From assembly GCA_023252195.1 (NCBI GenBank), contig JAHEXI010000010.1, forward strand, positions 1-64,000: a DNA stretch of 64,000 bases, in the 5' to 3' direction. How positions within the stretch are numbered: the first letter of the stretch is position 1; each line of letters begins with the position of its first letter. Shown piece after piece: positions 1 to 64,000 of this stretch. A program made the translations under genes and the position numbers. The notes below the pieces were generated by a model. That model was not told the origin of the DNA. It ran no database searches and was given only the letters and a program-made list of their open reading frames with translations. This stretch comes from Pseudonocardiales bacterium (GTDB lineage: Bacteria > Actinomycetota > Actinomycetes > Mycobacteriales > Pseudonocardiaceae).

Positions 1-62
1 AACGCACCCAACTCGGCGACCAACGCGGCATCACTGTCTTGCCACACCGCCGCCGCCGACAT
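1..62 (-). CDS. Partial CDS, possible DUF222-type protein N-terminus
   Basis: An open frame starts with ATG at 62 on the minus strand and runs off the window edge. The 20 visible residues read MSAAAVWQDSDAALVAELGA. The short DS-D-ALVAEL stretch resembles the N-terminus of actinobacterial DUF222/HNH proteins, but 20 residues cannot prove a family. No convincing ribosome site is seen. It lies downstream of the broken methyltransferase on the same strand. Confidence 0.3.
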   Translation of the reverse strand, partial: MSAAAVWQDSDAALVAELGA

Positions 63-488
63 GACCCAATTCTACAATGAGGCACCGACAGAGCCCGGCC
101 CAAACGTCGGCACCCAGACGGAGAAATTGGTTTATCCGCGTGCATGGGTACATCGGAGAAGCCGATCGCCACGCACTCCCGTGAGCGCGGGTCGCAGACT
201 GGAGGGGTGGTTGAGATCGCCCACGGCCGGCTCGGCACCGGCCGGCACGGCGGATGGGGTTTCGCGCCTCGGGTCAGGGCAGGCACCGGATCGCCGAGCC
301 CGAGCAGCGTGCTGACCAGTTGGCCGCCAACATTGCCGTCGCCGCGGTGACCAGAAGCCGTCCAGGGCCCAGCCGCCGAGCAGCGTTTCCGCTGCGGTTC
401 CGAAGTAGACCGCTGATGCGCCCAGGGTGGCGGCCAGGTTGCCGCCCGCGCGCTTGGAGCCTAGGCGCTCGCAGAGCCGTGACGTTGA
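63..488. other. Intergenic, no recognised gene
   Basis: Several overlapping open frames exist, but none shows a ribosome site or a recognisable motif. The minus-strand frames after the methyltransferase stop read like decayed coding sequence. I see nothing I can name here. Confidence 0.4.
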
Positions 489-1427
489 TCATGTCAGTTC
501 GATGCCTTGCCCTGCGGGTGTCACGGTGAACCTCCATTGGCTGGCAGGAGGGCGGCCTGCACCGATCCACCAATGGTAGGCGGCCTCTACTTCGTTCCAG
601 AGTCGGCGCGGCCCGAATTGACGCACGTGATACTCGATGGCATTGGGCAGGTAGTGTAGGCAGGCCCACGACCGTGACCAGGCGTCCACGAAATAAAGCT
701 GAAACTCCTCACCGGTCGCGGGACGCCGGTAGACGTTTCGACAACGGGGGACACGCACACCGATCGCAAAGGACGCATTATAGTCGCCCGCGACGCCGTA
801 GGGATGCACATCGGTGCTGGTAATAAGTGCGTGGTCTTCGTCGTAGATCACGTCGCGAAGTGAAGTGTAGGGGCTGCGCTGATCGCGCAGCAGCATGAAC
901 GCCACATTGCCGACGATGCCGCCGGAAGCTGTCCCGCCGCCGCCGACGGTCAATGTCACCAACCCACCATTGTGATATTCAGTTGCCCATGGCAACACAA
1001 TTCGACCACCGGGCTTGGTCTGCGCAACCCACGCTGTCGGCACGTCACAGGCACCCACGGTGGCGATCACCCGGTCGTACGGAGCGCGGGGCGGGTATCC
1101 AGCCGCGCCGTCGCCGGTGACCACGGTGAGGGCGCCATAGTCGGCGTCGGCGAGCGCTTTGCGGGCAAGAGCGGCGACGGCAGCGTCGATCTCGATGGAG
1201 GTCACGTTCTGGCCGCCGAGACGGTGCGCGAGCAGCGCGGCCTGGTAGCCGGTGCCCGTCCCTATCTCCAACACCGACATCCCCGGCTCGGCCTGCAACG
1301 CGGTCAGCATCTGCGCCACCACCGTCGGCTTGCTCGCTGAGCTGGAGATCTGGTTCCCGATCAAGCTCGGTCCGATCGGATGTCCATCGTCTACTTGGGT
1401 GATCACCGGACTGTTCGCGTAGGCCAA
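489..1427 (-). pseudogene. PCMT-type SAM methyltransferase lacking its N-terminus
   Basis: The product belongs to the protein-L-isoaspartate methyltransferase fold. The SAM-binding motif LEIGTGTGYQAALLA lies near residues 54-68, followed by an acidic strand end (SIEID) and GDGAAGYPPRAPYDRV. The first possible start is TTG at 1427, giving 312 residues. The sequence begins at AYANSPVITQVDDG, which in this family lies after roughly 50-80 N-terminal residues, and an in-frame TAG sits two codons upstream at 1431-1433. The gene therefore looks 5'-truncated, although the rest is intact to its stop. Close relatives with the C-terminal extension seen here often accompany ATP-grasp RiPP maturases (inference from family memory), but no ATP-grasp or precursor gene is present. 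Confidence 0.6.
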
Positions 1428-1847
1428 CTCCTAACGGGGCTACGCCCCAGCCCGACGAGCCATGCCGTGGTCGGCTTCCGGTTTTCGGGCAGGCTCACGC
1501 AGGGACCCGCGGTCAGAGCGCCGACCGCCGCCACTCGCTACGCCTAGATATGTTGACCGTGACGCGAAGTGCGTATGTGCATGTCAGATGCGTTGTCGTC
1601 GCGCTGTGGAGCGAGCGTCATCCACGCTACGCCCGTCAGATCTGACCCGCGAGCACCAAACTTGACTCAATTTTACCGACTTTGCCGGCCCTAGCCTTCT
1701 AGCCACGTCGCCGGGTCATCGGATCTGCGCAGCGGGACCAGCGTGTGTTCCTCGCGCCACACCAGGCCCGGGATGAACAGGTGACGAGGCACAGCCTCGA
1801 AAGCTGGCCGCCACGGCGGGTGAGGTCATGGGGCGAGGGCTCGGCAG
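1428..1847. other. Intergenic, no recognised gene
   Basis: This stretch separates the minus-strand methyltransferase from the plus-strand regulator remnant. No supported gene, RNA or clear hairpin is visible. It may contain lost 5' parts of both neighbours, but the frames are not recognisable. Confidence 0.4.
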
Positions 1848-2335
1848 GTGTGCGACCGGGACGACCTTGATTGGGCACGGCTGGCTGATGCAGCACGTCG
1901 GCCCTCGCGGCTCAACCGTGCGGTTGTTGAGGACCTTGAGCTCATCACTGGCCGGCAGCGGCGGATGTATCACGAGCTGTCCTCGGCCGAGATGATCGTG
2001 CACGTCCAGGCACAGGCCGGGCTGCTGGTGGCACTGTTGGATAGTGCGGCGCCAGACGCGCTGCGGCGCCGGGTCGCCTCAGCGGCTGCGGAGGCGGCAG
2101 GTTTCGCGGCATGGCTGTGGTACGACCTGGGTGACCTGTCCACGATGAATCACTGCTATCGGCAGGCGGTCCTGGCCGTAACCAATCGTCCGACGCTGCT
2201 CTACGGTCCTACATCCTGGGCTATCAGGGTCTTGTCGCGCGGGTACAGGGCCGCCCGGAGTCGGCGCTAGGGTTGTTCGACCAGGCGCGCCAGCGGGTCG
2301 TCTCCGGATCGGATGCCCACCGTCATCGTGGCTGA
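1848..2335 (+). pseudogene. Frameshifted C-terminal half of a TPR-type HTH regulator
   Basis: The first frame (1848 to about 2200) has the helical pattern of actinobacterial XRE regulators with TPR-like C-termini: VVEDLELITGRQRRMYHEL, then AAGFAAWLWYDLGDL and YRQAVLAV. After RPTLL the reading shifts. The frame beginning at 2207 continues the family pattern as SYILGYQGLVARVQGRPESA and LGLFDQARQ, then stops at 2333-2335. The N-terminal HTH domain is absent, so the remnant is broken at both ends and inside. It overlaps the start of the next fragment. The intact HTH/TPR gene at 28632-29888 shows the architecture this one would have had. Confidence 0.6.
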
Positions 2336-2873
2336 TATCGACAGTGGCGAGTCCTGCGAGTTGACAGCGACAGCGGAAGTCACGCCCGAATCGCAGGTGC
2401 CGAACCCCGAGGTCGTCCATATCCGCGCTCGGGATGGCGACCGGGTGTATGCGACGTTGTACCGTCCCCGGCCGGACAAACGCCCCGCGCCGGTGCCCGT
2501 GATAGTGACGAACACCACGAAGTTCCGTGCGGCCACTGTGCGGTGCGCCATCGTTGATCCCGCCGCATGGCGTAGCGCCGCACCGAAGTTCCAATCGCAT
2601 CATGCCGACCTTCTCCTGGGCCCAACCGGCACGTGGAGCGATCGGTCCCTGCTCCGACCCGGCATAACGGCCCGCTGTCCGATCCTCGCCTTTCACGGTG
2701 ATCTGGACACGGTCACGCCACTTCACCAAGTCCGGGAGTTTGTCGCGACGCTCGGTGAACAGGGGTCGCTCGTGATGGACCCAGATGAAGGTCACGGACT
2801 GAGTCGACCCAAGAACATCCAACACGCGATGTACGCCGAGCTAGCGCATTATCGCGCAGCACTGGGTCACTGA
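2313..2873 (+). pseudogene. S9-family peptidase with central deletion
   Basis: The N-terminal part (RARDGDRVYATLYRPRPDK) matches the entry to the alpha/beta-hydrolase domain of prolyl-oligopeptidase-like proteins. The C-terminal part (PILAFHGDLDTVTPLHQ, then PDEGHGLSRPKNIQH) carries the catalytic Asp and His. The stretch between them is too short. The expected HGGP oxyanion region and the GxSxGG nucleophile are missing; the sequence jumps from VPVIVTNTTKF into FRAATVRCAIVDPAAW, which normally follows the nucleophile. It cannot be an active hydrolase. An open frame of 186 codons survives, so an annotator might call it a gene. Confidence 0.6.
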
Positions 2874-2903
2874 AACTCAGGCGGCCTGTGGTAGAGGTGA
2901 GCC

Positions 2904-3023
2904 ATGGACCACGTCTGTCTCGGCACCACCGGTCTGCAGGTCTCGCGCATCTGCCTCGGGTGCATGAGCTACGGCGAGCCCAGTCGTGGCGCCCATGGTC
3001 GGTTTCAGCTGACGTGGAGCTGA
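2904..3023 (+). pseudogene. Aldo/keto reductase, first 39 codons only
   Basis: ATG at 2904 follows a good ribosome site (GAGGTGA). The peptide starts MDHVCLGTTGLQVSRICLGC and continues MSYGEPSRG, a typical start of aldo/keto reductases of the YajO/Tas kind. It runs out of homology near GRFQLTWS and stops at 3021-3023. No barrel or catalytic Tyr/Lys/His remains. It overlaps the start of the phosphoesterase gene by 10 bases in another frame, so its translation signals could still feed that gene. Confidence 0.65.
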
Positions 3024-4315
3024 GCCGACGTCAGTTCATCTCCGGCGCCGCTGTCACGGTTGCGGGCACGCTCGGCTTCAGCGCAGTCGGTGCAGGCTGT
3101 GCCGCGGCAACGAAATCACCCACCGCACTGCCGCCGCCCGAACAGCCTGAGATCGATCATATCGTCGTGGTGATGATGGAGAACCGTTCCTTCGACCACT
3201 ATCTCGGATGGCTGCCCGGTGCAGACGGCAAACAGGACGGCCTGAGCTACGTCGATAACAACCGTAAGCGCCACGCCACGTATCACCTGGATACCTTCAC
3301 CGGCTGTGGTCACCCTGACCCGGACCATTCCTACAAGGGCGGCCGCGTCCAGTACAACGGTGGCGCCTGCGACGGTTTCCTGCGCTCGGGCCGCAACGAC
3401 GAGTTCGCGATCGGCTACTACACGGCCGCAGATCTGGATTTCTTCAGCCGCGCCGCGCGCGACTGGACCACCTGCGATCGGTACTTCGCGGCGGTGATGG
3501 GGCCGACCTTCCCGAACCGCCTGTTCCAGCACGCCGCGCAAACCGACCGGATCACCAACCTTATGGAGCCGACCACCGTCCCCACGATCTGGGACCGGCT
3601 CGCCGAACGTGGCATCCCGGCGAAATACTATTTCTGCGACGCGCCGATCACGGCCTTGTGGGGCTCGAAATACCGAGACATCACGCAGCCGTTCGCCCAG
3701 TTCCTCCTTGACGCGAAGGCCCAGACGGCCTTGCCCGCAGTGTCGTTCGTCGACCCGCGGTTTCTCGGCGACGGCACCGTCGGCACATCCGGTGACGATC
3801 ACCCGTTGGCTGACATCCGCGTCGGCCAACACTTCCTCAACACTGTCTACGATGCAGTCGTTTCCGGCCCGAACTGGGAGCGCACCGTACTGGTCATCAA
3901 CTATGACGAATGGGGCGGGTTTTTCGACCATGTGCCGCCGACCACCGCGCCCGACCCGCGACCCGACCTCGGTACCGGCCTGCGCGGATTCCGGGTGCCG
4001 TGCCTGGTCATCTCGCCGCGAGCACGTCGGCGGACCGTCGCGCATGGCATCTACGACCACACCTCCATACTCAAGATGATCGAGTGGCGATTCGGTCTCG
4101 AACCGCTCACCGTGCGCGACGCCGCCGCCAACAACCTCGCCGAGGTTCTCGACTTCGAGACGGGGCCCGACCTCACCGCTGCGCGGTACAACGTCCCGGA
4201 CATCCAAGCCTGCGGCTGCCAGTTCGCCGGCCATGTCGCAGGCGACATCCACGGCGGGCACGACTGGCCCGCGTTGCGGGATTACGCGACCTGCATTGGA
4301 TATGCCACTCGCTAG
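3014..4315 (+). CDS. Tat-exported phosphoesterase, phospholipase C family
   Basis: The protein is of the phosphoesterase family (PF04185) that includes bacterial non-haemolytic phospholipases C and acid phosphatases. GTG at 3014 is preferred because the next residues give a twin-arginine signal (VELSRRQFI) followed by a hydrophobic stretch and VGAGC, which may also serve for lipidation. Conserved elements are VVMMENRSFDHYLG (about residues 53-66), the central PNRLFQHAAQ, and late INYDEWGGFFDHVPPTT and IYDHTSILKMIEWRF. At 433 residues the length is normal. It probably acts outside the membrane on phosphodiesters of lipids; the true substrate cannot be read. A longer in-frame start at 2888 would add residues that belong to the broken reductase. 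Confidence 0.85.
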   Translation: MELSRRQFISGAAVTVAGTLGFSAVGAGCAAATKSPTALPPPEQPEIDHIVVVMMENRSFDHYLGWLPGADGKQDGLSYVDNNRKRHATYHLDTFTGCGHPDPDHSYKGGRVQYNGGACDGFLRSGRNDEFAIGYYTAADLDFFSRAARDWTTCDRYFAAVMGPTFPNRLFQHAAQTDRITNLMEPTTVPTIWDRLAERGIPAKYYFCDAPITALWGSKYRDITQPFAQFLLDAKAQTALPAVSFVDPRFLGDGTVGTSGDDHPLADIRVGQHFLNTVYDAVVSGPNWERTVLVINYDEWGGFFDHVPPTTAPDPRPDLGTGLRGFRVPCLVISPRARRRTVAHGIYDHTSILKMIEWRFGLEPLTVRDAAANNLAEVLDFETGPDLTAARYNVPDIQACGCQFAGHVAGDIHGGHDWPALRDYATCIGYATR

Positions 4316-4325
4316 GCTCGACGGC

Positions 4326-5189
4326 ATGGAGGAGCACCAGGAAGGGCGCAGCCAAGCTCCGCCGGGGACGCAGCGCGGCAAGCGGTTGCGACCGAAGTTT
4401 CACTACGAGCTCATCGGCTGCGGGCTACGCGGCCATGAGCTCCTGGGCACCGACGTCGCCACGATCCGACCTAGCGACGACCTACTCGTGCGCGAACCTG
4501 GCGATGGGCTTCGCTGGTATCGCTGCGTGCGGTGTGACGCGTGGATTCCGCTGCCACCCCCACTGGCGCCGACTCGCGAGCACCTACCCGAGCGCTCCGA
4601 GATCGACCTGCCGCTGCGGGGACGACCCTTGCGGGATCGCTACGTGCTGCGGCTGATCGCCGTGGACCGGCTGGTGCATTTCATCGTGCTCGGCGTCCTC
4701 GCGCTTGCGGTGTTCCTCTTCGCAGCCAACCGGGTGGCCCTGAGCCACACGTTCTACCGGGTCCTGGACGCGGTGCAGGGCGGCGTCGGCGGCCCGAACG
4801 GTCAGGCCGGCGGGGGGATCCTGCAGGAACTGCGACGGGCCTTCGCCGCGAAGCCCTCCACCGTGTTACTCGTGGGATTGGCATTGGCCGGCTACGCACT
4901 GCTCGAGGGCATCGAAGCCGTGGGCCTGTGGTTCGCGCACCGGTGGGCCGAGTACCTCACCTTCATCGCGACCACGCTGCTGTTGATTCCCGAGGTCTAC
5001 GAGCTCACCGGCCGGATCACCATCACCAAGATAATCACTCTGGTCATCAACCTCGCCGTGGTCGCTTACCTGCTGTTCGCCAAACGCCTCTTCGGCCTCC
5101 GCGGCGGCGGCCGCGCCGAACGCGCCGAACGCGCCCATGACACCGGCTGGCAAGCGCTGGAACGCACCTCGCCGCCGGCCCGAGTGTGA
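4326..5189 (+). CDS. DUF2127-type integral membrane protein
   Basis: The product has about 287 residues from ATG at 4326. The N-terminal third is soluble and holds [10 protein letters not shown] and a CVRCDAW pair, so a small metal site is possible. About four hydrophobic segments follow (for example [19 protein letters not shown] and [20 protein letters not shown]). The [14 protein letters not shown] and LIPEVYEL signatures fit the predicted membrane family PF09900. No enzymatic role is known to me. It overlaps the next gene by four bases (GTGA), so the two are probably translated together. An upstream in-frame start at 4233 lies inside the phosphoesterase gene and is unlikely. Confidence 0.75.
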
Positions 5190-5860
5190 CCACCCGACCC
5201 GGCGGTCCCGCCACGCCGCCCGCCCGCCGCGGGGTGGCGGCTGGCACTGAGGTGGCCGTCTCAATACTGATCGGGGCGGCCGCGGCGGTGCCAGCGAGCA
5301 TGGCGACCTCCGTGGCACTGGGGTTGCTGGTCGGCTGGGACCTCGCCTCGCTGATCTACATCACGTGGTTGTGGTCCACGATCCGCAACCGCGACGCGCG
5401 GGACACCGCCCAACGCGCCACCGTCACCGATCCAGACCGCACTGTCACTGATCTGCTGCTGCTCAGCGCGGCCGTCGCCAGCCTGGTCGCGGTCGGGTTC
5501 GTGCTGGTCCGAGCCGGACAGCAACACGGAATCCAGGAACTGCTCCGGGTCGGGCTCGGGCTCGTTTCGGTCGTACTGTCCTGGGGCCTCGTGCACACCG
5601 TCTTCACGCTGCGCTACGCGCAGCTCTACTACGCCGGGGCCGACGGCGGGATCGACTTCAACCAGCCCGACCCGCCCACCTACACCGACTTCGCCTATCT
5701 CGCGTTCACCATCGGCATGACGTTCCAGGTCTCCGATACCCCGCTGCGCAGCAGGGTGATCCGGCGCACCGCGCTGCGCCACGCTCTGCTGTCCTATTTG
5801 TTTGGCACAGGCATCCTGGCGACGACGATCAACCTGGTCGCCAGCCTCAGCAGCAAGTAA
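5186..5860 (+). CDS. DUF1345 membrane protein
   Basis: This 224-residue protein starts with GTG overlapping the previous stop. Five or so hydrophobic segments are visible. The late segment [19 protein letters not shown] is the hallmark of PF07077 (DUF1345), predicted inner-membrane proteins of unknown role. It ends [16 protein letters not shown]. It is coupled to the DUF2127 gene, which suggests a shared membrane function, but no substrate can be inferred. Confidence 0.8.
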
Positions 5861-5961
5861 GCCCGGCGCGTCCGGGTGACATAGCGCAACTAGTCTTGGG
5901 GTCGGCGCGTCTACCGTCGAGGACAACTGTTGGGCGGGTCAACCCAGGCGCAGGGAGTGGT

Positions 5962-7749
5962 GTGGCTGGCGGAGACGGGCGCTGGGGTCCCAGCGGGGAG
6001 GCCCGCGGTGATCGTCGGCGTCGAGCGCCTGCCCCGCCGCGGTCTGACGTCCCGCGCCGTCGAGTGGTCCCGCCGGATCGGGCCGGTCAGGCGGGGCGCA
6101 ACTCGCGTAGTGACCGGCCGCGCGCCACGGCGCCGTCGGGACCGCCGCGGACCCGGGTCGGTTCCAACGGGCACCGGGGTGGTGGGAACGGTCGGCGATC
6201 CGGGCATCGCCCGACGCGCCGCAATGACCGCCGGTGGGGGTCGATCGCGCGGTGGGTTATCGCGCTGGTGTCGTTGCTCGTATTCAGCGTCATCGGGTAT
6301 GGCTGGAGCCAGTACGAGACTCTGCTGACCGGGATCGGTAGGTCCGACGCCATCCGGGTCGATGCCCCGAAATCAGCCGGCGGCGATACCAACATACTGA
6401 TCATGGGATTGGACAGCCGGCTCGACGGGAACGGCAAACCGCTTCCACCAGAGATCTACCAGGCATTGCACGCGGGTGACGAGCAGGTCGGCGGTTACAA
6501 CGCCAACGTTTTGATGCTGGTGCACCTACCCGGCAATGGTTCCCGGGCCACCGCCATCTCCATCCCGCGCGACGACTACGTCAGCCTCCCGGGCAGCCCG
6601 GACGGCGTTGTGAAGGGCAAGATCAAGCAAGCCTACGGCTTTGCATTCGACCAGGAACATAAAAGGCTGACGGCCGTCGGCGTGAACGACCAGGCCATCT
6701 TGGAACAGCGAAGTCGCGACGCTGGTCGCCAGGAGCAGGTCGACACGGTCGCCCAGTTCTTGGGGGGCGTGCCGATCGACCACTTCGTGGAGGTGACCAT
6801 GGTCGCCTTCTACCAGCTCGCCCAGGTGGTGGAGCCAATCACGGTGTGTCTGAAGGAGGACACCCGAGACAACTACTCCGGCGCCGACTTCCACCGCGGC
6901 TACCAGCAGATCAACGCGGCTCAGGCGGTGGCTTTCGTGCGCCAGCGCCGCGATTCGGTGCACACCCAGCTGAACTTCAGCGATTTGGACCGGGAACGCC
7001 GCCAACAGGCCTTCATCGCCTCGCTGGTCTATCAACTCAAGCAGGCCGGAACGTTCCTCAACCCGGCGCGACTGCGCGGATTGATCAATGTGGCCAAGCA
7101 GAACATCGCCGCCGACACCGGTTTCGAGCTGCTGTCCTTCGCCGAGCAAGCCTCCGCGCTGACCGGTGGGAACATCAGCTTCACGACCCTGCCGATCGTC
7201 CGCTTCGGCACCGATCCCGCCGGTGAGGACGTCAACATCGTCGACGTGCCGGCGGTCCAAGCGTTGGTGCACAACCTGATCGGTGGCCCCACCACCACGC
7301 CCGTCGCCGCCGCACCAGCCCCGGTGTCCGGCAGCCAATCCGGCATCGTGGACGTGATCAACGCCACCAGTCGCAACGGCTTGGCGGCCTCGCTGGAACA
7401 CGCCCTGACCCCCACCGGCTTTACCACGGGTGTCACCAGCACCGCCCGCCATCACCGGAGCACCACGACGATCTACTATCCAGATTCCGGCGCCGCCGAG
7501 GCGGCTAAAACCCTGGCCACGATGCTCGGTGAGCTACCTACCGCGCGCGACTCGACGGTATCGACCGGGCACCTCCGGGTGGTCCTGGGTGCCGACTTCA
7601 CGCTGCCCGCCAGCCTGGGTACCACCGACTCCGCCGGGGCCGGCGACTCAACGCCGAGACCTGCGACGGGGCCCACACCGGGTGGCGCTGCGCCCACCGA
7701 CGCGGACCCCGACAGCATCTCCGGCGCCGGGATCCAGTGCGTCAAATAG
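5962..7749 (+). CDS. LytR-CpsA-Psr (LCP) cell-wall ligase
   Basis: LCP proteins transfer polymers such as arabinogalactan from lipid carriers to peptidoglycan. The protein has a long Arg/Pro-rich cytoplasmic N-terminus, one membrane segment (WVIALVSLLVFSVIGYGW), the LCP domain (DTNILIMGLDSR, then ISIPRDDYVSLPG, with conserved Arg and Asp) and a C-terminal LytR_C-type domain beginning at VDVINATSRNG. GTG at 5962 follows AGGGAG with a short spacer; an in-frame TTG at 5896 is the alternative. The 595-residue length suits actinobacterial LCP proteins with the C-terminal domain. The next gene starts 40 bases downstream. Confidence 0.9.
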   Translation: MAGGDGRWGPSGEARGDRRRRAPAPPRSDVPRRRVVPPDRAGQAGRNSRSDRPRATAPSGPPRTRVGSNGHRGGGNGRRSGHRPTRRNDRRWGSIARWVIALVSLLVFSVIGYGWSQYETLLTGIGRSDAIRVDAPKSAGGDTNILIMGLDSRLDGNGKPLPPEIYQALHAGDEQVGGYNANVLMLVHLPGNGSRATAISIPRDDYVSLPGSPDGVVKGKIKQAYGFAFDQEHKRLTAVGVNDQAILEQRSRDAGRQEQVDTVAQFLGGVPIDHFVEVTMVAFYQLAQVVEPITVCLKEDTRDNYSGADFHRGYQQINAAQAVAFVRQRRDSVHTQLNFSDLDRERRQQAFIASLVYQLKQAGTFLNPARLRGLINVAKQNIAADTGFELLSFAEQASALTGGNISFTTLPIVRFGTDPAGEDVNIVDVPAVQALVHNLIGGPTTTPVAAAPAPVSGSQSGIVDVINATSRNGLAASLEHALTPTGFTTGVTSTARHHRSTTTIYYPDSGAAEAAKTLATMLGELPTARDSTVSTGHLRVVLGADFTLPASLGTTDSAGAGDSTPRPATGPTPGGAAPTDADPDSISGAGIQCVK

Positions 7750-7789
7750 CGGGCATGAGGTGCATTCTGTCGGGGTGGGCTTGGACGTA

Positions 7790-8785
7790 ATGGTGGTATC
7801 GCCTCATCCGCCGCCGCTGACGTGGGAACGGTTGGCGACCGCGTGGACGTTGAACCCTGGCGCGCTGTCGGTCGTCGCCGTTCTGGGGGTGGCTTACTGG
7901 CTGGGAGTCCGCCGGCTGTGCCGGGCGGGCGTGGTCTGGCCGACCGGGCGGCCGTGGTGGTTTGCGCTCGGGTTGGCGTCGATCCTGCTGGTGACAGTGA
8001 CCTTCGTCGGCGTCTATGCGAACACCCTGTTCTGGGATCGCGCGGTACGCAACATCGTGCTGCTCATGATCACGCCGATGTTCCTGGCCCTGGCGGCGCC
8101 GCTGACCCTGCTGCGCGACGTACTCCCGGAGCGGGCCGCCCGGGCAGCCAGCCGGGTTCTGCACAGCGGCGCCGCCCGCGTCGTGACCTTCCCGGTGGTG
8201 GTGACCATCGCGCTGATCGCTCCGCTGTTTGTGCTGTACCTGACCCCGCTGTATGAGACGAGCCTGCGATCAGCGGTCGTCGGCGCGGCCGTCGACGCTG
8301 GCCTGGTCGCGGCCGGGTTCCTCTACTTCTGGAGTCGGTTTCGGATCGACCCCACCCCGCGCACTGATCCCTACCTGCTGACGATGGCGATCAGCGTCGC
8401 AGAAGTGATCTTCGATGGGGTGTTGGGCTTGACCCTGTGGCTGGGCCCGCTGATCGCCCCGCGTTACTACCTGGAACTTCACCGGGCGTGGGGGCCGGAC
8501 CTGCGGATGGATCAGATCATCGGCGCCGGGGTGCTGTGGATCGGTGGTGACCTGGCCGGCCTGCCGTTCCTCGCCGCGGTGGTGACCCGGATGATGCGCG
8601 AGGACCAGCGCGACGCCGTGGCCATCGACGCCGAACTCGACACCCTCGACGCTCTCGATGCCTCACTCGGGCCCCCCAAAACTAGTCCAGCAACTAGCCC
8701 GGAAACCAGCCCATCGCAAACCCAGCCCCGGCTGTGGTGGGAAGACCACCCGGAACTAGCCGAGCGCTTCCGCCGCCCCCGCTGA
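7790..8785 (+). CDS. CtaG-type cytochrome oxidase assembly membrane protein
   Basis: The protein fits the Caa3_CtaG family (PF09678), membrane proteins linked to copper loading of heme-copper oxidases. Several membrane segments are visible. Family-type sequence includes TFVGVYANTLFWDRAVRN, PLTLLRDVLP and a late GVLWIGGDLAGLPFLAAV. ATG at 7790 gives 331 residues; GTG at 7775 is a close alternative. No oxidase subunit gene lies nearby, so it acts in trans if functional. The Ser/Thr/Pro-rich C-terminus (about residues 285-315) is probably disordered and cytoplasmic. Confidence 0.8.
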   Translation: MVVSPHPPPLTWERLATAWTLNPGALSVVAVLGVAYWLGVRRLCRAGVVWPTGRPWWFALGLASILLVTVTFVGVYANTLFWDRAVRNIVLLMITPMFLALAAPLTLLRDVLPERAARAASRVLHSGAARVVTFPVVVTIALIAPLFVLYLTPLYETSLRSAVVGAAVDAGLVAAGFLYFWSRFRIDPTPRTDPYLLTMAISVAEVIFDGVLGLTLWLGPLIAPRYYLELHRAWGPDLRMDQIIGAGVLWIGGDLAGLPFLAAVVTRMMREDQRDAVAIDAELDTLDALDASLGPPKTSPATSPETSPSQTQPRLWWEDHPELAERFRRPR

Positions 8786-8851
8786 GCCTGGCTGCCACAA
8801 TCGCAGCCTTGGACCGCCGACACCCCCAGTCCGTCAAGGAGAGATGACCGG

Positions 8852-9109
8852 ATGGCTTCACTACAGACTCTCGAACGCCGGATCCTTGCGCTGGAGGCGC
8901 GCCTGGCCGACGTCGAGGGCGGATACGGCGACACGCTCTACAAGCTGCACCGAGCGAGCGTCAAAGCAGGCCTCAGAACTGCAAGGATTCTGGAACATTT
9001 CGACATCGAAGACGTTTCCGATGAAGGGATCGACAACGCACTGGACGAAGAAGAGAACCGAGGCTGCAGGTGGCGGTGTTCTCATCATGTTCTCATCGAG
9101 CCTACATAG
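8852..9109 (+). CDS. Small coiled-coil hypothetical protein
   Basis: ATG at 8852 follows AAGGAGAG at a good distance. The 85-residue product starts with LQTLERRILALEARLADVEG, a heptad-like coiled coil, and continues to an acidic tail (EDVSDEGIDNALDEEE). After residue 70 the composition changes (CRWRCSHH), and the reading runs across the direct repeat in front of the response-regulator gene. The native stop may therefore have been lost. I do not recognise a family. It lies just upstream of the two-component genes and could be cotranscribed with them. Confidence 0.55.
   Translation: MASLQTLERRILALEARLADVEGGYGDTLYKLHRASVKAGLRTARILEHFDIEDVSDEGIDNALDEEENRGCRWRCSHHVLIEPT
9077..9098 (+). promoter_or_regulatory. 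11-bp tandem direct repeat, probable OmpR-type operator
   Basis: TGTTCTCATCA is followed directly by TGTTCTCATCG: two 11-bp units in tandem, ending 20 bases before the response-regulator start. Direct repeats at 11-bp spacing are the usual recognition pattern of OmpR/PhoB-family dimers. Autoregulation by the adjacent regulator is inferred. Confidence 0.55.
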
Positions 9110-9118
9110 GGTGATGGT

Positions 9119-9811
9119 GTGCGGGTATTGATCGTTGAGGACGAGCTGCGGATGGCCGCGCTGCTCAAGCGGGGACTGGAGGAGGACGGCTACGCCGTCG
9201 ACGTGGTAGGAACCGGAACTGACGCGGTGTGGCAGGCCAACGAGTTCAGCTACGACGCGGTGGTGCTGGATGTGATGCTGCCCGGGTTGGACGGGGTAGG
9301 AGTGTGCCGGCGGCTGCGTGAGGCGGGGCGGTGGATGCCGGTGCTGATGCTCACGGCCCGCGACGCCGTCGAGGACCGGGTGCGGGGACTGGACGCTGGC
9401 GCGGACGACTATCTCACCAAGCCGTTCAGCTTCGCCGAGCTGTCAGCCCGGATCCGGGCATTGATCCGCCGCGGTGCGGTGGAACGGCCCAGCGAGCTGC
9501 ACGCAGCCGATCTGCGGCTGGATCCGGCAACGCGCCAGGCTTGGCGGGGGCAGGTGGAGCTGGAACTCTCGACCAAAGAGTTCGCGCTACTGGAGCTGTT
9601 CCTGCGGCATCGCGGGCAGGTGCTCACGCGCACCCGCATCCTGGAGCACGTGTGGGACTTCGCCTACGACGGCGTGTCGAACGTCGTCGACCAGTACGTG
9701 CTGTACCTGCGGCGCAAGATCGACCGCCCGTTCGGGCTGGAGCAGCTGGAGACTGTGCGGGGTGCGGGCTACAGGTTGCGCGCCGAACCCGCCACGGTCG
9801 GATCCCGGTGA
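9119..9811 (+). CDS. OmpR/PhoB-family response regulator
   Basis: This is the DNA-binding half of a two-component system. The receiver domain has the acidic pocket VEDE, the phosphorylated Asp at residue 51 (VVLDVMLPG), the TARDA switch Thr and the conserved Lys near residue 101 (YLTKPF). The winged-helix output domain follows (STKEFALLELFLRHRGQ, ending TVRGAGYRL). GTG at 9119 is the start, and 230 residues is standard. It lies 30 bases upstream of its kinase. The 11-bp direct repeat at 9077-9098 suggests self-control. Confidence 0.93.
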   Translation: MRVLIVEDELRMAALLKRGLEEDGYAVDVVGTGTDAVWQANEFSYDAVVLDVMLPGLDGVGVCRRLREAGRWMPVLMLTARDAVEDRVRGLDAGADDYLTKPFSFAELSARIRALIRRGAVERPSELHAADLRLDPATRQAWRGQVELELSTKEFALLELFLRHRGQVLTRTRILEHVWDFAYDGVSNVVDQYVLYLRRKIDRPFGLEQLETVRGAGYRLRAEPATVGSR

Positions 9812-9841
9812 CGGCCGTGCGGCGAGGGTAGGGACGCGACG

Positions 9842-11242
9842 ATGCCGTTGCGGTTGCGGCTGGCGATGCTCTTCGCGCTCGGCACAGCAGCGGTGATCGC
9901 CGCGGCCGCGTTGGCGTTCGTGCTGCAGCTTCGGGTGAGTCTGGACGCCTCAGTGGACTCCGGCCTGCGAGCCCGGGTACGCGCCGTGGCTGACGAGCTG
10001 GACACCGAGGGGGTGCTGCCGCAGCTCGGCCCGACTGCGCAGATCGTGCAGATCCGCGCGCTCGACGGCCGGCTGCTGATCTCCTCACCCGCAGCCGGTA
10101 CCCAACCGTTGCTCGACGCCACCCAGCGGCAGCAGGCGTTGACCGGCCAGGTCTCGTTCACTACCCGAGTGACCGGCGTCCGAAGCCGCCTGCTGGGCAG
10201 CACTGTGCTCGCGGGTGGACAGCGGGTGCTGGTCGTGGTGGGCACCGCCAGCGACGTGTCCGATGCTGCGGTGGATCGGGTCCAGACGGCGCTGGTCGTG
10301 GGTGGTCCACCCGCGGTGCTGCTCGCCGGTGCGGGCGCGTGGTTGCTGGCCGGGGCGGCGCTGCGCCCGGTGGAGCGGATGCGCCGCCAGGCCGCAGACA
10401 TCAGCGACCGGGACACCGGCCGGCGCCTCGCGGTGCCGTCCACTCGCGACGAGATCGCCGCGTTGGGTGCCACCATCAATGACCTGCTCGCGCGATTGCA
10501 GGAGGCGCTGGAGCGCGAGCGCAGCTTCGTCGCCGATGCCGGTCACGAGTTACGGACCCCGCTGGCGATCCTGCGCGCCGAGCTGGAGCTCGCGGCGCGT
10601 CCTGGTCGAAGCCGTGACGAGCTCGTCGAGGCGGTCAGCCATGCGGGTGAGGAAACCGATCGCCTGATCCGGTTGGCGGAGGATCTGCTGCTGCTGGCCC
10701 GCGCCGACAACGCCCAACCGTTCCTGCGCCCGGTCCCGCTTGTGTTGCCCGACCTGCTGGGCGCCGCAGCCCGCGGTGCGGGTGCCCGCGCCACAGAGCG
10801 GGGGGTGACGGTGCAGGTGCGCAGTCCGGCCGCACTGACCGTCGTGGCCGATCCGGACCGGTTGCGTCAAGCCGTGGACAACCTGCTGGACAACGCCACC
10901 CGGCACGCCCCGTCCGGCAGCATCGTGGAGGTCAACGCGACCGCGCACGACACAGGGATGATCACCGTGGAGGTAGCTGACCGCGGACCCGGCTTCCCGG
11001 TGGAGTTCCTGCCTGACGCGTTTGAACGCTTCCACCGCGCCGATGCCGCCCGCACTCGCGACGGGGGTGGGACCGGGCTGGGACTTTCCATCGTCCAAGC
11101 CATCACCGAAGCCCACGGCGGTCAAGCCACCGTCGGTAACCGACCCGGCGGCGGCGCCGCGGTGACCCTCGAACTGCCGGCCCGCACTGGTGGGGACTCC
11201 CCGTTCGCGGGGCGCGCGACGGGGAGCCCCCGGTCTCAGTGA
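9842..11242 (+). CDS. Two-component sensor histidine kinase
   Basis: A membrane sensor kinase of 466 residues. A first membrane segment lies near residues 7-29, an extracytoplasmic sensor region follows, and a second segment lies near residues 150-178 before a HAMP linker (RPVERMRRQAADISDRD). The HisKA box is FVADAGHELRTPLAILRAEL, with the phosphorylated His at residue 235. The ATPase domain has N-box DNLLDNATRHA, G1 DRGPGFP and G2 GGGTGLGLSIV. It is partner to the regulator just upstream. The signal is unknown. Downstream minus-strand genes encode COG4705 membrane proteins and a tiny charged peptide, which are possible targets. Confidence 0.93.
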   Translation: MPLRLRLAMLFALGTAAVIAAAALAFVLQLRVSLDASVDSGLRARVRAVADELDTEGVLPQLGPTAQIVQIRALDGRLLISSPAAGTQPLLDATQRQQALTGQVSFTTRVTGVRSRLLGSTVLAGGQRVLVVVGTASDVSDAAVDRVQTALVVGGPPAVLLAGAGAWLLAGAALRPVERMRRQAADISDRDTGRRLAVPSTRDEIAALGATINDLLARLQEALERERSFVADAGHELRTPLAILRAELELAARPGRSRDELVEAVSHAGEETDRLIRLAEDLLLLARADNAQPFLRPVPLVLPDLLGAAARGAGARATERGVTVQVRSPAALTVVADPDRLRQAVDNLLDNATRHAPSGSIVEVNATAHDTGMITVEVADRGPGFPVEFLPDAFERFHRADAARTRDGGGTGLGLSIVQAITEAHGGQATVGNRPGGGAAVTLELPARTGGDSPFAGRATGSPRSQ

Positions 11243-11246
11243 CCCA

Positions 11247-11348
11247 CTACCACTTGTCTCGATCGCGGCGGTGGCAGTCGTCGTCGTCACGACGCCGCCG
11301 GTGGCGGTCATCGCGGTCGTGATCCCCATCGAAAGATAGTATTTCCAT
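11247..11348 (-). CDS. 33-aa Arg/Asp/His-rich peptide
   Basis: ATG at 11348 on the minus strand is preceded by GGAGGGATGGGAACA, a strong ribosome site. The peptide starts MEILSFDGDHDRDDRHRRRR and ends DKW. It is almost wholly Arg, Asp and His with a single Cys, so metal or nucleic-acid binding is possible. It lies tail-to-tail with the kinase gene and downstream of two 21-bp direct repeats at 11431-11481. It is too short to place in a family. Biased codons (GAC, CGN) could also be a by-product of low-complexity DNA. Confidence 0.4.
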   Translation of the reverse strand: MEILSFDGDHDRDDRHRRRRDDDDCHRRDRDKW

Positions 11349-11430
11349 TGTTCCCATCCCTCCTCGGTGAGGTAACGCGTGGGTGCATTCCCTCGATTAC
11401 CACGGTACTCCGGACATCGCCCGACGGGCG

Positions 11431-11481
11431 GTACTCCCAGCGTACTTTCAGTTCGCACCGGCATTCCCAGCGAACTTTCAG
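11431..11481. repeat. Two direct repeats with 30-bp period
   Basis: CCCAGCGTACTTTCAG and CCCAGCGAACTTTCAG are the cores of two 21-bp units at 11431-11451 and 11461-11481, exactly 30 bp apart. The spacing places both on the same DNA face. They lie 83-133 bp upstream of the 33-aa peptide start on the minus strand, so they could be operator sites for that gene; this is inference. Confidence 0.5.
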
Positions 11482-11537
11482 GTGTCCATTGGAACCTGGC
11501 TGATTTTGACCGCGAAGAAACGTTAGAGCGCGTTCGG

Positions 11538-12422
11538 CTAGGCGGTCTGGTTGATGATCCGCCCATTGGGCTGTTGCGGTTGGCCAGTAAGCCGGGACAC
11601 CGGGAACGGGAGCAGTTCCAGCGGCTGGCGACGGACCTGGATGGTCTGGTAGATGATCAAACCGATCAGTAGGGCCAGCAGCGCCACCGACCCCCCCAAT
11701 GTGCCCCAGCCGAGGCCGCCCTCGTCCACCGGTTTAGTCAACGAGTCACCCCCGGCCGCCCCTAATGGGCGGGTCAGGATGAACGCCAGCCAGAACAACA
11801 CCATGCCGTTGATGTTGGTCAGGTAGTGCGCGGCGACGATCAAAACCATGATCCCAGCGATGACGGAAAAGGCGTTGCGGAAACCCAGGCCGGTGTCATC
11901 GGACAGCCAGTCACCGCTGGAGGTGCCCAGAGTGTTCGAGACCAGGATCGCGATCCAGTACAGGATTTCACCCTTGCGGGAGGAGATGTTCTCCACGTCG
12001 TAGGTCTGGCCGGTGCGCCACCACACCAGGAAGATGGCCGCCAGGATGCCGGTGAGGATGACCGCGCCCCACGCGTAACCGATCCCATGTTGGGCGCTGC
12101 CGTGACCGAACCCGCGGTTGAGGAAGTCCGAGATCTCGGTACCGACCATGCTGGTAGCCAGGACCACCGCCCAGAACAGGGCCGAATGGAACCGCTTGGC
12201 GCTGACCTGGGCCACCACGACGACCAGAAAGAACGCGAGAAAGATCAACGCGGTGATGACGTAGCCGATCTTGAGGGTGATGCCTAACAAGTCTCCGGCG
12301 GTTTCCCCCAGTGTAACGGCGACGATCTTCAAAATCCAGAACAGCAGCGTGACGTGCGGAAGTTTCCGCATCACATAGCCGAGGTCTGGCCCCGTCGGTT
12401 TGAGCATTGCCCCCGATGACAT
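11538..12422 (-). CDS. COG4705-type membrane protein, copy 1
   Basis: ATG at 12422 follows GGAGAGGA and gives 294 residues. About eight hydrophobic segments are arranged as four similar units, each with a G(E/T)xxxD signature: TLGETAGDLL, MVGTEISDFL, TLGTSSGDWL and PLGAAGGDSL. This fits COG4705, membrane-anchored proteins of unknown role. The evenly spaced acidic residues inside the membrane suggest ion or proton handling (inference). It lies 52 bases downstream of a paralogue on the same strand, consistent with an operon and a local duplication. Confidence 0.75.
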   Translation of the reverse strand: MSSGAMLKPTGPDLGYVMRKLPHVTLLFWILKIVAVTLGETAGDLLGITLKIGYVITALIFLAFFLVVVVAQVSAKRFHSALFWAVVLATSMVGTEISDFLNRGFGHGSAQHGIGYAWGAVILTGILAAIFLVWWRTGQTYDVENISSRKGEILYWIAILVSNTLGTSSGDWLSDDTGLGFRNAFSVIAGIMVLIVAAHYLTNINGMVLFWLAFILTRPLGAAGGDSLTKPVDEGGLGWGTLGGSVALLALLIGLIIYQTIQVRRQPLELLPFPVSRLTGQPQQPNGRIINQTA

Positions 12423-12474
12423 TCCTCTCCAATCTGTCAGTTTATTGGGAATGGGTGCGCCGGCCGCGTTGACG

Positions 12475-13296
12475 TCATGCGGTCGGTTCCTGCGCCTCTG
12501 CGATGTTCGGAGTGGGAAGCACATCTTTTCGGGTGATGGTCAGGTAGGTGACCAGGCTCAAGATCGTCAACAGGAACAGCGCGCTGGTCGTGGCGGTGCC
12601 CAGACCGAGACCGCCGCTGTCGGAGGGCTGTGACAGGTAGTCACCCAACGAGGCGCCCAGCGGGCGGGTGAGGATGTAGGCGATCCAGAAGGCCAGGACC
12701 ACATTGAGCTTGAAGCCGAAGTGGGCGACGGCCACGCTCGCGATGAGCCCGCCGAAGATGATCGCGGAGATCCAGTAGCCCAGGTTGAGCCGCTCGGCGG
12801 CGAGGTCGCCGGCCGCGGTACCCAAGGCGAAGGTGAGCAGGATCGTCAACCAGTAGAAGCCTTCACGGCGGGTGGTGTAGATCGTGTGGATGGAGAGCGT
12901 CTTCTCGCATCCGTACCAGGCCGCGAAGGTGGCGGCGAGGGCGACGCTGAAGACGACGGTGGTTGTTTCCAGCGAAACGCCGAAGTTGTCGGTCAGGTTA
13001 TCGGTGATCAGAGTGCCGACGACACTGATCAACACGACCGCGAGCCAGTAGATCCCTGGTACGTACTGGCGGGCTCCGAACTGGAAGAACAACACGAGAA
13101 TCAGCAGGGCACTCATAACGAGGCTGGTGCCGGTCAAGCCCAGGCCCAGGTTGGTATTGAGGAAGTCCGCCGCGGTCTCGCCGACCGTGGTGGCGAGCAC
13201 CTTGATAACCCAGAAGTAGATCGTGACTTCTGGAACCTTGTTCAGCATCTGGCGGGCTCGCGGCGCAGCCGCGACCCGCCCCGGATTGATGGTCAT
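12475..13296 (-). CDS. COG4705-type membrane protein, copy 2
   Basis: This 273-residue paralogue of the neighbour at 11538-12422 has the same four internal units: TVGETAADFL, VVGTLITDNL, ALGTAAGDLA and PLGASLGDYL. The start ATG at 13296 is preceded by GAGGTGCGG. The two proteins agree in order of motifs but differ widely in loops, so the duplication is old. Function is unknown; genes of this family are, to my recollection, often close to two-component systems, as here. Confidence 0.75.
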   Translation of the reverse strand: MTINPGRVAAAPRARQMLNKVPEVTIYFWVIKVLATTVGETAADFLNTNLGLGLTGTSLVMSALLILVLFFQFGARQYVPGIYWLAVVLISVVGTLITDNLTDNFGVSLETTTVVFSVALAATFAAWYGCEKTLSIHTIYTTRREGFYWLTILLTFALGTAAGDLAAERLNLGYWISAIIFGGLIASVAVAHFGFKLNVVLAFWIAYILTRPLGASLGDYLSQPSDSGGLGLGTATTSALFLLTILSLVTYLTITRKDVLPTPNIAEAQEPTA

Positions 13297-13369
13297 GCGC
13301 GCGAGGTTGGCCGCACCTCGATGTGAGGATCATGAGAGTGACTGAAAATGTGTCCGTGGTCACAGTCTG

Positions 13370-14200
13370 TTACTTCAAGATGTTGACGGCGCGGGCGATG
13401 ACCAGGGCCACCGTGACCAGCGAGACCAGCGACTGCGCGAGCATGGTCAGCTTGGCCCATCGCGACAGCGGCATCACGTCGGTGGGGCTGAAGGCGGTGG
13501 CGTTGGTGAACGACAGGTACAGGTAGTCCACGAACTCCGGTTCCCACTCCGGTGGGGCCAGCTCGGGGCTCTGCATCTGCACGAACTGGAAGTCGGGCAC
13601 TAGCTGGCGGGCGTGGGCCCGGGCGGCCGGGCCGCCGCGATCGAACTGCCAGTACCACAGGCCGAAGGCGATGATGTTGGTCAACCAGATCGCCGCCCCG
13701 CTGGCCAGCAGCGGACCGGCGTCCTGGCCTCCCCGACCGTGCACCAGGCCGAGCACCAGCAGTGTGGCTGACCAGGCGTTGGCCAGGCTGATCAGGCCGG
13801 TCAAGGTGAGGCTGGTTGCGCGCTGTGCCCGGGATTCCCGGTTGAACCGTGCCGGACTGGCCAGGATCAGCACGATCAGCACGGCGAGCTCTAGGCCGGG
13901 CAGCAGCCACCGGGACTGCAACACCAACTGATCGGGCAGGGCCATCTGCAAGGCGATGGCGACCACGATCGCGGCAGCCACCGGCCAGCGGCTTTCCCCC
14001 TCGGTGCGGCGCAACCAGGCCGGCACGTGCACGTGCGCCAGGCGGGCCGCCGGACCGGTGATCGGGTGGTGACCCGCGCACAGCGACGCCTCAATCTTCG
14101 CGAGCTCCTCGTGCGCGGCGGCGAGGGCCCGCAACGTGTGCTGGGTGGTCTCAGCGGCGGCAACGGTGTCGTCGCCGGTCCGACTCGGGGTGTCGTCCAC
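13370..14200 (-). CDS. Membrane protein with ion-channel-like C-terminus
   Basis: GTG at 14200 is proposed (GTG GAC GAC) after GGGCGG; an open frame extends to 14305. The product (about 276 residues) has a soluble N-terminus with a helical stretch, three or four hydrophobic segments and a C-terminal re-entrant-looking stretch, YLYLSFTNATAFSPTDVMPL, then VTVALVIARAVNIL. The S-F-T-N-A-T-A-F-S-P-T-D motif resembles the pore loop of bacterial two-TM channels, but the GYG filter is absent. I know no named family. It lies upstream of the COG4705 genes on the same strand (73-base gap). Confidence 0.6.
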   Translation of the reverse strand: MDDTPSRTGDDTVAAAETTQHTLRALAAAHEELAKIEASLCAGHHPITGPAARLAHVHVPAWLRRTEGESRWPVAAAIVVAIALQMALPDQLVLQSRWLLPGLELAVLIVLILASPARFNRESRAQRATSLTLTGLISLANAWSATLLVLGLVHGRGGQDAGPLLASGAAIWLTNIIAFGLWYWQFDRGGPAARAHARQLVPDFQFVQMQSPELAPPEWEPEFVDYLYLSFTNATAFSPTDVMPLSRWAKLTMLAQSLVSLVTVALVIARAVNILK

Positions 14201-14280
14201 CCGCCCGACGCTACCGCCGCCACCGCCTCCCTCGGCGCACCTCACCGGGGTTGCATGACCGATTGGGTTCACTGCCTGGC

Positions 14281-15249
14281 ATGGCGTTGGGTGGATTCTC
14301 GGCACCCGGTTGGTTCGGGTTGCTGGGGGTTGTCGCCGCGGTGGTCGTCGGCTACGTGTGGGCCCACCGCCGGGCCCGCCGTTACCTGCTGCGGTTCGCC
14401 AACCTGGAGTTGCTGGAACGCGTCGCCCCGCGCCGACCGGGCTGGCCCCGGCACATCCCCGCGGTGCTGTTGATCATGGCTTTGCTGCTGCTGACCCTCG
14501 GGTTGGCTGGGCCCACCGCGAATGCCCAAGTCCCGCGCAATCGCGCGGTCGTGATGCTGGTCATCGACGTGTCACTGTCGATGAACTCCACCGATGTCTC
14601 CCCCACCCGCATCGCCGCCGCCAAGGATGCCGCGACGTCCTTTGTCCGCGGACTGCCCGCCGGCATCAACCTCGGGGTGGAATCCTTCGCCGGCACCGCG
14701 ACCGTGCTGGTCAGTCCGAGCACCGACCGAGCCCAAGCCGTGCAGGCCATCAGCCACCTCACCCTTGCGGAGTCCACCGCCACCGGGGAAGCACTGGCCG
14801 CCGCCCTGGCCTCCATCGGCGCGCTCAACCAGCTCATCGTCGGTCAAGATCAGGGACCACCACCGGCCCGGATCGTGCTGATGAGCGACGGCAAGCAAAA
14901 CGTCGGTCGCGACGAATTCGAGGTGGCCGCCCAAGCCGGGGCAGCGCACATCCCGATCAGCACCATCTCGTTCGGTACCCCGTACGGCACCGTCGACATC
15001 CAGGGGGAACAGGCCCCGGTGCCGGTCGATGACGACTCGCTGGCCCGCGTCGCCCAACTCTCCGGTGGCGAGTTCTATCCGGCCCAGAGTAACCAGCAGA
15101 TCCACCAGGTCTATGACACCCTCGACCAGCAGATCGGCTACCAGACGGTCCGCAAGGACGTCAGCAAGCCCTGGATCATCCTGGGCACCCTGATCTGCCT
15201 GGCGGCTGCCGGCGCCGGCCTGCTCACGTCCCAGCGCCTTCCGGCCTGA
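14281..15249 (+). CDS. VWA-domain membrane protein, Rv1481-like
   Basis: The protein resembles the mycobacterial Rv1481 type of VWA/BatA membrane protein. Two N-terminal hydrophobic segments flank RRYLLRFANLELLERVAP. The VWA domain has the metal-site motif DVSLSM, the later conserved Thr in TATGEA, and VLMSDGKQN. The segment HIPISTISFGTPYG and the end segment DQQIGYQTVRKDVS match closely. A C-terminal membrane segment follows. ATG at 14281 fits the family start; ATG at 14251 is possible. In relatives the gene follows a MoxR ATPase and a DUF58 gene; neither is present here, so this copy is an orphan. Confidence 0.82.
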   Translation: MALGGFSAPGWFGLLGVVAAVVVGYVWAHRRARRYLLRFANLELLERVAPRRPGWPRHIPAVLLIMALLLLTLGLAGPTANAQVPRNRAVVMLVIDVSLSMNSTDVSPTRIAAAKDAATSFVRGLPAGINLGVESFAGTATVLVSPSTDRAQAVQAISHLTLAESTATGEALAAALASIGALNQLIVGQDQGPPPARIVLMSDGKQNVGRDEFEVAAQAGAAHIPISTISFGTPYGTVDIQGEQAPVPVDDDSLARVAQLSGGEFYPAQSNQQIHQVYDTLDQQIGYQTVRKDVSKPWIILGTLICLAAAGAGLLTSQRLPA

Positions 15250-15907
15250 ACCGGGTGACCTTGAATCGGGTGACGAGGAGTGCTGCGATGCCGACCCAGG
15301 CGAGTCCGAGTGCCGCGCCGGCGGCGACATCGCTGGGGTAATGCACCCCTAGCAACACCCGGGAAGCGGCGACGGCGCAGATCAGCACCGCTCCGGCGGC
15401 CAGCAGCAACGCTCGCGCCCAGCGGGCGGCCCGCGGCAGGATCAGCACCACCACCGCCCCGTAGACGGCGGCGGACCCGGCGGCGTGCCCGGAGGGGAAG
15501 CTGTAGCCGGCTCCGTGGTCAACTGGGTGGAGCAGCGTCGGCCGGGAGCGCGCGAGTAGGTCCTTGACCGCCGTTGTGCTGGCCAACTCGCCGAGCCGAG
15601 CGACCACTACCAGCACCGCGCCACGCCACCATCTGATGATCAGCAACGCGACTGCTACGACGGCGGCGACCACGTTGACGACCAACGTGCTGCCGGCAGT
15701 GGTGACGGCCCGGGCCGCGGCCAGCAGCCAGGGTTGGGCGAGCACGTCGACGTGCGCGGCGCTGTCGGCGGCCTGATCGCCGGTCAGCAATGGCGGCCAG
15801 TGCGCGGCGACCAGCCCGAGCACAACGGCGAAGGCCACGATGCACACCGCGACCGTCCAGCCGAGCGGGCGGGCGGCGATCGTCAGGTGCTTCGCTGGCG
15901 GGGTCAT
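15224..15907 (-). CDS. PAP2-family phosphatase
   Basis: A membrane phosphatase of the PAP2 superfamily, acting on lipid phosphates. All three motifs are present: KDLLARSRP, PSGHAAGS and SRVLLGVHYPSD, with the catalytic His residues in the second and third. Several hydrophobic segments match the usual six-helix fold, and 227 residues is normal. Its 3' end overlaps the convergent VWA gene by 26 bases, so no terminator fits between them. Confidence 0.85.
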   Translation of the reverse strand: MTPPAKHLTIAARPLGWTVAVCIVAFAVVLGLVAAHWPPLLTGDQAADSAAHVDVLAQPWLLAAARAVTTAGSTLVVNVVAAVVAVALLIIRWWRGAVLVVVARLGELASTTAVKDLLARSRPTLLHPVDHGAGYSFPSGHAAGSAAVYGAVVVLILPRAARWARALLLAAGAVLICAVAASRVLLGVHYPSDVAAGAALGLAWVGIAALLVTRFKVTRFRPEGAGT

Positions 15908-16083
15908 CTGTGATTTCCTACCGTATCGCCGACCGTCGCCGCTTCCTCGCCAGGGCGATCAGCCGATCGGGGCGGCGGCGGAGGTTACTACCCGCATGTC
16001 CAGTTTAAAGCTGATCACCGCAGGGAACCCTGGTGATCACAGACCTCACCAAGGGGGTCGGCGGGACCAGAGGCGGTGCCATC

Positions 16084-16236
16084 ATGGGTTTGATTGTCGG
16101 TTTGCTAGTGCTGTGGGTGGTCTTGGTAGTCATCGGGTTCGCCATCAAAGCATTGCTGTGGTTGGCAATTGTCGGCATCGTACTGTTCGTCATAACCGGT
16201 CTGTTCGGCGCGATCCGCCGCCGCGCCGTGCGCTGA
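16084..16236 (+). CDS. Small hydrophobic membrane protein
   Basis: ATG at 16084 gives 50 residues that are nearly all one or two membrane helices (LIVGLLVLWVVLVVIG, then a second hydrophobic run) ending in a basic tail RRRAVR. GTG at 16033 would add 17 polar residues. Such mini membrane proteins are common in actinobacteria. No function can be assigned. A long hairpin follows 12 bases after the stop. Confidence 0.55.
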   Translation: MGLIVGLLVLWVVLVVIGFAIKALLWLAIVGIVLFVITGLFGAIRRRAVR

Positions 16237-16248
16237 CCGCGTCGCTAG

Positions 16249-16316
16249 TCGTCGTGAACTCGACGTCACGGACGTTTCCGTCGACAAAAAGGTCCGTGGT
16301 GTCGAGTTCACGACGA
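16249..16316. repeat. 25-bp inverted repeat hairpin
   Basis: The arms 16249-16273 and 16292-16316 match at 23 of 25 positions (TCGTCGTGAACTCGAC at the base), with an 18-base loop. It lies just after the small membrane gene, a terminator position, but lacks a T-run. A dispersed repeat is an alternative reading. Confidence 0.7.
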
Positions 16317-16645
16317 TCAGGCGTTGGCGCTGTTGTGTATGGAGCAATGAGTAGAGGTGATTCCGCGAGATCGATCGCCGGAGGACCGACGTGGCCGCGA
16401 GGAGCAGCACGATACCCTCAACGACGACGCTGGCAGCGGGTCAGCACGCGGCAACTCGGAGAAGGTACTGATATGCACGCCAATCGCCTGCCTCGCGGGG
16501 GTGACCCCGCCACGACGTTGGCCGAACACCGCGCTGGCGGGCTGTACGGCGCGTGGCGCCGGGCGCAGAGATGGGAATCATGACGGGATCGCCCGCACGC
16601 ATAGACCGGCTACTGGTGGCGCTATCGAATGCCCGATGGTGGACA

Positions 16646-16710
16646 GTGATCGTTGTTTGTGTGCATTTAGCGACACGATATGTCGTCCGAGGCACACAAA
16701 CGGTGATCAC
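16646..16710. repeat. 65-bp palindromic repeat, family II copy 1
   Basis: Two 30-base arms (16646-16675, 16681-16710) flank a 5-base loop. The outer part pairs GTGATC and GTTTGTGTGC. The right arm closely matches the right arm of the element at 42829-42889 (about 23 of 28 positions). The right end contains the GTG start of the S53 gene, so the hairpin could affect its translation. Confidence 0.75.
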
Positions 16711-18349
16711 GCGGCGAGGGCGGCCAGCGAGTGCCGCCGTCGGGTTAGTCGCGATCGCTTTCGTGGCGTCGTGCAGTGGGGCGGGAGCACCAGGCGGTCC
16801 AGCCAGTCCGCACACGCCACCGCAACCGGCGCCGCAAGTGCAACCCAACCCGGATCACGTCAAGAAGCTCACCGCAGTCCTCGATAACATGACCAAGAAG
16901 TATGCGCAGTACGCCGAATCGTCCCCGGGTCCGCAGGACATCGTCGACTACAATATCGGCGACTTGTGGAAAAAGGGCATCGACGGCACCGGAACGACCA
17001 TCGCGCTGGTCGAAGGCTGGGACGATCCGCAAATCAACGATGTCATCAAGAAGTTCGACCAGGAATATGGTCTACCTGATCCGGAGATCCAGACCATTTA
17101 TCCTTCCGGTAACGGTCACCTGCCCGCTCAGTGCCCGCCTGGAATGGTCGCGCTGGGCAGCTACGGTTCGTGTGAGGCGTGGCACAGCGAGCTTGAGCTC
17201 GACGTGGAAGCGGCCCATCTGATCGCGCCGTATGCGAAGATTCTGATCACCGCCACTCCGGCGGACAGCGAGATCACCGATGACGCAGCGAGCCAGGTCG
17301 CGCCCCCGGAGATGATGCAGGCACTGGAGTACATCGGTAAGAATCACCTGGCCGACGCCATCTCGATCAGCGACGGAACGGGTGAAAGCACCTACAGCTA
17401 CGGCAAGGCGGAAATCACCGCACAGGACCCAGGTCTGCTGTCCGCGGCGGCCGCGGGCATCCCGGTGGCGGAAGCGACCGGCGACTGTGGCGTGGTCCAG
17501 AACCTCGCGGTAGCCAACGCGCAGTGCGGCAACACCACGCAAACGCCGGATACCGGGGCATGGAATGACTCTCCCTGGGTCACCGCGGTCGGCGGCAGCG
17601 TTCCCAATCTCGACACCACAGGACGGCGACTCGGGCCCGACCCGTTGTGGGATCGCGGCAAGTTCTCCGAGGGCGCCGGCTATTCAGCGGTGTACCCGCG
17701 ACCGGCCTACCAGGACCGGGTCGGTTCGCTGACCCGGTCGGTTCCCGACATCACCATGGACGCCCAGAGTGGGACGTCGGAGGCAGCGCCGCTGTTCGCC
17801 GGGGTGCTCGCGCTGGCCGCGCAGCTGAACCATGGCAGCGTCGGTCCCATCAACAAGGTGCTCTATGACGTAGTGGGCTCGCGCGGAGCAGCCGTCGGAA
17901 TAGCCGACGTCGTATCCGGGAACAACTCGGTGCCCGCAGGAACGGGGTCCATTCCCGGGTTCACCGCCGGTACCGGATTCGATGTGGCCAGCGGGTGGGG
18001 AACGATCGACGCGAGCAGGTTCGTCCCGGAGCTCGTCACGGCAGTGCGCGCGCATAACGGGGCTGACTCCCAACAACGCGAGGCGGCCGACGCATTGGCG
18101 CGGTTGCAACACAGCATCGTGCTTACCGCTAACGGTGGTTCGACGTACGTGTTGGCGGCGGGCTTCCTGCCCCGACATCCCGTCGAGCTGGAAATCGACG
18201 GCAACCACGTTGCCACCCTTACGGCCAACACCCTGGGATCAGTCTCTTACGCCGTCGATCCGGCGCTGGCGAAACTGCCCCGGGGCGGCCACACGCTCAC
18301 CCTGAAGAGCATGTTGTTGACCGCGACGGAGAACTTCCCGTCGGGCTGA
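16703..18349 (+). CDS. Sedolisin (S53) protease, lipoprotein
   Basis: GTG at 16703 gives a signal peptide with basic start (ITRRGRPA), a hydrophobic core and lipobox VASC, so the protein is probably lipid-anchored outside the membrane. Catalytic residues of serine-carboxyl peptidases are visible: Glu163 and Asp167 in SELELDVEA, oxyanion Asp261 in ATGDCG and nucleophile Ser359 in GTSEAAPLFAG; the calcium-site region GFDVASGWGTID follows. No large N-terminal activation domain is seen, unlike the second S53 gene at 36060. About 100 C-terminal residues form an Ig-like extension (LAAGFLPRHPVELEIDG). The 3' end overlaps the convergent transporter gene by 53 bases. Confidence 0.82.
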   Translation: MITRRGRPASAAVGLVAIAFVASCSGAGAPGGPASPHTPPQPAPQVQPNPDHVKKLTAVLDNMTKKYAQYAESSPGPQDIVDYNIGDLWKKGIDGTGTTIALVEGWDDPQINDVIKKFDQEYGLPDPEIQTIYPSGNGHLPAQCPPGMVALGSYGSCEAWHSELELDVEAAHLIAPYAKILITATPADSEITDDAASQVAPPEMMQALEYIGKNHLADAISISDGTGESTYSYGKAEITAQDPGLLSAAAAGIPVAEATGDCGVVQNLAVANAQCGNTTQTPDTGAWNDSPWVTAVGGSVPNLDTTGRRLGPDPLWDRGKFSEGAGYSAVYPRPAYQDRVGSLTRSVPDITMDAQSGTSEAAPLFAGVLALAAQLNHGSVGPINKVLYDVVGSRGAAVGIADVVSGNNSVPAGTGSIPGFTAGTGFDVASGWGTIDASRFVPELVTAVRAHNGADSQQREAADALARLQHSIVLTANGGSTYVLAAGFLPRHPVELEIDGNHVATLTANTLGSVSYAVDPALAKLPRGGHTLTLKSMLLTATENFPSG

Positions 18350-19349
18350 TCCGTCGTAGGGCACACCGCAGCCCGCCGGCGGCGACGAGTGCCCAGACCG
18401 TGCAGGCGATCCAGAAGAACACCAGCGAGACGGTCCGCAGCGACCGGAGGTGTAACTCGGTGGCGGTGGCCGCGCAGGTCGTGGCGTACATCCCGAGCGG
18501 GAAGACCGCCGCCCACCACGCACTCTGATAACGCAACGAGCCCGCTACCTGGTCGGCGCGCCACAGTTGCGCGTAGAGCAGAACGGGTATCCAAAGACTG
18601 GCGAGTGCCCACGCCCCGTGCGTCACCGGTCCGGTCCAGTCCGCAAGGCCGGTCGGTGCGCGCAGCGTGCGCGCCGCGGTGAGGATGTGGTCACCGGCCA
18701 GCGCCGTGATGGCGAGCGCGCCCATCAAGATCCAACTGTCCGGCGTCACTTCGTCAGGACGCAACGGGTTTGCGACTACCCGCCAGATGATCAGCCCGGT
18801 CACGGCCAGGCAGAGGACCATCCCCACGATCCACGCCACGGTGGCGATGGCGACGAGCGCGGCGGAGTGCAGGTGGATGGCAAGGTCTGCCGCGGTGATC
18901 GCGAGACCGGCGGTCGCCACGCTCGGCAGCAGCCACGCGCCGCGCGCCTGCTCGCGTAGCTCAACGCCGGACCTCGAACCGGCAGCGACCACGGCCAGCG
19001 GCACGAGCACCAGCCAAGCCACCAATGCCAGCCCGCCAAGCAGCCACACCACGGCAAGGTGATCATTGAACCGTGCGCCGAGTACCGCGCAGGCCGCGAC
19101 GAAGGCGAACATCCGCAGCGTGACGCCGGGGTCGCGGACCAGCTCCATGATCCGCGGGGGGCGGGTCGCCACCAGCCTGAGCAAGACCACCGCCAGCGCG
19201 CCGAATGCGACTACGGCCAGGACGCTCAGCGCGATACCGAGCCGCCAGTAGCCGTGGTCGTACCCGGCGACGGCCACGATCCCCGTCGCCATCACCACCG
19301 CGAACGCGTCAGGCGGAAGATTCCACCCCGCGAACGACACACCGGCCAC
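18297..19349 (-). CDS. SLAC1/TehA-type transporter
   Basis: The 350-residue protein has about ten hydrophobic segments and fits the tellurite-resistance/dicarboxylate transporter (TDT) family. Early PPDAFAVVMATGIVAVAG holds the typical ATG-x-V signature, and late SAWWAAVFPLGMYATTC matches the conserved W-W-x-x-x-F-P-x-G segment. It probably moves anions or C4-dicarboxylates. The last 15 or so residues (TGSSPSRSTTCSSG) lie in the overlap with the S53 gene and may be a recent extension. Confidence 0.8.
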   Translation of the reverse strand: MAGVSFAGWNLPPDAFAVVMATGIVAVAGYDHGYWRLGIALSVLAVVAFGALAVVLLRLVATRPPRIMELVRDPGVTLRMFAFVAACAVLGARFNDHLAVVWLLGGLALVAWLVLVPLAVVAAGSRSGVELREQARGAWLLPSVATAGLAITAADLAIHLHSAALVAIATVAWIVGMVLCLAVTGLIIWRVVANPLRPDEVTPDSWILMGALAITALAGDHILTAARTLRAPTGLADWTGPVTHGAWALASLWIPVLLYAQLWRADQVAGSLRYQSAWWAAVFPLGMYATTCAATATELHLRSLRTVSLVFFWIACTVWALVAAGGLRCALRRISPTGSSPSRSTTCSSG

Positions 19350-19612
19350 CCGTTAATCCTGCCCCGTGGAGTCCCGGACCGCCGCTCGGCAGCACCCCGG
19401 GCGCATCGCCAGTGGTCCGTCGATCATCAACTTCGGTGAATTGTTGGTGTCGGATGCGGTTGGATCACCGTTCCTGGCGACCGCCCATGCGACCGCTCGG
19501 TGTCGCGTCGTAGCTGACCCTTTTCGACCGCTCGCCGCATCGCTGAGATTCTTTTGTCGGTGGCTCAGGTGAACCCCCCGTGATTGTCGGGGGTAGGTGC
19601 GACAATGGTGCC

Positions 19613-20790
19613 GTGATAGAGACGCAGTTGGACCCGAGGCAGGCGATGGCCGCTTGTCTCGACCAGTGGCGTCGGGTAATCGTTGAGTGCGATGACGCGG
19701 GGTTGCCGGATCAGGTCCGCCATATCGAGTCGGTGTCGCGGATGGTGTATTCGGTGATGCTCGATGCGGTCGCGGAACTGGAGTCCCGCGATATCGCAGT
19801 CACCACCGGGTTCCGCAACACCAAACAACTCCTAGCCGGAATGTTGAACCTCTCACCAACTGAGGCTGGCACCCGGGTCGCGCACGCCACCCAACTCGCC
19901 CCGCGCCGTGCGCTGACCGGTGAGAGCCTGCCGGCGTTGTTGGCGAACACCGCCGCGGCGTTGGCCGCCGGGCAGATCGGTCCGGCGCAGGTCCGGGTGA
20001 TCACCGAGACGATGAGTGCGATTCCCGCCGACGTGAGCGCCACCGACCGCGACGCCGCGGAGGCGGAACTGGCTCGCCATGCCCGGTCGTTCAATTCCAC
20101 CTCGCTGCACCGCATCGGCCAGCACATCCTGGCCCACCTCGACCCCGACGGCCCCGAACCCCGCGACCAGCCACAACCCGCCCCCGCTGCGGGGGAGCTG
20201 CGGTTGTGGGACCGCCGCGACGGACGCCTGGGCCTGGAGGGATACCTCGAACCCGAACACCGCGCCGCGTTCCGCTCACTGATCGACCAACTCGCCGCAC
20301 CCCAACCCACCACCGACGCCATCCCCGACGAGCGCACCACGCCGCAACGCAACGCCGACGCCCTGCTGGAGATCTGCGGGCTGGCCCGCGCCGCCAACAC
20401 TGCCCCACCACCGCCGGAGAACCCCCGCATCTGACCGTCACCATCGACTGGAACGCCCTACGCACCAGCCTTGGAGTCGCGACCCTGGACTACGGGACGC
20501 ACATCAGCGCTTCGGAGGCCCGACGGTGGGCGTGTGACGCGAAAATCATCCTCGTCATCTTGGGTGGGAAATCCGAACCCCTCGACGTCGGCCGGGCCAT
20601 GCGCACCGTCCCACTATCCATCCGCAGAGCGCTCGTCGCCCGAGACCGCGGATGCGCTTTTCCCGGCTGCGATCGGCCACCGGGAATGTGTCAGGCGCAC
20701 CATAGGCGGCACTGGATTGACAATGGCGAAACCAGTGTCGAACTGCGTCCTGCTCTGCGAAACGCACCACCGGCACGTGCAGCGCCCCGC
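19613..20790 (+). pseudogene. 13E12/DUF222 HNH protein, frameshifted and truncated
   Basis: GTG at 19613 opens a DUF222 domain (LDAVAELESRDIAVTTGFRN, LNLSPTEAGTRVAHA). The first frame ends at 20434. From near 20400 the next frame continues the same protein (LTVTIDWNALRTSLG, SEPLDVGRAMRTVPLSIRRA) into the HNH zinc region CAFPGCDRPPGMCQAHHRRHW. A second shift near 20725 moves NCVLLCETHHRHVQ to a third frame. Homology stops near 20790, where minus-strand GNAT sequence begins. At least two shifts plus a lost C-terminus make it a clear pseudogene. Intact members are actinobacterial repeat-family proteins of unclear role with a nuclease-like fold. Confidence 0.8.
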
Positions 20791-21050
20791 TTCACGGGCA
20801 GCGTGGAGACGTCGTCGACATACAGACAGTTGCCCCACGCCAGAGCGCTTACCTCGCGCAACCCGGCGACGGCCACCGCCCGGACCTCGTCGTCCAGGAA
20901 GACCCCGACGAGTCGGTAGCCGACCGGCCGCAGATGCGTGTCGATGACGTCGACGAGTTCCGCGGGGGTGCCCCACCGCGGCCGCAGCACCAGCATTGCC
21001 TCAGCGGCGAGTTCGGTGGAGCCGTCGAGGATCTCCCGCACGTCGATCAC
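20791..21050 (-). pseudogene. GNAT-type N-acetyltransferase, N-terminal half only
   Basis: From GTG at 21050 the frame reads VIDVREILDG, then VGYRLVGVFLDDEVRAVAVA and NCLYVDDVSTLPVKRG. This is the first half of a GNAT domain up to the strand before the acetyl-CoA loop, where relatives continue with an RGxGxG/A pattern. Here the sequence breaks and meets the DUF222 remnant of the opposite strand. The acetyl-CoA site is gone, so it is not functional. Confidence 0.65.
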
Positions 21051-21375
21051 CGACCGAATCGTAGCCAGGACACTGCCTCGCCCAGCGCGTCGGCGGGTGT
21101 GGCTGTGACCTTGCCCGTTTGATGGCGTGGAATCTGCGCTGCACTCATCCATAACCCCAAAAAACAACAACGCAACATGTCAATCGATGCGCCGAACAAA
21201 TACCACCTACAGAATGGGCGGCATCAACCGTGTCGTCTTCCCGGAGGAGTGGGCAGTGACGAGAAACATGCGGGTGCCCGGCGGTGCGCTGGCATCGCAG
21301 CGGTTCACGTAACGCTTCTACGGTCCCCGTCGATTCTATGTCGACGTTCACGGTGCTAGCGAGGGGGAGCTTGAG
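21051..21375. other. Intergenic, AT-richer, no recognised gene
   Basis: This stretch upstream of the sugar transferase is less GC-rich than its surroundings (for example CCCCAAAAAACAACAACGC near 21155). No gene or hairpin is supported. It may hold the transferase promoter. Confidence 0.4.
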
Positions 21376-22068
21376 TTGTTGAACCGAAAGCCTGATGCGT
21401 TTCACTTGACCAGCCCGCACGCGATCTCGCCGGTCAGGCCGACCCCGACGCGGGGGTTGGCGCTGGGTCGCGCCCTGGACTTGACCGTGGCGGTCTTGGC
21501 GTTGACCGTGCTCGCGGTGCCGATGGTGATCATCGGCCTGGTGATCCGGCTGACCAGCAAGGGTCCCGCGCTGTTCGCACAGCAGCGGATCGGCTACCGC
21601 GGCCAGCCCTTCACTATGTACAAGTTCCGCACCATGCGCACCGCCGTCGGGGACGAGCCGCTGCGCGAGCTGATCGCCGCCGAGCTCCGCGGCGAGGACA
21701 CCGCGGTCAACGGCAGCTACAAGCTCGACGGCGACTCCCGGGTCACTGCGATCGGGGCGTTCCTCCGCAAATCCAGCCTCGACGAGCTGCCTCAGTTGCT
21801 CAATGTGCTGCTCGCCGATATGTCCCTGGTCGGTCCCCGGCCGTGCCTGGAGTGGGAAGCTCGAATGTTCCCCGCACAGTTCCAGCCGCGGTTCTCCGTA
21901 CGCCCCGGGATCACGGGACTGTGGCAGGTCAGCGGCCGCTCCACGGTCAGCACCCTAGAGATGCTGCGCCTGGACCTGACCTACGTGCGCACCCGCGACC
22001 CGGTGGGCGACCTGGCCATCCTGCTGCGCACCGTGCCGTCCATGCTGCGGGACCATAGCGCCCGCTGA
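21376..22068 (+). CDS. Bacterial sugar transferase (monotopic phosphoglycosyl transferase)
   Basis: The enzyme transfers a sugar phosphate from a nucleotide sugar to polyprenyl phosphate, the first step of exopolysaccharide or glycan assembly. TTG at 21376 is preceded by GGGGGAG. The N-terminal hydrophobic segment (LDLTVAVLALTVLAVPMVII) is the re-entrant membrane anchor. The catalytic Asp-Glu dyad lies in FLRKSSLDELPQLLNVL, followed by LVGPRP and RPGITGLWQVSGRS. At 230 residues it is the minimal catalytic form of the PF02397 family. No polysaccharide gene cluster surrounds it. Confidence 0.88.
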   Translation: MLNRKPDAFHLTSPHAISPVRPTPTRGLALGRALDLTVAVLALTVLAVPMVIIGLVIRLTSKGPALFAQQRIGYRGQPFTMYKFRTMRTAVGDEPLRELIAAELRGEDTAVNGSYKLDGDSRVTAIGAFLRKSSLDELPQLLNVLLADMSLVGPRPCLEWEARMFPAQFQPRFSVRPGITGLWQVSGRSTVSTLEMLRLDLTYVRTRDPVGDLAILLRTVPSMLRDHSAR

Positions 22069-22207
22069 CCTAGCCATACGTCGCCCGCGGCGGCCGAGTG
22101 GACCGCGTCGCAAACCGATGGCGAAAGGCTGGCGACCGTGGAAAACTCACCTCGGGTGCACCCGTTAGCCAAGGGACCACCTGGGTCGTCCCTCGGAGGG
22201 TAGCGAT

Positions 22208-22963
22208 ATGCGACGACGGGCTGTAGGCCACCGGTTTGTCGCTGCCGTCGCCGCTCTAGCTGTCTCGGGAGTCATGCTCACCGCCTGCGGGCAGAGCACG
22301 ACCACGAACTCCGGCAATCTCTCCCTCGCCACCGACTCACCGGCGGGCCCCATCATGTGGCCGACCCCTATGGAGCCCATGGGGACCGGCATGCAGATGG
22401 TCACCCCCACCTGCACGACCCAGCCGACGGCGGCCCAACAGCACGCGGCGGTGACGTTCGTCAACTCCACGGTGGCCGCCGCGCAGCGCTACCAGAGCCT
22501 GGGGGCGGCCAAAGCCGACGGCTACGTACCCATTACCCCGACCGGCCTGGCTGTGGTCCACTACATCCGGGCCGCCTACGTCAATGACAGCCACACCCTC
22601 GATCCGGGCACCATCGAGTCGCTTGTCTACGCCAACACGTCTCACGGGGCCGTCCTGGTGGCTGCGATGTATACCCTGGCGGGGAACCAGGTCGGCCAGA
22701 TGCCCCCCATGCCTGGCGGATGCCTCACCCAGTGGCACGCCCACACCAATCTGTGCTTCTCCGACGCTACTGCCGAGGTGGTGGGAAGCACCCGGCGAGG
22801 ACCGTGTCGGCCGGGCTCCACCAACCGGGTTACCCAACCGATGATCCACGTGTGGCTGGTTCCAGTACCGGGTGGGCCGCTCACCGTCGACGACTCCGAC
22901 ACCCAGGTGGTCCGGGCTGCCGAGCAGGTGTCGCCGCCCGTCCCCCGCAACACCATGGCCTGA
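22208..22963 (+). CDS. Secreted lipoprotein, unknown role
   Basis: ATG at 22208 follows GGAGGG. A signal peptide with lipobox LTAC (Cys about residue 23) is clear. The mature 229 residues contain a Met/Pro-rich stretch (MWPTPMEPMGTGMQMV), a central all-helical region and two conserved-looking segments, CLTQWHAHTNLCF and MIHVWLVPVPGGP. Paired His, Met and Cys suggest metal binding (inference). I recall similar unnamed proteins in actinobacteria but cannot name a family. The 140-base leader shows several GC-rich dyads. Confidence 0.7.
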   Translation: MRRRAVGHRFVAAVAALAVSGVMLTACGQSTTTNSGNLSLATDSPAGPIMWPTPMEPMGTGMQMVTPTCTTQPTAAQQHAAVTFVNSTVAAAQRYQSLGAAKADGYVPITPTGLAVVHYIRAAYVNDSHTLDPGTIESLVYANTSHGAVLVAAMYTLAGNQVGQMPPMPGGCLTQWHAHTNLCFSDATAEVVGSTRRGPCRPGSTNRVTQPMIHVWLVPVPGGPLTVDDSDTQVVRAAEQVSPPVPRNTMA

Positions 22964-23018
22964 TCATGAGCGGTCGCCCTGGGAGTTGGCGCGCTAAAGC
23001 CTGAAGTGACTAGAGGTG

Positions 23019-23672
23019 TCACGCCCGCTCGGTCAGTGCGGTGGTGACGGCGTCGCGGACGGCGGCGTCGGCGGGAAGTGGTGTGCCGGTCTGCTCGGCG
23101 AGCTCGCGTAGCGAGGTCATCGTGACGTCAGGCAGGCCGCAGACGGTGAACTGTTCGAAGGCGTGCAGGTCGGGGTCGATGTTCAGGGCGAAGCCGTGGC
23201 TGGTGATTCCGCCCCGGATGCGCATGCCGATGGAGGCGACCTTGCGGTGATCGGGGGTCCAGACGCCGACGAGGCTGGACGCCCCCGGGGGGGTGGGACG
23301 CCGTTGGGTGCTGAAACCGAGCAGCCGCAGCGCACGGACGAGGCCGTCTTCGAGCCAGCGCACGACATCGGCCGCGCCTTGATCGCGGATGTCCATGATC
23401 AGATATCCCACGAGTTGGCCGGGGCCGTGGTAGGTCGCATATCCTCCGCGGTCCACCGCGACCAGCGGTATCTCATGGTGGCCGCGGCGTAAGTCGGCGG
23501 GATCGGTGCGCTGCCCGTAGGTGATGACCGGGGGATGGCTGAGCAGGAACAGGCGATCGCCGGCTGTCCCCGCGCGCCGCTCGGCGGCCCAGCCGGTCAT
23601 CGCATCGATCGCGTCGAGGTAGCCGATCTCACCGAGATCGACGCGCTGCAGCGTCCGCTCGGCCGTGGCCAT
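23019..23672 (-). CDS. lipB: Octanoyl-[ACP]:protein N-octanoyltransferase
   Basis: LipB moves octanoate from acyl carrier protein to lipoyl domains, the first step of lipoate assembly. Diagnostic motifs are HPPVITYG, RGGYATYHGPGQLVGY and KVASIGMRIRGGITSHGFAL, with the catalytic Lys in KVAS and the Cys in FTVCGLPD. The 217-residue length is standard. ATG at 23672 follows GGAGGCAGGT. The usual partner lipA is not next to it here. Confidence 0.95.
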   Translation of the reverse strand: MATAERTLQRVDLGEIGYLDAIDAMTGWAAERRAGTAGDRLFLLSHPPVITYGQRTDPADLRRGHHEIPLVAVDRGGYATYHGPGQLVGYLIMDIRDQGAADVVRWLEDGLVRALRLLGFSTQRRPTPPGASSLVGVWTPDHRKVASIGMRIRGGITSHGFALNIDPDLHAFEQFTVCGLPDVTMTSLRELAEQTGTPLPADAAVRDAVTTALTERA

Positions 23673-23827
23673 ACCTGCCTCCGTGTGCTTCCGCTTCCTT
23701 TAGTTCCAAGAGCAGCGTAGGCCGCCGAGGCCCGGCGCCGGTTCGTCGCCTCCGGCCCAAGGTCGTCACCCGTTTGGACAGTTGTACCGCAGGCGATCCC
23801 GCTCACCGGTTGACAGACGGTCCTAAA

Positions 23828-23846
23828 TTAGGTGAGGCTAGCTTAA
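23828..23846 (+). promoter_or_regulatory. DtxR/IdeR iron box
   Basis: TTAGGTGAGGCTAGCTTAA matches the 19-bp consensus TTAGGTTAGGCTAACCTAA at 16 positions. A -35-like TTGACA lies at 23810-23815, so the box covers the expected -10 region, where the iron-bound repressor would block transcription. It lies 58 bases before the substrate-binding protein start. Confidence 0.85.
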
Positions 23847-23904
23847 AACTTCATCCTTATGGGTGGCGCTACGCACGCCCCCGTCGAATGTGAGGAGCGT
23901 GCCG

Positions 23905-24951
23905 ATGGTGTCGATGATCCGCGCCCGGATGATGCAGCTGGCCTGGGTTGTCCCGGTCCTGGCCGGACTGCTCGTGGTTGCCGGGTGCGGTGGCGCACCG
24001 TCGACGCAGGACGCCACCGCGCAGACGATCACGGTGTACAGCGGCCAGCATGAGCAGACCGCGCAGATGTTGGTGGCCGGGTTCACCGCGGCGACCGGGA
24101 TCAAGGTGGCGCTGCGCTCGGGCGATGAGGCGGAACTGGCGAACCAGCTCCTGCAGGAAGGAGCCGCTTCCCCGGCGGATGTCTTCTACGCGGAGAACTC
24201 ACCTGCGCTGGAAGCGCTGCGCGAGAAGAACCTGCTGTCCCCGGTCGACGCCGCCACGCTGGCTGCGGTGCCCGCTGCCTATGACTCGCCGCAGGGCCGG
24301 TGGGTGGGTGTGTCGGCGCGCAGCGCGGCGTTGGTGTTCAGCACCACCGCGCTCAGCGAGGCGCAGCTGCCGGCCAGTGTGCTGGATATGGCCGGCCCGG
24401 CGTGGAAGGGCCGGTTCGGATACGCCCCGACCGAGACCGATTTCCAACCGGTGCTCACCGCCGTCGCCAAGCTCAAGGGCGCCGATGCCGAGAAGCAGTG
24501 GCTGGCGGATCTGAAGACCAACGCCAAGGTGTATCCGGACAACGAGACGCTCGTCGCAGCGGTCAACAGCGGGGAGATCGCCACCGGGCTGATTGACCAC
24601 TACTACTGGTACCGGCTGCAACGTGAACTCGGTCCGGCCAAGACCACCTCGGCGCTGCACTACTTCGGCCCAGGCGACCCGGGCAGCTTGGTCGACGTCT
24701 CCGGCGCCGCGGTGCTGGCGTCGAGCGAGCACGCCGCTGCGGCGCAGAAGTTCCTCGCCTACCTGGTGGGTAAGGATGCCCAGACCATCATCGGCATCTC
24801 CGACAGCTACGAGTACCCGCTCGGGTCCGGCGTCACCACCAGCCAGCCACTGCGCCCCTTCAACCAGCTACACCCGCCGGCACTGACCGTCGGGGATCTC
24901 GGCGACGGCCGGTCCAGCCTCGCGATGCTGCAGCAGGCCGGACTGCTGTGA
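23905..24951 (+). CDS. Fe3+ ABC transporter substrate-binding lipoprotein
   Basis: ATG at 23905 follows GAGGAG. The signal peptide ends in lipobox VAGC. The mature protein starts TITVYSGQHEQTAQMLVAGF, typical of the FbpA/FutA ferric-binding family, and carries the adjacent tyrosines (Y233, Y234 in DHYYWYR) that ligate Fe3+. It ends in a conserved NQLHPPALTVGDLGDG segment. It captures ferric iron outside the membrane and hands it to the permease encoded next, whose start overlaps this stop by four bases. The iron box upstream indicates repression by DtxR/IdeR when iron is plentiful. Confidence 0.92.
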   Translation: MVSMIRARMMQLAWVVPVLAGLLVVAGCGGAPSTQDATAQTITVYSGQHEQTAQMLVAGFTAATGIKVALRSGDEAELANQLLQEGAASPADVFYAENSPALEALREKNLLSPVDAATLAAVPAAYDSPQGRWVGVSARSAALVFSTTALSEAQLPASVLDMAGPAWKGRFGYAPTETDFQPVLTAVAKLKGADAEKQWLADLKTNAKVYPDNETLVAAVNSGEIATGLIDHYYWYRLQRELGPAKTTSALHYFGPGDPGSLVDVSGAAVLASSEHAAAAQKFLAYLVGKDAQTIIGISDSYEYPLGSGVTTSQPLRPFNQLHPPALTVGDLGDGRSSLAMLQQAGLL

Positions 24952-26486
24952 CCCTGCTCGGCCGCCGGGTACCGGTTCCGCTGGTCGGGGCCGGTCTGGT
25001 GACCGCTGCGGTGGTGGCGTTGCCGGCGGTGTTCGTGCTTGCCGAGGCCGGTGGGGTGGGCTGGACGCAGGCCCGGGAGTTGCTGCTGCGCTCCACCGTG
25101 GCCCAGCTACTGGGCAGCACCGCCGCCCTGACCGCGGCCGTCACTGCGCTCAGCATCGTCATCGGGGTGGCGGCTGCATGGTGTACCGAACGCACCGATC
25201 TGCCCGCTGTTCGGGCCTGGCGGGTGCTGGTGGTGCTGCCGGTGGCGATCCCGGAGTTCGTCAGCGGGTATTCCTGGGTGTCGCTCACCCGTGCCGTGTA
25301 CGGATTCGGTGGCGCGGTGTTGATCTCCACATTGTCCCTGTATCCGCTGGTGTACCTGCCGGTGGCGGCGATGTTGCGGGGCCGGGACCCGGCCCAGGAC
25401 CAGGTCGCCCGCTCCCTGGGGCTCGGACCGGGGGCGGTGTTCCGGCGGGTCACCTTGCCGCAGATCCGTCCCGCGGTGCTCGGTGGGGCGCTGATCGTGG
25501 GGTTGCACCTGCTCGGGGAGTACGGGGCGTTCGCGATCGTGCGCTACCCGACGTTCGCGACCGAGATCTTCACCGAGTACAACCTCGGGTTCGACCCGGG
25601 CGCCGCGGCCCTGCTGTCGGTGGTGCTGATCGTGCTGTGCGTGGCGCTGCTGGGCGGTGAGACCCGCCTGACCGGTGCCGCCTGGCAAGCCAGGGTCGGC
25701 GGCGGTGCCGCCCGGCACGCAACACCCGTGCCGCTGGGACGGCTCACCGCGCCGGTGCTGGCTGGGTTCACGGCGCTGGCCGTGCTTGCGTTGGGCGTAC
25801 CGATCGGGTCACTGGGCTACTGGCTGATCCGCGGCGGGTCGACCACGCTGCCCCCGGCGTCGATCTGGGCCGCCGCCGGCTACACCCTCACTCTCGGCGC
25901 GACGGCCGCGGCGGGGGCCACGCTGCTGGCGCTTCCGGTGGCACTGCTCGCGGTGCGCTACCGCGGCCCGCTCACCGTCCTGCTCGAGCGCAGCACCTAC
26001 CTGGCTAGAGCGCTGCCCGGGGTGGTAGTGGCGCTGGCGCTGGTGTTCTTCGCGCTGCACTACCTGCCGATCGTTTACCAGAGCGCCCCGCTGCTGGTGC
26101 TGGCCTACGCGGTGTTGTTCCTGCCGCTGGCGTTGATCGCGCTGCGCGCCACGTTGACCCAGATTCCCCCGGGACTGGCCGAGATGGGCCGCAGCCTCGG
26201 CCGGCCGCCGCTCATCGTGCTGGTTCGGGTCACGCTGCCGCTGCTCGGACCGGGGTTGGCGGCCGCGGCGGCGCTGGTGTTCCTATCCACCACCACCGAG
26301 CTGACCGCCACCCTGTTGCTGCGCCCCACCGGCCTGCAGACCCTGGCTACCCAGTTCTGGGTCTACACCAGCGGCCTGGCCTATGGCGCCGCCGCACCGT
26401 ACGCCGCGCTCATGGTCGCGGTGTCCGCGCTGCCGACCTACCTGCTGACCCGCCGCATCGATTCCCTGTCCACCACCGCAACCTAG
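24948..26486 (+). CDS. Fe3+ ABC transporter permease
   Basis: A fused two-domain permease of 512 residues with about twelve membrane segments, as in FbpB-type ferric transporters. Each half has an EAA-like loop for the ATPase: DQVARSLGLGPGAVFRRVTL and EMGRSLGRPPLIVLVRVTL. GTG at 24948 overlaps the previous gene (GTGA). It forms the channel between the upstream binding protein and the downstream ATPase. Confidence 0.92.
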   Translation: MTLLGRRVPVPLVGAGLVTAAVVALPAVFVLAEAGGVGWTQARELLLRSTVAQLLGSTAALTAAVTALSIVIGVAAAWCTERTDLPAVRAWRVLVVLPVAIPEFVSGYSWVSLTRAVYGFGGAVLISTLSLYPLVYLPVAAMLRGRDPAQDQVARSLGLGPGAVFRRVTLPQIRPAVLGGALIVGLHLLGEYGAFAIVRYPTFATEIFTEYNLGFDPGAAALLSVVLIVLCVALLGGETRLTGAAWQARVGGGAARHATPVPLGRLTAPVLAGFTALAVLALGVPIGSLGYWLIRGGSTTLPPASIWAAAGYTLTLGATAAAGATLLALPVALLAVRYRGPLTVLLERSTYLARALPGVVVALALVFFALHYLPIVYQSAPLLVLAYAVLFLPLALIALRATLTQIPPGLAEMGRSLGRPPLIVLVRVTLPLLGPGLAAAAALVFLSTTTELTATLLLRPTGLQTLATQFWVYTSGLAYGAAAPYAALMVAVSALPTYLLTRRIDSLSTTAT

Positions 26487-26498
26487 GAGACCGGTGTC

Positions 26499-27662
26499 AT
26501 GACCCACCCCGGCATCACCCGGTTCATCCCGCACTCCGACGGGCCTCCGGCGTCCGACCCGTCCGACCCGCCTGCCCCGCCGGCCGCGGTGCAGCTGCGC
26601 GGGGTAAGCAAGGCCTACGGCGCCCACCCGGTGCTCGGTGGTCTCGACCTGGACGTCCCGGCCGGCACCATCACCGCCGTACTCGGCGCGTCGGGTTGCG
26701 GCAAGACCACCCTGCTGCGGTTGCTCGCCGGGTTCGAGCACACCGACGCCGGCACCATTGCCCTGCACGGCCGGACCGTCGACGACGGTCATCGCCCGCT
26801 GGCACCCGAACACCGCCGGATCGGCTACGTGCCTCAGGAGGGCGGGCTGTTCCCGCATTTGTCGGTGGCGGCCAACATCGGTTTCGGGCTGCCCCGCGCG
26901 GCGCGCCGCCGCCGGGTGGCCGAGCTGCTCGAACTGGTCGGTCTGCCCGGGCTCGGCGATCGCCCACCGCACAAGCTCTCCGGCGGTCAGCAACAACGGG
27001 TGGCCCTGGCCCGCGCGCTCGCCCCGGCCCCGCAGCTGGTGCTCCTCGACGAACCATTCTCCGCCCTCGACGCCGGGCTGCGCGCCCAGCTGCGCACCGA
27101 CGTCGCCACCGCGCTGCGCCGCAGCGGCACCACCGCGGTGCTGGTCACCCACGACCAGGACGAAGCCCTGTCCATGGCAGAGCTCGTCGCGGTCCTGCGC
27201 GACGGGCGCATCGTCCAAGCCGCCGACCCGGCGACCCTTTACCAGCAGCCCGTTGATGCCGAGGTGGCCCGCTTCGTCGGCGAAACCAACCTGCTGGCCG
27301 GCCACGTGCTGGGCTGCACCGCGCGTAGCCCGCTGGGCGAGCACCCGCTGCGGCCCGACGTCCCCCGACTCCCGGCCGCGGCGCTCATCATGGTCCGACC
27401 CGAGCAACTCCAGCTACGACCAGCCACCTCACGCGACCCCGCGGACGCTGTCACCGGCCGGGTCCTGCACCGTGACTACCACGGCCACGACACCACGATC
27501 ACCCTCGCCGTGTTGGCCAGCGCACCGACCACCGGCACGCCCACCGCGGAGCTCCAGGTCCTGGCCCGGACCACCACGACCAACCCCCCACCGGGCAGCC
27601 TGGTCACCATCACCGTGACCGGCCCCGTCGTCGCGTTACCCGCTGAGGGACTCGTGGGCTGA
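26499..27662 (+). CDS. Fe3+ ABC transporter ATP-binding protein
   Basis: The ATPase of the iron importer (387 residues). Walker A GASGCGKTT, Q-loop VPQEGGLFPH, signature LSGGQQQRVALARAL, Walker B LVLLDEPFSALD and the switch His in VTHDQDEA are all intact. A C-terminal TOBE-like region follows. ATG at 26499 follows TAGGAGA, 12 bases after the permease stop. The three genes form one iron-regulated operon. Confidence 0.92.
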   Translation: MTHPGITRFIPHSDGPPASDPSDPPAPPAAVQLRGVSKAYGAHPVLGGLDLDVPAGTITAVLGASGCGKTTLLRLLAGFEHTDAGTIALHGRTVDDGHRPLAPEHRRIGYVPQEGGLFPHLSVAANIGFGLPRAARRRRVAELLELVGLPGLGDRPPHKLSGGQQQRVALARALAPAPQLVLLDEPFSALDAGLRAQLRTDVATALRRSGTTAVLVTHDQDEALSMAELVAVLRDGRIVQAADPATLYQQPVDAEVARFVGETNLLAGHVLGCTARSPLGEHPLRPDVPRLPAAALIMVRPEQLQLRPATSRDPADAVTGRVLHRDYHGHDTTITLAVLASAPTTGTPTAELQVLARTTTTNPPPGSLVTITVTGPVVALPAEGLVG

Positions 27663-27703
27663 CGTGGCATCGCGGCCGGTGCGTGACATTTGCCAGAAAC
27701 TCG

Positions 27704-28627
27704 TTACCGCCGCCGCGCGCTGCTCACGCGAACCGTCCCGCCAACGCGTATCATGTCTCGCAAGACAAAGCCTCGAAGCAAGCCGGCGAAGTGTTTAGTG
27801 TCTGTTGTCACCTGACTTGCGTTGGACGGCCCGCTGCTCGCGACGTAGGCCACCGCCTGATCAACCAAGCCGACTTCGAGAAATGAGCTGGTCAACGAGC
27901 AGATACCATCAACAAGCAGCGATCGGACGCCGCCCTCAATCAGTGACGCCAACAGGTCGCTTGCTTCATGCGGGGTATCGGTAGGGAGCTTGAAGACATC
28001 TTGCCCATGCCCGTTGAGTACACCTTCTTCGAGCTGGCCATCACCAAGCAGGACGGCATCGTGAACAAGTCGGAGGTTATGCGCGTCCATCACTAGTTCA
28101 CGTGCCGAGGTGCGAGCTGCTGTAGGCAACCCGCCGACTAATCCATCCGCATTTACGGTATAGACCAGCGTCACGAAAGGCCGCTTACCTTCAAGCGCGG
28201 CTAGCCATGGACCGAGCACCAGCCGGGTCTCGTCATCGAGGATACCGACCTCAACCTCCACCCCAGCGCCCCGTAAGGCCGCAGCACCACCCTCGCGGCG
28301 CGATGTCGGATCAATGACCGAAATGACGACCCGAGGGATGCCGGCCTCGATCAAGGCTTGGCGGCAGGCTGGCGTGCGGCCGTGATGGTTGCAAGGTTCC
28401 AGGGTGACCACCGCAGTCCCGCCCCGCGCGTGCTCGCCTGCTGCGGCGAGCGCTTGGGTTTCGGCATGTGGCTCACCCTTGCGTTCGTGATACCCCTCAC
28501 CGACAAGCCGGCCGCCAGCATCAAGAATCACACAGCCAACCGGTGGGTTCGGACTGGTCGTGCCAACACCGAAGGCTGAGAGCACGATGGCCCTTCGCAT
28601 AGCGTCGCGTTCAAGAGCTGAAGCCAT
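27704..28627 (-). CDS. RibD-like deaminase/reductase fusion
   Basis: The N-terminal half is a cytidine-deaminase-fold domain with the zinc ligands and catalytic Glu in PHAETQAL and EPCNHHGRTPAC, as in riboflavin pyrimidine deaminases (RibD). The C-terminal half resembles RibD/dihydrofolate-reductase-type reductase (KRPFVTLVYTVNADGLVGG, EGGVRSLLVDG), with weak cofactor motifs. At 307 residues it is shorter than typical RibD. It sits four bases after an HTH regulator gene on the same strand and away from other riboflavin genes, so a role in a modified-pyrimidine or natural-product pathway is as likely as riboflavin synthesis. Confidence 0.75.
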   Translation of the reverse strand: MASALERDAMRRAIVLSAFGVGTTSPNPPVGCVILDAGGRLVGEGYHERKGEPHAETQALAAAGEHARGGTAVVTLEPCNHHGRTPACRQALIEAGIPRVVISVIDPTSRREGGAAALRGAGVEVEVGILDDETRLVLGPWLAALEGKRPFVTLVYTVNADGLVGGLPTAARTSARELVMDAHNLRLVHDAVLLGDGQLEEGVLNGHGQDVFKLPTDTPHEASDLLASLIEGGVRSLLVDGICSLTSSFLEVGLVDQAVAYVASSGPSNASQVTTDTKHFAGLLRGFVLRDMIRVGGTVRVSSARRR

Positions 28628-28631
28628 CTCC

Positions 28632-29888
28632 CTACCCTGTCACGGCTAGTTCATCGAGCAACCGCGCGACGGAGGGCAGCTTGGCGTGCGGGCGGAGCGA
28701 GCCACCGACCTCTCGAATGCGTCGCATCGTCCGGCCCGAGCCACATCCACGTGCGATGCTGAGGGCTTCGGACGTCACGCTAGCGGCGCGTTTGGGTTCG
28801 TTGTCGGCTACCAACGCGCTCGCGAACTGTGCCAACCCGTATCCACGGTCCCGATTGTAGGCAGCCGGCAGGTCGGCAAGTGCCACTTCGTAGGCTGCTA
28901 CGGCGCGCTCTGGTCTGCCCAGATGGAGCCAGCAATCGGCGCGTTGTAGCTCTATGTAGGTGGCCGTGCAGAATGCACCGTGCCCACTGCGTGCATCTCC
29001 GTGGAGATCCGGCTCCGGCGCGGCCCATTGCAGCGCTTCGTCAATCTTGTGCTGGCAGGCGGCTTCATCTCCGTTGATCGCCAAACTGCACGCCTCTTGT
29101 TGTGTCAGGGCGGCTCGCATTTGATCCGGCAATTGTGTTGCTGTGTTCTGGGCGGCCTGTGCCAGCCCGATTGACCAAGCCGCATCTCCTTGGCGTGCTA
29201 CCTGCTGACTGCGGCGGAACAATGCCCAGGCAACGAGCCTATGATCGCCACTAGCATGAGCCCACTCTAAGGCGCGACTCGCCCAGAAGGTCGCGAGCTG
29301 GTCGTCGGCGTCCTCGTGCAGCCAAGCGGCTGATTCAGCGTACTGAGCACCGAGGGTTAGCAGCGACGTACGAATGTCGTCACGAACATTGCGCAGTAGT
29401 GATTCTACGAGCCGGATCTGCTCGTGGACCAGCCGCAGCGTATGGGCCGGGCCAAACAGGTTGTCGGCCCGCACCAGTACGTGCCATTGCTCCTTAAGGT
29501 AAGCAACGGTCTCTTCTGGGGGAGCGCCGAGCAGCGCCTCAAGGCTCGGTCGGCCGGACATGGTGTGCGGTCTGTTGGTGGCCCTGTCGCATTCGCTGCT
29601 TGACTCACGAGAAGCATGTGGTACCACCAGTCGAGACTCGCCGGGCAAGTCAAACCACAGCATCCCGGTCGGAATCCTCAACACCCGCGTCCAATACACT
29701 AACGTATCCAGATCGCGGATGGGTGGACCGGTCTCAATCCGGCTGACCTGGGGCTGCTGGAGACCCAGCCATTGGCCGAGTAGACCCTGGGAGATGCCGC
29801 TAGGGCCATATACCGTTTGATGGAATGGGTGCAAACGATACGCGCGGGCTACCTGGCCGATGTGCTGGGCTGCAAAAGCGTCCCGCAA
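28632..29888 (-). CDS. HTH regulator with TPR-like C-terminal domain
   Basis: The N-terminus contains an XRE-type helix-turn-helix (SQGLLGQWLGLQQPQVSRIE, then TLVYWTRVLRIP). A long helical-repeat region follows (residues 110-410; AWLHEDADDQLATFWASRAL, CWLHLGRPERAVAAYEVAL), typical of large actinobacterial regulators that may sense ligands or peptides. TTG at 29888 is the furthest start, and no clear ribosome site precedes it. It is in a two-gene unit with the RibD-like enzyme (four-base gap), so it probably controls or is tied to that enzyme. Confidence 0.78.
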   Translation of the reverse strand: MRDAFAAQHIGQVARAYRLHPFHQTVYGPSGISQGLLGQWLGLQQPQVSRIETGPPIRDLDTLVYWTRVLRIPTGMLWFDLPGESRLVVPHASRESSSECDRATNRPHTMSGRPSLEALLGAPPEETVAYLKEQWHVLVRADNLFGPAHTLRLVHEQIRLVESLLRNVRDDIRTSLLTLGAQYAESAAWLHEDADDQLATFWASRALEWAHASGDHRLVAWALFRRSQQVARQGDAAWSIGLAQAAQNTATQLPDQMRAALTQQEACSLAINGDEAACQHKIDEALQWAAPEPDLHGDARSGHGAFCTATYIELQRADCWLHLGRPERAVAAYEVALADLPAAYNRDRGYGLAQFASALVADNEPKRAASVTSEALSIARGCGSGRTMRRIREVGGSLRPHAKLPSVARLLDELAVTG

Positions 29889-30001
29889 TAGTTCGGCTTG
29901 CCAAAATTCAGTCGGTACCTGTGGTGGGGCGATGTAACGATTCCGCGAGGCGCGCTGACAGCGGGCACACTGCCCGAACTGGTGCCGCCGTCCCGACCGT
30001 C

Positions 30002-30256
30002 GTGCTGGCTGAGAATGTGGATAAACGCGAAAACCCGGAACTGGCGTCCGGGCGTCGAAGGGTCCTGGTGAAAGGCACTGGCGGCGTAACAGCCACCGTA
30101 GTCGTCAGGGTACAGCGCGGAACCGTTTGGTTGTCGATCCAGCCACCCTTTACTTGGGAAGCCATCATGGACCCGGACAAAGTGGATGAGCTGATGCAGG
30201 CGCTAGCTCAGGCTCAGGGAGATGCTAAGAACGCAGCCGAAAGATATCGCCTGTAA
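30002..30256 (+). CDS. Small conserved actinobacterial protein
   Basis: The frame ends with TVWLSIQPPFTWEAIMDPDK, then VDELMQALAQAQGDAKNAA. I recall this sequence type as a frequent short protein of unknown role near HTH regulators in streptomycetes and relatives. GTG at 30002 is a guess; the frame is open from 29825, but that end overlaps the divergent regulator. It has a beta-rich first half and a helical C-terminus. It may form a divergent unit with the regulator/RibD pair. Confidence 0.6.
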   Translation: MLAENVDKRENPELASGRRRVLVKGTGGVTATVVVRVQRGTVWLSIQPPFTWEAIMDPDKVDELMQALAQAQGDAKNAAERYRL

Positions 30257-30262
30257 TATGGG

Positions 30263-30839
30263 ATGGTGTCGGTTGAGGCGGAGCTGAAGGCGCTCGCACG
30301 CAACCCAGAGCTCATCCACGCGGCACTGTCGCGGTGGGCGGTGGGCGAACGCTCGATCTACTCCGATTGCTATTTCGACTACCCGGATCGTGGCTGGGCC
30401 CGCCAGGGCAACGAGCTGCGGGTGCGGACCGTCACCGACGAACTCGGCCGGACCCGCACGTTGCTCACCTTCAAAGAACTAGCTGTGGACGGAGCTAGCG
30501 GATCGAAACCTGAGCACGAGACGGCTGTCGAGGATGCTGACGTACTCGTCACCGTGCTCACCTCACTCGGCGTCGAGCAAATCGTCGCCTTCGAGAAGCG
30601 ATGTGTGAACTACCCGGTTCACCGCCCAGGGTCGTGACCTGCTCGCCACCGTGGTCACGGTCCCGGAGTCGGCGGGTCGGACGTTCATCGAGCTGGAAAC
30701 CGTCGCCGATCCAGGCGACGTGGACGCCGCTCTGGACGTAGTGCGGTCCGTGCTGCGCGACTTAGGGATCGAGGACAGCGACCTGACCACCCAGGCCTAC
30801 ACCGATGCGGTCGCGACCCGAAGACGCGCAGACCAGTAA
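30263..30839 (+). pseudogene. CYTH-domain protein (class IV adenylate cyclase type), frameshifted
   Basis: The product begins VSVEAELKALA, the ExExK signature of CYTH enzymes acting on triphosphates, and continues YSDCYFDYPDRGWARQGNEL with LRVRTVTDELGR. At 30613-30619 the run TACCCGG has one C too many. The first frame ends RCVNYPVHRPGS, while the other gives NYRFTAQGRDLLA and then GRTFIELETVADPGDVDAAL to the stop at 30839. With one base removed the protein is about 191 residues, normal for CYTH. It is either a recent pseudogene or a sequence error; all other parts look intact. Confidence 0.75.
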
Positions 30840-30987
30840 CCTCCCGCGGGCCGTGAATCAGAGCGCCGGTCGTTCAGTGCAACGCCATCTCGTGCGGTGG
30901 CCTGACGGTGCGCGCAGCGCGGGCTGCGGGCCTGGGCGCTTATGGTGGTGGGGACAGCCTGCCAGGGTGGCCAACAGGAGAGCGCTG

Positions 30988-31878
30988 ATGACGCAGTGGG
31001 ACGGTCGCGGATTGCCACCGGTGGCCGCCGAGAGGATGCGGCGCTTCGCCAGCACCGGTCTGCGGACATCGCTGCTGACGGTGCCCGGCGCTGTCGGGGT
31101 GCAGTCGGTCGGCTTCGACCCGGTCGGCGAGGTGATGGGCTGCATAGTTCAGCACATGGGGTGGAGCGGCTTCGGGGGCTGTGGCTACTACGGCGGGATG
31201 GGGGCGCTGGGTGGTTTCAGCGGTTTCGGGCTCGGTGGCGGCACGGTCACGTCGTCGGGGCGGGCCGGTTTCGTCGGATTCGGGCCGTACGTCGATGCGC
31301 TGTACCACGGTTATGGCACCGCGCTGGCGCGGATGACCGAGGAGGCCGCCGCGATGGGCGCCGACGGCGTCGTGGGCGTGCGGCTGGCCGTATCAGATCT
31401 CGGCAACGACAACCGTGAGTTCGTCGCGTTGGGTTCCGCGGTCCGGTCGCGGTCCCGACACCGTCCGGCGCGCGTGTTCAGCACTGAACTGGCTGGCCAG
31501 GACGTCGCCAAGCTGATGCAGGCAGGCTGGGTGCCGTGCGCCATCGCCTACGGAATCTCGGTGGCGATCCGCCATGACGACTGGCGCACGCAGCGGCAGT
31601 CCACCTGGGGCGCCGGGAACACCGAGGTGTCCGGCTACACCGAACTGGTCGCGCACGTGCGTGCCGATGCGCGGTACCGCTTCGACCAGCAGGCCCGGTC
31701 GACGGGGGCCGAGGGAGCGATCGTGTCCTCGATGGGCCTGCAGATCCGGGCGATCGAGCCGGCGGAGAACCACCGTGACCACGTTGCCGAGTCGACGGTG
31801 TTCGGCACCGCGCTGGCGAGCTTTCATCGGGGGTCGAGTGCCCCGACCCGATCGTTGACCATCCTGCCGTTGCGATAG
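30988..31878 (+). CDS. YbjQ-domain (heavy-metal-binding-like) protein 1
   Basis: ATG at 30988 follows CAGGAG. The 296-residue protein contains two copies of the YbjQ fold (PF01906, named heavy-metal-binding without strong proof). Copy 1 ends ADGVVGVRLAVSDLGNDNRE and copy 2 spans roughly residues 160-285. A glycine-rich insert with aromatics (GFGGCGYYGGMGALGGFSGF) interrupts the first copy. It heads a three-gene unit with a paralogue and a small partner. Members of this fold often form ring-like pentamers, from general knowledge. Confidence 0.75.
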   Translation: MTQWDGRGLPPVAAERMRRFASTGLRTSLLTVPGAVGVQSVGFDPVGEVMGCIVQHMGWSGFGGCGYYGGMGALGGFSGFGLGGGTVTSSGRAGFVGFGPYVDALYHGYGTALARMTEEAAAMGADGVVGVRLAVSDLGNDNREFVALGSAVRSRSRHRPARVFSTELAGQDVAKLMQAGWVPCAIAYGISVAIRHDDWRTQRQSTWGAGNTEVSGYTELVAHVRADARYRFDQQARSTGAEGAIVSSMGLQIRAIEPAENHRDHVAESTVFGTALASFHRGSSAPTRSLTILPLR

Positions 31879-31916
31879 CTGTCGGCAAGAATTCCGGCAA
31901 GAAACAGGAGTGAGAG

Positions 31917-32750
31917 ATGACCGCCGATCCCACCGCGTTGGGCATCCCCGAGGACGCGATGCGCCGGCTCGCCGAGATGCGACCTGGGCAGAGCACCAGC
32001 CTGTTCACCTCGGACCTGTCGGTGAACGAGTTCCTGCTGGTTCGCGAGGCCGGATTTCGTCCCCTCGGGCTGGTGCTGGGCACCAGCATCTACCACGTCG
32101 GGTTCCAGATGGGTCGGTGGAACAGCAACCAGGAACTGACCGTGCTGTCGCAGGCCATGTACCACGCCCGTGAGCTGGCCATGACGCGGATGGAGGCCGA
32201 GGCCGATCAGTTAGGGGCGGACGGCATAGTCGGGGTACGGCTGGAGATCGAGTTCAAGGAGTTCGGCTCGGACATCGCCGAGTTCATTGCCGTAGGTACC
32301 GCGGTGGCGGCCGATCAGCAGCAGGCCCCGGACGGGCACGTCTGGCGCAATAACAAGGACCAGCCGTTCACATCCGATCTGTCTGGCCAGGACTTCTGGA
32401 CGCTGATCCAGGCCGGCTATGCCCCGCTCGGCATGGTGATGGGTTCCTGCGTCTACCACATCGCGCACCAGCGGTTCTGGCAAGCTATCGGCAACGTCGG
32501 TCAGAATGTGGAGCTGCCACAGTTCACTGAGGCGCTCTACGACGCCAGGGAGCTTGCGATGAGCCGGATGCAGGCCGAAGCCGAACAGCTGGCGGCCGAG
32601 GGCATCGTGGGCGTGCAGTTGCTGTCGCTCGGCCATCGTTGGGGTGGGCACACCACCGAGTTCTTCGCGATCGGCACCGCGGTGCGCCCGCTGCGCGCCG
32701 ACCACGTGATCGCCAAACCGCAGCTCGTCCTTCCGCTGACCGACTCATGA
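31917..32750 (+). CDS. YbjQ-domain protein 2
   Basis: A 277-residue paralogue with two clear YbjQ repeats: TSDLSVNEFLLVREAGFRPL with GADGIVGVRLEI, and TSDLSGQDFWTLIQAGYAPL with AAEGIVGVQLLSL. The repeats start about 150 residues apart. ATG at 31917 follows AGGAGTGAG. It probably assembles with the product of the preceding gene. Function is not established. Confidence 0.75.
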   Translation: MTADPTALGIPEDAMRRLAEMRPGQSTSLFTSDLSVNEFLLVREAGFRPLGLVLGTSIYHVGFQMGRWNSNQELTVLSQAMYHARELAMTRMEAEADQLGADGIVGVRLEIEFKEFGSDIAEFIAVGTAVAADQQQAPDGHVWRNNKDQPFTSDLSGQDFWTLIQAGYAPLGMVMGSCVYHIAHQRFWQAIGNVGQNVELPQFTEALYDARELAMSRMQAEAEQLAAEGIVGVQLLSLGHRWGGHTTEFFAIGTAVRPLRADHVIAKPQLVLPLTDS

Positions 32751-32763
32751 CCGGTGGATCGTC

Positions 32764-33186
32764 ATGACGATGGAACCCAGCGGTTTGGGACCGATGGGGG
32801 ATGTCCAGCTGCTGGCGGCGATGCTGCGGGCCGACCAGGCGGAGGTTGCCTCCTACGCCCGGGTGTTGAGTGGGGCGCTGGCTGCGGCGCTGCCCGCGGG
32901 GATGGTGGAACTCGGCTATCACCGCACTGTCGGCGATCGGTTAGCCGGTCGGCCCGGTCGCGCGATTCACGTCGTGGTGCACGGCGAAAATCGCGATCTT
33001 GAGCTGCGGGAAGGCCGCGGTGGTCAGGTCGAAGCCGAGCTGCATCAGGTGGTGCGCGGAGTGGTGATCAGCCGTCGCAGCATCGGCGTGGATGAATGGC
33101 TCCAGGCGCTGGCTGAAGACATTACGCGGGCAGCCGCTCGTGACACCGCCGCGCGTGAGGCGCTGGAGCGGCTGCTCCGGTCCTAA
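32764..33186 (+). CDS. Third gene of the YbjQ cluster, unknown
   Basis: This 140-residue protein starts with ATG 14 bases after the YbjQ paralogue. It has helical ends and a central segment AIHVVVHGENRDLELREGRG. No family name comes to mind, but tight spacing with the two YbjQ genes supports a common complex or pathway. Its stop overlaps the end of a minus-strand small gene by four bases. Confidence 0.65.
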   Translation: MTMEPSGLGPMGDVQLLAAMLRADQAEVASYARVLSGALAAALPAGMVELGYHRTVGDRLAGRPGRAIHVVVHGENRDLELREGRGGQVEAELHQVVRGVVISRRSIGVDEWLQALAEDITRAAARDTAAREALERLLRS

Positions 33187-33407
33187 CCCTCGGTCGGTTC
33201 CGTTGCCGCGTGTTTGGGGCTGCCGTGTTCGTCAGCTCTGTCGTGCGAACCGGCCAAGCTCTCCGGAGTGAGGTTCGCGGCATCGATCTGGCTGGCCAAG
33301 GATGGATCTGCGGATTTGATGGACTTGAGCGCTTCGGCCATCTCGCTCGAACCGCCACTCGCAGTTCCACTCGGGGCGGAGACGTCCTCCCGGTCTTCAT
33401 CGATCAT
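33183..33407 (-). CDS. Small acidic hypothetical protein
   Basis: ATG at 33407 gives 74 polar residues (IDEDREDVSAPSGTASGGSS, later SLASQIDAANLTPESLAG), probably disordered. No good ribosome site is seen, which lowers confidence. It is convergent with the YbjQ cluster. Confidence 0.4.
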   Translation of the reverse strand: MIDEDREDVSAPSGTASGGSSEMAEALKSIKSADPSLASQIDAANLTPESLAGSHDRADEHGSPKHAATEPTEG

Positions 33408-33562
33408 GATGTAATCGTAACCGCTCTGGAGGTGCAGCGCAGAAGAACGCGGTGATCGTGCCGGAGCGTGCCGGGGCGATGACTGTGTGTAGCATTGCCT
33501 GCTAACGGGTACCCACCCGAAAGGCCTCGCAGTTGGCACTGAGCCAGGTTGTTTTCAAGCTT

Positions 33563-33624
33563 GATCGCTAAAAGTCAGCCGGGACAGTGCAAGTTCGCAC
33601 TGCCGGACCTCACTTTTGACGATC
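33563..33624. repeat. 62-bp palindromic repeat, family I copy 1
   Basis: Imperfect arms start GATCGCTAAAAGT and end ACTTTTGACGATC around a short loop, with CAGTGC/GCACTG at the tip. The sequence aligns with the hairpin at 37744-37785 (shared AAAAGT-AGCCG and CTCACT segments and trailing GA-GATC). It lies upstream of the AI-2E-type transporter gene. Confidence 0.7.
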
Positions 33625-33664
33625 ACTGCTGGACATGTGCAGCGCCAACAAGCAGGAGGGAATG

Positions 33665-34876
33665 GTGGCCGCGGTGCACGATCAGGATAATGCGGGGCGG
33701 CGCAACGGTAACCACGGCTCTGGGCCGAGGTCAGGCCATCACCCACTGGTCGCTCAACCACATACCGAAGGAGAAGGTCCAGTAGCGGCCGCTGAAGCGG
33801 TCGCCGCCCAGATCAGCACCGGGCAGCATGCCCTGGGTCGGCCCGGCGAACCGCTCGACCGCCGATCACCGTTCATCATCGGGATGAGCGCCGCCGCGGG
33901 AGTCGCGGTGACAATCGGCGTGGTCGAAATGATCGTCAGCGTTCGCGACGTGTTGCTGCTGATCGGCGTGGCGCTATTCGTGGCGATCGGCCTGGAACCT
34001 GCGGTGTCCGTGCTGGCCCGGCACAAGTTCCCGCGGTGGGCGGCGGTGGTCACCGTGCTGGTGTCGGTACTGGCGGTGGTGGGTGGGTTCCTCGCCGCGG
34101 CGATCCCACCGCTGGCCCGCCAAGCCAGCCAGTTCGTCACCCAAGCCCCGAATATGGCGTCGCGGCTGCAGAATCACAATTCGCTGCTGGGTCAGCTCAA
34201 CGACCGCTTCCATTTACAGCAACACCTGCAGCAGACATTCAGTGGGGACGCCTCGGGCTTGTTCAACGGGCTGCTCGGCGCGGGCCAGGTCGTGTTCAGC
34301 GCACTGGCCAGCACGCTGATCGTGGTGGTGCTCATCGTCTACTTCGTAGTCGACCTGCCCCGGATCCGCGCGACGCTCTACCGGATGGTGCCGCATTCCC
34401 GCCGGCCGCGGGCGATCCTGCTCGGCGATGAGATCTTCGCCAAGGTCGGTGGTTACGTGCTGGGCAACCTGTTGATCTCGCTGATAGCCGGCGCACTCAC
34501 CTTCATCTTCCTGGCCATCGTGGGGGTTCCCTACGCGCTGCTGTTGAGTATCTTCGTGGCGATTCTGGACCTCGTCCCGGTGATCGGCTCCACCGTCGCC
34601 GGCGTGGTGGTATGCCTGGTGGCGCTGAGCGTGTCGCTGCCCGTCTGCCTCGGGACCATCGGATTTTTCGTGGTCTACCGGCTGGCCGAGGACTACCTGC
34701 TGGTTCCCAGAATCATCGGCCGTGCGGTCAAGGTGCCGGCCTTGGTCACTGTCGTGGCCGTCCTGGTCGGTGGCGCCCTATTGGGAATCGTCGGTGCCCT
34801 AGTGGCCATCCCCGCTGCCGCGGCCGTGCTCCTGTTGACCCGCGAAGTGCTCTTTCCCCGCCTCGACCACGCCTGA
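33665..34876 (+). CDS. AI-2E/PerM-family membrane transporter, copy 1
   Basis: GTG at 33665 lies five bases after AGGAGG; ATG at 33662 is too close to that site. After a polar N-terminus, about eight hydrophobic segments follow. Family segments are visible: FVAIGLEPAVSVLARHKFPR, RPRAILLGDEIFAKVGGYVLG and the GVPYALLLSIFVAILDLVPVIG core. At about 403 residues it is typical. Members are proposed exporters or permeases of varied small solutes. A second, distant member lies at 46746-47912. A perfect hairpin 8 bases after the stop is the likely terminator. Confidence 0.88.
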   Translation: MAAVHDQDNAGRRNGNHGSGPRSGHHPLVAQPHTEGEGPVAAAEAVAAQISTGQHALGRPGEPLDRRSPFIIGMSAAAGVAVTIGVVEMIVSVRDVLLLIGVALFVAIGLEPAVSVLARHKFPRWAAVVTVLVSVLAVVGGFLAAAIPPLARQASQFVTQAPNMASRLQNHNSLLGQLNDRFHLQQHLQQTFSGDASGLFNGLLGAGQVVFSALASTLIVVVLIVYFVVDLPRIRATLYRMVPHSRRPRAILLGDEIFAKVGGYVLGNLLISLIAGALTFIFLAIVGVPYALLLSIFVAILDLVPVIGSTVAGVVVCLVALSVSLPVCLGTIGFFVVYRLAEDYLLVPRIIGRAVKVPALVTVVAVLVGGALLGIVGALVAIPAAAAVLLLTREVLFPRLDHA

Positions 34877-34883
34877 GACGAAA

Positions 34884-34919
34884 AATCGGAGGCTGTTGGG
34901 CAACTAACAGCCTCCGATT
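34884..34919. terminator. Bidirectional hairpin terminator
   Basis: A perfect 14-bp stem (AATCGGAGGCTGTT paired with AACAGCCTCCGATT) with an 8-base loop lies between convergent genes. There is no long T-run, as is usual in high-GC actinobacteria. Confidence 0.85.
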
Positions 34920-34948
34920 CCGACTCTTCCCGCGGGTAGCCGCGAGAG

Positions 34949-35107
34949 TCAGTAGTAATGTCGCCGGCCACCGACCGCACGTCCGGCGGTACCGAGCACT
35001 AACAGGATCACGCCCACCACGATCAGGATGATCCCCAGGTACATCAAAATGGGGATCGGGATCAGCCACCCGAACACCACGACCAAGATAATGCCGAGAA
35101 CGATCAC
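34949..35107 (-). CDS. DUF6131-like mini membrane protein, copy 1
   Basis: GTG at 35107 follows GGGAGG. The 52-residue product is two short hydrophobic helices (VIVLGIILVVVFGWLI and YLGIILIVVGVILLVLG) and a basic tail GGRRHYY. The same layout and tail occur at 37843-37998, so these are paralogues. Such peptides are common in actinobacteria, and their role is unknown. Confidence 0.7.
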   Translation of the reverse strand: MIVLGIILVVVFGWLIPIPILMYLGIILIVVGVILLVLGTAGRAVGGRRHYY

Positions 35108-35474
35108 GATGCCTCCCGCGAGCTCAGTCAGAACGCCTCACAATGATCTTACATCACGGTCACCCGATTTGTCCTACCCTCAGATGGACTAACCGGACCT
35201 TTCGTCCGACCAGCCGCACCGTGCGCGGGCCGGGCCCGGGCGGTGCGCCGAACGCTGCGGCTGCCGGCCGCAGATATGACACGACCGGGCACACTGAGCT
35301 GCCGATGAGACTCGGTATCGCGGCGCGAACTCAGGGTTTCATTCGACGTTTGCTGCTGCGACATCTTTCGACTGGTCACCGTTACCTCCAAGTCGCCCGT
35401 TAGTGGACTGCCCGCGGCACCATAGCGTTGTGGGGATAGTCGTCGACTGCCTGCTGGCAGGCGGAGGAGGAAAA
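35108..35474. other. Intergenic, no recognised gene
   Basis: This stretch holds the 5' regions of the mini membrane protein gene (left) and the coiled-coil gene (right). A GC-rich dyad lies near 35218-35245. No gene is supported. Confidence 0.4.
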
Positions 35475-35990
35475 ATGACCGACCGGGAACTCCGTGCAAC
35501 AATACGGCAGCGATTCATCGCGCTACGAGCCGAAGTACAGCAACGCCGTACTGAGCTGGTTACCGAAACCGAAGCTCAGCTGTTCGAACGGTACCGAGTC
35601 GAGAACGAGCGGGCCGACGAGCTGGACCGCGGGCTCAAGGAAATCACCGATGAGGCCAACCGGAAAGCCGTGGCCCTGCTGCGTGAGTTCGAAGATCTCG
35701 CTGACGGCGGCCGGTGGAAAGGTGGGCGCCAGGCGGTGTTCGAAGTTCCTCGCATCCACCGCTCCAACGCCGACCGCACCCGGCTGCACCGGGTTCTGAT
35801 GGCCGAGATCGACAACCAGACCCAGCAGGCGCTGCGGGTACTGGACCGGCAGCAGACGACGTTGCTGCGTGCCCCCGACCGGGCCCGGACGTGCCTCGCC
35901 AGGGGGATTCCCGCCATCGTCTCCGACCTCATCACGCCAGCCCGGCTGCGGGATGTCGAGGCCCGGTTAAACGCGGCGGCGATGACCTGA
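35475..35990 (+). CDS. Coiled-coil hypothetical protein
   Basis: ATG at 35475 follows GGAGGAGG, an excellent ribosome site. The 171-residue product is almost entirely helical and charged (RAEVQQRRTELVTETEAQLF, ENERADELDRGLKEITDEAN), with coiled-coil character over residues 10-80. No enzyme motif or membrane segment is present. It is followed 70 bases later by the S53 protease gene. Confidence 0.65.
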   Translation: MTDRELRATIRQRFIALRAEVQQRRTELVTETEAQLFERYRVENERADELDRGLKEITDEANRKAVALLREFEDLADGGRWKGGRQAVFEVPRIHRSNADRTRLHRVLMAEIDNQTQQALRVLDRQQTTLLRAPDRARTCLARGIPAIVSDLITPARLRDVEARLNAAAMT

Positions 35991-36059
35991 CCAATCGGAG
36001 TCAGGTAATCCCGACCGTAGGCGAACCGGCGTGCCGGGCCCTGCGGTATAACACCGCGG

Positions 36060-37655
36060 ATGAGCAACCCGAGTTCCGAGGCGAACGGTGTGGATCTGCG
36101 GCCGCTTCCCGGCAGCGCGCCGCTGGTGCCGCGCGCGATCCAGGCTTCCGGTCCCGTCCCGGCAGACACCACGATCGAGATCACCCTGGTGCTGCGCCGC
36201 CGGGGCGAGCCGCGAGATCCCGCTGCCGTCGCACCAATCTCGGCGGTGACGCTCGCCGCTGACTACGGTGCCGACCCCGCTGACGTCGACCTGGTCACCG
36301 CGACCGTCACCGCTCTCGGAGCGCGCGTGCTATCGGTGCACGCCGCTGCCCGGTTGGTGCGCGTCGAGGGCACCGCGGCGGTCCTGAGTCGGATGTTCGG
36401 AACGTCGCTGGAGCTGGTCACCAGCCAGGACCCGGCCGCAGGCGTGGTCACCCACCGGGTGCGGACCAGCGCGCTGAGCGTTCCGACCGTCCTGGACGGC
36501 ATCGTGACCGCGGTGCTCGGCCTCGATAATCGGCCGCAGGCACGCCCACGGTTTCGCGTCGTGCGGCCGCACGCGGTTTCGACCAGCTACACCCCAGTGC
36601 AGCTCGGCCGGATCTACCGGTTTCCCCCAGGCACCGACGGCGCCGGCCACACGATCGCCATCATCGAGTTGGGCGGCGGGTTCACCCAGGCTGACCTCGA
36701 CACTTACTTCGCCGGGCTGGATGTCAGTGCGCCGGTGGTGAGCGCGGTAGGTGTCGACGGCGGCGCGAACACCCCGGAACGCGATCCCAACGGCGTCGAC
36801 GGCGAGGTGCTGCTCGACATCGAGGTCGCCGGGGCGCTCGCCCCGGCCGCCGCCATCGTCGTCTACTTCGCCCCCAACACCGACGCCGGATTCGTCGACG
36901 CGGTGTCAGCCGCCGCGCACGCCACCCCGACCCCGACCGCGATCAGCATCAGTTGGGGGCAAAGCGAGGACGCCTGGACCGGGCAAGCCCGCACTGCCTT
37001 CGACCAGGCGCTCGCCGACGCGGCGCTGCTCGGCGCGACAGTGACTGTGGCTGCCGGCGACGACGGCAGCACCGACGGCGGTAGCGACGGGCGCGCCCAC
37101 GTCGACTTCCCCGCGTCCAGCCCGCACGCGCTGGCCTGCGGCGGCACCCGGCTGGACGCGGACCCGACCACCGGCCAGGTGCGCGCGGAGACCGTGTGGA
37201 ACAACGGCGCCGGTCGCGGGGCCACCGGTGGCGGGGTCAGTGACGCGTTCGACCAGCCCAGCTGGCAGGCCGGAGCTGGGGTGCCCGCGCGTGGCGGTAA
37301 GCCCGGCCGCGGCGTCCCGGACGTCGCCGCCGTCGCCGACCCGCAGACCGGCTACCAGGTGCGGGTCGATGGCACCGACATCGTCGTCGGCGGCACCAGC
37401 GCGGTGGCCCCACTGTGGGCGGCCCTGGCGACCCGGTTGGCCCAGGCAACAGGGTCGCCGCTCGGTCTGCTGGCGCCGGCGCTGTACCAGTGTGTGCCGG
37501 CAGGTACCGCGGCAACCGGCTTTCGGGACATCACCAGCGGCGACAACGGTGCGTACTCCGCCGGTCCGGGCTGGGATCCCTGCACCGGGCTCGGCGTGCC
37601 CGACGGCACTGCTTTGCTGACCGCGCTGCGCCAGCGCCGCGCCGCATCGAAATGA
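36060..37655 (+). CDS. Kumamolisin-like S53 protease
   Basis: A 531-residue serine-carboxyl peptidase. The N-terminal activation domain covers roughly residues 20-170 (ITLVLRRRGEPRDPAAV). The catalytic domain has Glu249 and Asp253 (DGEVLLDIEVAG), oxyanion Asp334 (AAGDDGS) and Ser447 (GGTSAVAPLWAAL), plus the calcium site near GPGWDPCTGLGVPDG. No classical signal peptide is visible, as in several kumamolisins. It differs from the lipoprotein S53 gene at 16703 in having the pro-domain. A perfect 19-bp hairpin lies 88 bases downstream. Confidence 0.9.
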   Translation: MSNPSSEANGVDLRPLPGSAPLVPRAIQASGPVPADTTIEITLVLRRRGEPRDPAAVAPISAVTLAADYGADPADVDLVTATVTALGARVLSVHAAARLVRVEGTAAVLSRMFGTSLELVTSQDPAAGVVTHRVRTSALSVPTVLDGIVTAVLGLDNRPQARPRFRVVRPHAVSTSYTPVQLGRIYRFPPGTDGAGHTIAIIELGGGFTQADLDTYFAGLDVSAPVVSAVGVDGGANTPERDPNGVDGEVLLDIEVAGALAPAAAIVVYFAPNTDAGFVDAVSAAAHATPTPTAISISWGQSEDAWTGQARTAFDQALADAALLGATVTVAAGDDGSTDGGSDGRAHVDFPASSPHALACGGTRLDADPTTGQVRAETVWNNGAGRGATGGGVSDAFDQPSWQAGAGVPARGGKPGRGVPDVAAVADPQTGYQVRVDGTDIVVGGTSAVAPLWAALATRLAQATGSPLGLLAPALYQCVPAGTAATGFRDITSGDNGAYSAGPGWDPCTGLGVPDGTALLTALRQRRAASK

Positions 37656-37743
37656 GGGTCGCGCGAACCTGGGAGGCGCCTCGACGCCGGCGCCGTGGTC
37701 CAGCAGACCAAGCTCGAAGGGACCACCACAGGTGACCACCAAA

Positions 37744-37785
37744 AGTGAGCCGTCACCGTGCGAATACGCACGGTGACGGCTCACT
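37744..37785. terminator. Perfect 19-bp hairpin, family I copy 2
   Basis: AGTGAGCCGTCACCGTGCG at 37744-37762 pairs perfectly with 37767-37785 around AATA. It stands between convergent genes, so it probably ends transcription from both sides. Its sequence is related to the palindrome at 33563-33624. Confidence 0.85.
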
Positions 37786-37842
37786 GTCGATGATCAAGCT
37801 GCGGGGACGGCAGACCGGGTTATCCGTGGCCCCGGGCAAGCG

Positions 37843-37998
37843 TTAGTAGTAGTGCCGTCGACCCGCAATCGGGCGTCCGACGGCGCCGAGCAGCTCCAGG
37901 ATCACTCCGACCACTATCAAGATGATCCCGAGCGTAACCAGGATCGGGATCCCGATCAGCCAGCCAACCACCAGCAAGATGATGCCGAGAACAATCAT
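37843..37998 (-). CDS. DUF6131-like mini membrane protein, copy 2
   Basis: ATG at 37998 follows GGAGGAGGA. The 51 residues (start MIVLGIILLVVGWLIGIPIL, end GRRHYY) mirror the gene at 34949-35107. The two flank the region holding the coiled-coil and S53 genes, which suggests a local duplication. Role unknown. Confidence 0.72.
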   Translation of the reverse strand: MIVLGIILLVVGWLIGIPILVTLGIILIVVGVILELLGAVGRPIAGRRHYY

Positions 37999-38212
37999 GA
38001 TGTCCTCCTCCGGAGTCTTCCCGAGGACATTACGACACAGTCACCGGGTAGGCGAGGGATAACGGTCCATAATGGACGATACTCGGACAGTAAGCGACAA
38101 TCGATGGGCCGAACGGGGTAGGCCGGGTAACCCACCCGGGCAGTGCACGGACTAGGAACCAACTGTCCGGCTCTGTGGCAGCCCCATGGAAACGATGTGA
38201 CATGGTGGGACG

Positions 38213-39361
38213 GTGGCGCTGACCGGCCTGGGGTGGCGGCGGGCGGCTGTGGTGGTCGTCGGGCTCGCCGCAGCCGGGCTGGCTGCGCGGGTGCTGTTCG
38301 ACAGCAGCGACGAGCTGCTCACCGCCGCTGACACCTTGACCTCGGTCCGGGTGTGGTGGGTGGTGGCGGCCGTCCTCGTTGAGGTGGTGTCCTACGCGGC
38401 GCGGGGAGCCGCGAGCGCGGTGGTGCTGCGCCGCGGAGGTGCCGCGGTCGGGCCGATGACGATGGCAGCGGCCACCTTGGCCGGTGATGCCGCTGCGTAC
38501 TGCCTGCCATTCGGATTCGCCGCCTCGGGCGTGGTGATGGTCGGAGTGTTGCGCCGCCGCCACGTGAGTGCGGCGCTGGCCGGTTGGATGTTCGCGGTGT
38601 CGTCGGTGTTCTACGTCGCTTCTATCACGGCGCTGACCATCGTCGCGGTCCAGATTCCTGGCGGCGACAACCCGATTTCAGGCTTGCAGACGATCAGTAT
38701 CGTGTTGCTGGTCGTGCTGGCCCTGGTCGCCGCTGGCTACGCGCTGCTGCGCCGCCCCGCGGTCCGGCTCCGGCTCGTTCGGGCACTGCCCAGTATTCGC
38801 CTGCCGTCGCGCCGCCTCCGGCCGTCCGCTTCGACCCTGCGAGCACGTCTCAGCCCTTATGTTTCGAGCCTGCGAGTAGGCGTCCGTCCTTATGCTTCGA
38901 CCCTGCAAGCAGGTCTCAGGGCCTGGGCGCGCCAACTGCGTACCGTCCGGCTGACCCCGGTCGCGGGGGTTGCAGCGTTCATCCTGATGACGGTGTCCTG
39001 GCTGACCGACGTTGCGGTACTGGCGCTGGCGTTCGTGGCATTGCACAGCACACCGCCGTGGACCGGATTGTTGCTGGCCTACTGCGCCGGGCAGATTGCG
39101 GCGAGTATGCCGGTGACCCCCGGCGGGATTGGAGTCGTGGAGGGCAGTATCACGCTGGCGCTGGTCGCCTTCGGCGGTGCCGAGACCATCACGCTGGCCG
39201 CTGTGCTGCTCTACCGGCTGATCGCCTACTGGGGCTGCATTCCGGCGGGCGGGCTGGCGTGGCTGGCGTTGCGGGGGACCTCCCGCAGCCCTGCGAAGCT
39301 GGCCGTCACCCAGCCAGACCCGGTGGCCACCGGGGTCGCTGAAGTGGAATCGACATCATGA
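38213..39361 (+). CDS. YbhN/UPF0104-type membrane protein
   Basis: The 382-residue protein has about eight membrane segments and fits the lysylphosphatidylglycerol-synthase transmembrane family (UPF0104), without a catalytic synthase domain. Family segments include AAYCLPFGFAASGVVMVGVL and SMPVTPGGIGVVEGSITLAL. A basic loop at residues 203-235 is built from three 11-residue repeats. Its stop overlaps the start of the next gene (ATGA). Members are thought to be lipid flippases or transporters. Confidence 0.8.
   Translation: MALTGLGWRRAAVVVVGLAAAGLAARVLFDSSDELLTAADTLTSVRVWWVVAAVLVEVVSYAARGAASAVVLRRGGAAVGPMTMAAATLAGDAAAYCLPFGFAASGVVMVGVLRRRHVSAALAGWMFAVSSVFYVASITALTIVAVQIPGGDNPISGLQTISIVLLVVLALVAAGYALLRRPAVRLRLVRALPSIRLPSRRLRPSASTLRARLSPYVSSLRVGVRPYASTLQAGLRAWARQLRTVRLTPVAGVAAFILMTVSWLTDVAVLALAFVALHSTPPWTGLLLAYCAGQIAASMPVTPGGIGVVEGSITLALVAFGGAETITLAAVLLYRLIAYWGCIPAGGLAWLALRGTSRSPAKLAVTQPDPVATGVAEVESTS
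38819..38917 (+). repeat. Three tandem 33-bp coding repeats
   Basis: Three in-frame 11-codon units encode RPSASTLRARL, SPYVSSLRVGV and RPYASTLQAGL inside a cytoplasmic loop of the YbhN-like protein. Copy number may vary between strains. Confidence 0.65.
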
Positions 39362-39825
39362 GTATCTGCCCATGGTGGCGCCGCGCCGCGGTGTCCAGTG
39401 TCGCTATCGCGTTGGCTGTGACAGCGGCCTGCTCGGGACCGCGGAGCGGAGCCTCGGTCACCGGCGACGTCTCCGGCTGCGCGGCGGTGCTGCCGTTAGC
39501 GCGCCACGTCGTTCACGATGAGGGCACGCTGACCAAGATCAAACACATCAGCAAGGCTGACGCCGACGCGCTCAGCCGAAAGCTGGGCGCCACGCCACCC
39601 GCGCCGCTTCGATCGCATACCAGGTCACCGCGCCCGCTGCGTCCAGGCAAGTCCAGCTGGCCGAAGGCCTGCCTGGTCGTCTACCACGGTAACTACCCGT
39701 CGGGAACGATCGTCGGGGCCAGTCCACCAGCGGTTGCCGGACAGTATGTCCTGATCGTGCTCCGCGTCCGGCACCCGTCAGTCGACCGCGTCCTGGTCAC
39801 CAACACGCTGCCCGCCGGCCTGTAG
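39358..39825 (+). CDS. Putative lipoprotein, unknown
   Basis: ATG at 39358 overlaps the previous stop. A basic start, hydrophobic core and lipobox TAAC give a lipoprotein signal. The 155-residue product has a charged middle (LTKIKHISKADADALSRKLG) and a beta-rich end (AGQYVLIVLRVRHPSVDRVL). No family is recognised. Translational coupling suggests a partner of the YbhN-like membrane protein. Confidence 0.6.
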   Translation: MSICPWWRRAAVSSVAIALAVTAACSGPRSGASVTGDVSGCAAVLPLARHVVHDEGTLTKIKHISKADADALSRKLGATPPAPLRSHTRSPRPLRPGKSSWPKACLVVYHGNYPSGTIVGASPPAVAGQYVLIVLRVRHPSVDRVLVTNTLPAGL

Positions 39826-39932
39826 GCCCTAGACCGTCAGGTCGGAGCTGCTAGTGGTAACCGAGAGAAGGTCAGGCCGCCAGAGCTTGCTCCCAATGGA
39901 CCTGGTCCGACATAGCGGGTTTTGATGAGCGC

Positions 39933-40247
39933 TTAGACCTCGTCTTTGGGTCGGCGGTCGACGAAGAATCGCGGCTGTTGCTCGTCGCCATCGCCGAGCA
40001 TCTCGACGTCGAGCTGTTGTTCGTGGAGGTCGTAGACCACGCTGACGGCCAGGAACACCTTGGCGCCGACGGGGGTCTCGAGCACCGTGTCATCCTCGGC
40101 CGGGCGCGCCGCGATAGACAGCGCCATGCCCTCTGACCGGCTGGTTTGGCTCTGCGGCACGATCCGCAGACCAGCCCCCTCCGGCATGTTGTTCTTGGTC
40201 ACCAGCGAGTTGATGGCTTGGGCAGCGGCGTCGGTCACTTTCAGCAT
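39933..40247 (-). CDS. HesB/IscA-like protein without cysteines
   Basis: ATG at 40247 gives 104 residues starting LKVTDAAAQAINSLVTKNNM, then GAGLRIVPQ, the N-terminal pattern of A-type iron-sulfur carrier proteins. The C-terminal part (GAKVFLAVSVVYDLHEQQLD) lacks the C-x-C that binds the cluster, and no Cys occurs at all. Similar Cys-less forms are common in actinobacteria and are often annotated as adhesin or HesB. It probably does not carry an iron-sulfur cluster. GTG at 40277 is an alternative start. Confidence 0.65.
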   Translation of the reverse strand: MLKVTDAAAQAINSLVTKNNMPEGAGLRIVPQSQTSRSEGMALSIAARPAEDDTVLETPVGAKVFLAVSVVYDLHEQQLDVEMLGDGDEQQPRFFVDRRPKDEV

Positions 40248-40298
40248 GTCGTTACCGTAAACGTCACGACCTGCCACGCGTAAGCGGGAGGCGGTTGC

Positions 40299-40490
40299 TC
40301 AGTCCTCGGTGGGCGCCTTGCGTGCGGTCAGCGCTTCGACGGTGTGTTCCCGCACCGGGCGCAGCTCGAACTCTCCGAACTGGCCGCGACGTACCGCGAC
40401 GGCACTCATCGGCAGGGGTCGGCTCTGCCGATTGCGGGGAGTGAGGGTCATTCCGGCCCGCGGTCGGCGGTCGGAGACGGGCGTACGCAT
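40299..40490 (-). CDS. Small basic hypothetical protein
   Basis: ATG at 40490 follows AGAAGGACC. The 63 residues are Arg/Pro-rich (VSDRRPRAGMTLTPRNRQSR), then GQFGEFELRPVREHTVEALT. No family is recognised. It lies 51 bases upstream of the HesB-like gene on the same strand. Confidence 0.5.
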   Translation of the reverse strand: MRTPVSDRRPRAGMTLTPRNRQSRPLPMSAVAVRRGQFGEFELRPVREHTVEALTARKAPTED

Positions 40491-40913
40491 GTGGTCCTTC
40501 TTCGTTCTGGTTGTGCGGCGGGCCGCCAGCCGGGACGGAAGCGCGGCCTGTGCCTGCACAGCGGACTAACCCGCATGCTAGGGGCGCTCCCCGGCGATCG
40601 ACGGAAGTTCTTATTCAGACGACCAGCCAGCATGGTCCTGCCCCCGGGCTCTCGTCCGCAGTGCAGAGTACTCCACGCTGTCAACGGGGGCATACCTGCT
40701 ATCGGATGGCTCTACAAGGATGACAGCAGCGGCCCCGATCGGGGCATCGTGGAGGTTAGCCGCAGGCCGACGAAGCATTCGCCGCCTGACCATGCGATGA
40801 TCGGGCATGGGTAGTCTCGCGACGGTAACGGTGGCAGCCGGGCACGATTCCGCCAGTGCTAGGGAGGCTCCGGTGACCTTCGGCAGTAACTTCTCTTGGG
40901 ACCCTCGTCAGGT

Positions 40914-41567
40914 ATGGCAGTGAACGTCCCCCCAGGTGGTGAGACGCAAACGGGCGAGAGGCCGGCTACCGCGACGGCGGCCCGTCGGGCGCTGCACGTG
41001 ACCAAGATGTTTACCTGGGCGGGTACCGATTGCCTGCGGCTTGAGGGTGCGCGGGTCGTGCTCGGCGAGCGTGGCTTGCGGGCTATGGGGTCTGTGGTCA
41101 GCGCCGCGCAGGACGGTGTCGAGGCCTACACCGCGTCGTACTCACTGACTACCGACGAGGTTGGTGTCGTCCAGCGGCTGACCGTCCGGATCGCTCGGGC
41201 CACCGGCGAGCGACATGTCATCCTCACTCGCTCGGAGGAGGGTATCTGGCTGGTCGACCACGGCCAGGGCGCGGAGCGGACCAATTTCGGCGGTGTGCTG
41301 GATGTCGATCTGGCGTTGAGTCCATTGTTCAACGCGCTGCCGATCCGCCGGTTGGGCCTGTACCGCGACGCTGCACTGCACGACCTGCCGGTGGTGTTCG
41401 TCGCGTTGCCCAGCCTTGAGGTGTGCCGGGTTTCCCAGACCTACCGCACGGTTTCGCTCGGTGATCCCGGGGTGGTCAGCATCAGCAGCGACACCTGGGA
41501 CGTGGAAATCACCGTGGATGCCGACGGCATGGTGCTGGAGTACCCGGGGTTGGCGTCCCGGGTCTGA
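40914..41567 (+). CDS. Putative glycolipid-binding family protein
   Basis: The product (217 residues from ATG at 40914) fits PF06475. FTWAGTDCLRLEGARVV opens the domain; DVDLALSPLFNALPIRRLGL and LPVVFVALPSLEVCRVSQTY are diagnostic. It is beta-rich and has no signal peptide. The binding function rests on a pseudomonad relative and is not certain here. It is convergent with the amidase gene, with only 7 bases between stops. Confidence 0.8.
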   Translation: MAVNVPPGGETQTGERPATATAARRALHVTKMFTWAGTDCLRLEGARVVLGERGLRAMGSVVSAAQDGVEAYTASYSLTTDEVGVVQRLTVRIARATGERHVILTRSEEGIWLVDHGQGAERTNFGGVLDVDLALSPLFNALPIRRLGLYRDAALHDLPVVFVALPSLEVCRVSQTYRTVSLGDPGVVSISSDTWDVEITVDADGMVLEYPGLASRV

Positions 41568-41574
41568 AGCATGG

Positions 41575-42741
41575 TCAACCGATGGCGATCCGGGCACCGG
41601 CAGCGAGTACCGCCTGCTCACCGCCGCGCACCGCGGCCACCTGGATCCCGGCGGGCAGTCCGGTCACCTCGGGGGCGGGCACCGACACCGCCGGCCAGCC
41701 CAACAGGTTGAACGGCAGCGTCAGCGACAGCAGCGCGGGTACTACCTCGACGCGAGCGCCGTCTGGGGCGTCCACCTGCCGGGCGCCGATCGGGGTGGCG
41801 CGCAACGGGGTGGTCGCCAGCAGCAGCACATCGACCCCTTCGGCGAGCATCCGGGCGGTGAGCTCGGCGGTGAGCCGGCGGCGGGTGCGTCGCGCGGTGA
41901 TGTAGTCGGCGGCGGTGTGCGCGCCGGCGGCCTGTAGTCGCGCCGCGGTGACGGGCTGGTAGTCGCCGGGGCGCTGCGCCAGCCAATGCCGGTGGGTGGT
42001 GTGCGCTTCCGCGCCGACGATCACCTGGTAGGTGGCGGCGAGTTCGTCGATACCGGGCAGGGATACCTCGCGTATCGCGGCACCGGCGCAACTCAGAGCA
42101 TCTGCGGCCCGGTCCACCGCGGCGGTGATCTCCGGGTCGTGGACCCGCCAGTACGGGTCGGTTGGACGACCGACCACGGTGCCCTCGATCGGCGCCGACG
42201 GGTCGATCCCGCGTCCAGTCAGCGCGCTGAAGGCCACCGCGACCGTCTCGACGTCAGCGCCGAGCAGCCCGACGTGGTCGAGGGTTTCCGAGAGTGGAAA
42301 CACCCCGGTGGTGGGTAGCACGCCGCGTGCCGGCTTGAGCCCGACCACCCCGCACAGCGCGGCCGGGGTGCGCGTCGAGCAGCCGGTATCGGTGCCCACC
42401 GCCAGCGGCACCAGTCCAGCCGCCACCGCTGCCGCTGATCCGCTGGAGGAGCCGCCGGTGATCTTGCGCGGATCATGCGGGTTCCGGCACGGGCCCTCAA
42501 CGGCGACGTCGCCGGTGGGGCCGTAGGCGAACTCGTGGGTATGGGTCTTGGCGACCACCACGGCACCGGCCGCGCGCAACCGAGCCACCACGGCGGCGTC
42601 GTGCCGTGCCGGGGCGGCATCTGCCAACACCGCACTGCCGCACCGGGTGGGGACCCCAGTCACGTCGATCAGGTCCTTCACCCCCACCGGCATCCCGCTC
42701 AGCGGTCCTGCTTGCGCAGTGATCCTCGGTACCAGCTGCAC
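41575..42741 (-). CDS. Amidase-signature enzyme, possibly 5'-truncated
   Basis: An amidase-signature hydrolase. The catalytic Lys lies in MPVGVKDLIDVTG, the cis-Ser in GGSSSGSAAAVAAG and the nucleophile Ser in GTDTGCSTRTPAALCG. The usual GGS before the nucleophile is GCS here, a rare change next to the active site. GTG at 42741 gives 388 residues and starts directly at QLVPR. The frame stays open to a stop at about 42811 and codes plausible family residues (ERVLAALAADPHNAIV) without a good start. The N-terminus may have been lost near the palindrome at 42829-42889, or a rare start is used. Confidence 0.75.
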   Translation of the reverse strand: MQLVPRITAQAGPLSGMPVGVKDLIDVTGVPTRCGSAVLADAAPARHDAAVVARLRAAGAVVVAKTHTHEFAYGPTGDVAVEGPCRNPHDPRKITGGSSSGSAAAVAAGLVPLAVGTDTGCSTRTPAALCGVVGLKPARGVLPTTGVFPLSETLDHVGLLGADVETVAVAFSALTGRGIDPSAPIEGTVVGRPTDPYWRVHDPEITAAVDRAADALSCAGAAIREVSLPGIDELAATYQVIVGAEAHTTHRHWLAQRPGDYQPVTAARLQAAGAHTAADYITARRTRRRLTAELTARMLAEGVDVLLLATTPLRATPIGARQVDAPDGARVEVVPALLSLTLPFNLLGWPAVSVPAPEVTGLPAGIQVAAVRGGEQAVLAAGARIAIG

Positions 42742-42828
42742 GATCGCGTTGTGCGGGTCGGCGGCCAGCGCAGCCAGTACTCGCTCCAGATCGTCGACCT
42801 GGTCAGGTTAGCGTGCTGTCGATGGATA

Positions 42829-42889
42829 GATCACGGTTTATGTGTCGTGGGCGACATGTTCTGTCGTCTGAGTCACACAACCCGTGATC
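42829..42889. repeat. 61-bp palindromic repeat, family II copy 2
   Basis: Arms 42829-42856 and 42862-42889 pair at 21 of 28 positions around a 5-base loop. GATCACGG ends and inner TGTCGTCTGAG-CACACAA match the element at 16646-16710. It covers the tyrA stop codon, a terminator position for that gene. Confidence 0.75.
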
Positions 42890-43874
42890 ACGCCGTGAGC
42901 TCGACCTGGCAGCGGGTGCCCTCGAGGCCAACGACGCGGGCGCCTTGGTGGCCGAGGTCGCGTAGCTGGGCTAGTGCGTCGGGAGACCCCAGCTCGACGT
43001 ACACAGTGTCGATGTGGACGGTGTTGTCGCGTGCTGTGTCGCGGACCGTGTCGAAGGCCCGGCGGGCGAGGTGGCCGGCTTGGATGGTGGCGGTCAGCCC
43101 ACCGGTGGAAGCCAGCGAGCCGCGGGCCGCGCCCAACCGGCCCAGCGCGTCATCCACCGCCGCCAGCAGCGCGTCGCGGTTACCCTCACACATCGCCCGG
43201 ACCAGTTCGGGCCGCGACCCGGCCACCCGGGTGCCATCGGTGAACGAACCCGCGGCCAGTGCCATCGCGAGCGATCCGCCGTCGGCGCCGACCGAGGCGA
43301 GCACCGCGGCCAGCAGATGCGGCAGGTGCGAGACTCGGGCCACTGCCGCGTCGTGGTCCGCGGCGCCGGCCGGCACCACGTGCGCCCCGCACTCCAGCGC
43401 CAACCCGGCGACCTGTCCCCACACCACCGGGTCGGCGCCGTCGTCGCTACCCACCACCCAGGGAGCCCCGGTGAACAGCGTCGCCGATCCGGCTGCCCAG
43501 CCCGAGGCCGACGTCCCCGCCATCGGGTGCCCGCCGACGTAACGGGCCGCCGGGGTGCGCCGGGCCACCGCCGCCGCGACTGGTTGCTTGACGCTCACCA
43601 CGTCGGTCAGGCGGCAGTACGGGGCGTGCCGGGTCACCATCGGCAGCACGTCGACCACAGCGGGCAGCGGTACCGCGAGCACCACCAGCGCGTCATCGTC
43701 GGCCAGCGCGTCCTCGATCGAGGAGGTGGCATCGAAGCCAGCGTCCCGGACCGCGGCGACGACAGCAGCAGACCTCGCCATTCCCCGGACCTTCCACCCG
43801 GCGGCGTCAGCTGCGCGCAGCAGCGACCCGCCGATCAGGCCCAACCCGATGACACACAGCGTGCGATCACTCAT
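42888..43874 (-). CDS. tyrA: Prephenate dehydrogenase
   Basis: TyrA oxidises prephenate to 4-hydroxyphenylpyruvate for tyrosine. The N-terminal NAD(P) fold has VIGLGLIGGSLLRAA, followed by VVLAVPLPAVVDVLP. The catalytic region has VSVKQPVAAAV, GGHPMAGTSASGW and ARVSHLPHLLAAVL. Length is 328 residues. ATG at 43874 overlaps the M20 gene by four bases. In mycobacteria the gene also lies close to tadA, supporting the assignment. The C-terminal region after residue 285 may hold an ACT-like remnant. Confidence 0.9.
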   Translation of the reverse strand: MSDRTLCVIGLGLIGGSLLRAADAAGWKVRGMARSAAVVAAVRDAGFDATSSIEDALADDDALVVLAVPLPAVVDVLPMVTRHAPYCRLTDVVSVKQPVAAAVARRTPAARYVGGHPMAGTSASGWAAGSATLFTGAPWVVGSDDGADPVVWGQVAGLALECGAHVVPAGAADHDAAVARVSHLPHLLAAVLASVGADGGSLAMALAAGSFTDGTRVAGSRPELVRAMCEGNRDALLAAVDDALGRLGAARGSLASTGGLTATIQAGHLARRAFDTVRDTARDNTVHIDTVYVELGSPDALAQLRDLGHQGARVVGLEGTRCQVELTA

Positions 43875-45097
43875 GAACTCAGCGCCTCCAGTGCGAAGCC
43901 GGCGTAGAGCGCGACCCCGTGCACCATCGCAGCCTCGTCGAATACCGCCCGGTTGGAATGGTTCGCTGGGGCCGCGTCCGGCTCATGACCCGGCGGGCAG
44001 GCACCGAGGAACGCCATCGTGCCGGGAACTGTCGCCAGTACGTAGGAGAAGTCCTCGGCGCCCATCAGCGGGTCTGGCATGGGCTCGGCGTGGCGTTTGC
44101 CGAGTACCCGGCGGGCCAGGTCGATCACCTGTGGGGTCACCTCGTCGTCGTTGACGGTCACCGGGTAGCCGTGCTCGATCGTCACGGTGGCGGCGCAGCC
44201 GTGCGCTGCCGCGACATGCTCGCACACCCGGCGAACCTCCGCATGCAGCTTGATCCGGGTGTACTCGGACAGCGCTCGGATGGTGCCCTCCAGCTCCGCG
44301 GTCTCCGGGATGATGTTGGAGCTGGTTCCTGCGGAGATCCGGGTGACGGTGAGCACTGCCGGGTCGAAGACGCTCAACGTCCGAGTGATCATGGTTTGCA
44401 GCGCGCCGACCATTGCGGCGGCGGCCGGTACCGGGTCCACCGCGTTGCACGGCGCGCTGGCGTGCCCCCCTTGACCGGTGACGGTCACCCGCAGCACATC
44501 CGACGACGCCATGATGGCGCCGGCTCTGGTCTGCACCAGGCCGCTGTCCAAGGTGGACGTGATGTGCAGAGCCAGCGCGCGTTCGGGAGTCCCGGCGACC
44601 TCCAACAAGCCGTCTTCGATCATGTGCCGCGCCCCGTGGAAACCCTCCTCGCCGGGCTGGAACATCAGCAGCACTCGGCCGGCCAGCTCGTCGCGCTGCT
44701 CGGCGATCAGCCGCGCGGCCGAGGCCAGCATCGCGACGTGCGTGTCATGCCCGCAGGCGTGCATCGAGCCGGGCAGCTCCGAGCTGAACGGCACTCCAGA
44801 TAACTCAGTGATCGGTAACGCGTCCATGTCGGCCCGCAACAGCACGGTCGGCCCCGGCCGCGCGCCCTCGATCACCCCGACCACCGAACTGGCGCCCCGC
44901 CCGGTGTGCACTTGCACGGGCAGATCGGCCAACGCGCCGAGCACGGCGGACTGGGTCTCCGGCAGGTGCAGGCCCTGCTCCGGGCGCCGGTGCACGCTGC
45001 GGCGCAGCGCGATCGTGTCCGGCTGCAGCGCTGCGGCGGCGCTCACCAGGTTGCTCGCGCGCCGACTATGACGGGCCTCAGGCGTGCTCACAACCAC
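43871..45097 (-). CDS. M20-family amidohydrolase
   Basis: A zinc hydrolase of the M20D/amidohydrolase type (408 residues). Metal and catalytic motifs are LLRADMDALPI, MHACGHDTHVAML and FQPGEEGFHGARHMIEDG; a dimerisation domain lies roughly at residues 205-320, and the late metal segment GAEDFSYVL is intact. It probably removes acyl groups from amino acids or peptides. GTG at 45097 is the start. It is translationally coupled to tyrA. Confidence 0.88.
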   Translation of the reverse strand: MVVSTPEARHSRRASNLVSAAAALQPDTIALRRSVHRRPEQGLHLPETQSAVLGALADLPVQVHTGRGASSVVGVIEGARPGPTVLLRADMDALPITELSGVPFSSELPGSMHACGHDTHVAMLASAARLIAEQRDELAGRVLLMFQPGEEGFHGARHMIEDGLLEVAGTPERALALHITSTLDSGLVQTRAGAIMASSDVLRVTVTGQGGHASAPCNAVDPVPAAAAMVGALQTMITRTLSVFDPAVLTVTRISAGTSSNIIPETAELEGTIRALSEYTRIKLHAEVRRVCEHVAAAHGCAATVTIEHGYPVTVNDDEVTPQVIDLARRVLGKRHAEPMPDPLMGAEDFSYVLATVPGTMAFLGACPPGHEPDAAPANHSNRAVFDEAAMVHGVALYAGFALEALSS

Positions 45098-45181
45098 TCA
45101 TCTTCGCACGTCATCGCGCAAATGCGGGCCCGAATCGGTGATCGCATTTCCGTGCGGAGCCAGGGGGCGCATACTTGTGCC

Positions 45182-45667
45182 ATGTCCGTCACCGGCTTTG
45201 CCATCGCTGTGGTTCGCGAGGACGGGCGCTGGCACTGTACGAAACTGGATGCTGCGGCCCTGAAGGACCTCGACGCGGCCATCACTGAGCTGCGCGGGCA
45301 ACGCTCCACCGGCGCTGTCTTCGGCCTGCTCGACGTCGATGACGAGTTCTTCGTCGTGGTGCGGCCGGTACCCGGCGGCGTGTCATTGCTGCTGTCCGAC
45401 GCCGTCGCCGCGCTGGACTACGACGTTGCCGCCGACGTGCTGGACCTGCTGCGCGTCGATGTCCCCGAAGAAGATGCCGCTGATTCCGACGATGTGTGGC
45501 CGGAGGGCGACCTCGGGTTGCTCGCCGACCTCGGATTGCCCGCAGAGGAGATGCAGGTGATCATCGATGAGGTGGACCTGTACCCGGACGAGCAGCTCGA
45601 CATGATCGCCCAACGGTGCGGGTTCCAACCGCAGCTGTCTGAGCTGCTGGAGAAGCAACCGGGATGA
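45182..45667 (+). CDS. tRNA adenosine deaminase-associated protein
   Basis: ATG at 45182 gives 161 residues. The protein starts TGFAIAVVREDGRWHCTKLD and has a strongly acidic middle (VDVPEEDAADSDDVWPEGDL) and end. It matches the actinobacterial family always found next to tadA. Its stop overlaps the tadA start by four bases. Its molecular role is unknown; helping TadA is inferred from linkage only. Confidence 0.85.
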   Translation: MSVTGFAIAVVREDGRWHCTKLDAAALKDLDAAITELRGQRSTGAVFGLLDVDDEFFVVVRPVPGGVSLLLSDAVAALDYDVAADVLDLLRVDVPEEDAADSDDVWPEGDLGLLADLGLPAEEMQVIIDEVDLYPDEQLDMIAQRCGFQPQLSELLEKQPG

Positions 45668-46176
45668 TCGCGCCGACCGGTGCCGACCTGGCGCTGGTGC
45701 GGCGCGCTCTGGAGGTGGCTGGCGGCGCGGTGCGTGCTGGGGACGTGCCGATCGGGGCCGTGCTGGTGGACGCCGACGGCGTCGAGCTGGCCGCCGCATG
45801 CAACGCTCGCGAGGCCACCGGCGACCCAACCGCGCACGCCGAACTGCTGGTGCTGCGGGCCGGGGCTTCCCGGTTGCGGACTACCGGACGCGGTGACGGC
45901 TGGCGGCTGACCGGCTGCACCCTGGCGGTGACGGTGGAGCCCTGCACGATGTGCGCGGGTGCGCTGGTCGCGGCCCGGGTGGACCGCCTGGTGTTCGGTG
46001 CTTGGGAGCCCAAGACCGGTGCGGTCGGCTCGCTGTGGGACGTCGTCCGGGACCGCCGGTTGCCCCACCGGCCGCAGGTCCTAGGAGGTGTCCTCGAGTC
46101 CGAGTGCGCGGCCCTGCTCACCGGCTTCTTCGCCGACCACCGCACGAGGATCGCGCCGGCACGTCCGGTATTGTGA
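45664..46176 (+). CDS. tadA: tRNA-specific adenosine deaminase
   Basis: TadA converts A34 of tRNA-Arg(ACG) to inosine. The zinc and proton-shuttle residues are His58 and Glu60 (TAHAELL) and Cys94 and Cys97 (EPCTMCAGAL). Length is 170 residues. Six bases after its stop begins tRNA-Ser. The order tyrA, M20 hydrolase, partner, tadA, tRNA-Ser resembles mycobacterial gene order. Confidence 0.93.
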   Translation: MIAPTGADLALVRRALEVAGGAVRAGDVPIGAVLVDADGVELAAACNAREATGDPTAHAELLVLRAGASRLRTTGRGDGWRLTGCTLAVTVEPCTMCAGALVAARVDRLVFGAWEPKTGAVGSLWDVVRDRRLPHRPQVLGGVLESECAALLTGFFADHRTRIAPARPVL

Positions 46177-46181
46177 CCGGC

Positions 46182-46271
46182 GGTAGCGTGTCCGAGCGGC
46201 CGAAGGAGCGCGCCTCGAAAGCGCGTGAGGGTTCACGCCCTCCGTGGGTTCAAATCCCACCGCTACCGCCA
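46182..46271 (+). tRNA. tRNA-Ser (CGA)
   Basis: A 90-base class II tRNA. Acceptor GGTAGCG pairs with CGCTACC, followed by discriminator G and an encoded CCA. The D stem is TCC/GGA, anticodon stem CGCGC/GCGCG, loop CTCGAAA (anticodon CGA). A long variable arm and T arm GTGGG-TTCAAAT-CCCAC are complete. Confidence 0.95.
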
Positions 46272-46479
46272 ACTACCAGTTAAAATGCTGGTCATCTCAT
46301 TTTACCGATGATCAGTGCTTGTGCGGCTGGTTGCATTTGTCTGTGCACGGCGGAGGGCTAGCCGACGTCCCCTAGCGACCCGTACCGGGCGATACGCGCG
46401 TTGCTAACTCCGGGGGCAGCCATGGTCGTGGCGTTCAATAAGACGACGCAGTCGCCGGCTTCATCCATGAGTTCGCCAA

Positions 46480-46683
46480 CGGTGTAACGGTATATTTGGC
46501 CATCTTGCTGAACTTCTTGTGGCGCCTGAGCGCCGCGGCAAGGGCCTCGGACGCCAGCTCCTGGCTGAGACCATCCAGCGGTGCCGCGTTGGCCGCATGA
46601 CACTGATCACCGACACCGCTGAAGGCTTGGTGCGCCGCCACTATGGGGGACGGTTTACCAGCGGGGTCACCAACCCCTTCTGA
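46480..46683 (+). pseudogene. GNAT acetyltransferase, C-terminal fragment
   Basis: A frame ending at 46683 reads ELLVAPERRGKGLGRQLLAE, the acetyl-CoA-binding loop (RRGKGLG) and following helix of a GNAT domain, then MTLITDTAEGLVRRHYGGRF. A stop lies in frame about 45 bases upstream and no start is present, so the first half is missing. It lies between tRNA-Ser and the transporter, possibly the scar of an excised element at the tRNA. Confidence 0.6.
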
Positions 46684-46745
46684 CTCTACTTGTTGCCCTG
46701 CACACTCTGCGGCCTGGTCACTGGTTGCTTCTGGTGCCTTCACTG

Positions 46746-47912
46746 TTAGGTGCGGGCGGAGCGGGGGTTGAGTGGATCGACGGTGTTCGGGTTGGGAGGG
46801 TTTGGCTGGTACAGGGAGCGGATCCCGGCGTCCACGACGGCAACTACCGGGACGGCGAGCAGCGCGCCGATGACGCCGACGAGTAGGAATCCGGTCGCTA
46901 CTGGGAGGACCACCGCCAAGGGGTGCAGCCGGACCGCCCGGCCCAGCAGCAGGGGTTGCAGCACGTGGCCCTCCAACTCGCCGACCAAGATCAGCACCAT
47001 CACTACCCACACCGCAGCCAGCAAGCCCTTGGCAACCAAGGCGATCAGCACCGCGATGACCCCGGTCAAGATCGCGCCAACGAAGGGGATGAACGCGCCG
47101 AAGAACACCAGCACCGCCAGTGGAACCACCAACGGCACCCCGATCCCCCACAACCCGAGCGCGACCACCAGCGCGTCGGTGGCCGCGACCAGGGTGACCG
47201 CTCTGGTGTAACTGACCAAAGCTGCGAAGGCCCGCCGGCCGGCCACGTTCACTCGGTCCCGGCCCTTCTGGGGAATTCCTTGCAGCACGAACTCCCAAAT
47301 CCGTGCCCCGTCGTAGAGGAAGAAGATCAGAGTGAAGGTGGCCAGCAGCACGCTCGCTGCGATTTCGCCCACGGTGCTGGCCACGCCCAGCGCCCCCGAG
47401 GTCATCGCGGCCTGGCCGGATCCCAAGGCTTGGACGATGCTGGCGCCCAGGTTGTTCAACTGCGGCACCGCAACGTGCAGCGGACTGCGTGCCAGCCAGT
47501 CCCTGATCTGGGAGAAGCTCTGCCCCAACTGGGCCTGAAGAGCCGGCAGCCCAGCGAGGAAGGCCACCACCAGCCCATAGAGCACCCCACCCAGGACAGC
47601 CAGTCCACCGACCACGACCACTGCGGTAGCCAGGCCGCGGGGCACCCAGCGGAACCGGGACAGCAGGCGCACTGCGGGGGCCAGTAGGGCGGCCAGCAGC
47701 ACCGCCACCGCCACTGGAATCACAATGAACTGCACCCGGCTGATCACCCAGGCCAGTGCGGCCACCGTGATCAGTACCACCACCAGTCGCCACCCGATCG
47801 CAGCCGCCACCCGCAACCCGACCGGAACCCGTCCCAGCACTTCCCCACTGGAGATAGGCACCAGGCCGTTGCCGACCGGACCATCCGAGCCCACCCCTGA
47901 CCCAGCCACCAT
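46746..47912 (-). CDS. AI-2E/PerM-family membrane transporter, copy 2
   Basis: ATG at 47912 follows GGGGAGGGG; ATG at 47939 is in frame. The product (about 388 residues) has eight hydrophobic segments with family motifs VIPVAVAVLLAALLAPAVRL, FFLYDGARIWEFVLQGIP and VLVFFGAFIPFVGAILTGVI. It is only distantly similar to copy 1 at 33665-34876. A long out-of-frame reading on the same strand (46435-48168) is an artefact of high GC. Confidence 0.85.
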   Translation of the reverse strand: MVAGSGVGSDGPVGNGLVPISSGEVLGRVPVGLRVAAAIGWRLVVVLITVAALAWVISRVQFIVIPVAVAVLLAALLAPAVRLLSRFRWVPRGLATAVVVVGGLAVLGGVLYGLVVAFLAGLPALQAQLGQSFSQIRDWLARSPLHVAVPQLNNLGASIVQALGSGQAAMTSGALGVASTVGEIAASVLLATFTLIFFLYDGARIWEFVLQGIPQKGRDRVNVAGRRAFAALVSYTRAVTLVAATDALVVALGLWGIGVPLVVPLAVLVFFGAFIPFVGAILTGVIAVLIALVAKGLLAAVWVVMVLILVGELEGHVLQPLLLGRAVRLHPLAVVLPVATGFLLVGVIGALLAVPVVAVVDAGIRSLYQPNPPNPNTVDPLNPRSART

Positions 47913-48185
47913 CACACCCCTCCCCGCCGACACCCACATCAGCCAGATCCCCGTGCCAGTCAGCGATCCGCTCGCCGAGACGACACCACGCTGGTGCCCG
48001 CTCAGCCGCGCACCACTGCCCAGTGATGCACCGTGTTTGTCCCCCGTCCACAGCGAGAGATCGAGCCAGCGCCCGTGCCCGATGCGGCGGCGACCGACGC
48101 AGCACAGCGGGAGCCACGAGACACCAATCCTCCCCCCGCGAAGACCTCAACCTTCGATCGCAGTTCACACCCTATTCGCAGTGGA

Positions 48186-48234
48186 TGGTGGGCCAAAAGA
48201 TTCGAACCCTGGAAGGCATCAGCCGACAGATTTT
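48186..48234 (-). repeat. Degraded 3' half of tRNA-Tyr, possible att scar
   Basis: On the minus strand the bases read AAATCTGTCGGCTGATGCC, then a T-arm core GGGTTCGAATC and GGCCCACCA at the end. This matches the anticodon-to-3' part of an actinobacterial tRNA-Tyr. The T stem and acceptor are imperfect and there is no 5' half, so it is not a functional tRNA. Integrative elements leave such 3' tRNA copies at their ends. Confidence 0.6.
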
Positions 48235-48410
48235 GCGCAACTGGACTACCTCGAAGCCGAACACCTCCTCATAGAACCGGCGCGACTCCTACAGGTTGAC
48301 CGAGGTGCCGGTCCATTCGCACCCCGCACCGGTGAGCAAGATCGACCCGTGAGTTCGGTTGGCGATCGCCCGGTCCAGTGCCCGTTCCACTACCTCCGGT
48401 AGCGACACAC

Positions 48411-48515
48411 GCGACTTTGAAGCCGACGACTGGATGCGACCGCGTCTCCCCCGGATCGGACCACTGCTACGCCCCGGCGCTGGCGAAACGCCTCAAGCGC
48501 AGAGGTTCGGTGAGT
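48411..48515 (+). pseudogene. DUF5131 (phage Gp37/Gp68-type) remnant
   Basis: The frame reads TLKPTTGCDRVSPGSDHCYA, then PALAKRLKRRGS. Intact relatives have GCxxVSPGCDHCYAxxLAxRL, with cysteines as in radical-SAM-like proteins; here one Cys is Ser and nothing recognisable follows. It is a short decayed piece of a phage-associated gene. Confidence 0.5.
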
Positions 48516-48763
48516 ATCAGCGTGACGATGACCAGCGCACGTACCGGGGGCAGAGGCCGGCCGGGTGCGAAGAAACGGTCGGGAGCGTAGGGCGAGCACC
48601 AGCACTCGATGTGCTCAGGCGATCATCGTGGGTCTCAGTTTGGGGCTCAGTTCAGCCCGGTTCGGACGATCTCCTGATTCTTCGGTGACCTCCTGAGCTG
48701 CACCGCAACGAAAGTGGGTACCCCGCCGTACCCGGCCAACTGAAATTGGAAATCGTGTTGGCG

Positions 48764-49722
48764 TTACAGCTCTTGCGGCTTCAAATCTCGCGCACTAGAT
48801 GTGTTTGATCGTGCGGGAGGGTTACTGAGCGCCCAGTGGCTGGCGTCACCTTTGACCGTGGTCCCCTCTGTGATCGTGAGAGTCCCAGTTTGCCGTTCTG
48901 GTGCGGTGGTGTTCAGGTCAATGAAGGCACTGACTGATGCGCGCTGGAAGGCTACCTCGGCGTTGAATGTCGTCTCCTGAAAGGAGATGCCGCCTTCGAA
49001 CTCGGCCTCGCGCAGGTCCACACGCCCTAGAACATCGCACTGGTGAACAGGGCGGGCTTGCTCGCGTGCAGCTCGCTCAAGCGGGTGATGCCGTAGAACC
49101 GCGTTCGGCGCGCCGTCAGACGGCCGATCCGCCTGCCCTCTAGCCGGAAGTACTCCAAGCTCGCCCCGGTCAGGTCGAGGTGGTAGAGGGTCTTGTCGAG
49201 GTTCTGCCCCCACGGGAGCAGGTCGGTGATCAGCCGCTGGGCGGTGAGCCGCACCTGGCGCTCCCGATCGTCATCCAACGAATCTTCAGTAGTCACCTGT
49301 TCCGGATCATCCGCGCGCCTGGTGTAACTGGGGTGGGTGAACGGTCGGCGTAGGTAGGCGCAGAGCACGTCGAGCACCGTCTGCTTATAGCGCGGAGTGG
49401 AGTCGGCCAGCCATACCAATGCGTGAAGCGCACCAACACGTACTTGATCGGCCTCGTTGCCCAGAAGCTCCACTGAACGCGCGAAGCGCTCGTCAGCTGC
49501 CTTGTCGCTCTCCAGTTCGTGTCGCGCTTCATCGGTGCGTCGCCGCCGGTCGTTGAGCCATAACGCATACAGCGCGACGACCGCACCGCCAGCCAGACCG
49601 CCAGTCTTGATCGCCTCAGCCTTGGACAACTCCGGCTCGACCAGCAGCAACACCACGGTGGTCAGCACCGCCACCACGATCGCGGCGAGCATGCTTCCTA
49701 CCAGCAGGACCCGACCTCGCAC
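48764..49722 (-). pseudogene. Pentapeptide-repeat membrane protein, frameshifted
   Basis: The first frame starts at 49722 with two hydrophobic segments (LVGSMLAAIVVAVLTTVVLL, then GGLAGGAVVALYALWL), a helical linker (RSVELLGNEADQVRVGALHA) and the start of a pentapeptide-type region (YHLDLTGASLEYFRLEG). It stops after FTSAMF at 49027. The next frame continues VLGRVDLREAEFEGGISFQE and ends at 48764. One missing base near 49030 explains the break. With correction it would be a typical actinobacterial two-TM pentapeptide protein of about 318 residues. Confidence 0.72.
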
Positions 49723-50098
49723 ATCAACTCCTCACCAACCCGGTCACCAACTGAGCCCGTTGAGGGACCTAACCACCGTGACGTTCCCGTTGCCTTAGCC
49801 AGGGCATCGTTGGTAACGCGAGTGCATTCCCTGGCGATGATGAGGGGAGAGGAGGACGGACTTCACTGCATCGGGCGTGGTCATCGCATCGTCCGTGAGC
49901 ACCGCGCGTCAAGCATCAGCACGCTGTCAAGGTGTCTGGTCGGTTTCGATGGTCAGCGCGGCCGGTCTGGTGTCGGTGGGGACCGCTGGTAACCGAGTAC
50001 CACAACCAGGTAGCACAACTGAGTACTGCAACCGTGGCGCAACACCGAGGGGACGCTTGCTATCCAGTGGACTGTCTGACGTGCGCGCCAGTAGAGGC

Positions 50099-51292
50099 GT
50101 GTCCCGTGCCCGGGTGAAGGCCCCGAGTAGCACCCCTAACAGGGGCACCACACCCGCCGCTGTGACCGAAGCTGTCGCCGACGGTGAGATCGGGGAAACC
50201 ACTGACATCGACAGTGGCCCAGCTGCCGAGGACCTGGCTGCCGTTGAGTTCGAGGCGCTCCTTGGAGAGACCGAGGATGCGAAGGAGCCCCGTGGTGCCG
50301 GCGTGGAAGACGTTGTCTGGGATGAGGACGAGTCTGCGGCGCTGCGCCAGGCCCGCAGGGACGCTGAGCTCGCTGTCTCGGCCGATTCGGTCCGTGCGTA
50401 TCTCAAGCAGATCGGCAAGGTCGCCCTGCTCACCGCTGAGCAGGAGGTAGAGCTCGCCAAGCGCATTGAGGCCGGGCTCTATGCCGCCGAACGGGTCCGC
50501 AGCGCCGCCGACGCGACCGAGCTCTCCTCGCAGTTGCGCCGGGATCTGCGGTGGATCGTCCGCGACGGCGAGCGCGCCAAAAACCATCTGCTGGAGGCCA
50601 ACCTGCGGTTGGTCGTGTCGCTGGCCAAGCGTTACACCGGCCGCGGCATGCTGTTCCTGGATCTGATCCAGGAAGGCAACCTGGGCTTGATCCGCGCGGT
50701 AGCGAAGTTCGACTACACCAAGGGATTTAAGTTCTCCACCTACGCCACCTGGTGGATCCGCCAAGCAATCACCCGAGCGATGGCCGATCAGGCCCGCACC
50801 ATCCGCATCCCGGTACACATGACCGAAGTGATTAACAAGCTGAGCCGCATCCAGCGGGAGCTGCTCCAGGACCTGGGTCGCGAGCCCACCCCCGCAGAGC
50901 TGGCCACGCAGATGGACATCACCCCGGAAAAGGTTCTGGAGATCCAGCACTACGCCCGCGAACCCATCTCACTGGATCAAACCATCGGCGACGAGGGCAA
51001 CTCCCAGCTCGGCGACTTCATCGAAGACTCCCAGGCCACGGTCGCCCTCGACGCGGTTTCGTTCACGATGCTCCAGGACCAGCTCCACTCAGTGCTGGGC
51101 ACACTGTCCGAGCGAGAGGCCAACGTTGTTCGGCTGCGATTCGGGCTCACCGACGGGCAACCGCACACCCTCGATGAGATCGGCCACATCCACGGGGTCA
51201 CCCGAGAACGCATCCGACAAATCGAAACCAAGACAATGGCCAAGCTGCGCCACCCGTCGCGCTCCGAGGCGTTGCGGGACTACCTGGGCTGA
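50099..51292 (+). CDS. Primary-type (SigA/HrdB-like) sigma factor
   Basis: All group 1 sigma-70 regions are visible: region 1.2 ([20 protein letters not shown]), 2.1-2.4 ([20 protein letters not shown], then [20 protein letters not shown]), region 3, and 4.2 ([20 protein letters not shown]). Differences from the usual SigA text (GHIHG for GQVYG, a shorter acidic N-terminus, EALRDYLG at the end) suggest a second, diverged primary-like factor rather than the housekeeping copy. The start is unclear: the frame is open from 49877 and candidates include GTG at 50078, 50099 and 50114, none with a strong ribosome site. The neighbours are not those usual for sigA. Confidence 0.85.
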
Positions 51293-51777
51293 CCAACTCT
51301 CCAGAGCGAGTAGCACCGCGGTCACCGGTTTCGGCCACCGGGGACCGGCGCCCCCGGCAGCATGTTGGAGAAGGTGTCGCGGCGTTGACGAGTCGGCAGG
51401 CCGAGGTCGAGGAAGGTGCTCCCGGCTCCACACCCATCACCGGGCCTGCCGCACACCACTCTGCTGGACGCCACGTTAGATGCAGTCGAGCAGCCCACGG
51501 GCAAGAACGACAGGACACTCAACATCCTCGCGGTCGAGCTGGGCGGGCAGCCCCGGCAGGTCAATGCGTAGGTTGTGACATCTCTACGGAGCGCGCCCCG
51601 GCACAGATGACCGGAAACCTGCATCGTGCATGAAACAGCTAGGTGTCGCTGTACTGATTATGGTCAATCGGCACTGATTCCCCACCACCATAGCGAGGCT
51701 GAGCCGGCGGCCCCGGTGCACGATCAGTCGGGCAGTGATGTGCTCGGCGCGGCAGCGCCCTCCGGTAGCAGTCTCCC
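51293..51777. other. Intergenic, no recognised gene
   Basis: Between the sigma factor and the lipoprotein gene I see several short open frames but no motif, RNA or strong hairpin. Confidence 0.4.
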
Positions 51778-52314
51778 GTGAGGCCAGTAACCAACTGGCC
51801 GCGACACCAGTTGACCCCGGTTGTGACGCGCACCGTTCTCGCCTTGGTCCTGCTGCTGGCCCCGCTCACCTCATGCGGCAGCTTCCAGCAAGGAGTCCGA
51901 GAGGGCTACAACGGCACCACCACCACCGCTGCCCCACCGCCGGATCCTGATCTGTGGCCCGGCTGGCATCACGTGGTCTACACCTGGGGTGTGTCCCGCA
52001 CACTCAAGGCCGGGGAGGATCAGAACATCGGGGTCGGCTGGAACAACCCTGTGACCGGTGCGCACGAGTACTCCTCAGCGAGCTCCACGCCCTTGCGTTT
52101 CCCCTACTCGGTCCAGTTCGATGTGACTGACCTGCACGTGGACAACCAGCACGTCGCGGCCGACTCGACAGTGGACGTCGCGAACCTGGCCGTCGACTGC
52201 ACCGTCACCGTCGACGGCCAGGTGCTGAATGCTGACCCGGGGACACGAGCTGTCATCGACCCCCGCGGACAAGTCCAGACCGGGGGCGGTTCTTCCTGCG
52301 TGCCACACAAGTAG
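51778..52314 (+). CDS. Putative lipoprotein, unknown
   Basis: GTG at 51778 starts 178 residues. The signal peptide (VLALVLLLAPLTSC) ends in a lipobox. A Thr/Pro linker (TTTTAAPPPDPD) precedes a beta-rich domain (VQFDVTDLHVDNQHVAADST, VDCTVTVDGQVLNADPGT) that resembles small periplasmic Ig-like domains. No family name is recognised. Confidence 0.6.
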   Translation: MRPVTNWPRHQLTPVVTRTVLALVLLLAPLTSCGSFQQGVREGYNGTTTTAAPPPDPDLWPGWHHVVYTWGVSRTLKAGEDQNIGVGWNNPVTGAHEYSSASSTPLRFPYSVQFDVTDLHVDNQHVAADSTVDVANLAVDCTVTVDGQVLNADPGTRAVIDPRGQVQTGGGSSCVPHK

Positions 52315-52405
52315 AGCGTTGCTCTACCTCAGCATCCTCGGTCGGCGCGGTGCTCGACACGAAATACACTCCTCTAGTTGCGATCGGATACTTCGCCCCA
52401 GAGCC

Positions 52406-52447
<42 letters not shown>

Positions 52448-52558
52448 GTCATCGTGGACGATCCGGGCGATGCGCTCAGCGGCACGCCGGATCTCCCACC
52501 CGGCGTCCTTTGCCTCGTGGCGTGGGCGGTGGTGCTTGTGCAGCCGGGTGTCAGTGAG

Positions 52559-53962
52559 TTAGACGAAGTCGAACTTTTCGGTGTGGATCTGCGGGAGTGG
52601 GATGTCCAGCTCGTTGAGCATGGTTACCACGTCGGTGACCATGGCGGGTGGTCCGCAGAGGTAGTAGCCGAGCTGGTTGCGCTGGAACTCGCTGGGTAGC
52701 AGTGCGGTGAGCAGCTCTTTGTCGACGGCGCCGGATGCGCCGGTCCAGCCCTTGGGTGGCTGGCGGAGCAGTTCGACGATGGTGAGGTCCAGTCGCTTCG
52801 TCAGCTCGTTGAGCTCGGGGCGGAACAGTAAATCGTCGACGGTGCGGGCTACCGTGACCAGCCGGTGTGGGCGCCGGTCGCGTCGGTGCGCCAGGGTTCG
52901 CAGCATGCTGATCATCGGGGTGATGCCGACCCCGCCGGCGATCATCACCAGGCCGGTGCTGTGTTGCAGGTCGACGCTGAAAGCACCGTGCGGGCCGTCA
53001 AGCCACACCGGATCGCCGGGCCGCAGCCGGCGCAGGTCGCGCGTGAAGTCGCCGCTGTGGCGAATGGTGAACTCCCTGCGTGTGTTTAGGTGAGCGCTGG
53101 AGGCGATGGTGAACGGGTGCTCCTGAGCCCTGATAGACGGACTCAGGCGCAGCCAGGCGAACTGGCCCGGTGCGAACCCCGAGGTGCGGCGATCCGGCCG
53201 GCGTGGGTTGGCGCGGGGCTCCAACACCAGCGTGCTCACCGTGGCGGTCTCCGGACGGATCGCGCGGACCACATACTTGCCGCGGGCCCCGAAGGTCGGC
53301 CGCCACAGCCACCGGTAGGCCAGCACGCCCAGCACTCCCAGCACCAGGATGGCGAACCCTACGCGCATCGCGCGGTCGCGGATGAGGTGGTTGAGCCACC
53401 AGATATGCAGCGCGGTGAGCACCAGCACCGACCCGCCCAGTCCTACGTGCACCCAGCGCCACACCTCGTAGCGGTGCCGCAGCCGCCTGCGCAGTAGTGT
53501 GAGCCCGATAAGAGCGCCCAACGCTACGGTGGCGCCGGTGGCCGCTCGGGCGCGATTGGGTGCGTGGACGATGTCGAGCAGTCCGAGGTCGGCGGGATTT
53601 ACCACTACCACCACCACGATGTGTGCGAGCACGAGCACCGCGATGAGCAATCCGGCGAAACGGTGCATTCGTAGCACCCCGTCGATACCGAAGCTGCGGG
53701 TCAGCGAACGCAGCCGCGAAGGCAATACGACCGCACAGGCCAGAAGCGAAGTGGCGGAAACCCCCATCCCGACAGATACCTCGGACAGCGGTGACGAGTG
53801 GTCGGCTTGGCTCAGGCCCAGCAGCACGGGCACCAGGAGCACGGCGAGCCCGGCCGTCGCCCACAGCGTTCGCTCCAGCAGCCGTCGTAGGCTGCGAAAC
53901 CGCAGGGAGGGGGAGTCACCGAGCTCGCTGCTTGAGAGCATCACCGACCCGTTGTCAGTCAT
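52559..53962 (-). CDS. Ferric-reductase-type FAD/NAD(P)H oxidoreductase
   Basis: The N-terminal half has about six membrane segments with histidines placed for heme (LRMHRFAGLLIAVLVLAHIV, WRWVHVGLGGSVLVLTALHI). The C-terminal half is a ferredoxin-reductase module: FAD motif QEHPFTIASSAH, NAD(P) loop MIAGGVGITPMISML and end LCGPPAMVTDVVTML. This is the ferric reductase/NADPH-oxidase-like layout. It would pass electrons from NAD(P)H across the membrane, possibly to Fe3+. ATG at 53962 is chosen; the frame is open to 54127 and an earlier start with an extra hydrophobic segment is possible. Confidence 0.82.
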   Translation of the reverse strand: MTDNGSVMLSSSELGDSPSLRFRSLRRLLERTLWATAGLAVLLVPVLLGLSQADHSSPLSEVSVGMGVSATSLLACAVVLPSRLRSLTRSFGIDGVLRMHRFAGLLIAVLVLAHIVVVVVVNPADLGLLDIVHAPNRARAATGATVALGALIGLTLLRRRLRHRYEVWRWVHVGLGGSVLVLTALHIWWLNHLIRDRAMRVGFAILVLGVLGVLAYRWLWRPTFGARGKYVVRAIRPETATVSTLVLEPRANPRRPDRRTSGFAPGQFAWLRLSPSIRAQEHPFTIASSAHLNTRREFTIRHSGDFTRDLRRLRPGDPVWLDGPHGAFSVDLQHSTGLVMIAGGVGITPMISMLRTLAHRRDRRPHRLVTVARTVDDLLFRPELNELTKRLDLTIVELLRQPPKGWTGASGAVDKELLTALLPSEFQRNQLGYYLCGPPAMVTDVVTMLNELDIPLPQIHTEKFDFV

Positions 53963-54127
53963 CCGGGCGCGAGGGGCGACGCGTGGCCGCCGACTACTTC
54001 GAACCCCACAGTGCGACGCCCCCCAGTAGTGCAACACCACGAGTGTCAGCGCGGCGATCACGGCGGGGCCGCCGGTCCTTTGGATGAATCGGGTCATCGA
54101 GACTAGATCGAGTGCTCTGGATCGCAC

Positions 54128-55000
54128 GAGCCTCCTACTTCGGTCATGGACGTATCAGGATGGGCGACGTTGGAGCCGGGGGCCGTTCCACAGTGGATGC
54201 GTAGATGAAGTCGTCCCTCACCCGGTGACGTCGGGTGCGCCAGTCGACCGGGAGCATGCTCGTGGGACCGGGGTGGTGGTCAGGATGTTCCAGCGATAGT
54301 CAGCGCAGCGGGTGTCAGCAGCAGGGTATTTAGAGCATCCTGAGGCCATCGGCGAAATATCCGACGGTCCGGCCCCGCATGGCGTCAGCCAGGTCCGAAC
54401 GAGTTGTTGGGTGTCTGCATGGGCGCCGGTTCGCGTGCCGAGGACCCGACGGTGGCAGACGAGAGTGTCCTCGTGAAGTGCCCGGACCGCCTTCGTGTCC
54501 CGTCCGGCAAGACGCGCGGCCAATGCCATCGCGAACTGACCGCGACATAGGGGCCCCCTCCCCTCAGATGGGTGCACCTGCACGTGCATACGTACGGTAG
54601 TGGATGTGCCTGGCTAGTGTCAATGCATGAGCATCTGCTCGCAGTCCTACCGCAAATACCAATCGCTTAGCCGGGACTGAGGAAGCGGGAAAGCGGGGCG
54701 AGCCTTTCAGGAGACGAAAGGAGGTCCGTGTGCAATTGCCACTTACACCTGGACAACCGCCAGGAGATACGTGCGCCTTACCAGTCGCCGGAGCGCGGAT
54801 ACGTCCACTGCTCCGCGGCCTACCAGATTGACACGCGTGCCGTGGCGTGGGGTTGCACTTGTCCATTAGGATCTTGCTTGTGGTCTTGATCCGGTGGGTG
54901 GTCAATCTGACGCTGTGGAGGATTCCCGGCTCTAGGGTCGATGCCCGGGGGTTGCCTCTCAGCAGGTGCGTAGCCGTCGAGGGGTGCGTGGGGGGATCCG
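54128..55000. other. Long gap, no assured gene
   Basis: A minus-strand frame at 54218-54589 is helical-looking (RGQFAMALAARLAGRDTKAV) but unrecognised. A near-perfect ribosome site AAAGGAGGT at 54717-54725 is followed by GTG at 54728 (53-codon Cys-rich frame) and GTG at 54730 (33-codon frame); neither is supported by homology. The last part probably holds the promoter of the DivIVA-like gene. Confidence 0.4.
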
Positions 55001-55780
55001 ATGCCGTTGACTCCGGCTGATGTTGCCAACGTTGCGTTCAATAAGCCGTCGCTGGGCAAGCGGGGCTACGACGAGGGTGAGGTGGATGCGTTTCTTGATG
55101 TGGTGAGGGCCGAACTGGCTCGGTTGATCCAGGACAACCAGGGTCTTCGTGATCAGGTTGAGCAGCTCGGTGTGGCGCGGGTCGATACCGGTCCTGACCT
55201 TGGGCCGTTGGAGCCACCTCGGTTGGTGATCGCTCCGGTGGTACCGATGAGGGAGCGGACCTCGCCGGGTGGTGATCACAATGTTCGGGCTGCCAGGGTG
55301 CTGGGTCTGGCCCAGGAGATGGCGGATCGGGTGACCGGTGAGGCCAAGGCCGAAGCGGACGGAATGCTGGGCGATGCTCGGGTCAGATCCGAGGAGCTGC
55401 TCTCCGGGGCGAGGGCGAAGGCGGATGGTCTGTTCACCGAGGCCAGGACCCGGGCCGAGACGATGCTCAATGATGCCCGTAGCAAAGCGGAGATTGTGGA
55501 TCGGCAGTCCCGGGATAAGGCTGCGTCGCTGGAGCGCGATGCAGCGCGCAAGCACGCCGAGATCATCGGTTCGCTGAGCCAGGAGAAGAACACACTGGAG
55601 AACAAGCTCGACGAGCTACGCACGTTCGAGCGTGAGTACCGCACCCGCTTGACGACCTACCTGGACTCACAACTTCGACAGCTCAACGGGCGCGGATCCG
55701 TCGCACCAGCAGACCCGATACGCGACCAGCAGGGCGTCACGGGCACCGAAGTCGACGCGCATGCCACAGCGGGTAGCTAA
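55001..55780 (+). CDS. DivIVA/Wag31-like polar growth protein
   Basis: The N-terminus (MPLTPADVANVAFNKPSLGK, then RGYDEGEVDAFLDVVRAELA) is the conserved membrane-curvature-binding DivIVA domain. It is followed by a short linker and a long coiled coil (ARVLGLAQEMADRVTGEAKA to about residue 225) and a polar tail. Length is 259 residues, close to Wag31. ATG at 55001 follows GGGGGGAT. Neighbouring genes are not the division cluster (sepF, yggT) where wag31 normally lies, so this may be a second copy. Confidence 0.88.
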   Translation: MPLTPADVANVAFNKPSLGKRGYDEGEVDAFLDVVRAELARLIQDNQGLRDQVEQLGVARVDTGPDLGPLEPPRLVIAPVVPMRERTSPGGDHNVRAARVLGLAQEMADRVTGEAKAEADGMLGDARVRSEELLSGARAKADGLFTEARTRAETMLNDARSKAEIVDRQSRDKAASLERDAARKHAEIIGSLSQEKNTLENKLDELRTFEREYRTRLTTYLDSQLRQLNGRGSVAPADPIRDQQGVTGTEVDAHATAGS

Positions 55781-55796
55781 CAACCGGAAACCATCA

Positions 55797-55839
55797 GCGC
55801 CCCTGGCATGGTGAACAGGCCATAGACAACCAAGGGCGC
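55797..55839. terminator. Hairpin after the DivIVA-like gene
   Basis: GCGCCCCTGG pairs with CCAAGGGCGC (9 of 10) around a 23-base loop that holds its own ATGG/CCAT pair. It starts 17 bases after the stop codon. Confidence 0.6.
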
Positions 55840-56099
55840 CTAGTTCCGTGGGCTGGTGGAGCCCCGCGGATATTCCACAACTGCGCGGTGTCACCGTCAC
55901 TGGCGGTGGCCAGGATGTGCCCATCAGGGCTATGACACCGAGTCATCCTGTGCTGATTTCTTGGGCTGGCCCGACGTCGGCGATGTGACCAACGGTCCGG
56001 TGGAGGCGACCGTGGTGAGGACGCTGAGTCCCGGCGCCAGTGTTTGGAGTCGCTGATTCATCGAGCACAACCGGCCGCGATCGCGGTCGTTAGGTCCCA

Positions 56100-56142
56100 G
56101 GTCGTACCGGCACCGAACCCCCGACCCGGTGCCGGTACGACC
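56100..56142. terminator. Perfect 15-bp inverted repeat
   Basis: GGTCGTACCGGCACC at 56100-56114 pairs perfectly with 56128-56142 around 13 bases. No gene ends directly at it; it may be a terminator for unseen transcription or a binding site. Confidence 0.6.
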
Positions 56143-56377
56143 ACTCTGGGGGGATATTCGCTTTCCGGTCACGACCGCGGTCGTTGGACTGGGTACGGCC
56201 ACCAGTACGGGCCGGTTTGAGGGTTTATAAGGGGGGTCGCCCCGTAGAAGGTTGGGGGTTCTACGGGTCGATCACCCCCGATAGACGCGCTCACGGAAGC
56301 GGCGATCAACGTTTTGCGTGTTTCGGTGACCCGATTCGGGTTGACCAGCTCACCCCGTGGGAACGGCTCCACCCACG

Positions 56378-56578
56378 ATGAGCGCGGAGGCGACGACCGG
56401 GGCACCGGCCCGCTCTCGGGTGCTCGATGAGCTGCTGGCGGCCGCCTACGCATCAGTCCAGCTGATCAGTGCCACCGATCAGCTTGTGCCGTTCGTCGGT
56501 CCTAGTGCGTCCGATCGGCGCAGTGCAGGGTCCATGAAGGGTGTCGTTCCCCCATTCTGTAAGTCCGAGGGTGCGTGA
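56378..56578 (+). CDS. Small hypothetical protein
   Basis: ATG at 56378 (or GTG at 56357) opens 66 residues with a helical start (SRVLDELLAAAYASVQLISA) and then TDQLVPFVGP. The C-terminal part after residue 45 looks unnatural and may be read-through. It lies just upstream of the Cys-rich small gene, and the two may be remnants or parts of one unit. A leader hairpin (CCCGTAGAA/TTCTACGGG) lies near 56240-56270. Confidence 0.35.
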   Translation: MSAEATTGAPARSRVLDELLAAAYASVQLISATDQLVPFVGPSASDRRSAGSMKGVVPPFCKSEGA

Positions 56579-56626
56579 TTCGGATCGCGTGGCGCGGAGA
56601 TCCTCGATACGGGGGAAGGGGACGGG

Positions 56627-56950
56627 GTGGACCGGGTTCTGGGTCAAATACTCCGCAAGGCGGTGTGGGACCGGCTCGACCTGCTCGACGAGCTGGTGAG
56701 CGACGCTGACAATCGGTCGCTGTTGTCGGTGGCGCGCGGTGAGTTGCCCCGCCTGATTTCTGGGTGGCGGGATTTGCTTGCGACCCACGCGCCGGATTCT
56801 CGGGGCCGATGTCCGGAGTGCTCGAACCCGTGGCGTCCTCGTGTAGCGCCGTGCCGCGTGTGGCGGACTGCGCACGAGCACCTCGTCGCCGTCGAAACCG
56901 TGCCCCAGGCGCGGCCTGCGATAGGTCCCCTGCCTGTCGGAGCGGCGTAG
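56627..56950 (+). CDS. Small zinc-ribbon-like protein
   Basis: GTG at 56627 follows GGGGAAGGGGACGG. The 107 residues are helical at first (RKAVWDRLDLLDELVSDADN, LPRLISGWRDLLATHAP), then contain RGRCPECSNPWRPRVAPCRV with a following His, a probable Cys3-His zinc site. I recall similar short proteins in Pseudonocardiales genomes with no known role. Confidence 0.6.
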   Translation: MDRVLGQILRKAVWDRLDLLDELVSDADNRSLLSVARGELPRLISGWRDLLATHAPDSRGRCPECSNPWRPRVAPCRVWRTAHEHLVAVETVPQARPAIGPLPVGAA

Positions 56951-58424
56951 TGGGCTGATAGTTGATCTCAACTCCATAGAGCTGGCGGTTTCGCTGCGAT
57001 TCGTGGGTTACCACCGCACCCGCGAGGGGTGAGTAGCCGCCATGTGGCCGGTGATCCGGTTAACGTCCGTGCCCCCGACCCGAGATGTCGATGGGTCACC
57101 GGCCACACCAAAATGTTCTCCGCTGCAGGCTTCGAGCGTCGAACCCGGGGGAGCGCCACAACCCCGGCAAGTGCAACGCGCCCTCGGGGCACAACTTCAC
57201 AGCCTGGACCCATTGCGCTTCTCACCCGAGTGGAGTGCCGCGCCGGTGGCGCCGTCGTTGCCTGACCGGCCGCCGCCGTCAACGTTGGTCCGATGACCGC
57301 CGGATCCCACCTGCCCGGTGCCCTAGTGCACCGCAGGCCCGGGAGATCCCCCGACCGGCGCCGGACGCGTGCAGCGCAGGCACCCGCAATCGGGGCGGGG
57401 TCGTTCACAAGGTAACGGCCCCGCCCCACTATTCTGCTCCGCGCGAGAACGTCGGTTGACGCGCACACTTCGGCTCGGACTCTTCAAAAGGGCATCGCCT
57501 TGTAGCGGCCTCTTCAAGTCCCACGGATGGGGCCAGTCTCCTCGCTGCGGGCATCGCATCGACGGCTGGCAACCGCTGTCAGCGGTGACCGGTGTGGTCG
57601 GTCGGCGGCCGCCGACCAGACTCTGCTGCCCACGACAACTCCGACATCGAGCCGGTCGACATCGGCTGTGGATGTGCATCGCCCACCACGGTGCACTCCA
57701 CAGAACGCCTCGAACGCTCCACGGTAATGGTCTCCCACGACATTCCTCATGGGAACAGCTGGAATGTCACCAGGGGCGTACGCGATCGTGTCCTGGTCCT
57801 GCTCGGAGAAGGTGTGCTTGTGCGTGCGCTCGTTCCACACTTCACGGTCTCCGGTCCGGTTTGCCATGTGGGCCGAGCCCAGATCGCCGCCCACGGGCTA
57901 CGCCGGCCCGGCTGGAGCGTGCCTTGGCGGTGATTCCACTGCTGGGCGACGACCGTATGTATGCCGAGTTCGGCAGCACTGTCAATCTGGGCGTTAGAGT
58001 GCGCGGGCGGATTCTGCGGCCATTGTGGTCGCCGCACGGCCTACCGAGAGGTGTTCGTGATCGAAGCGGCTGCCCTCACCAGTGGCACGCAAGCGGGCAC
58101 CCTGCCACGGCCGGGCCGTGCATCCGTACCCACTCCCGGAGCAGCACCACCAACGGCACGCCACAATCATCATCGACGAGCACTACAGCCGGCTCCTGAA
58201 CCGGCCGCAGCAGTCGGGCCACCGCTTCAAGCGATCACTGGGATAATTGCTGCTGTGCCGCAGGTGGAACCAGCAGCGGGGGGTTGCGCTGCCGTCGCAC
58301 CTTTCCCCGTTGATGATTGTGGCTGTTCCGTAGCAGGTGCGACGCCAGCCAGTCGGGAACCAAGATGGCTGCTGGCACCAAGGACACGACCTGCGGCACG
58401 TGCAGATCGGCAAAAGGATAGACG
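56951..58424. other. Long gap, no recognised gene
   Basis: Nearly 1.5 kb before the carboxylic acid reductase has only unconvincing frames on both strands, none with known motifs. A near-perfect 14-bp GC hairpin lies at 57392-57427. The stretch could be decayed coding DNA or the reductase control region. Confidence 0.4.
57392..57427. terminator. GC-rich 14-bp hairpin
   Basis: GGGGCGGGGTCGTT pairs with AACGGCCCCGCCCC (one G-T) around CACAAGGT. It has terminator form but no assigned gene ends at it. Confidence 0.55.
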
Positions 58425-61400
58425 ATGACGAGTGACGCACGGCATGACATCGGAGGTCTCCTGGGACAGGGCGGGACCCGAGAAGATCGACTCGCCCGCC
58501 GGGTCGCTGACTTGTACGCCACGGACCCGCAATTCCAAGGTGCCGACCCGGTCCCCGCGGTCATCGAGGCGGCGCGCCGGCCGGGCCTTCGGCTCGCGCC
58601 GCTCTTGCAGACGCTGATGGAGGGCTACGCAGACCGCCCTGCACTTGGGCAACGCGCGCGTGAGTTGACGATGGACGCTGCGACGGGCCGCACTTCGGCC
58701 CCTCTGCTGCCCAGCTTCGAGACCATGAGTTACCGCGACCTGTGGGCGCACGTGAGCGCGGTCGCCAGCGCCTGGCGGCACGACCCGATCCACCCGTTAG
58801 ACCCGGGAGACTTCGTGGCCACCGTGGGTTTCGCCAGTCCCGAATACCTGATCGTCGACCTGGTTTGTGCCTGTCTCGGCTTGGTGTCGGTGCCACTGCA
58901 GCACAACGCACCGGCCTCCCGGTTGAGGCCGATCATCGCCGAGATCGAGCCACGGGTGCTCGCCGTGAGTGCCGCGTATCTGGATGTCGCTATCGAGTCT
59001 GCGCGCAGCAGCGCGTCGCTGCGGCGTCTGGTGGTCTTCGACTACCAGCCCGCGGTCGACGACCAACGTGAGAATCTGGAGCTGGCGCGCAGGCGCGTAA
59101 AGGACGCGGGCATGCCGGTGCTCATCGACACGCTGGGCGAGAATGTCGTGCGCGGTAGGGCGTTGCCGCCCGAGCCGTTATACACCGCCGGTACCGAAGA
59201 GCGGCTGGCGATGATCCTCTACACGTCCGGGAGCACCGGGGCGCCGAAGGGCGCCATGTACACCGAGCGGATGGTCTCCAGGCTGTGGACGATGGGCTTG
59301 TCGCAATTCGAGACACCCGTGTTCAACGTCAACTTCCTGCCGCTGAACCATCTCGGCGGGCGGGTGCCCTTGGCCTCGTCCTTCCTCGCCGGCGGCACCA
59401 ACTATTTCGTTCCCGAGACCGATCTGTCGACCTTGTACGAGGACTGGACCCTCGTACGCCCCACACAGATGGGCCTCGTGCCCAGTGTGGTCGACATGCT
59501 ATTCCAGCGGTACAGGAGTGCAGCGGACCGACGCCGCGCCGAAGGTGCCGACCCTGCCGTCGCCGAGGCGGAGGCGGCGGCGGAGCTGCGGGAGCAGGTG
59601 CTCGGCGGACGCGTTCTGGGAGTGATTGTCGGCACCGCGCCACTAGCCGGCGAGATGAAGGCGTTCCTCGAGTCATGCCTGGACGTGCACGTAGGCGACG
59701 GCTACGGCTCGACGGAGGTCGGGACAGTCACCAGCAACGGCACGGTGACGAGACCGCCGGTAATCGATTACAAGCTCATCGATGTCCCCGAGCTCGGCTA
59801 TTTCCTGACTGACAAGCCTTATCCGAGGGGTGAACTCCTGGTGAAGTCGGACACCGCCACGCCGGGATACTACAAACACCCCGAAATCACCGCTGAGGTC
59901 TTCGACGCCGACGGCTACTACCGCACCGGCGATGTCATGGCCGAAATTGAACCGGATCAGTTTGTCTACGTCGACCGGCGCAGCAACGTATTGAAGCTGT
60001 CGCAGGGCGAGTTCGTGGCTGTCTCGCGGCTGGAGGCCGTGTTCGGCAGCGCTGCGCTGGTCCGGCAGATCTTCGTCTATGGCAACAGTGAACGTCCCGC
60101 CCTGCTGGCGGTCATCGTCCCCACCCAGGACGCGCTGAAGAGGTTCGCCGACCATGTCGGCGCACTCAGTACCGCGCTCAGCGAGTCCCTTCAACAAACA
60201 GCAAAACTCGCCCAGCTGCAGTCGTACGAGGTGCCGCGCGACTTTCTGATCGAGTCCGAACCGTTCAGCGCCGCCAACGGTTTGCTTTCCGGGGTCGGCA
60301 AGCTGCTGCGACCCAAGCTGCAGGAACATTACGGCGAGCGGCTTGAGCAGTTGTACGCCGATCTCGCCGCCGCGCAGGTCGACGAGCTACGCACACTGCG
60401 CGAGGCGGCTGCGGACCAACCGGTGGTCGACACCCTGACCCGCGCCGTGCGGGTGCTCCTGGGATCCGCGGGCGCCGGCCTCAACCCGGACGCGCATTTC
60501 ACCGACCTCGGCGGTGATTCCCTGTCCGCGCTGACCTTCTCCGACCTGTTGCACGAGATCTTCGGAATCGAGGTACCGGTGGGGGACATCATCGGTCCAG
60601 CGACCAACCTGGGACAGCTTGCGGAATACATCGAGGCCGAGCGCGGGTCTGGTGCGAAGCGCCCCACGTTCGCGACGGTCCACGGGCAAGGCACCGCGCA
60701 ACTCCACGCCAGCGACCTCACGCTGGACAAGTTCATCGACGTTAAGACGTTGGCCGACGCCAAGACGCTTCCCCACACCGGCGGCCAGCCGCATACCGTC
60801 CTGCTAACAGGCGCGAACGGTTACCTCGGGCGGTTCTTGTGCCTTGAATGGTTGCAACGACTCTCGCAGACCGGCGGCACACTGATCTGCGTCGTCCGGG
60901 GAGGCGACGCGGCCACGGCCAGGACACGGCTCGAGGAGGTCTTCGACAGCGGCGACCCAGAGCTACTGCGGCATTTCCACGAGCTGGCCGCCGATCACCT
61001 CGAAGTCCTCTCCGGCGACATCGGTCAGCCCAACCTCGGCCTGGACGAGGCGACCTGGGACCGGCTGGCCCGGAGCGTGGACCTCATCGTCCACCCAGCC
61101 GCCCTGGTCAACCACGTTCTCCCCTACGGCCAACTCTTCGGCCCCAATGTCGTCGGTACCGCCGAGTTGATCCACCTGGCGATCACCACCCGGATCAAGT
61201 CGATCACCTACCTCTCGAGCGTGGCCGTGGCCATGTCCGTCGGCCCGGTCGACTTCCAGGAGGACGGCGATATTCGCGCTATCAGCCCAGTCCGTCCGGT
61301 TGACGAGACGTACGCCAACGGCTACGCGAACAGCAAATGGGCCGGCGAGGTGCTGCTGCGAGAAGCACACGATCTATGCGGCCTGCCGGTCGCAGTGTTT

Positions 61401-61982
61401 CGCTCCGACATGATCCTCGCCCACACCCGATACATCGGGCAGCTGAATGTGCCCGACGCGTTCACCCGGCTGATATTCAGCCTTCTCGCGACAGGCATCG
61501 CACCGCGCTCCTTCTACGAGACCGACGCTGGAGCAAACCGGTCGAGGGCACACTACGACGGACTGCCCGCTGACTTCGTCGCCGAATCGATCACCATACT
61601 CGGCGAGCAGGCCACCGAAGGGTTCCGCTCCTTCGACGTCATGAACCCCTACGACGACGGCGTCTCGGTGGACACGTTCGTCGACTGGCTCATCGACGCC
61701 GGCCACAAGATCCAGCGGATCGACGACTATCAAGACTGGCTCGCACGCTTCGAAACCGCGTTGAGGGCTCTACCGGAAAAGCAGCGACAGCAAACGGTTC
61801 TCCCCCTACTCAACGCCTACCAGACGCCCGAGAAGCCGCTCCGAGGCGGCCCCGCCGCAACAAAGGTGTTCCACGCCGCAGTACGCGCGGCCAAAATCGG
61901 CGCCGAAGAAGACATTCCCCATCTCTCGGCGCCACTGATCGACAAATACGTCACCGACTTGCGGCACCTCGGTCTGCTCTAA
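58425..61982 (+). CDS. car: Carboxylic acid reductase (A-T-R)
   Basis: This 1185-residue enzyme reduces carboxylic acids to aldehydes with ATP and NADPH. The adenylation domain (about 1-650) has [11 protein letters not shown] (from residue 266), VGDGYGSTE and [11 protein letters not shown]. The carrier domain has [12 protein letters not shown], with Ser699 as the phosphopantetheine site. The reductase domain has the NADPH loop [10 protein letters not shown] (from about residue 795) and catalytic Tyr967/Lys971 in [12 protein letters not shown] at 58425 follows AAAAGGAT. No phosphopantetheinyl transferase is adjacent, so activation must come from elsewhere. The product is probably cytosolic and the natural substrate is unknown. 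Confidence 0.95.
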
Positions 61983-62099
61983 GCGGACACCGCCCACCAT
62001 CGCCGGCGAGTGGTCCCAGCAGCTCGCCGCGGACCTGGCGCCACCATGCACGGAAAAAGCGGCGGCGCCATAGGCGACGCCAGGTGAAGCGGCGGCAGG

Positions 62100-62915
62100 T
62101 GTGGAATCGGCCGGTGGGGGAGGGCGGGCTGGTGGTCGATCAGGACAAACCGCAGCGCGCACCGCGATCTCCAGGCCGTGCTCGACTGCGAACGAGATTC
62201 GCTCCGCCGTCCGAGCCGGACACCACGCACACCCCCGCCCGGTGCAACTGGCCAACGGTCTGCACCCGCACCTGGTAGGTCAGCCCGGTCTTACGCAGGA
62301 ACTCCGAGAATCATGCGTAAGGACGACACCCATGCTTTGCCCAGCGTGGGAACGAACGCATCGGTGCCCGGCGTGCTGACGCCACCGCTGGCCATGATCT
62401 TCGCGATGTCCACACCCCGCTCGGTGCGGTGCTGCACCGCACGGCACAACTCATCGACGCCTCGGGCCTGGCCACCCATGTTCCAGCAATGTCCACCCGG
62501 GCTCGTGATCGGCGCCCCCGAAGCCAGCACGGACGGCATTCCGGTATCGCCCCGGTTGCGGTCGCGCCAGTCGATCACCGCCCAGCTTCGGTCACCGAGG
62601 TCCCGCACCGTCGTCACCCCGGAAGCGAGGTGGGCACGCAGCGAACCCTCAAATGACCGCAGTCATCTCCTCAGCACTGAAAGTGGGTAGGCGGTCGAGC
62701 GCGCCGTGGCCGCCATCGCCGCAGAGATGCACATGCGTATCGATCAATCCGGGTAGCAGCGTCGCGTCCGGGAAATCGACCACGTCGCATCCGTCGGGCA
62801 GTGGCATCCCGGATGGCGCAACGCCGACAATACGACTGCCATCGATAAGCACTGTCTCAGCGTCGGGCACAATCCGTTCACCGTCGAACACCCGCCGTGC
62901 CCTTATCGCTATCAA
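62100..62915 (-). pseudogene. Amidohydrolase (imidazolonepropionase-like), broken
   Basis: TTG at 62915 opens IAIRARRVFDGERIVPDAET and the metal-binding LLPGLIDTHVHLCGDGG, then stops at 62649. One extra T near 62652 is the cause: the next frame continues GSLRAHLASGVTTVRDLGDR and GVDIAKIMASGGVSTPGTDA to a stop at 62291. A third frame further on has LHRAGVCVVSGSDGGAN, the late metal Asp region. The segment with the central His ligands is missing. It is a pseudogene with a shift and an internal deletion. Confidence 0.72.
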
Positions 62916-62971
62916 GCGCCGCCTCGCTCACCAACGCCCGCACACGCCTGTCGAACCACATCCGAGTCCGG

Positions 62972-63595
62972 TCACTGTGCTGATGTCTTGCGTAAGGCTG
63001 CGGTGCCAGTAACCTCCGGCGCCGGTGCACCATCCAATCGCGTCGGGAGTATCATTGCAGGGGCGGCGCGTCTGCGGCGTTGGCGTGCGGGTATTGTAAA
63101 GGCTCCATGGCCTTGCAGCATCTCATCCATTTCCTTCACGTACACATTGAATCTTCGATAGTCCACGAAGCAGGCACGAGTGGCCGGACTGAGGTTGTAA
63201 ATGAATCGTGCATAATCTACCCAACCCTGTCGAACAAACTCCGGGACATTGTCTAGCTGAAGCAGTACATGCTCGAAGTAGCAGCACACCATATGTGCAA
63301 TAGCGTGGACCGCGTCGTAATCGGCGCTGCCTGGCTCAATCTCAGTGTTCTCGAAAAAGTACTTCCTCAGATGCGGTTTGTCCACGAAGATCTTCATTAT
63401 CTCGGTGTGTTCAGCGTAAATCTTGCCGTTGGCTTCACACTGTAGTTCCTGCCTGAGATTCCGAATCTGCTCCCACACGAATATGAACCCGACAATGCCG
63501 ACCAGGACGGCGAGAAGTGTCCCGACGGCCTGAGTGGTAGCGGTCCAGTCGGCCTGAACTACAAACTTCGCGGCAAGGATCATTTGGCGAGCCAC
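62972..63595 (-). CDS. Membrane-anchored hypothetical protein
   Basis: GTG at 63595 follows GGGGAGAG. One N-terminal hydrophobic segment (AVGTLLAVLVGIVGFIFVW) anchors a soluble helical domain (EHTEIMKIFVDKPHLRKYFF, HAIAHMVCCYFEHVLLQLDN, WVDYARFIYNLSPATRACFV). The C-terminal 40 residues are Arg/Pro-rich. It resembles unnamed actinobacterial single-pass proteins of about 200 residues; no function is known to me. Base composition is less GC-rich than its neighbours, a possible sign of transfer. Confidence 0.65.
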   Translation of the reverse strand: MARQMILAAKFVVQADWTATTQAVGTLLAVLVGIVGFIFVWEQIRNLRQELQCEANGKIYAEHTEIMKIFVDKPHLRKYFFENTEIEPGSADYDAVHAIAHMVCCYFEHVLLQLDNVPEFVRQGWVDYARFIYNLSPATRACFVDYRRFNVYVKEMDEMLQGHGAFTIPARQRRRRAAPAMILPTRLDGAPAPEVTGTAALRKTSAQ

Positions 63596-63914
63596 GATGT
63601 CACTCTCCCCAACTAACCCGTTCCCGGGTAAGCGGGCCGACCGTCCTCGGCCGCGATGTCCTGCGGCGCATGGCGGTCCACCCCCAACAACCTCAGACGT
63701 TCGTACGCGCTTCACGGTTACACACCGTGCCCGTACCCAATACCATCGTCACGGAACTAGCTGAGTTCACTGCCGATTAACCTTTTGTTAAGGTACGCGA
63801 CACCGCGGAAAGTTGGCGAAAGCTTCGCTCTAATGGAGCATCGAGGTCGGTTTGGGGGCACCTTGCCCATACTTCGCTGTTGGTGTGATCAGCGGCGAGA
63901 CCAAGGAGGGCGTC

Positions 63915-64000
63915 ATGTTTTACGTCTTTGGGTTCGAGCGAGTCGGTGTGGTGATGGGTGACTTGTACTTCGTCGACCCCGATCCGTTGCCGCGCCAGGA
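63915..64000 (+). CDS. Partial CDS, conserved actinobacterial hypothetical
   Basis: ATG at 63915 follows AAGGAGGG. The visible residues begin MFYVFGFERVGVVMGDLYFV, then DPDPLPRQ, and continue beyond the window. I recall conserved actinobacterial proteins with this start but no function. Confidence 0.6.
   Translation, partial: MFYVFGFERVGVVMGDLYFVDPDPLPRQ

Follow-up and report, generated by a model that had tools for sequence, protein, structure and literature searches.

Two palindromes in the window, that is, the whole stretch of 64,000 nucleotides analysed here, are copies of one dispersed family, which we read, with a probability of about three in four, as a non-autonomous, MITE-like palindrome that inserts at GATC and that in one genome, G003, also acts as the homing site of a group II intron. 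The evidence lies in the family itself, in the co-variation of its arms, in empty sites that hold a single GATC, in a bias of the copies towards gene 3′ ends and in intron junctions at one internal point of the palindrome. In other words, a retroelement appears to have colonised a mobile palindrome family at one fixed internal point.

The palindromes of the window and their family

The unit is 61 nucleotides long and consists of GATC, a 24-nucleotide arm, a 5-nucleotide loop, a second 24-nucleotide arm and GATC. The first copy, W1, occupies positions 16648–16708 of the forward strand, as judged from the sequence and the family model, with its 53-nucleotide core of arms and loop at 16652–16704 and the loop itself at 16676–16680 (family alignment and empty sites); by analogy with empty sites elsewhere, its left GATC (16648–16651) and right GATC (16705–16708) are probably a duplicated target site. 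The second copy, W2, lies at 42829–42889, also on the forward strand (sequence, family model and comparison of the tyrA locus), with its core at 42833–42885 and its loop at 42857–42861 (family alignment and the same comparison). Counted from GATC to GATC, W1 forms 20 and W2 forms 21 of 28 possible Watson–Crick pairs, and among all 61-nucleotide frames of the window no others reach 20 pairs in this geometry of 28 pairs and a 5-nucleotide loop. The two copies are identical at 45 of 61 positions, where 200 shuffles reach at most 23. The initial annotation, which had described two related elements with GATC ends, a five-base loop and right arms agreeing at about 23 of 28 positions by eye, is borne out in each of these respects, the right-arm agreement being 24 of 28 when counted.

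A covariance model was trained on nine copies, namely W1, W2 and seven from outside the window. W1 and W2 score 82.7 and 73.8 bits with it, values which are no evidence in themselves because both copies trained the model, such that the independent evidence comes from the further sites. In the genome from which the window is taken (G000), the model gives 72 strand hits that correspond, after merging by hand, to at least 37 sites, the figure being a lower bound since 150 of 560 candidates were scored; among these sites, an intron interrupts L072, and L071 has another interior. With W1 as a DNA query, ten other places in the same genome are matched, W2 not being among them. Across the genus, all 11 genomes examined have hits, with between 11 and 89 strand hits per genome; outside it, a weak hit appears in one of the 20 other genomes of the same survey. 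In a family-level draw of 150 genomes with stricter filters, eight reach an E value of 1e-5, of which seven are of the same genus and the eighth, G122, is of another. The profile search of this genome and its relatives which had been suggested at the outset therefore finds at least 37 sites in the former and hits in 11 of 11 genomes of the genus; the outcome that had been held to speak against a family, with no more copies and no conservation of pairing, did not occur.

An exact 19-base pattern searched for in named genomes is found in 18 stretches, 16 of them titled Pseudonocardiales or Pseudonocardiaceae; 15 of the latter are also recognised by the model, and L018 retains the right half only. 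The remaining two are a weak match (L013, 21.4 bits) and a stretch with no model match (L019). Near-identical copies occur at several loci of G007 and of G003. The overall picture is that of a family which is old in the genus, with young subfamilies in single genomes. The copy in G122 (L300, G122:C168:183-246) has the GATC ends and outer arm of the family, together with a different inner stem and a centre that is one base shorter. L071 of G000 likewise combines these ends and this outer arm with another inner stem, and the two point to a wider group.

Two other palindromes of the window may be mentioned alongside these. A near-perfect one at 16249–16316, about 330 bp upstream of W1, has 34-nucleotide arms and no loop, and matches the family model at chance level (15 bits, E 0.11). 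Another, at 37732–37797 with no strand assigned, has 30-nucleotide arms, a 4-nucleotide loop, GATC at one end and GACC at the other, and is possibly a distant relative (23 bits, E 6.5e-4); its own arms match each other, and two further places in the genome match it weakly and in part.

Pairing and co-variation of the arms

The arms were compared in a pool of 117 sites, 37 from G000 and 80 from nine relatives, the latter drawn mostly from the best-scoring hits such that the sample leans towards well-kept copies. Sixteen sites (those of other lengths, L071 and L064) were left out, leaving 101 aligned copies, in which GATC is near-invariant at both ends. Over the 28 pairs, 89.1% of the cells are paired as against 82.0% after shuffling, and 237 cells show double changes, as against 113.8 in the shuffled sets, with 17 of the pairs showing such changes. 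The covariation score is 0.242 (shuffled 0.126), a value reached by none of 500 shuffles; one of 500 shuffles is as high in further pair types, and pairing drops to 24–44% in slid control alignments. The conservation of the pairing, which had been made a test of the proposed family, is therefore seen as co-variation of the arms across the 101 copies.

Eighteen of the 101 copies are perfect 28-bp palindromes, with no Watson–Crick mismatch, and the others carry up to ten mismatches, commonest at positions 21–25. Moreover, a six-base variable segment is exactly matched in 31 copies (shuffled mean 1.8, maximum 7) and occurs in 16 kinds, which argues against a single event, though the kinship of the copies inflates these counts. 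The arms would have to be re-matched somehow, which would account for the appearance of new, exactly matched variable segments. The ordinary explanation for re-matched arms is template switching in quasi-palindromes, and the 16 kinds of segment document, in a natural setting, the way in which palindromes maintain matching arms. In many diverged copies the conserved positions are kept and the variable segments are no longer paired, which hints at selection beyond mobility.

With the orientation set by pair 25:41, the other mismatches comprise 74 G.T and 60 A.C, with no clear bias towards the former, such that the palindrome is to be read as DNA and not as RNA; the use of one strand as RNA was rejected on these wobble counts. 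Apparent chimeric arms in G004 were similarly set aside, as they proved to come from a single subfamily read in opposite orientations (L251, L253 and L255 against L254).

Probable insertion at GATC and position relative to genes

At the tyrA locus, the element lies between two GATCs in G000 and G008, and a single GATC stands in its place in G005. The same locus in G006 is free of the element and GATC is absent from it, and in G001, G003 and G007 there is no element and the intergenic parts are not alignable. The sole exact empty site is L297 of G007, where exactly one GATC has the same AT to its left and right; also in G007, small changes mark the empty sites L272 and L281, and L277 is an internal-deletion remnant. 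The difference between filled and empty sites is 57 bp, which is the 53-nucleotide core and one extra GATC. A single GATC is also present at the element-free orthologue of L060 in G006, and the comparison of L049 with L153 likewise gives one GATC, but with an extra ATGATC on the filled side. Target-site duplication of the kind associated with MITEs is therefore found at L297, at tyrA in G005 and at L060 in G006. Three element-free orthologues have no GATC (tyrA in G006, L032 in G006 and L060 in G008), four are internal-deletion remnants (L030, L041 and L059 in G005 and L047 in G008), and two pairs, L062 with G005 and L064 with G008, are ambiguous. At the W1 locus in G006 the element is absent and the upstream region is not alignable. 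The flanking sequence at L049 and at L147 and L153 of G008 has many repeats in G008, with and without the palindrome.

The suggestion in the initial annotation that this might be a mobile palindrome is supported by the at least 37 sites, the varying copy numbers in the genus, the single-GATC empty sites and the near-identical subfamilies. The steps of such movement would be as follows. The core would insert at GATC, most often within TGATCA, and duplicate the GATC; a putative transposase would drive the process by recognising the arms and cutting GATC with a 4-bp stagger. The insertions found lie mostly just behind stop codons, with the terminal TGATC overlapping the stop in some cases. Half-site scans of the 11 genomes of the genus, in which the isolated halves were opened in part, revealed no transposase and no parent transposon or other longer DNA element that shares these ends. 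The longer structures opened in this search for a related insertion sequence were palindromes split by group II introns. Insertion into the centres of older palindromes was rejected: of eight genome groups, G008 has a flank complementarity slightly above the shuffled level (8 of 200 shuffles as high), and the other seven are not above it.

Some copies in G007, G003 and G001 are embedded in larger repeats and may have been multiplied along with them. These outer repeats are what would be expected if the palindrome spread only within larger repeats or by recombination, and never alone. Yet the larger repeat of G007 occurs both with the palindrome (L235-L238 and L232) and without it (L297, L272 and L281), and the flanks of the 37 copies in G000 are mostly unrelated by eye, all of which makes such an exclusively passive spread very improbable. 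The G007 repeat (L232, L235-L238, L272, L277, L281 and L297) forms an inverted repeat of its own, its ends resembling TAGTACGGCAGCCGCA, and a GATC near its middle is the insertion place of the palindrome in some copies.

Bacterial MITEs are short, intergenic, multi-copy elements with inverted arms and a target duplication, and without an open reading frame. The GATC palindrome resembles them in its inverted repeats, target duplication, lack of coding capacity, copy number and intergenic position, and differs from them in that the palindrome fills the whole element bar the 5-nucleotide loop, in its fixed GATC target and in that no parent element was found in the half-site scans. Equally, it is like REP sequences in being a short extragenic palindrome in many copies. 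That it is of the REP type and is moved by a RAYT/Y1 transposase via single-stranded hairpins is nevertheless an improbable account, as GATC flanks the filled sites on both sides and is single in the empty ones, and Y1 elements are not known to make such a target duplication. The wobble pairs, without clear strand bias, also tell against this account, to be set against an extragenic position and a size that falls within the 21–65 bases used for REPs in the available part of PMC1525189. In its working, the GATC palindrome is comparable to a MITE and also to a REP into which other elements insert, without being filed as a proven member of either class. Among the matches listed from the open-access literature, outside which most subscription journals lie, there is no GATC palindrome of this kind.

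Genes were called with a purpose-written, codon-usage gene finder. By their neighbours, the 37 sites of G000 divide into 20 tandem, 10 convergent, 5 divergent, 1 intragenic and 1 unassigned. A single copy out of 37 lies within a predicted gene, as against 927 of 1193 GATC sites. Within 30 bp of a gene 3′ end there are 21 of the 37 copies and 25 of 266 intergenic GATC sites (Fisher p ~9e-11 for 21 of 36 intergenic copies), whereas the corresponding figures for gene 5′ ends are 4 of 37 and 29 of 266; the control sites in these comparisons are any GATC, not TGATCA, from the same loci and the window, with a few counted twice where loci overlap. Seven sites have a gap of −4 to the stop codon, such that the stop is the TGA of the terminal TGATC.

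The positions next to genes in the window had been part of the initial annotation, which placed a start codon under one palindrome and a stop codon under the other. The latter holds: a putative tyrA-like gene (42888–43874, minus strand) has its TGA stop, at 42888–42890, overlapping the terminal TGATC at the right end of W2. The same TGATC is present at the empty tyrA locus of G005, so the insertion kept the stop. Such overlap means that an insertion can occupy the end of a gene and leave the protein unchanged. As for the start codon, a GTG at 16703–16705 does lie in the right end of W1, in frame with a putative S53-type peptidase gene with a lipoprotein-like N-terminus (16703–18349, forward strand), and it is the likely start of that gene. 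G006, which lacks W1 here, has a GTG further inside the S53 frame, at a place where G000 reads GCG.

The crowding of copies at gene 3′ ends is also what would be expected of a hairpin maintained by the host whose main role would be that of a (bidirectional) transcription terminator or 3′-end stabiliser, and for which mobility would be old or incidental. The core positions kept in diverged copies are in keeping with such a role, as are the several sites at which other species, too, seem to have the element, most of them as judged by gap length, with L032 and L049 being filled in G008 by alignment. However, copies between tandem genes show no preferred orientation (9 with, 11 against, by hand count), neither RNA strand is favoured by the mismatches, and single-GATC empty sites and deletion remnants exist. 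Nor is a T-run seen by eye after the stem in the 25-nucleotide flanks of the 37 copies. A primarily regulatory hairpin is thus possible and, on this evidence, doubtful.

A group II intron within the palindrome

Returning to the palindrome as a mobile element, the scan for half-sites revealed that contigs of G003 are broken near the palindrome end, and that their ends carry the 3′ end of a group II intron (Rfam RF00029, 49.6 bits). One copy, L122, has both ends, with a match to RF01999 (98.9 bits), a GTGTG 5′ end and a 423-residue reverse transcriptase (RT), which matches TIGR04416 at 394 bits and both RVT_1 and GIIM of Pfam; no endonuclease domain is among the Pfam hits of this protein. Against solved structures, the top match is a group II intron RT (142.6 bits), with the GsI-IIC RT at 136.7 and LtrA at 102.8. 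The G003 element therefore has the GUGYG 5′ end, the domains DV/DVI and the RT–maturase reading frame of a group II intron, the RT having been read in L122.

The searches for intron junctions scored at most 40 candidates each, so the numbers of junctions are minimum values. All 13 of the 5′ junctions found in G003, and one in G000, follow the left arm at GATCRCNGTTTGKG or a close variant of it, and 14 of the 15 3′ ends found in G003 continue into the palindrome, the exception being C26. The link between intron and palindrome rests on G003, with 13 of the 14 5′ junctions and all of the counted 3′ junctions. In this regard, the proposal that the palindrome could be an RNA target is supported by a group II intron at the same internal position at many G003 loci. 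In W1 the equivalent point of insertion, between GATCRCNGTTTGKG and TG, is at 16661/16662 on the forward strand (its mirror on the minus strand being 16694/16695), and in W2, by reference to the G003 junctions, it is at 42842/42843 on the forward strand. Both points are unoccupied, and no group II intron is found in the window at Rfam thresholds.

Thirteen of 14 3′ ends were compared (that on C152 was left out), and their intron ends are identical over up to 80 nucleotides, some contigs starting later, whereas the next 46 nucleotides, which are palindrome halves, have a mean identity of 90%, down to 83%. It follows that the intron came to pre-existing palindromes that already differed from each other. 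The idea that intron and palindrome travel as one DNA element, with the intron as cargo, would fit the finding that nearly all G003 intron ends are in the palindrome; the identical intron ends beside differing palindrome halves, and the 15 intron-free palindromes retrieved from the same genome, make it most improbable. More probably, the intron would home by reverse splicing into the palindrome, through base pairing to the 5′ arm, perhaps with the assistance of the hairpin in single-stranded DNA. A candidate EBS1, CGCAAA, picked by eye in a D1 loop of L122, is missing from the corresponding alignment position of L126, a G000 intron with a similar 5′ exon, so no EBS1–IBS1 pairing is claimed.

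Homing of a group II intron to a mobile element reportedly occurs with RmInt1 in ISRm2011-2. With the G003 intron, too, a retroelement has a different mobile element for its site, with the distinction that the site is here a 61-nucleotide palindrome without genes. Folding of the 60 nucleotides upstream of the insertion point at 14 junctions gives a mean z of −0.11 against letter shuffles, with L177 alone at −2.5, while three stretches folded downstream give −2.9, −7.5 and −7.7. Group II intron targets named in the accessible part of a review include homing sites, terminators and attC sites (PMC4424553), and for group IIC introns a stem–loop upstream of the insertion point is given as the rule (PMC7923331, in the portion available). 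As far as these portions go, the G003 intron resembles group IIC and IIC-attC introns in a protein without an endonuclease domain hit, in the GsI-IIC RT among its structure hits and in a hairpin in the target (PMC4424553, PMC7923331), and differs in that its hairpin is downstream, with no unusual fold upstream (PMC7923331).

A closer parallel for the target is found in REP sequences, which the available part of PMC1525189 describes as dispersed extragenic palindromes that other mobile elements interrupt at a single exact point; REPs are known there as targets of IS elements, and two of nine copies of a group II intron of Pseudomonas putida KT2440 are associated with them. The GATC family is, within what that part of PMC1525189 covers, alike in being a dispersed palindrome interrupted at one exact point, and unlike in that the palindrome holds nearly all G003 intron ends found, at a single point of a single arm, and itself shows insertion with GATC duplication. 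The Pseudomonas putida case is therefore a partial precedent for an intron that lies in a palindrome; among the matches listed from the open-access literature, the available part of PMC1525189 holds the only other group II intron at a dispersed palindrome.

A more elaborate, two-tier system can be imagined, in which snap-back synthesis rebuilds a symmetric palindrome at each copying and so gives each subfamily its own matched segment, and in which an intron lineage dependent on the palindromes enters the 5′ arm with the hairpin downstream and possibly lends them its RT. We consider this unlikely as a whole.

In G000 there are introns at C31 and C23, whose reading frames are shortened or interrupted. 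The locus on C23 (L125, G000:C23:81500-87500) holds two apparently nested group II introns, one within the presumed RT gene of the other, the outer intron having its 3′ end inside a copy of the palindrome.
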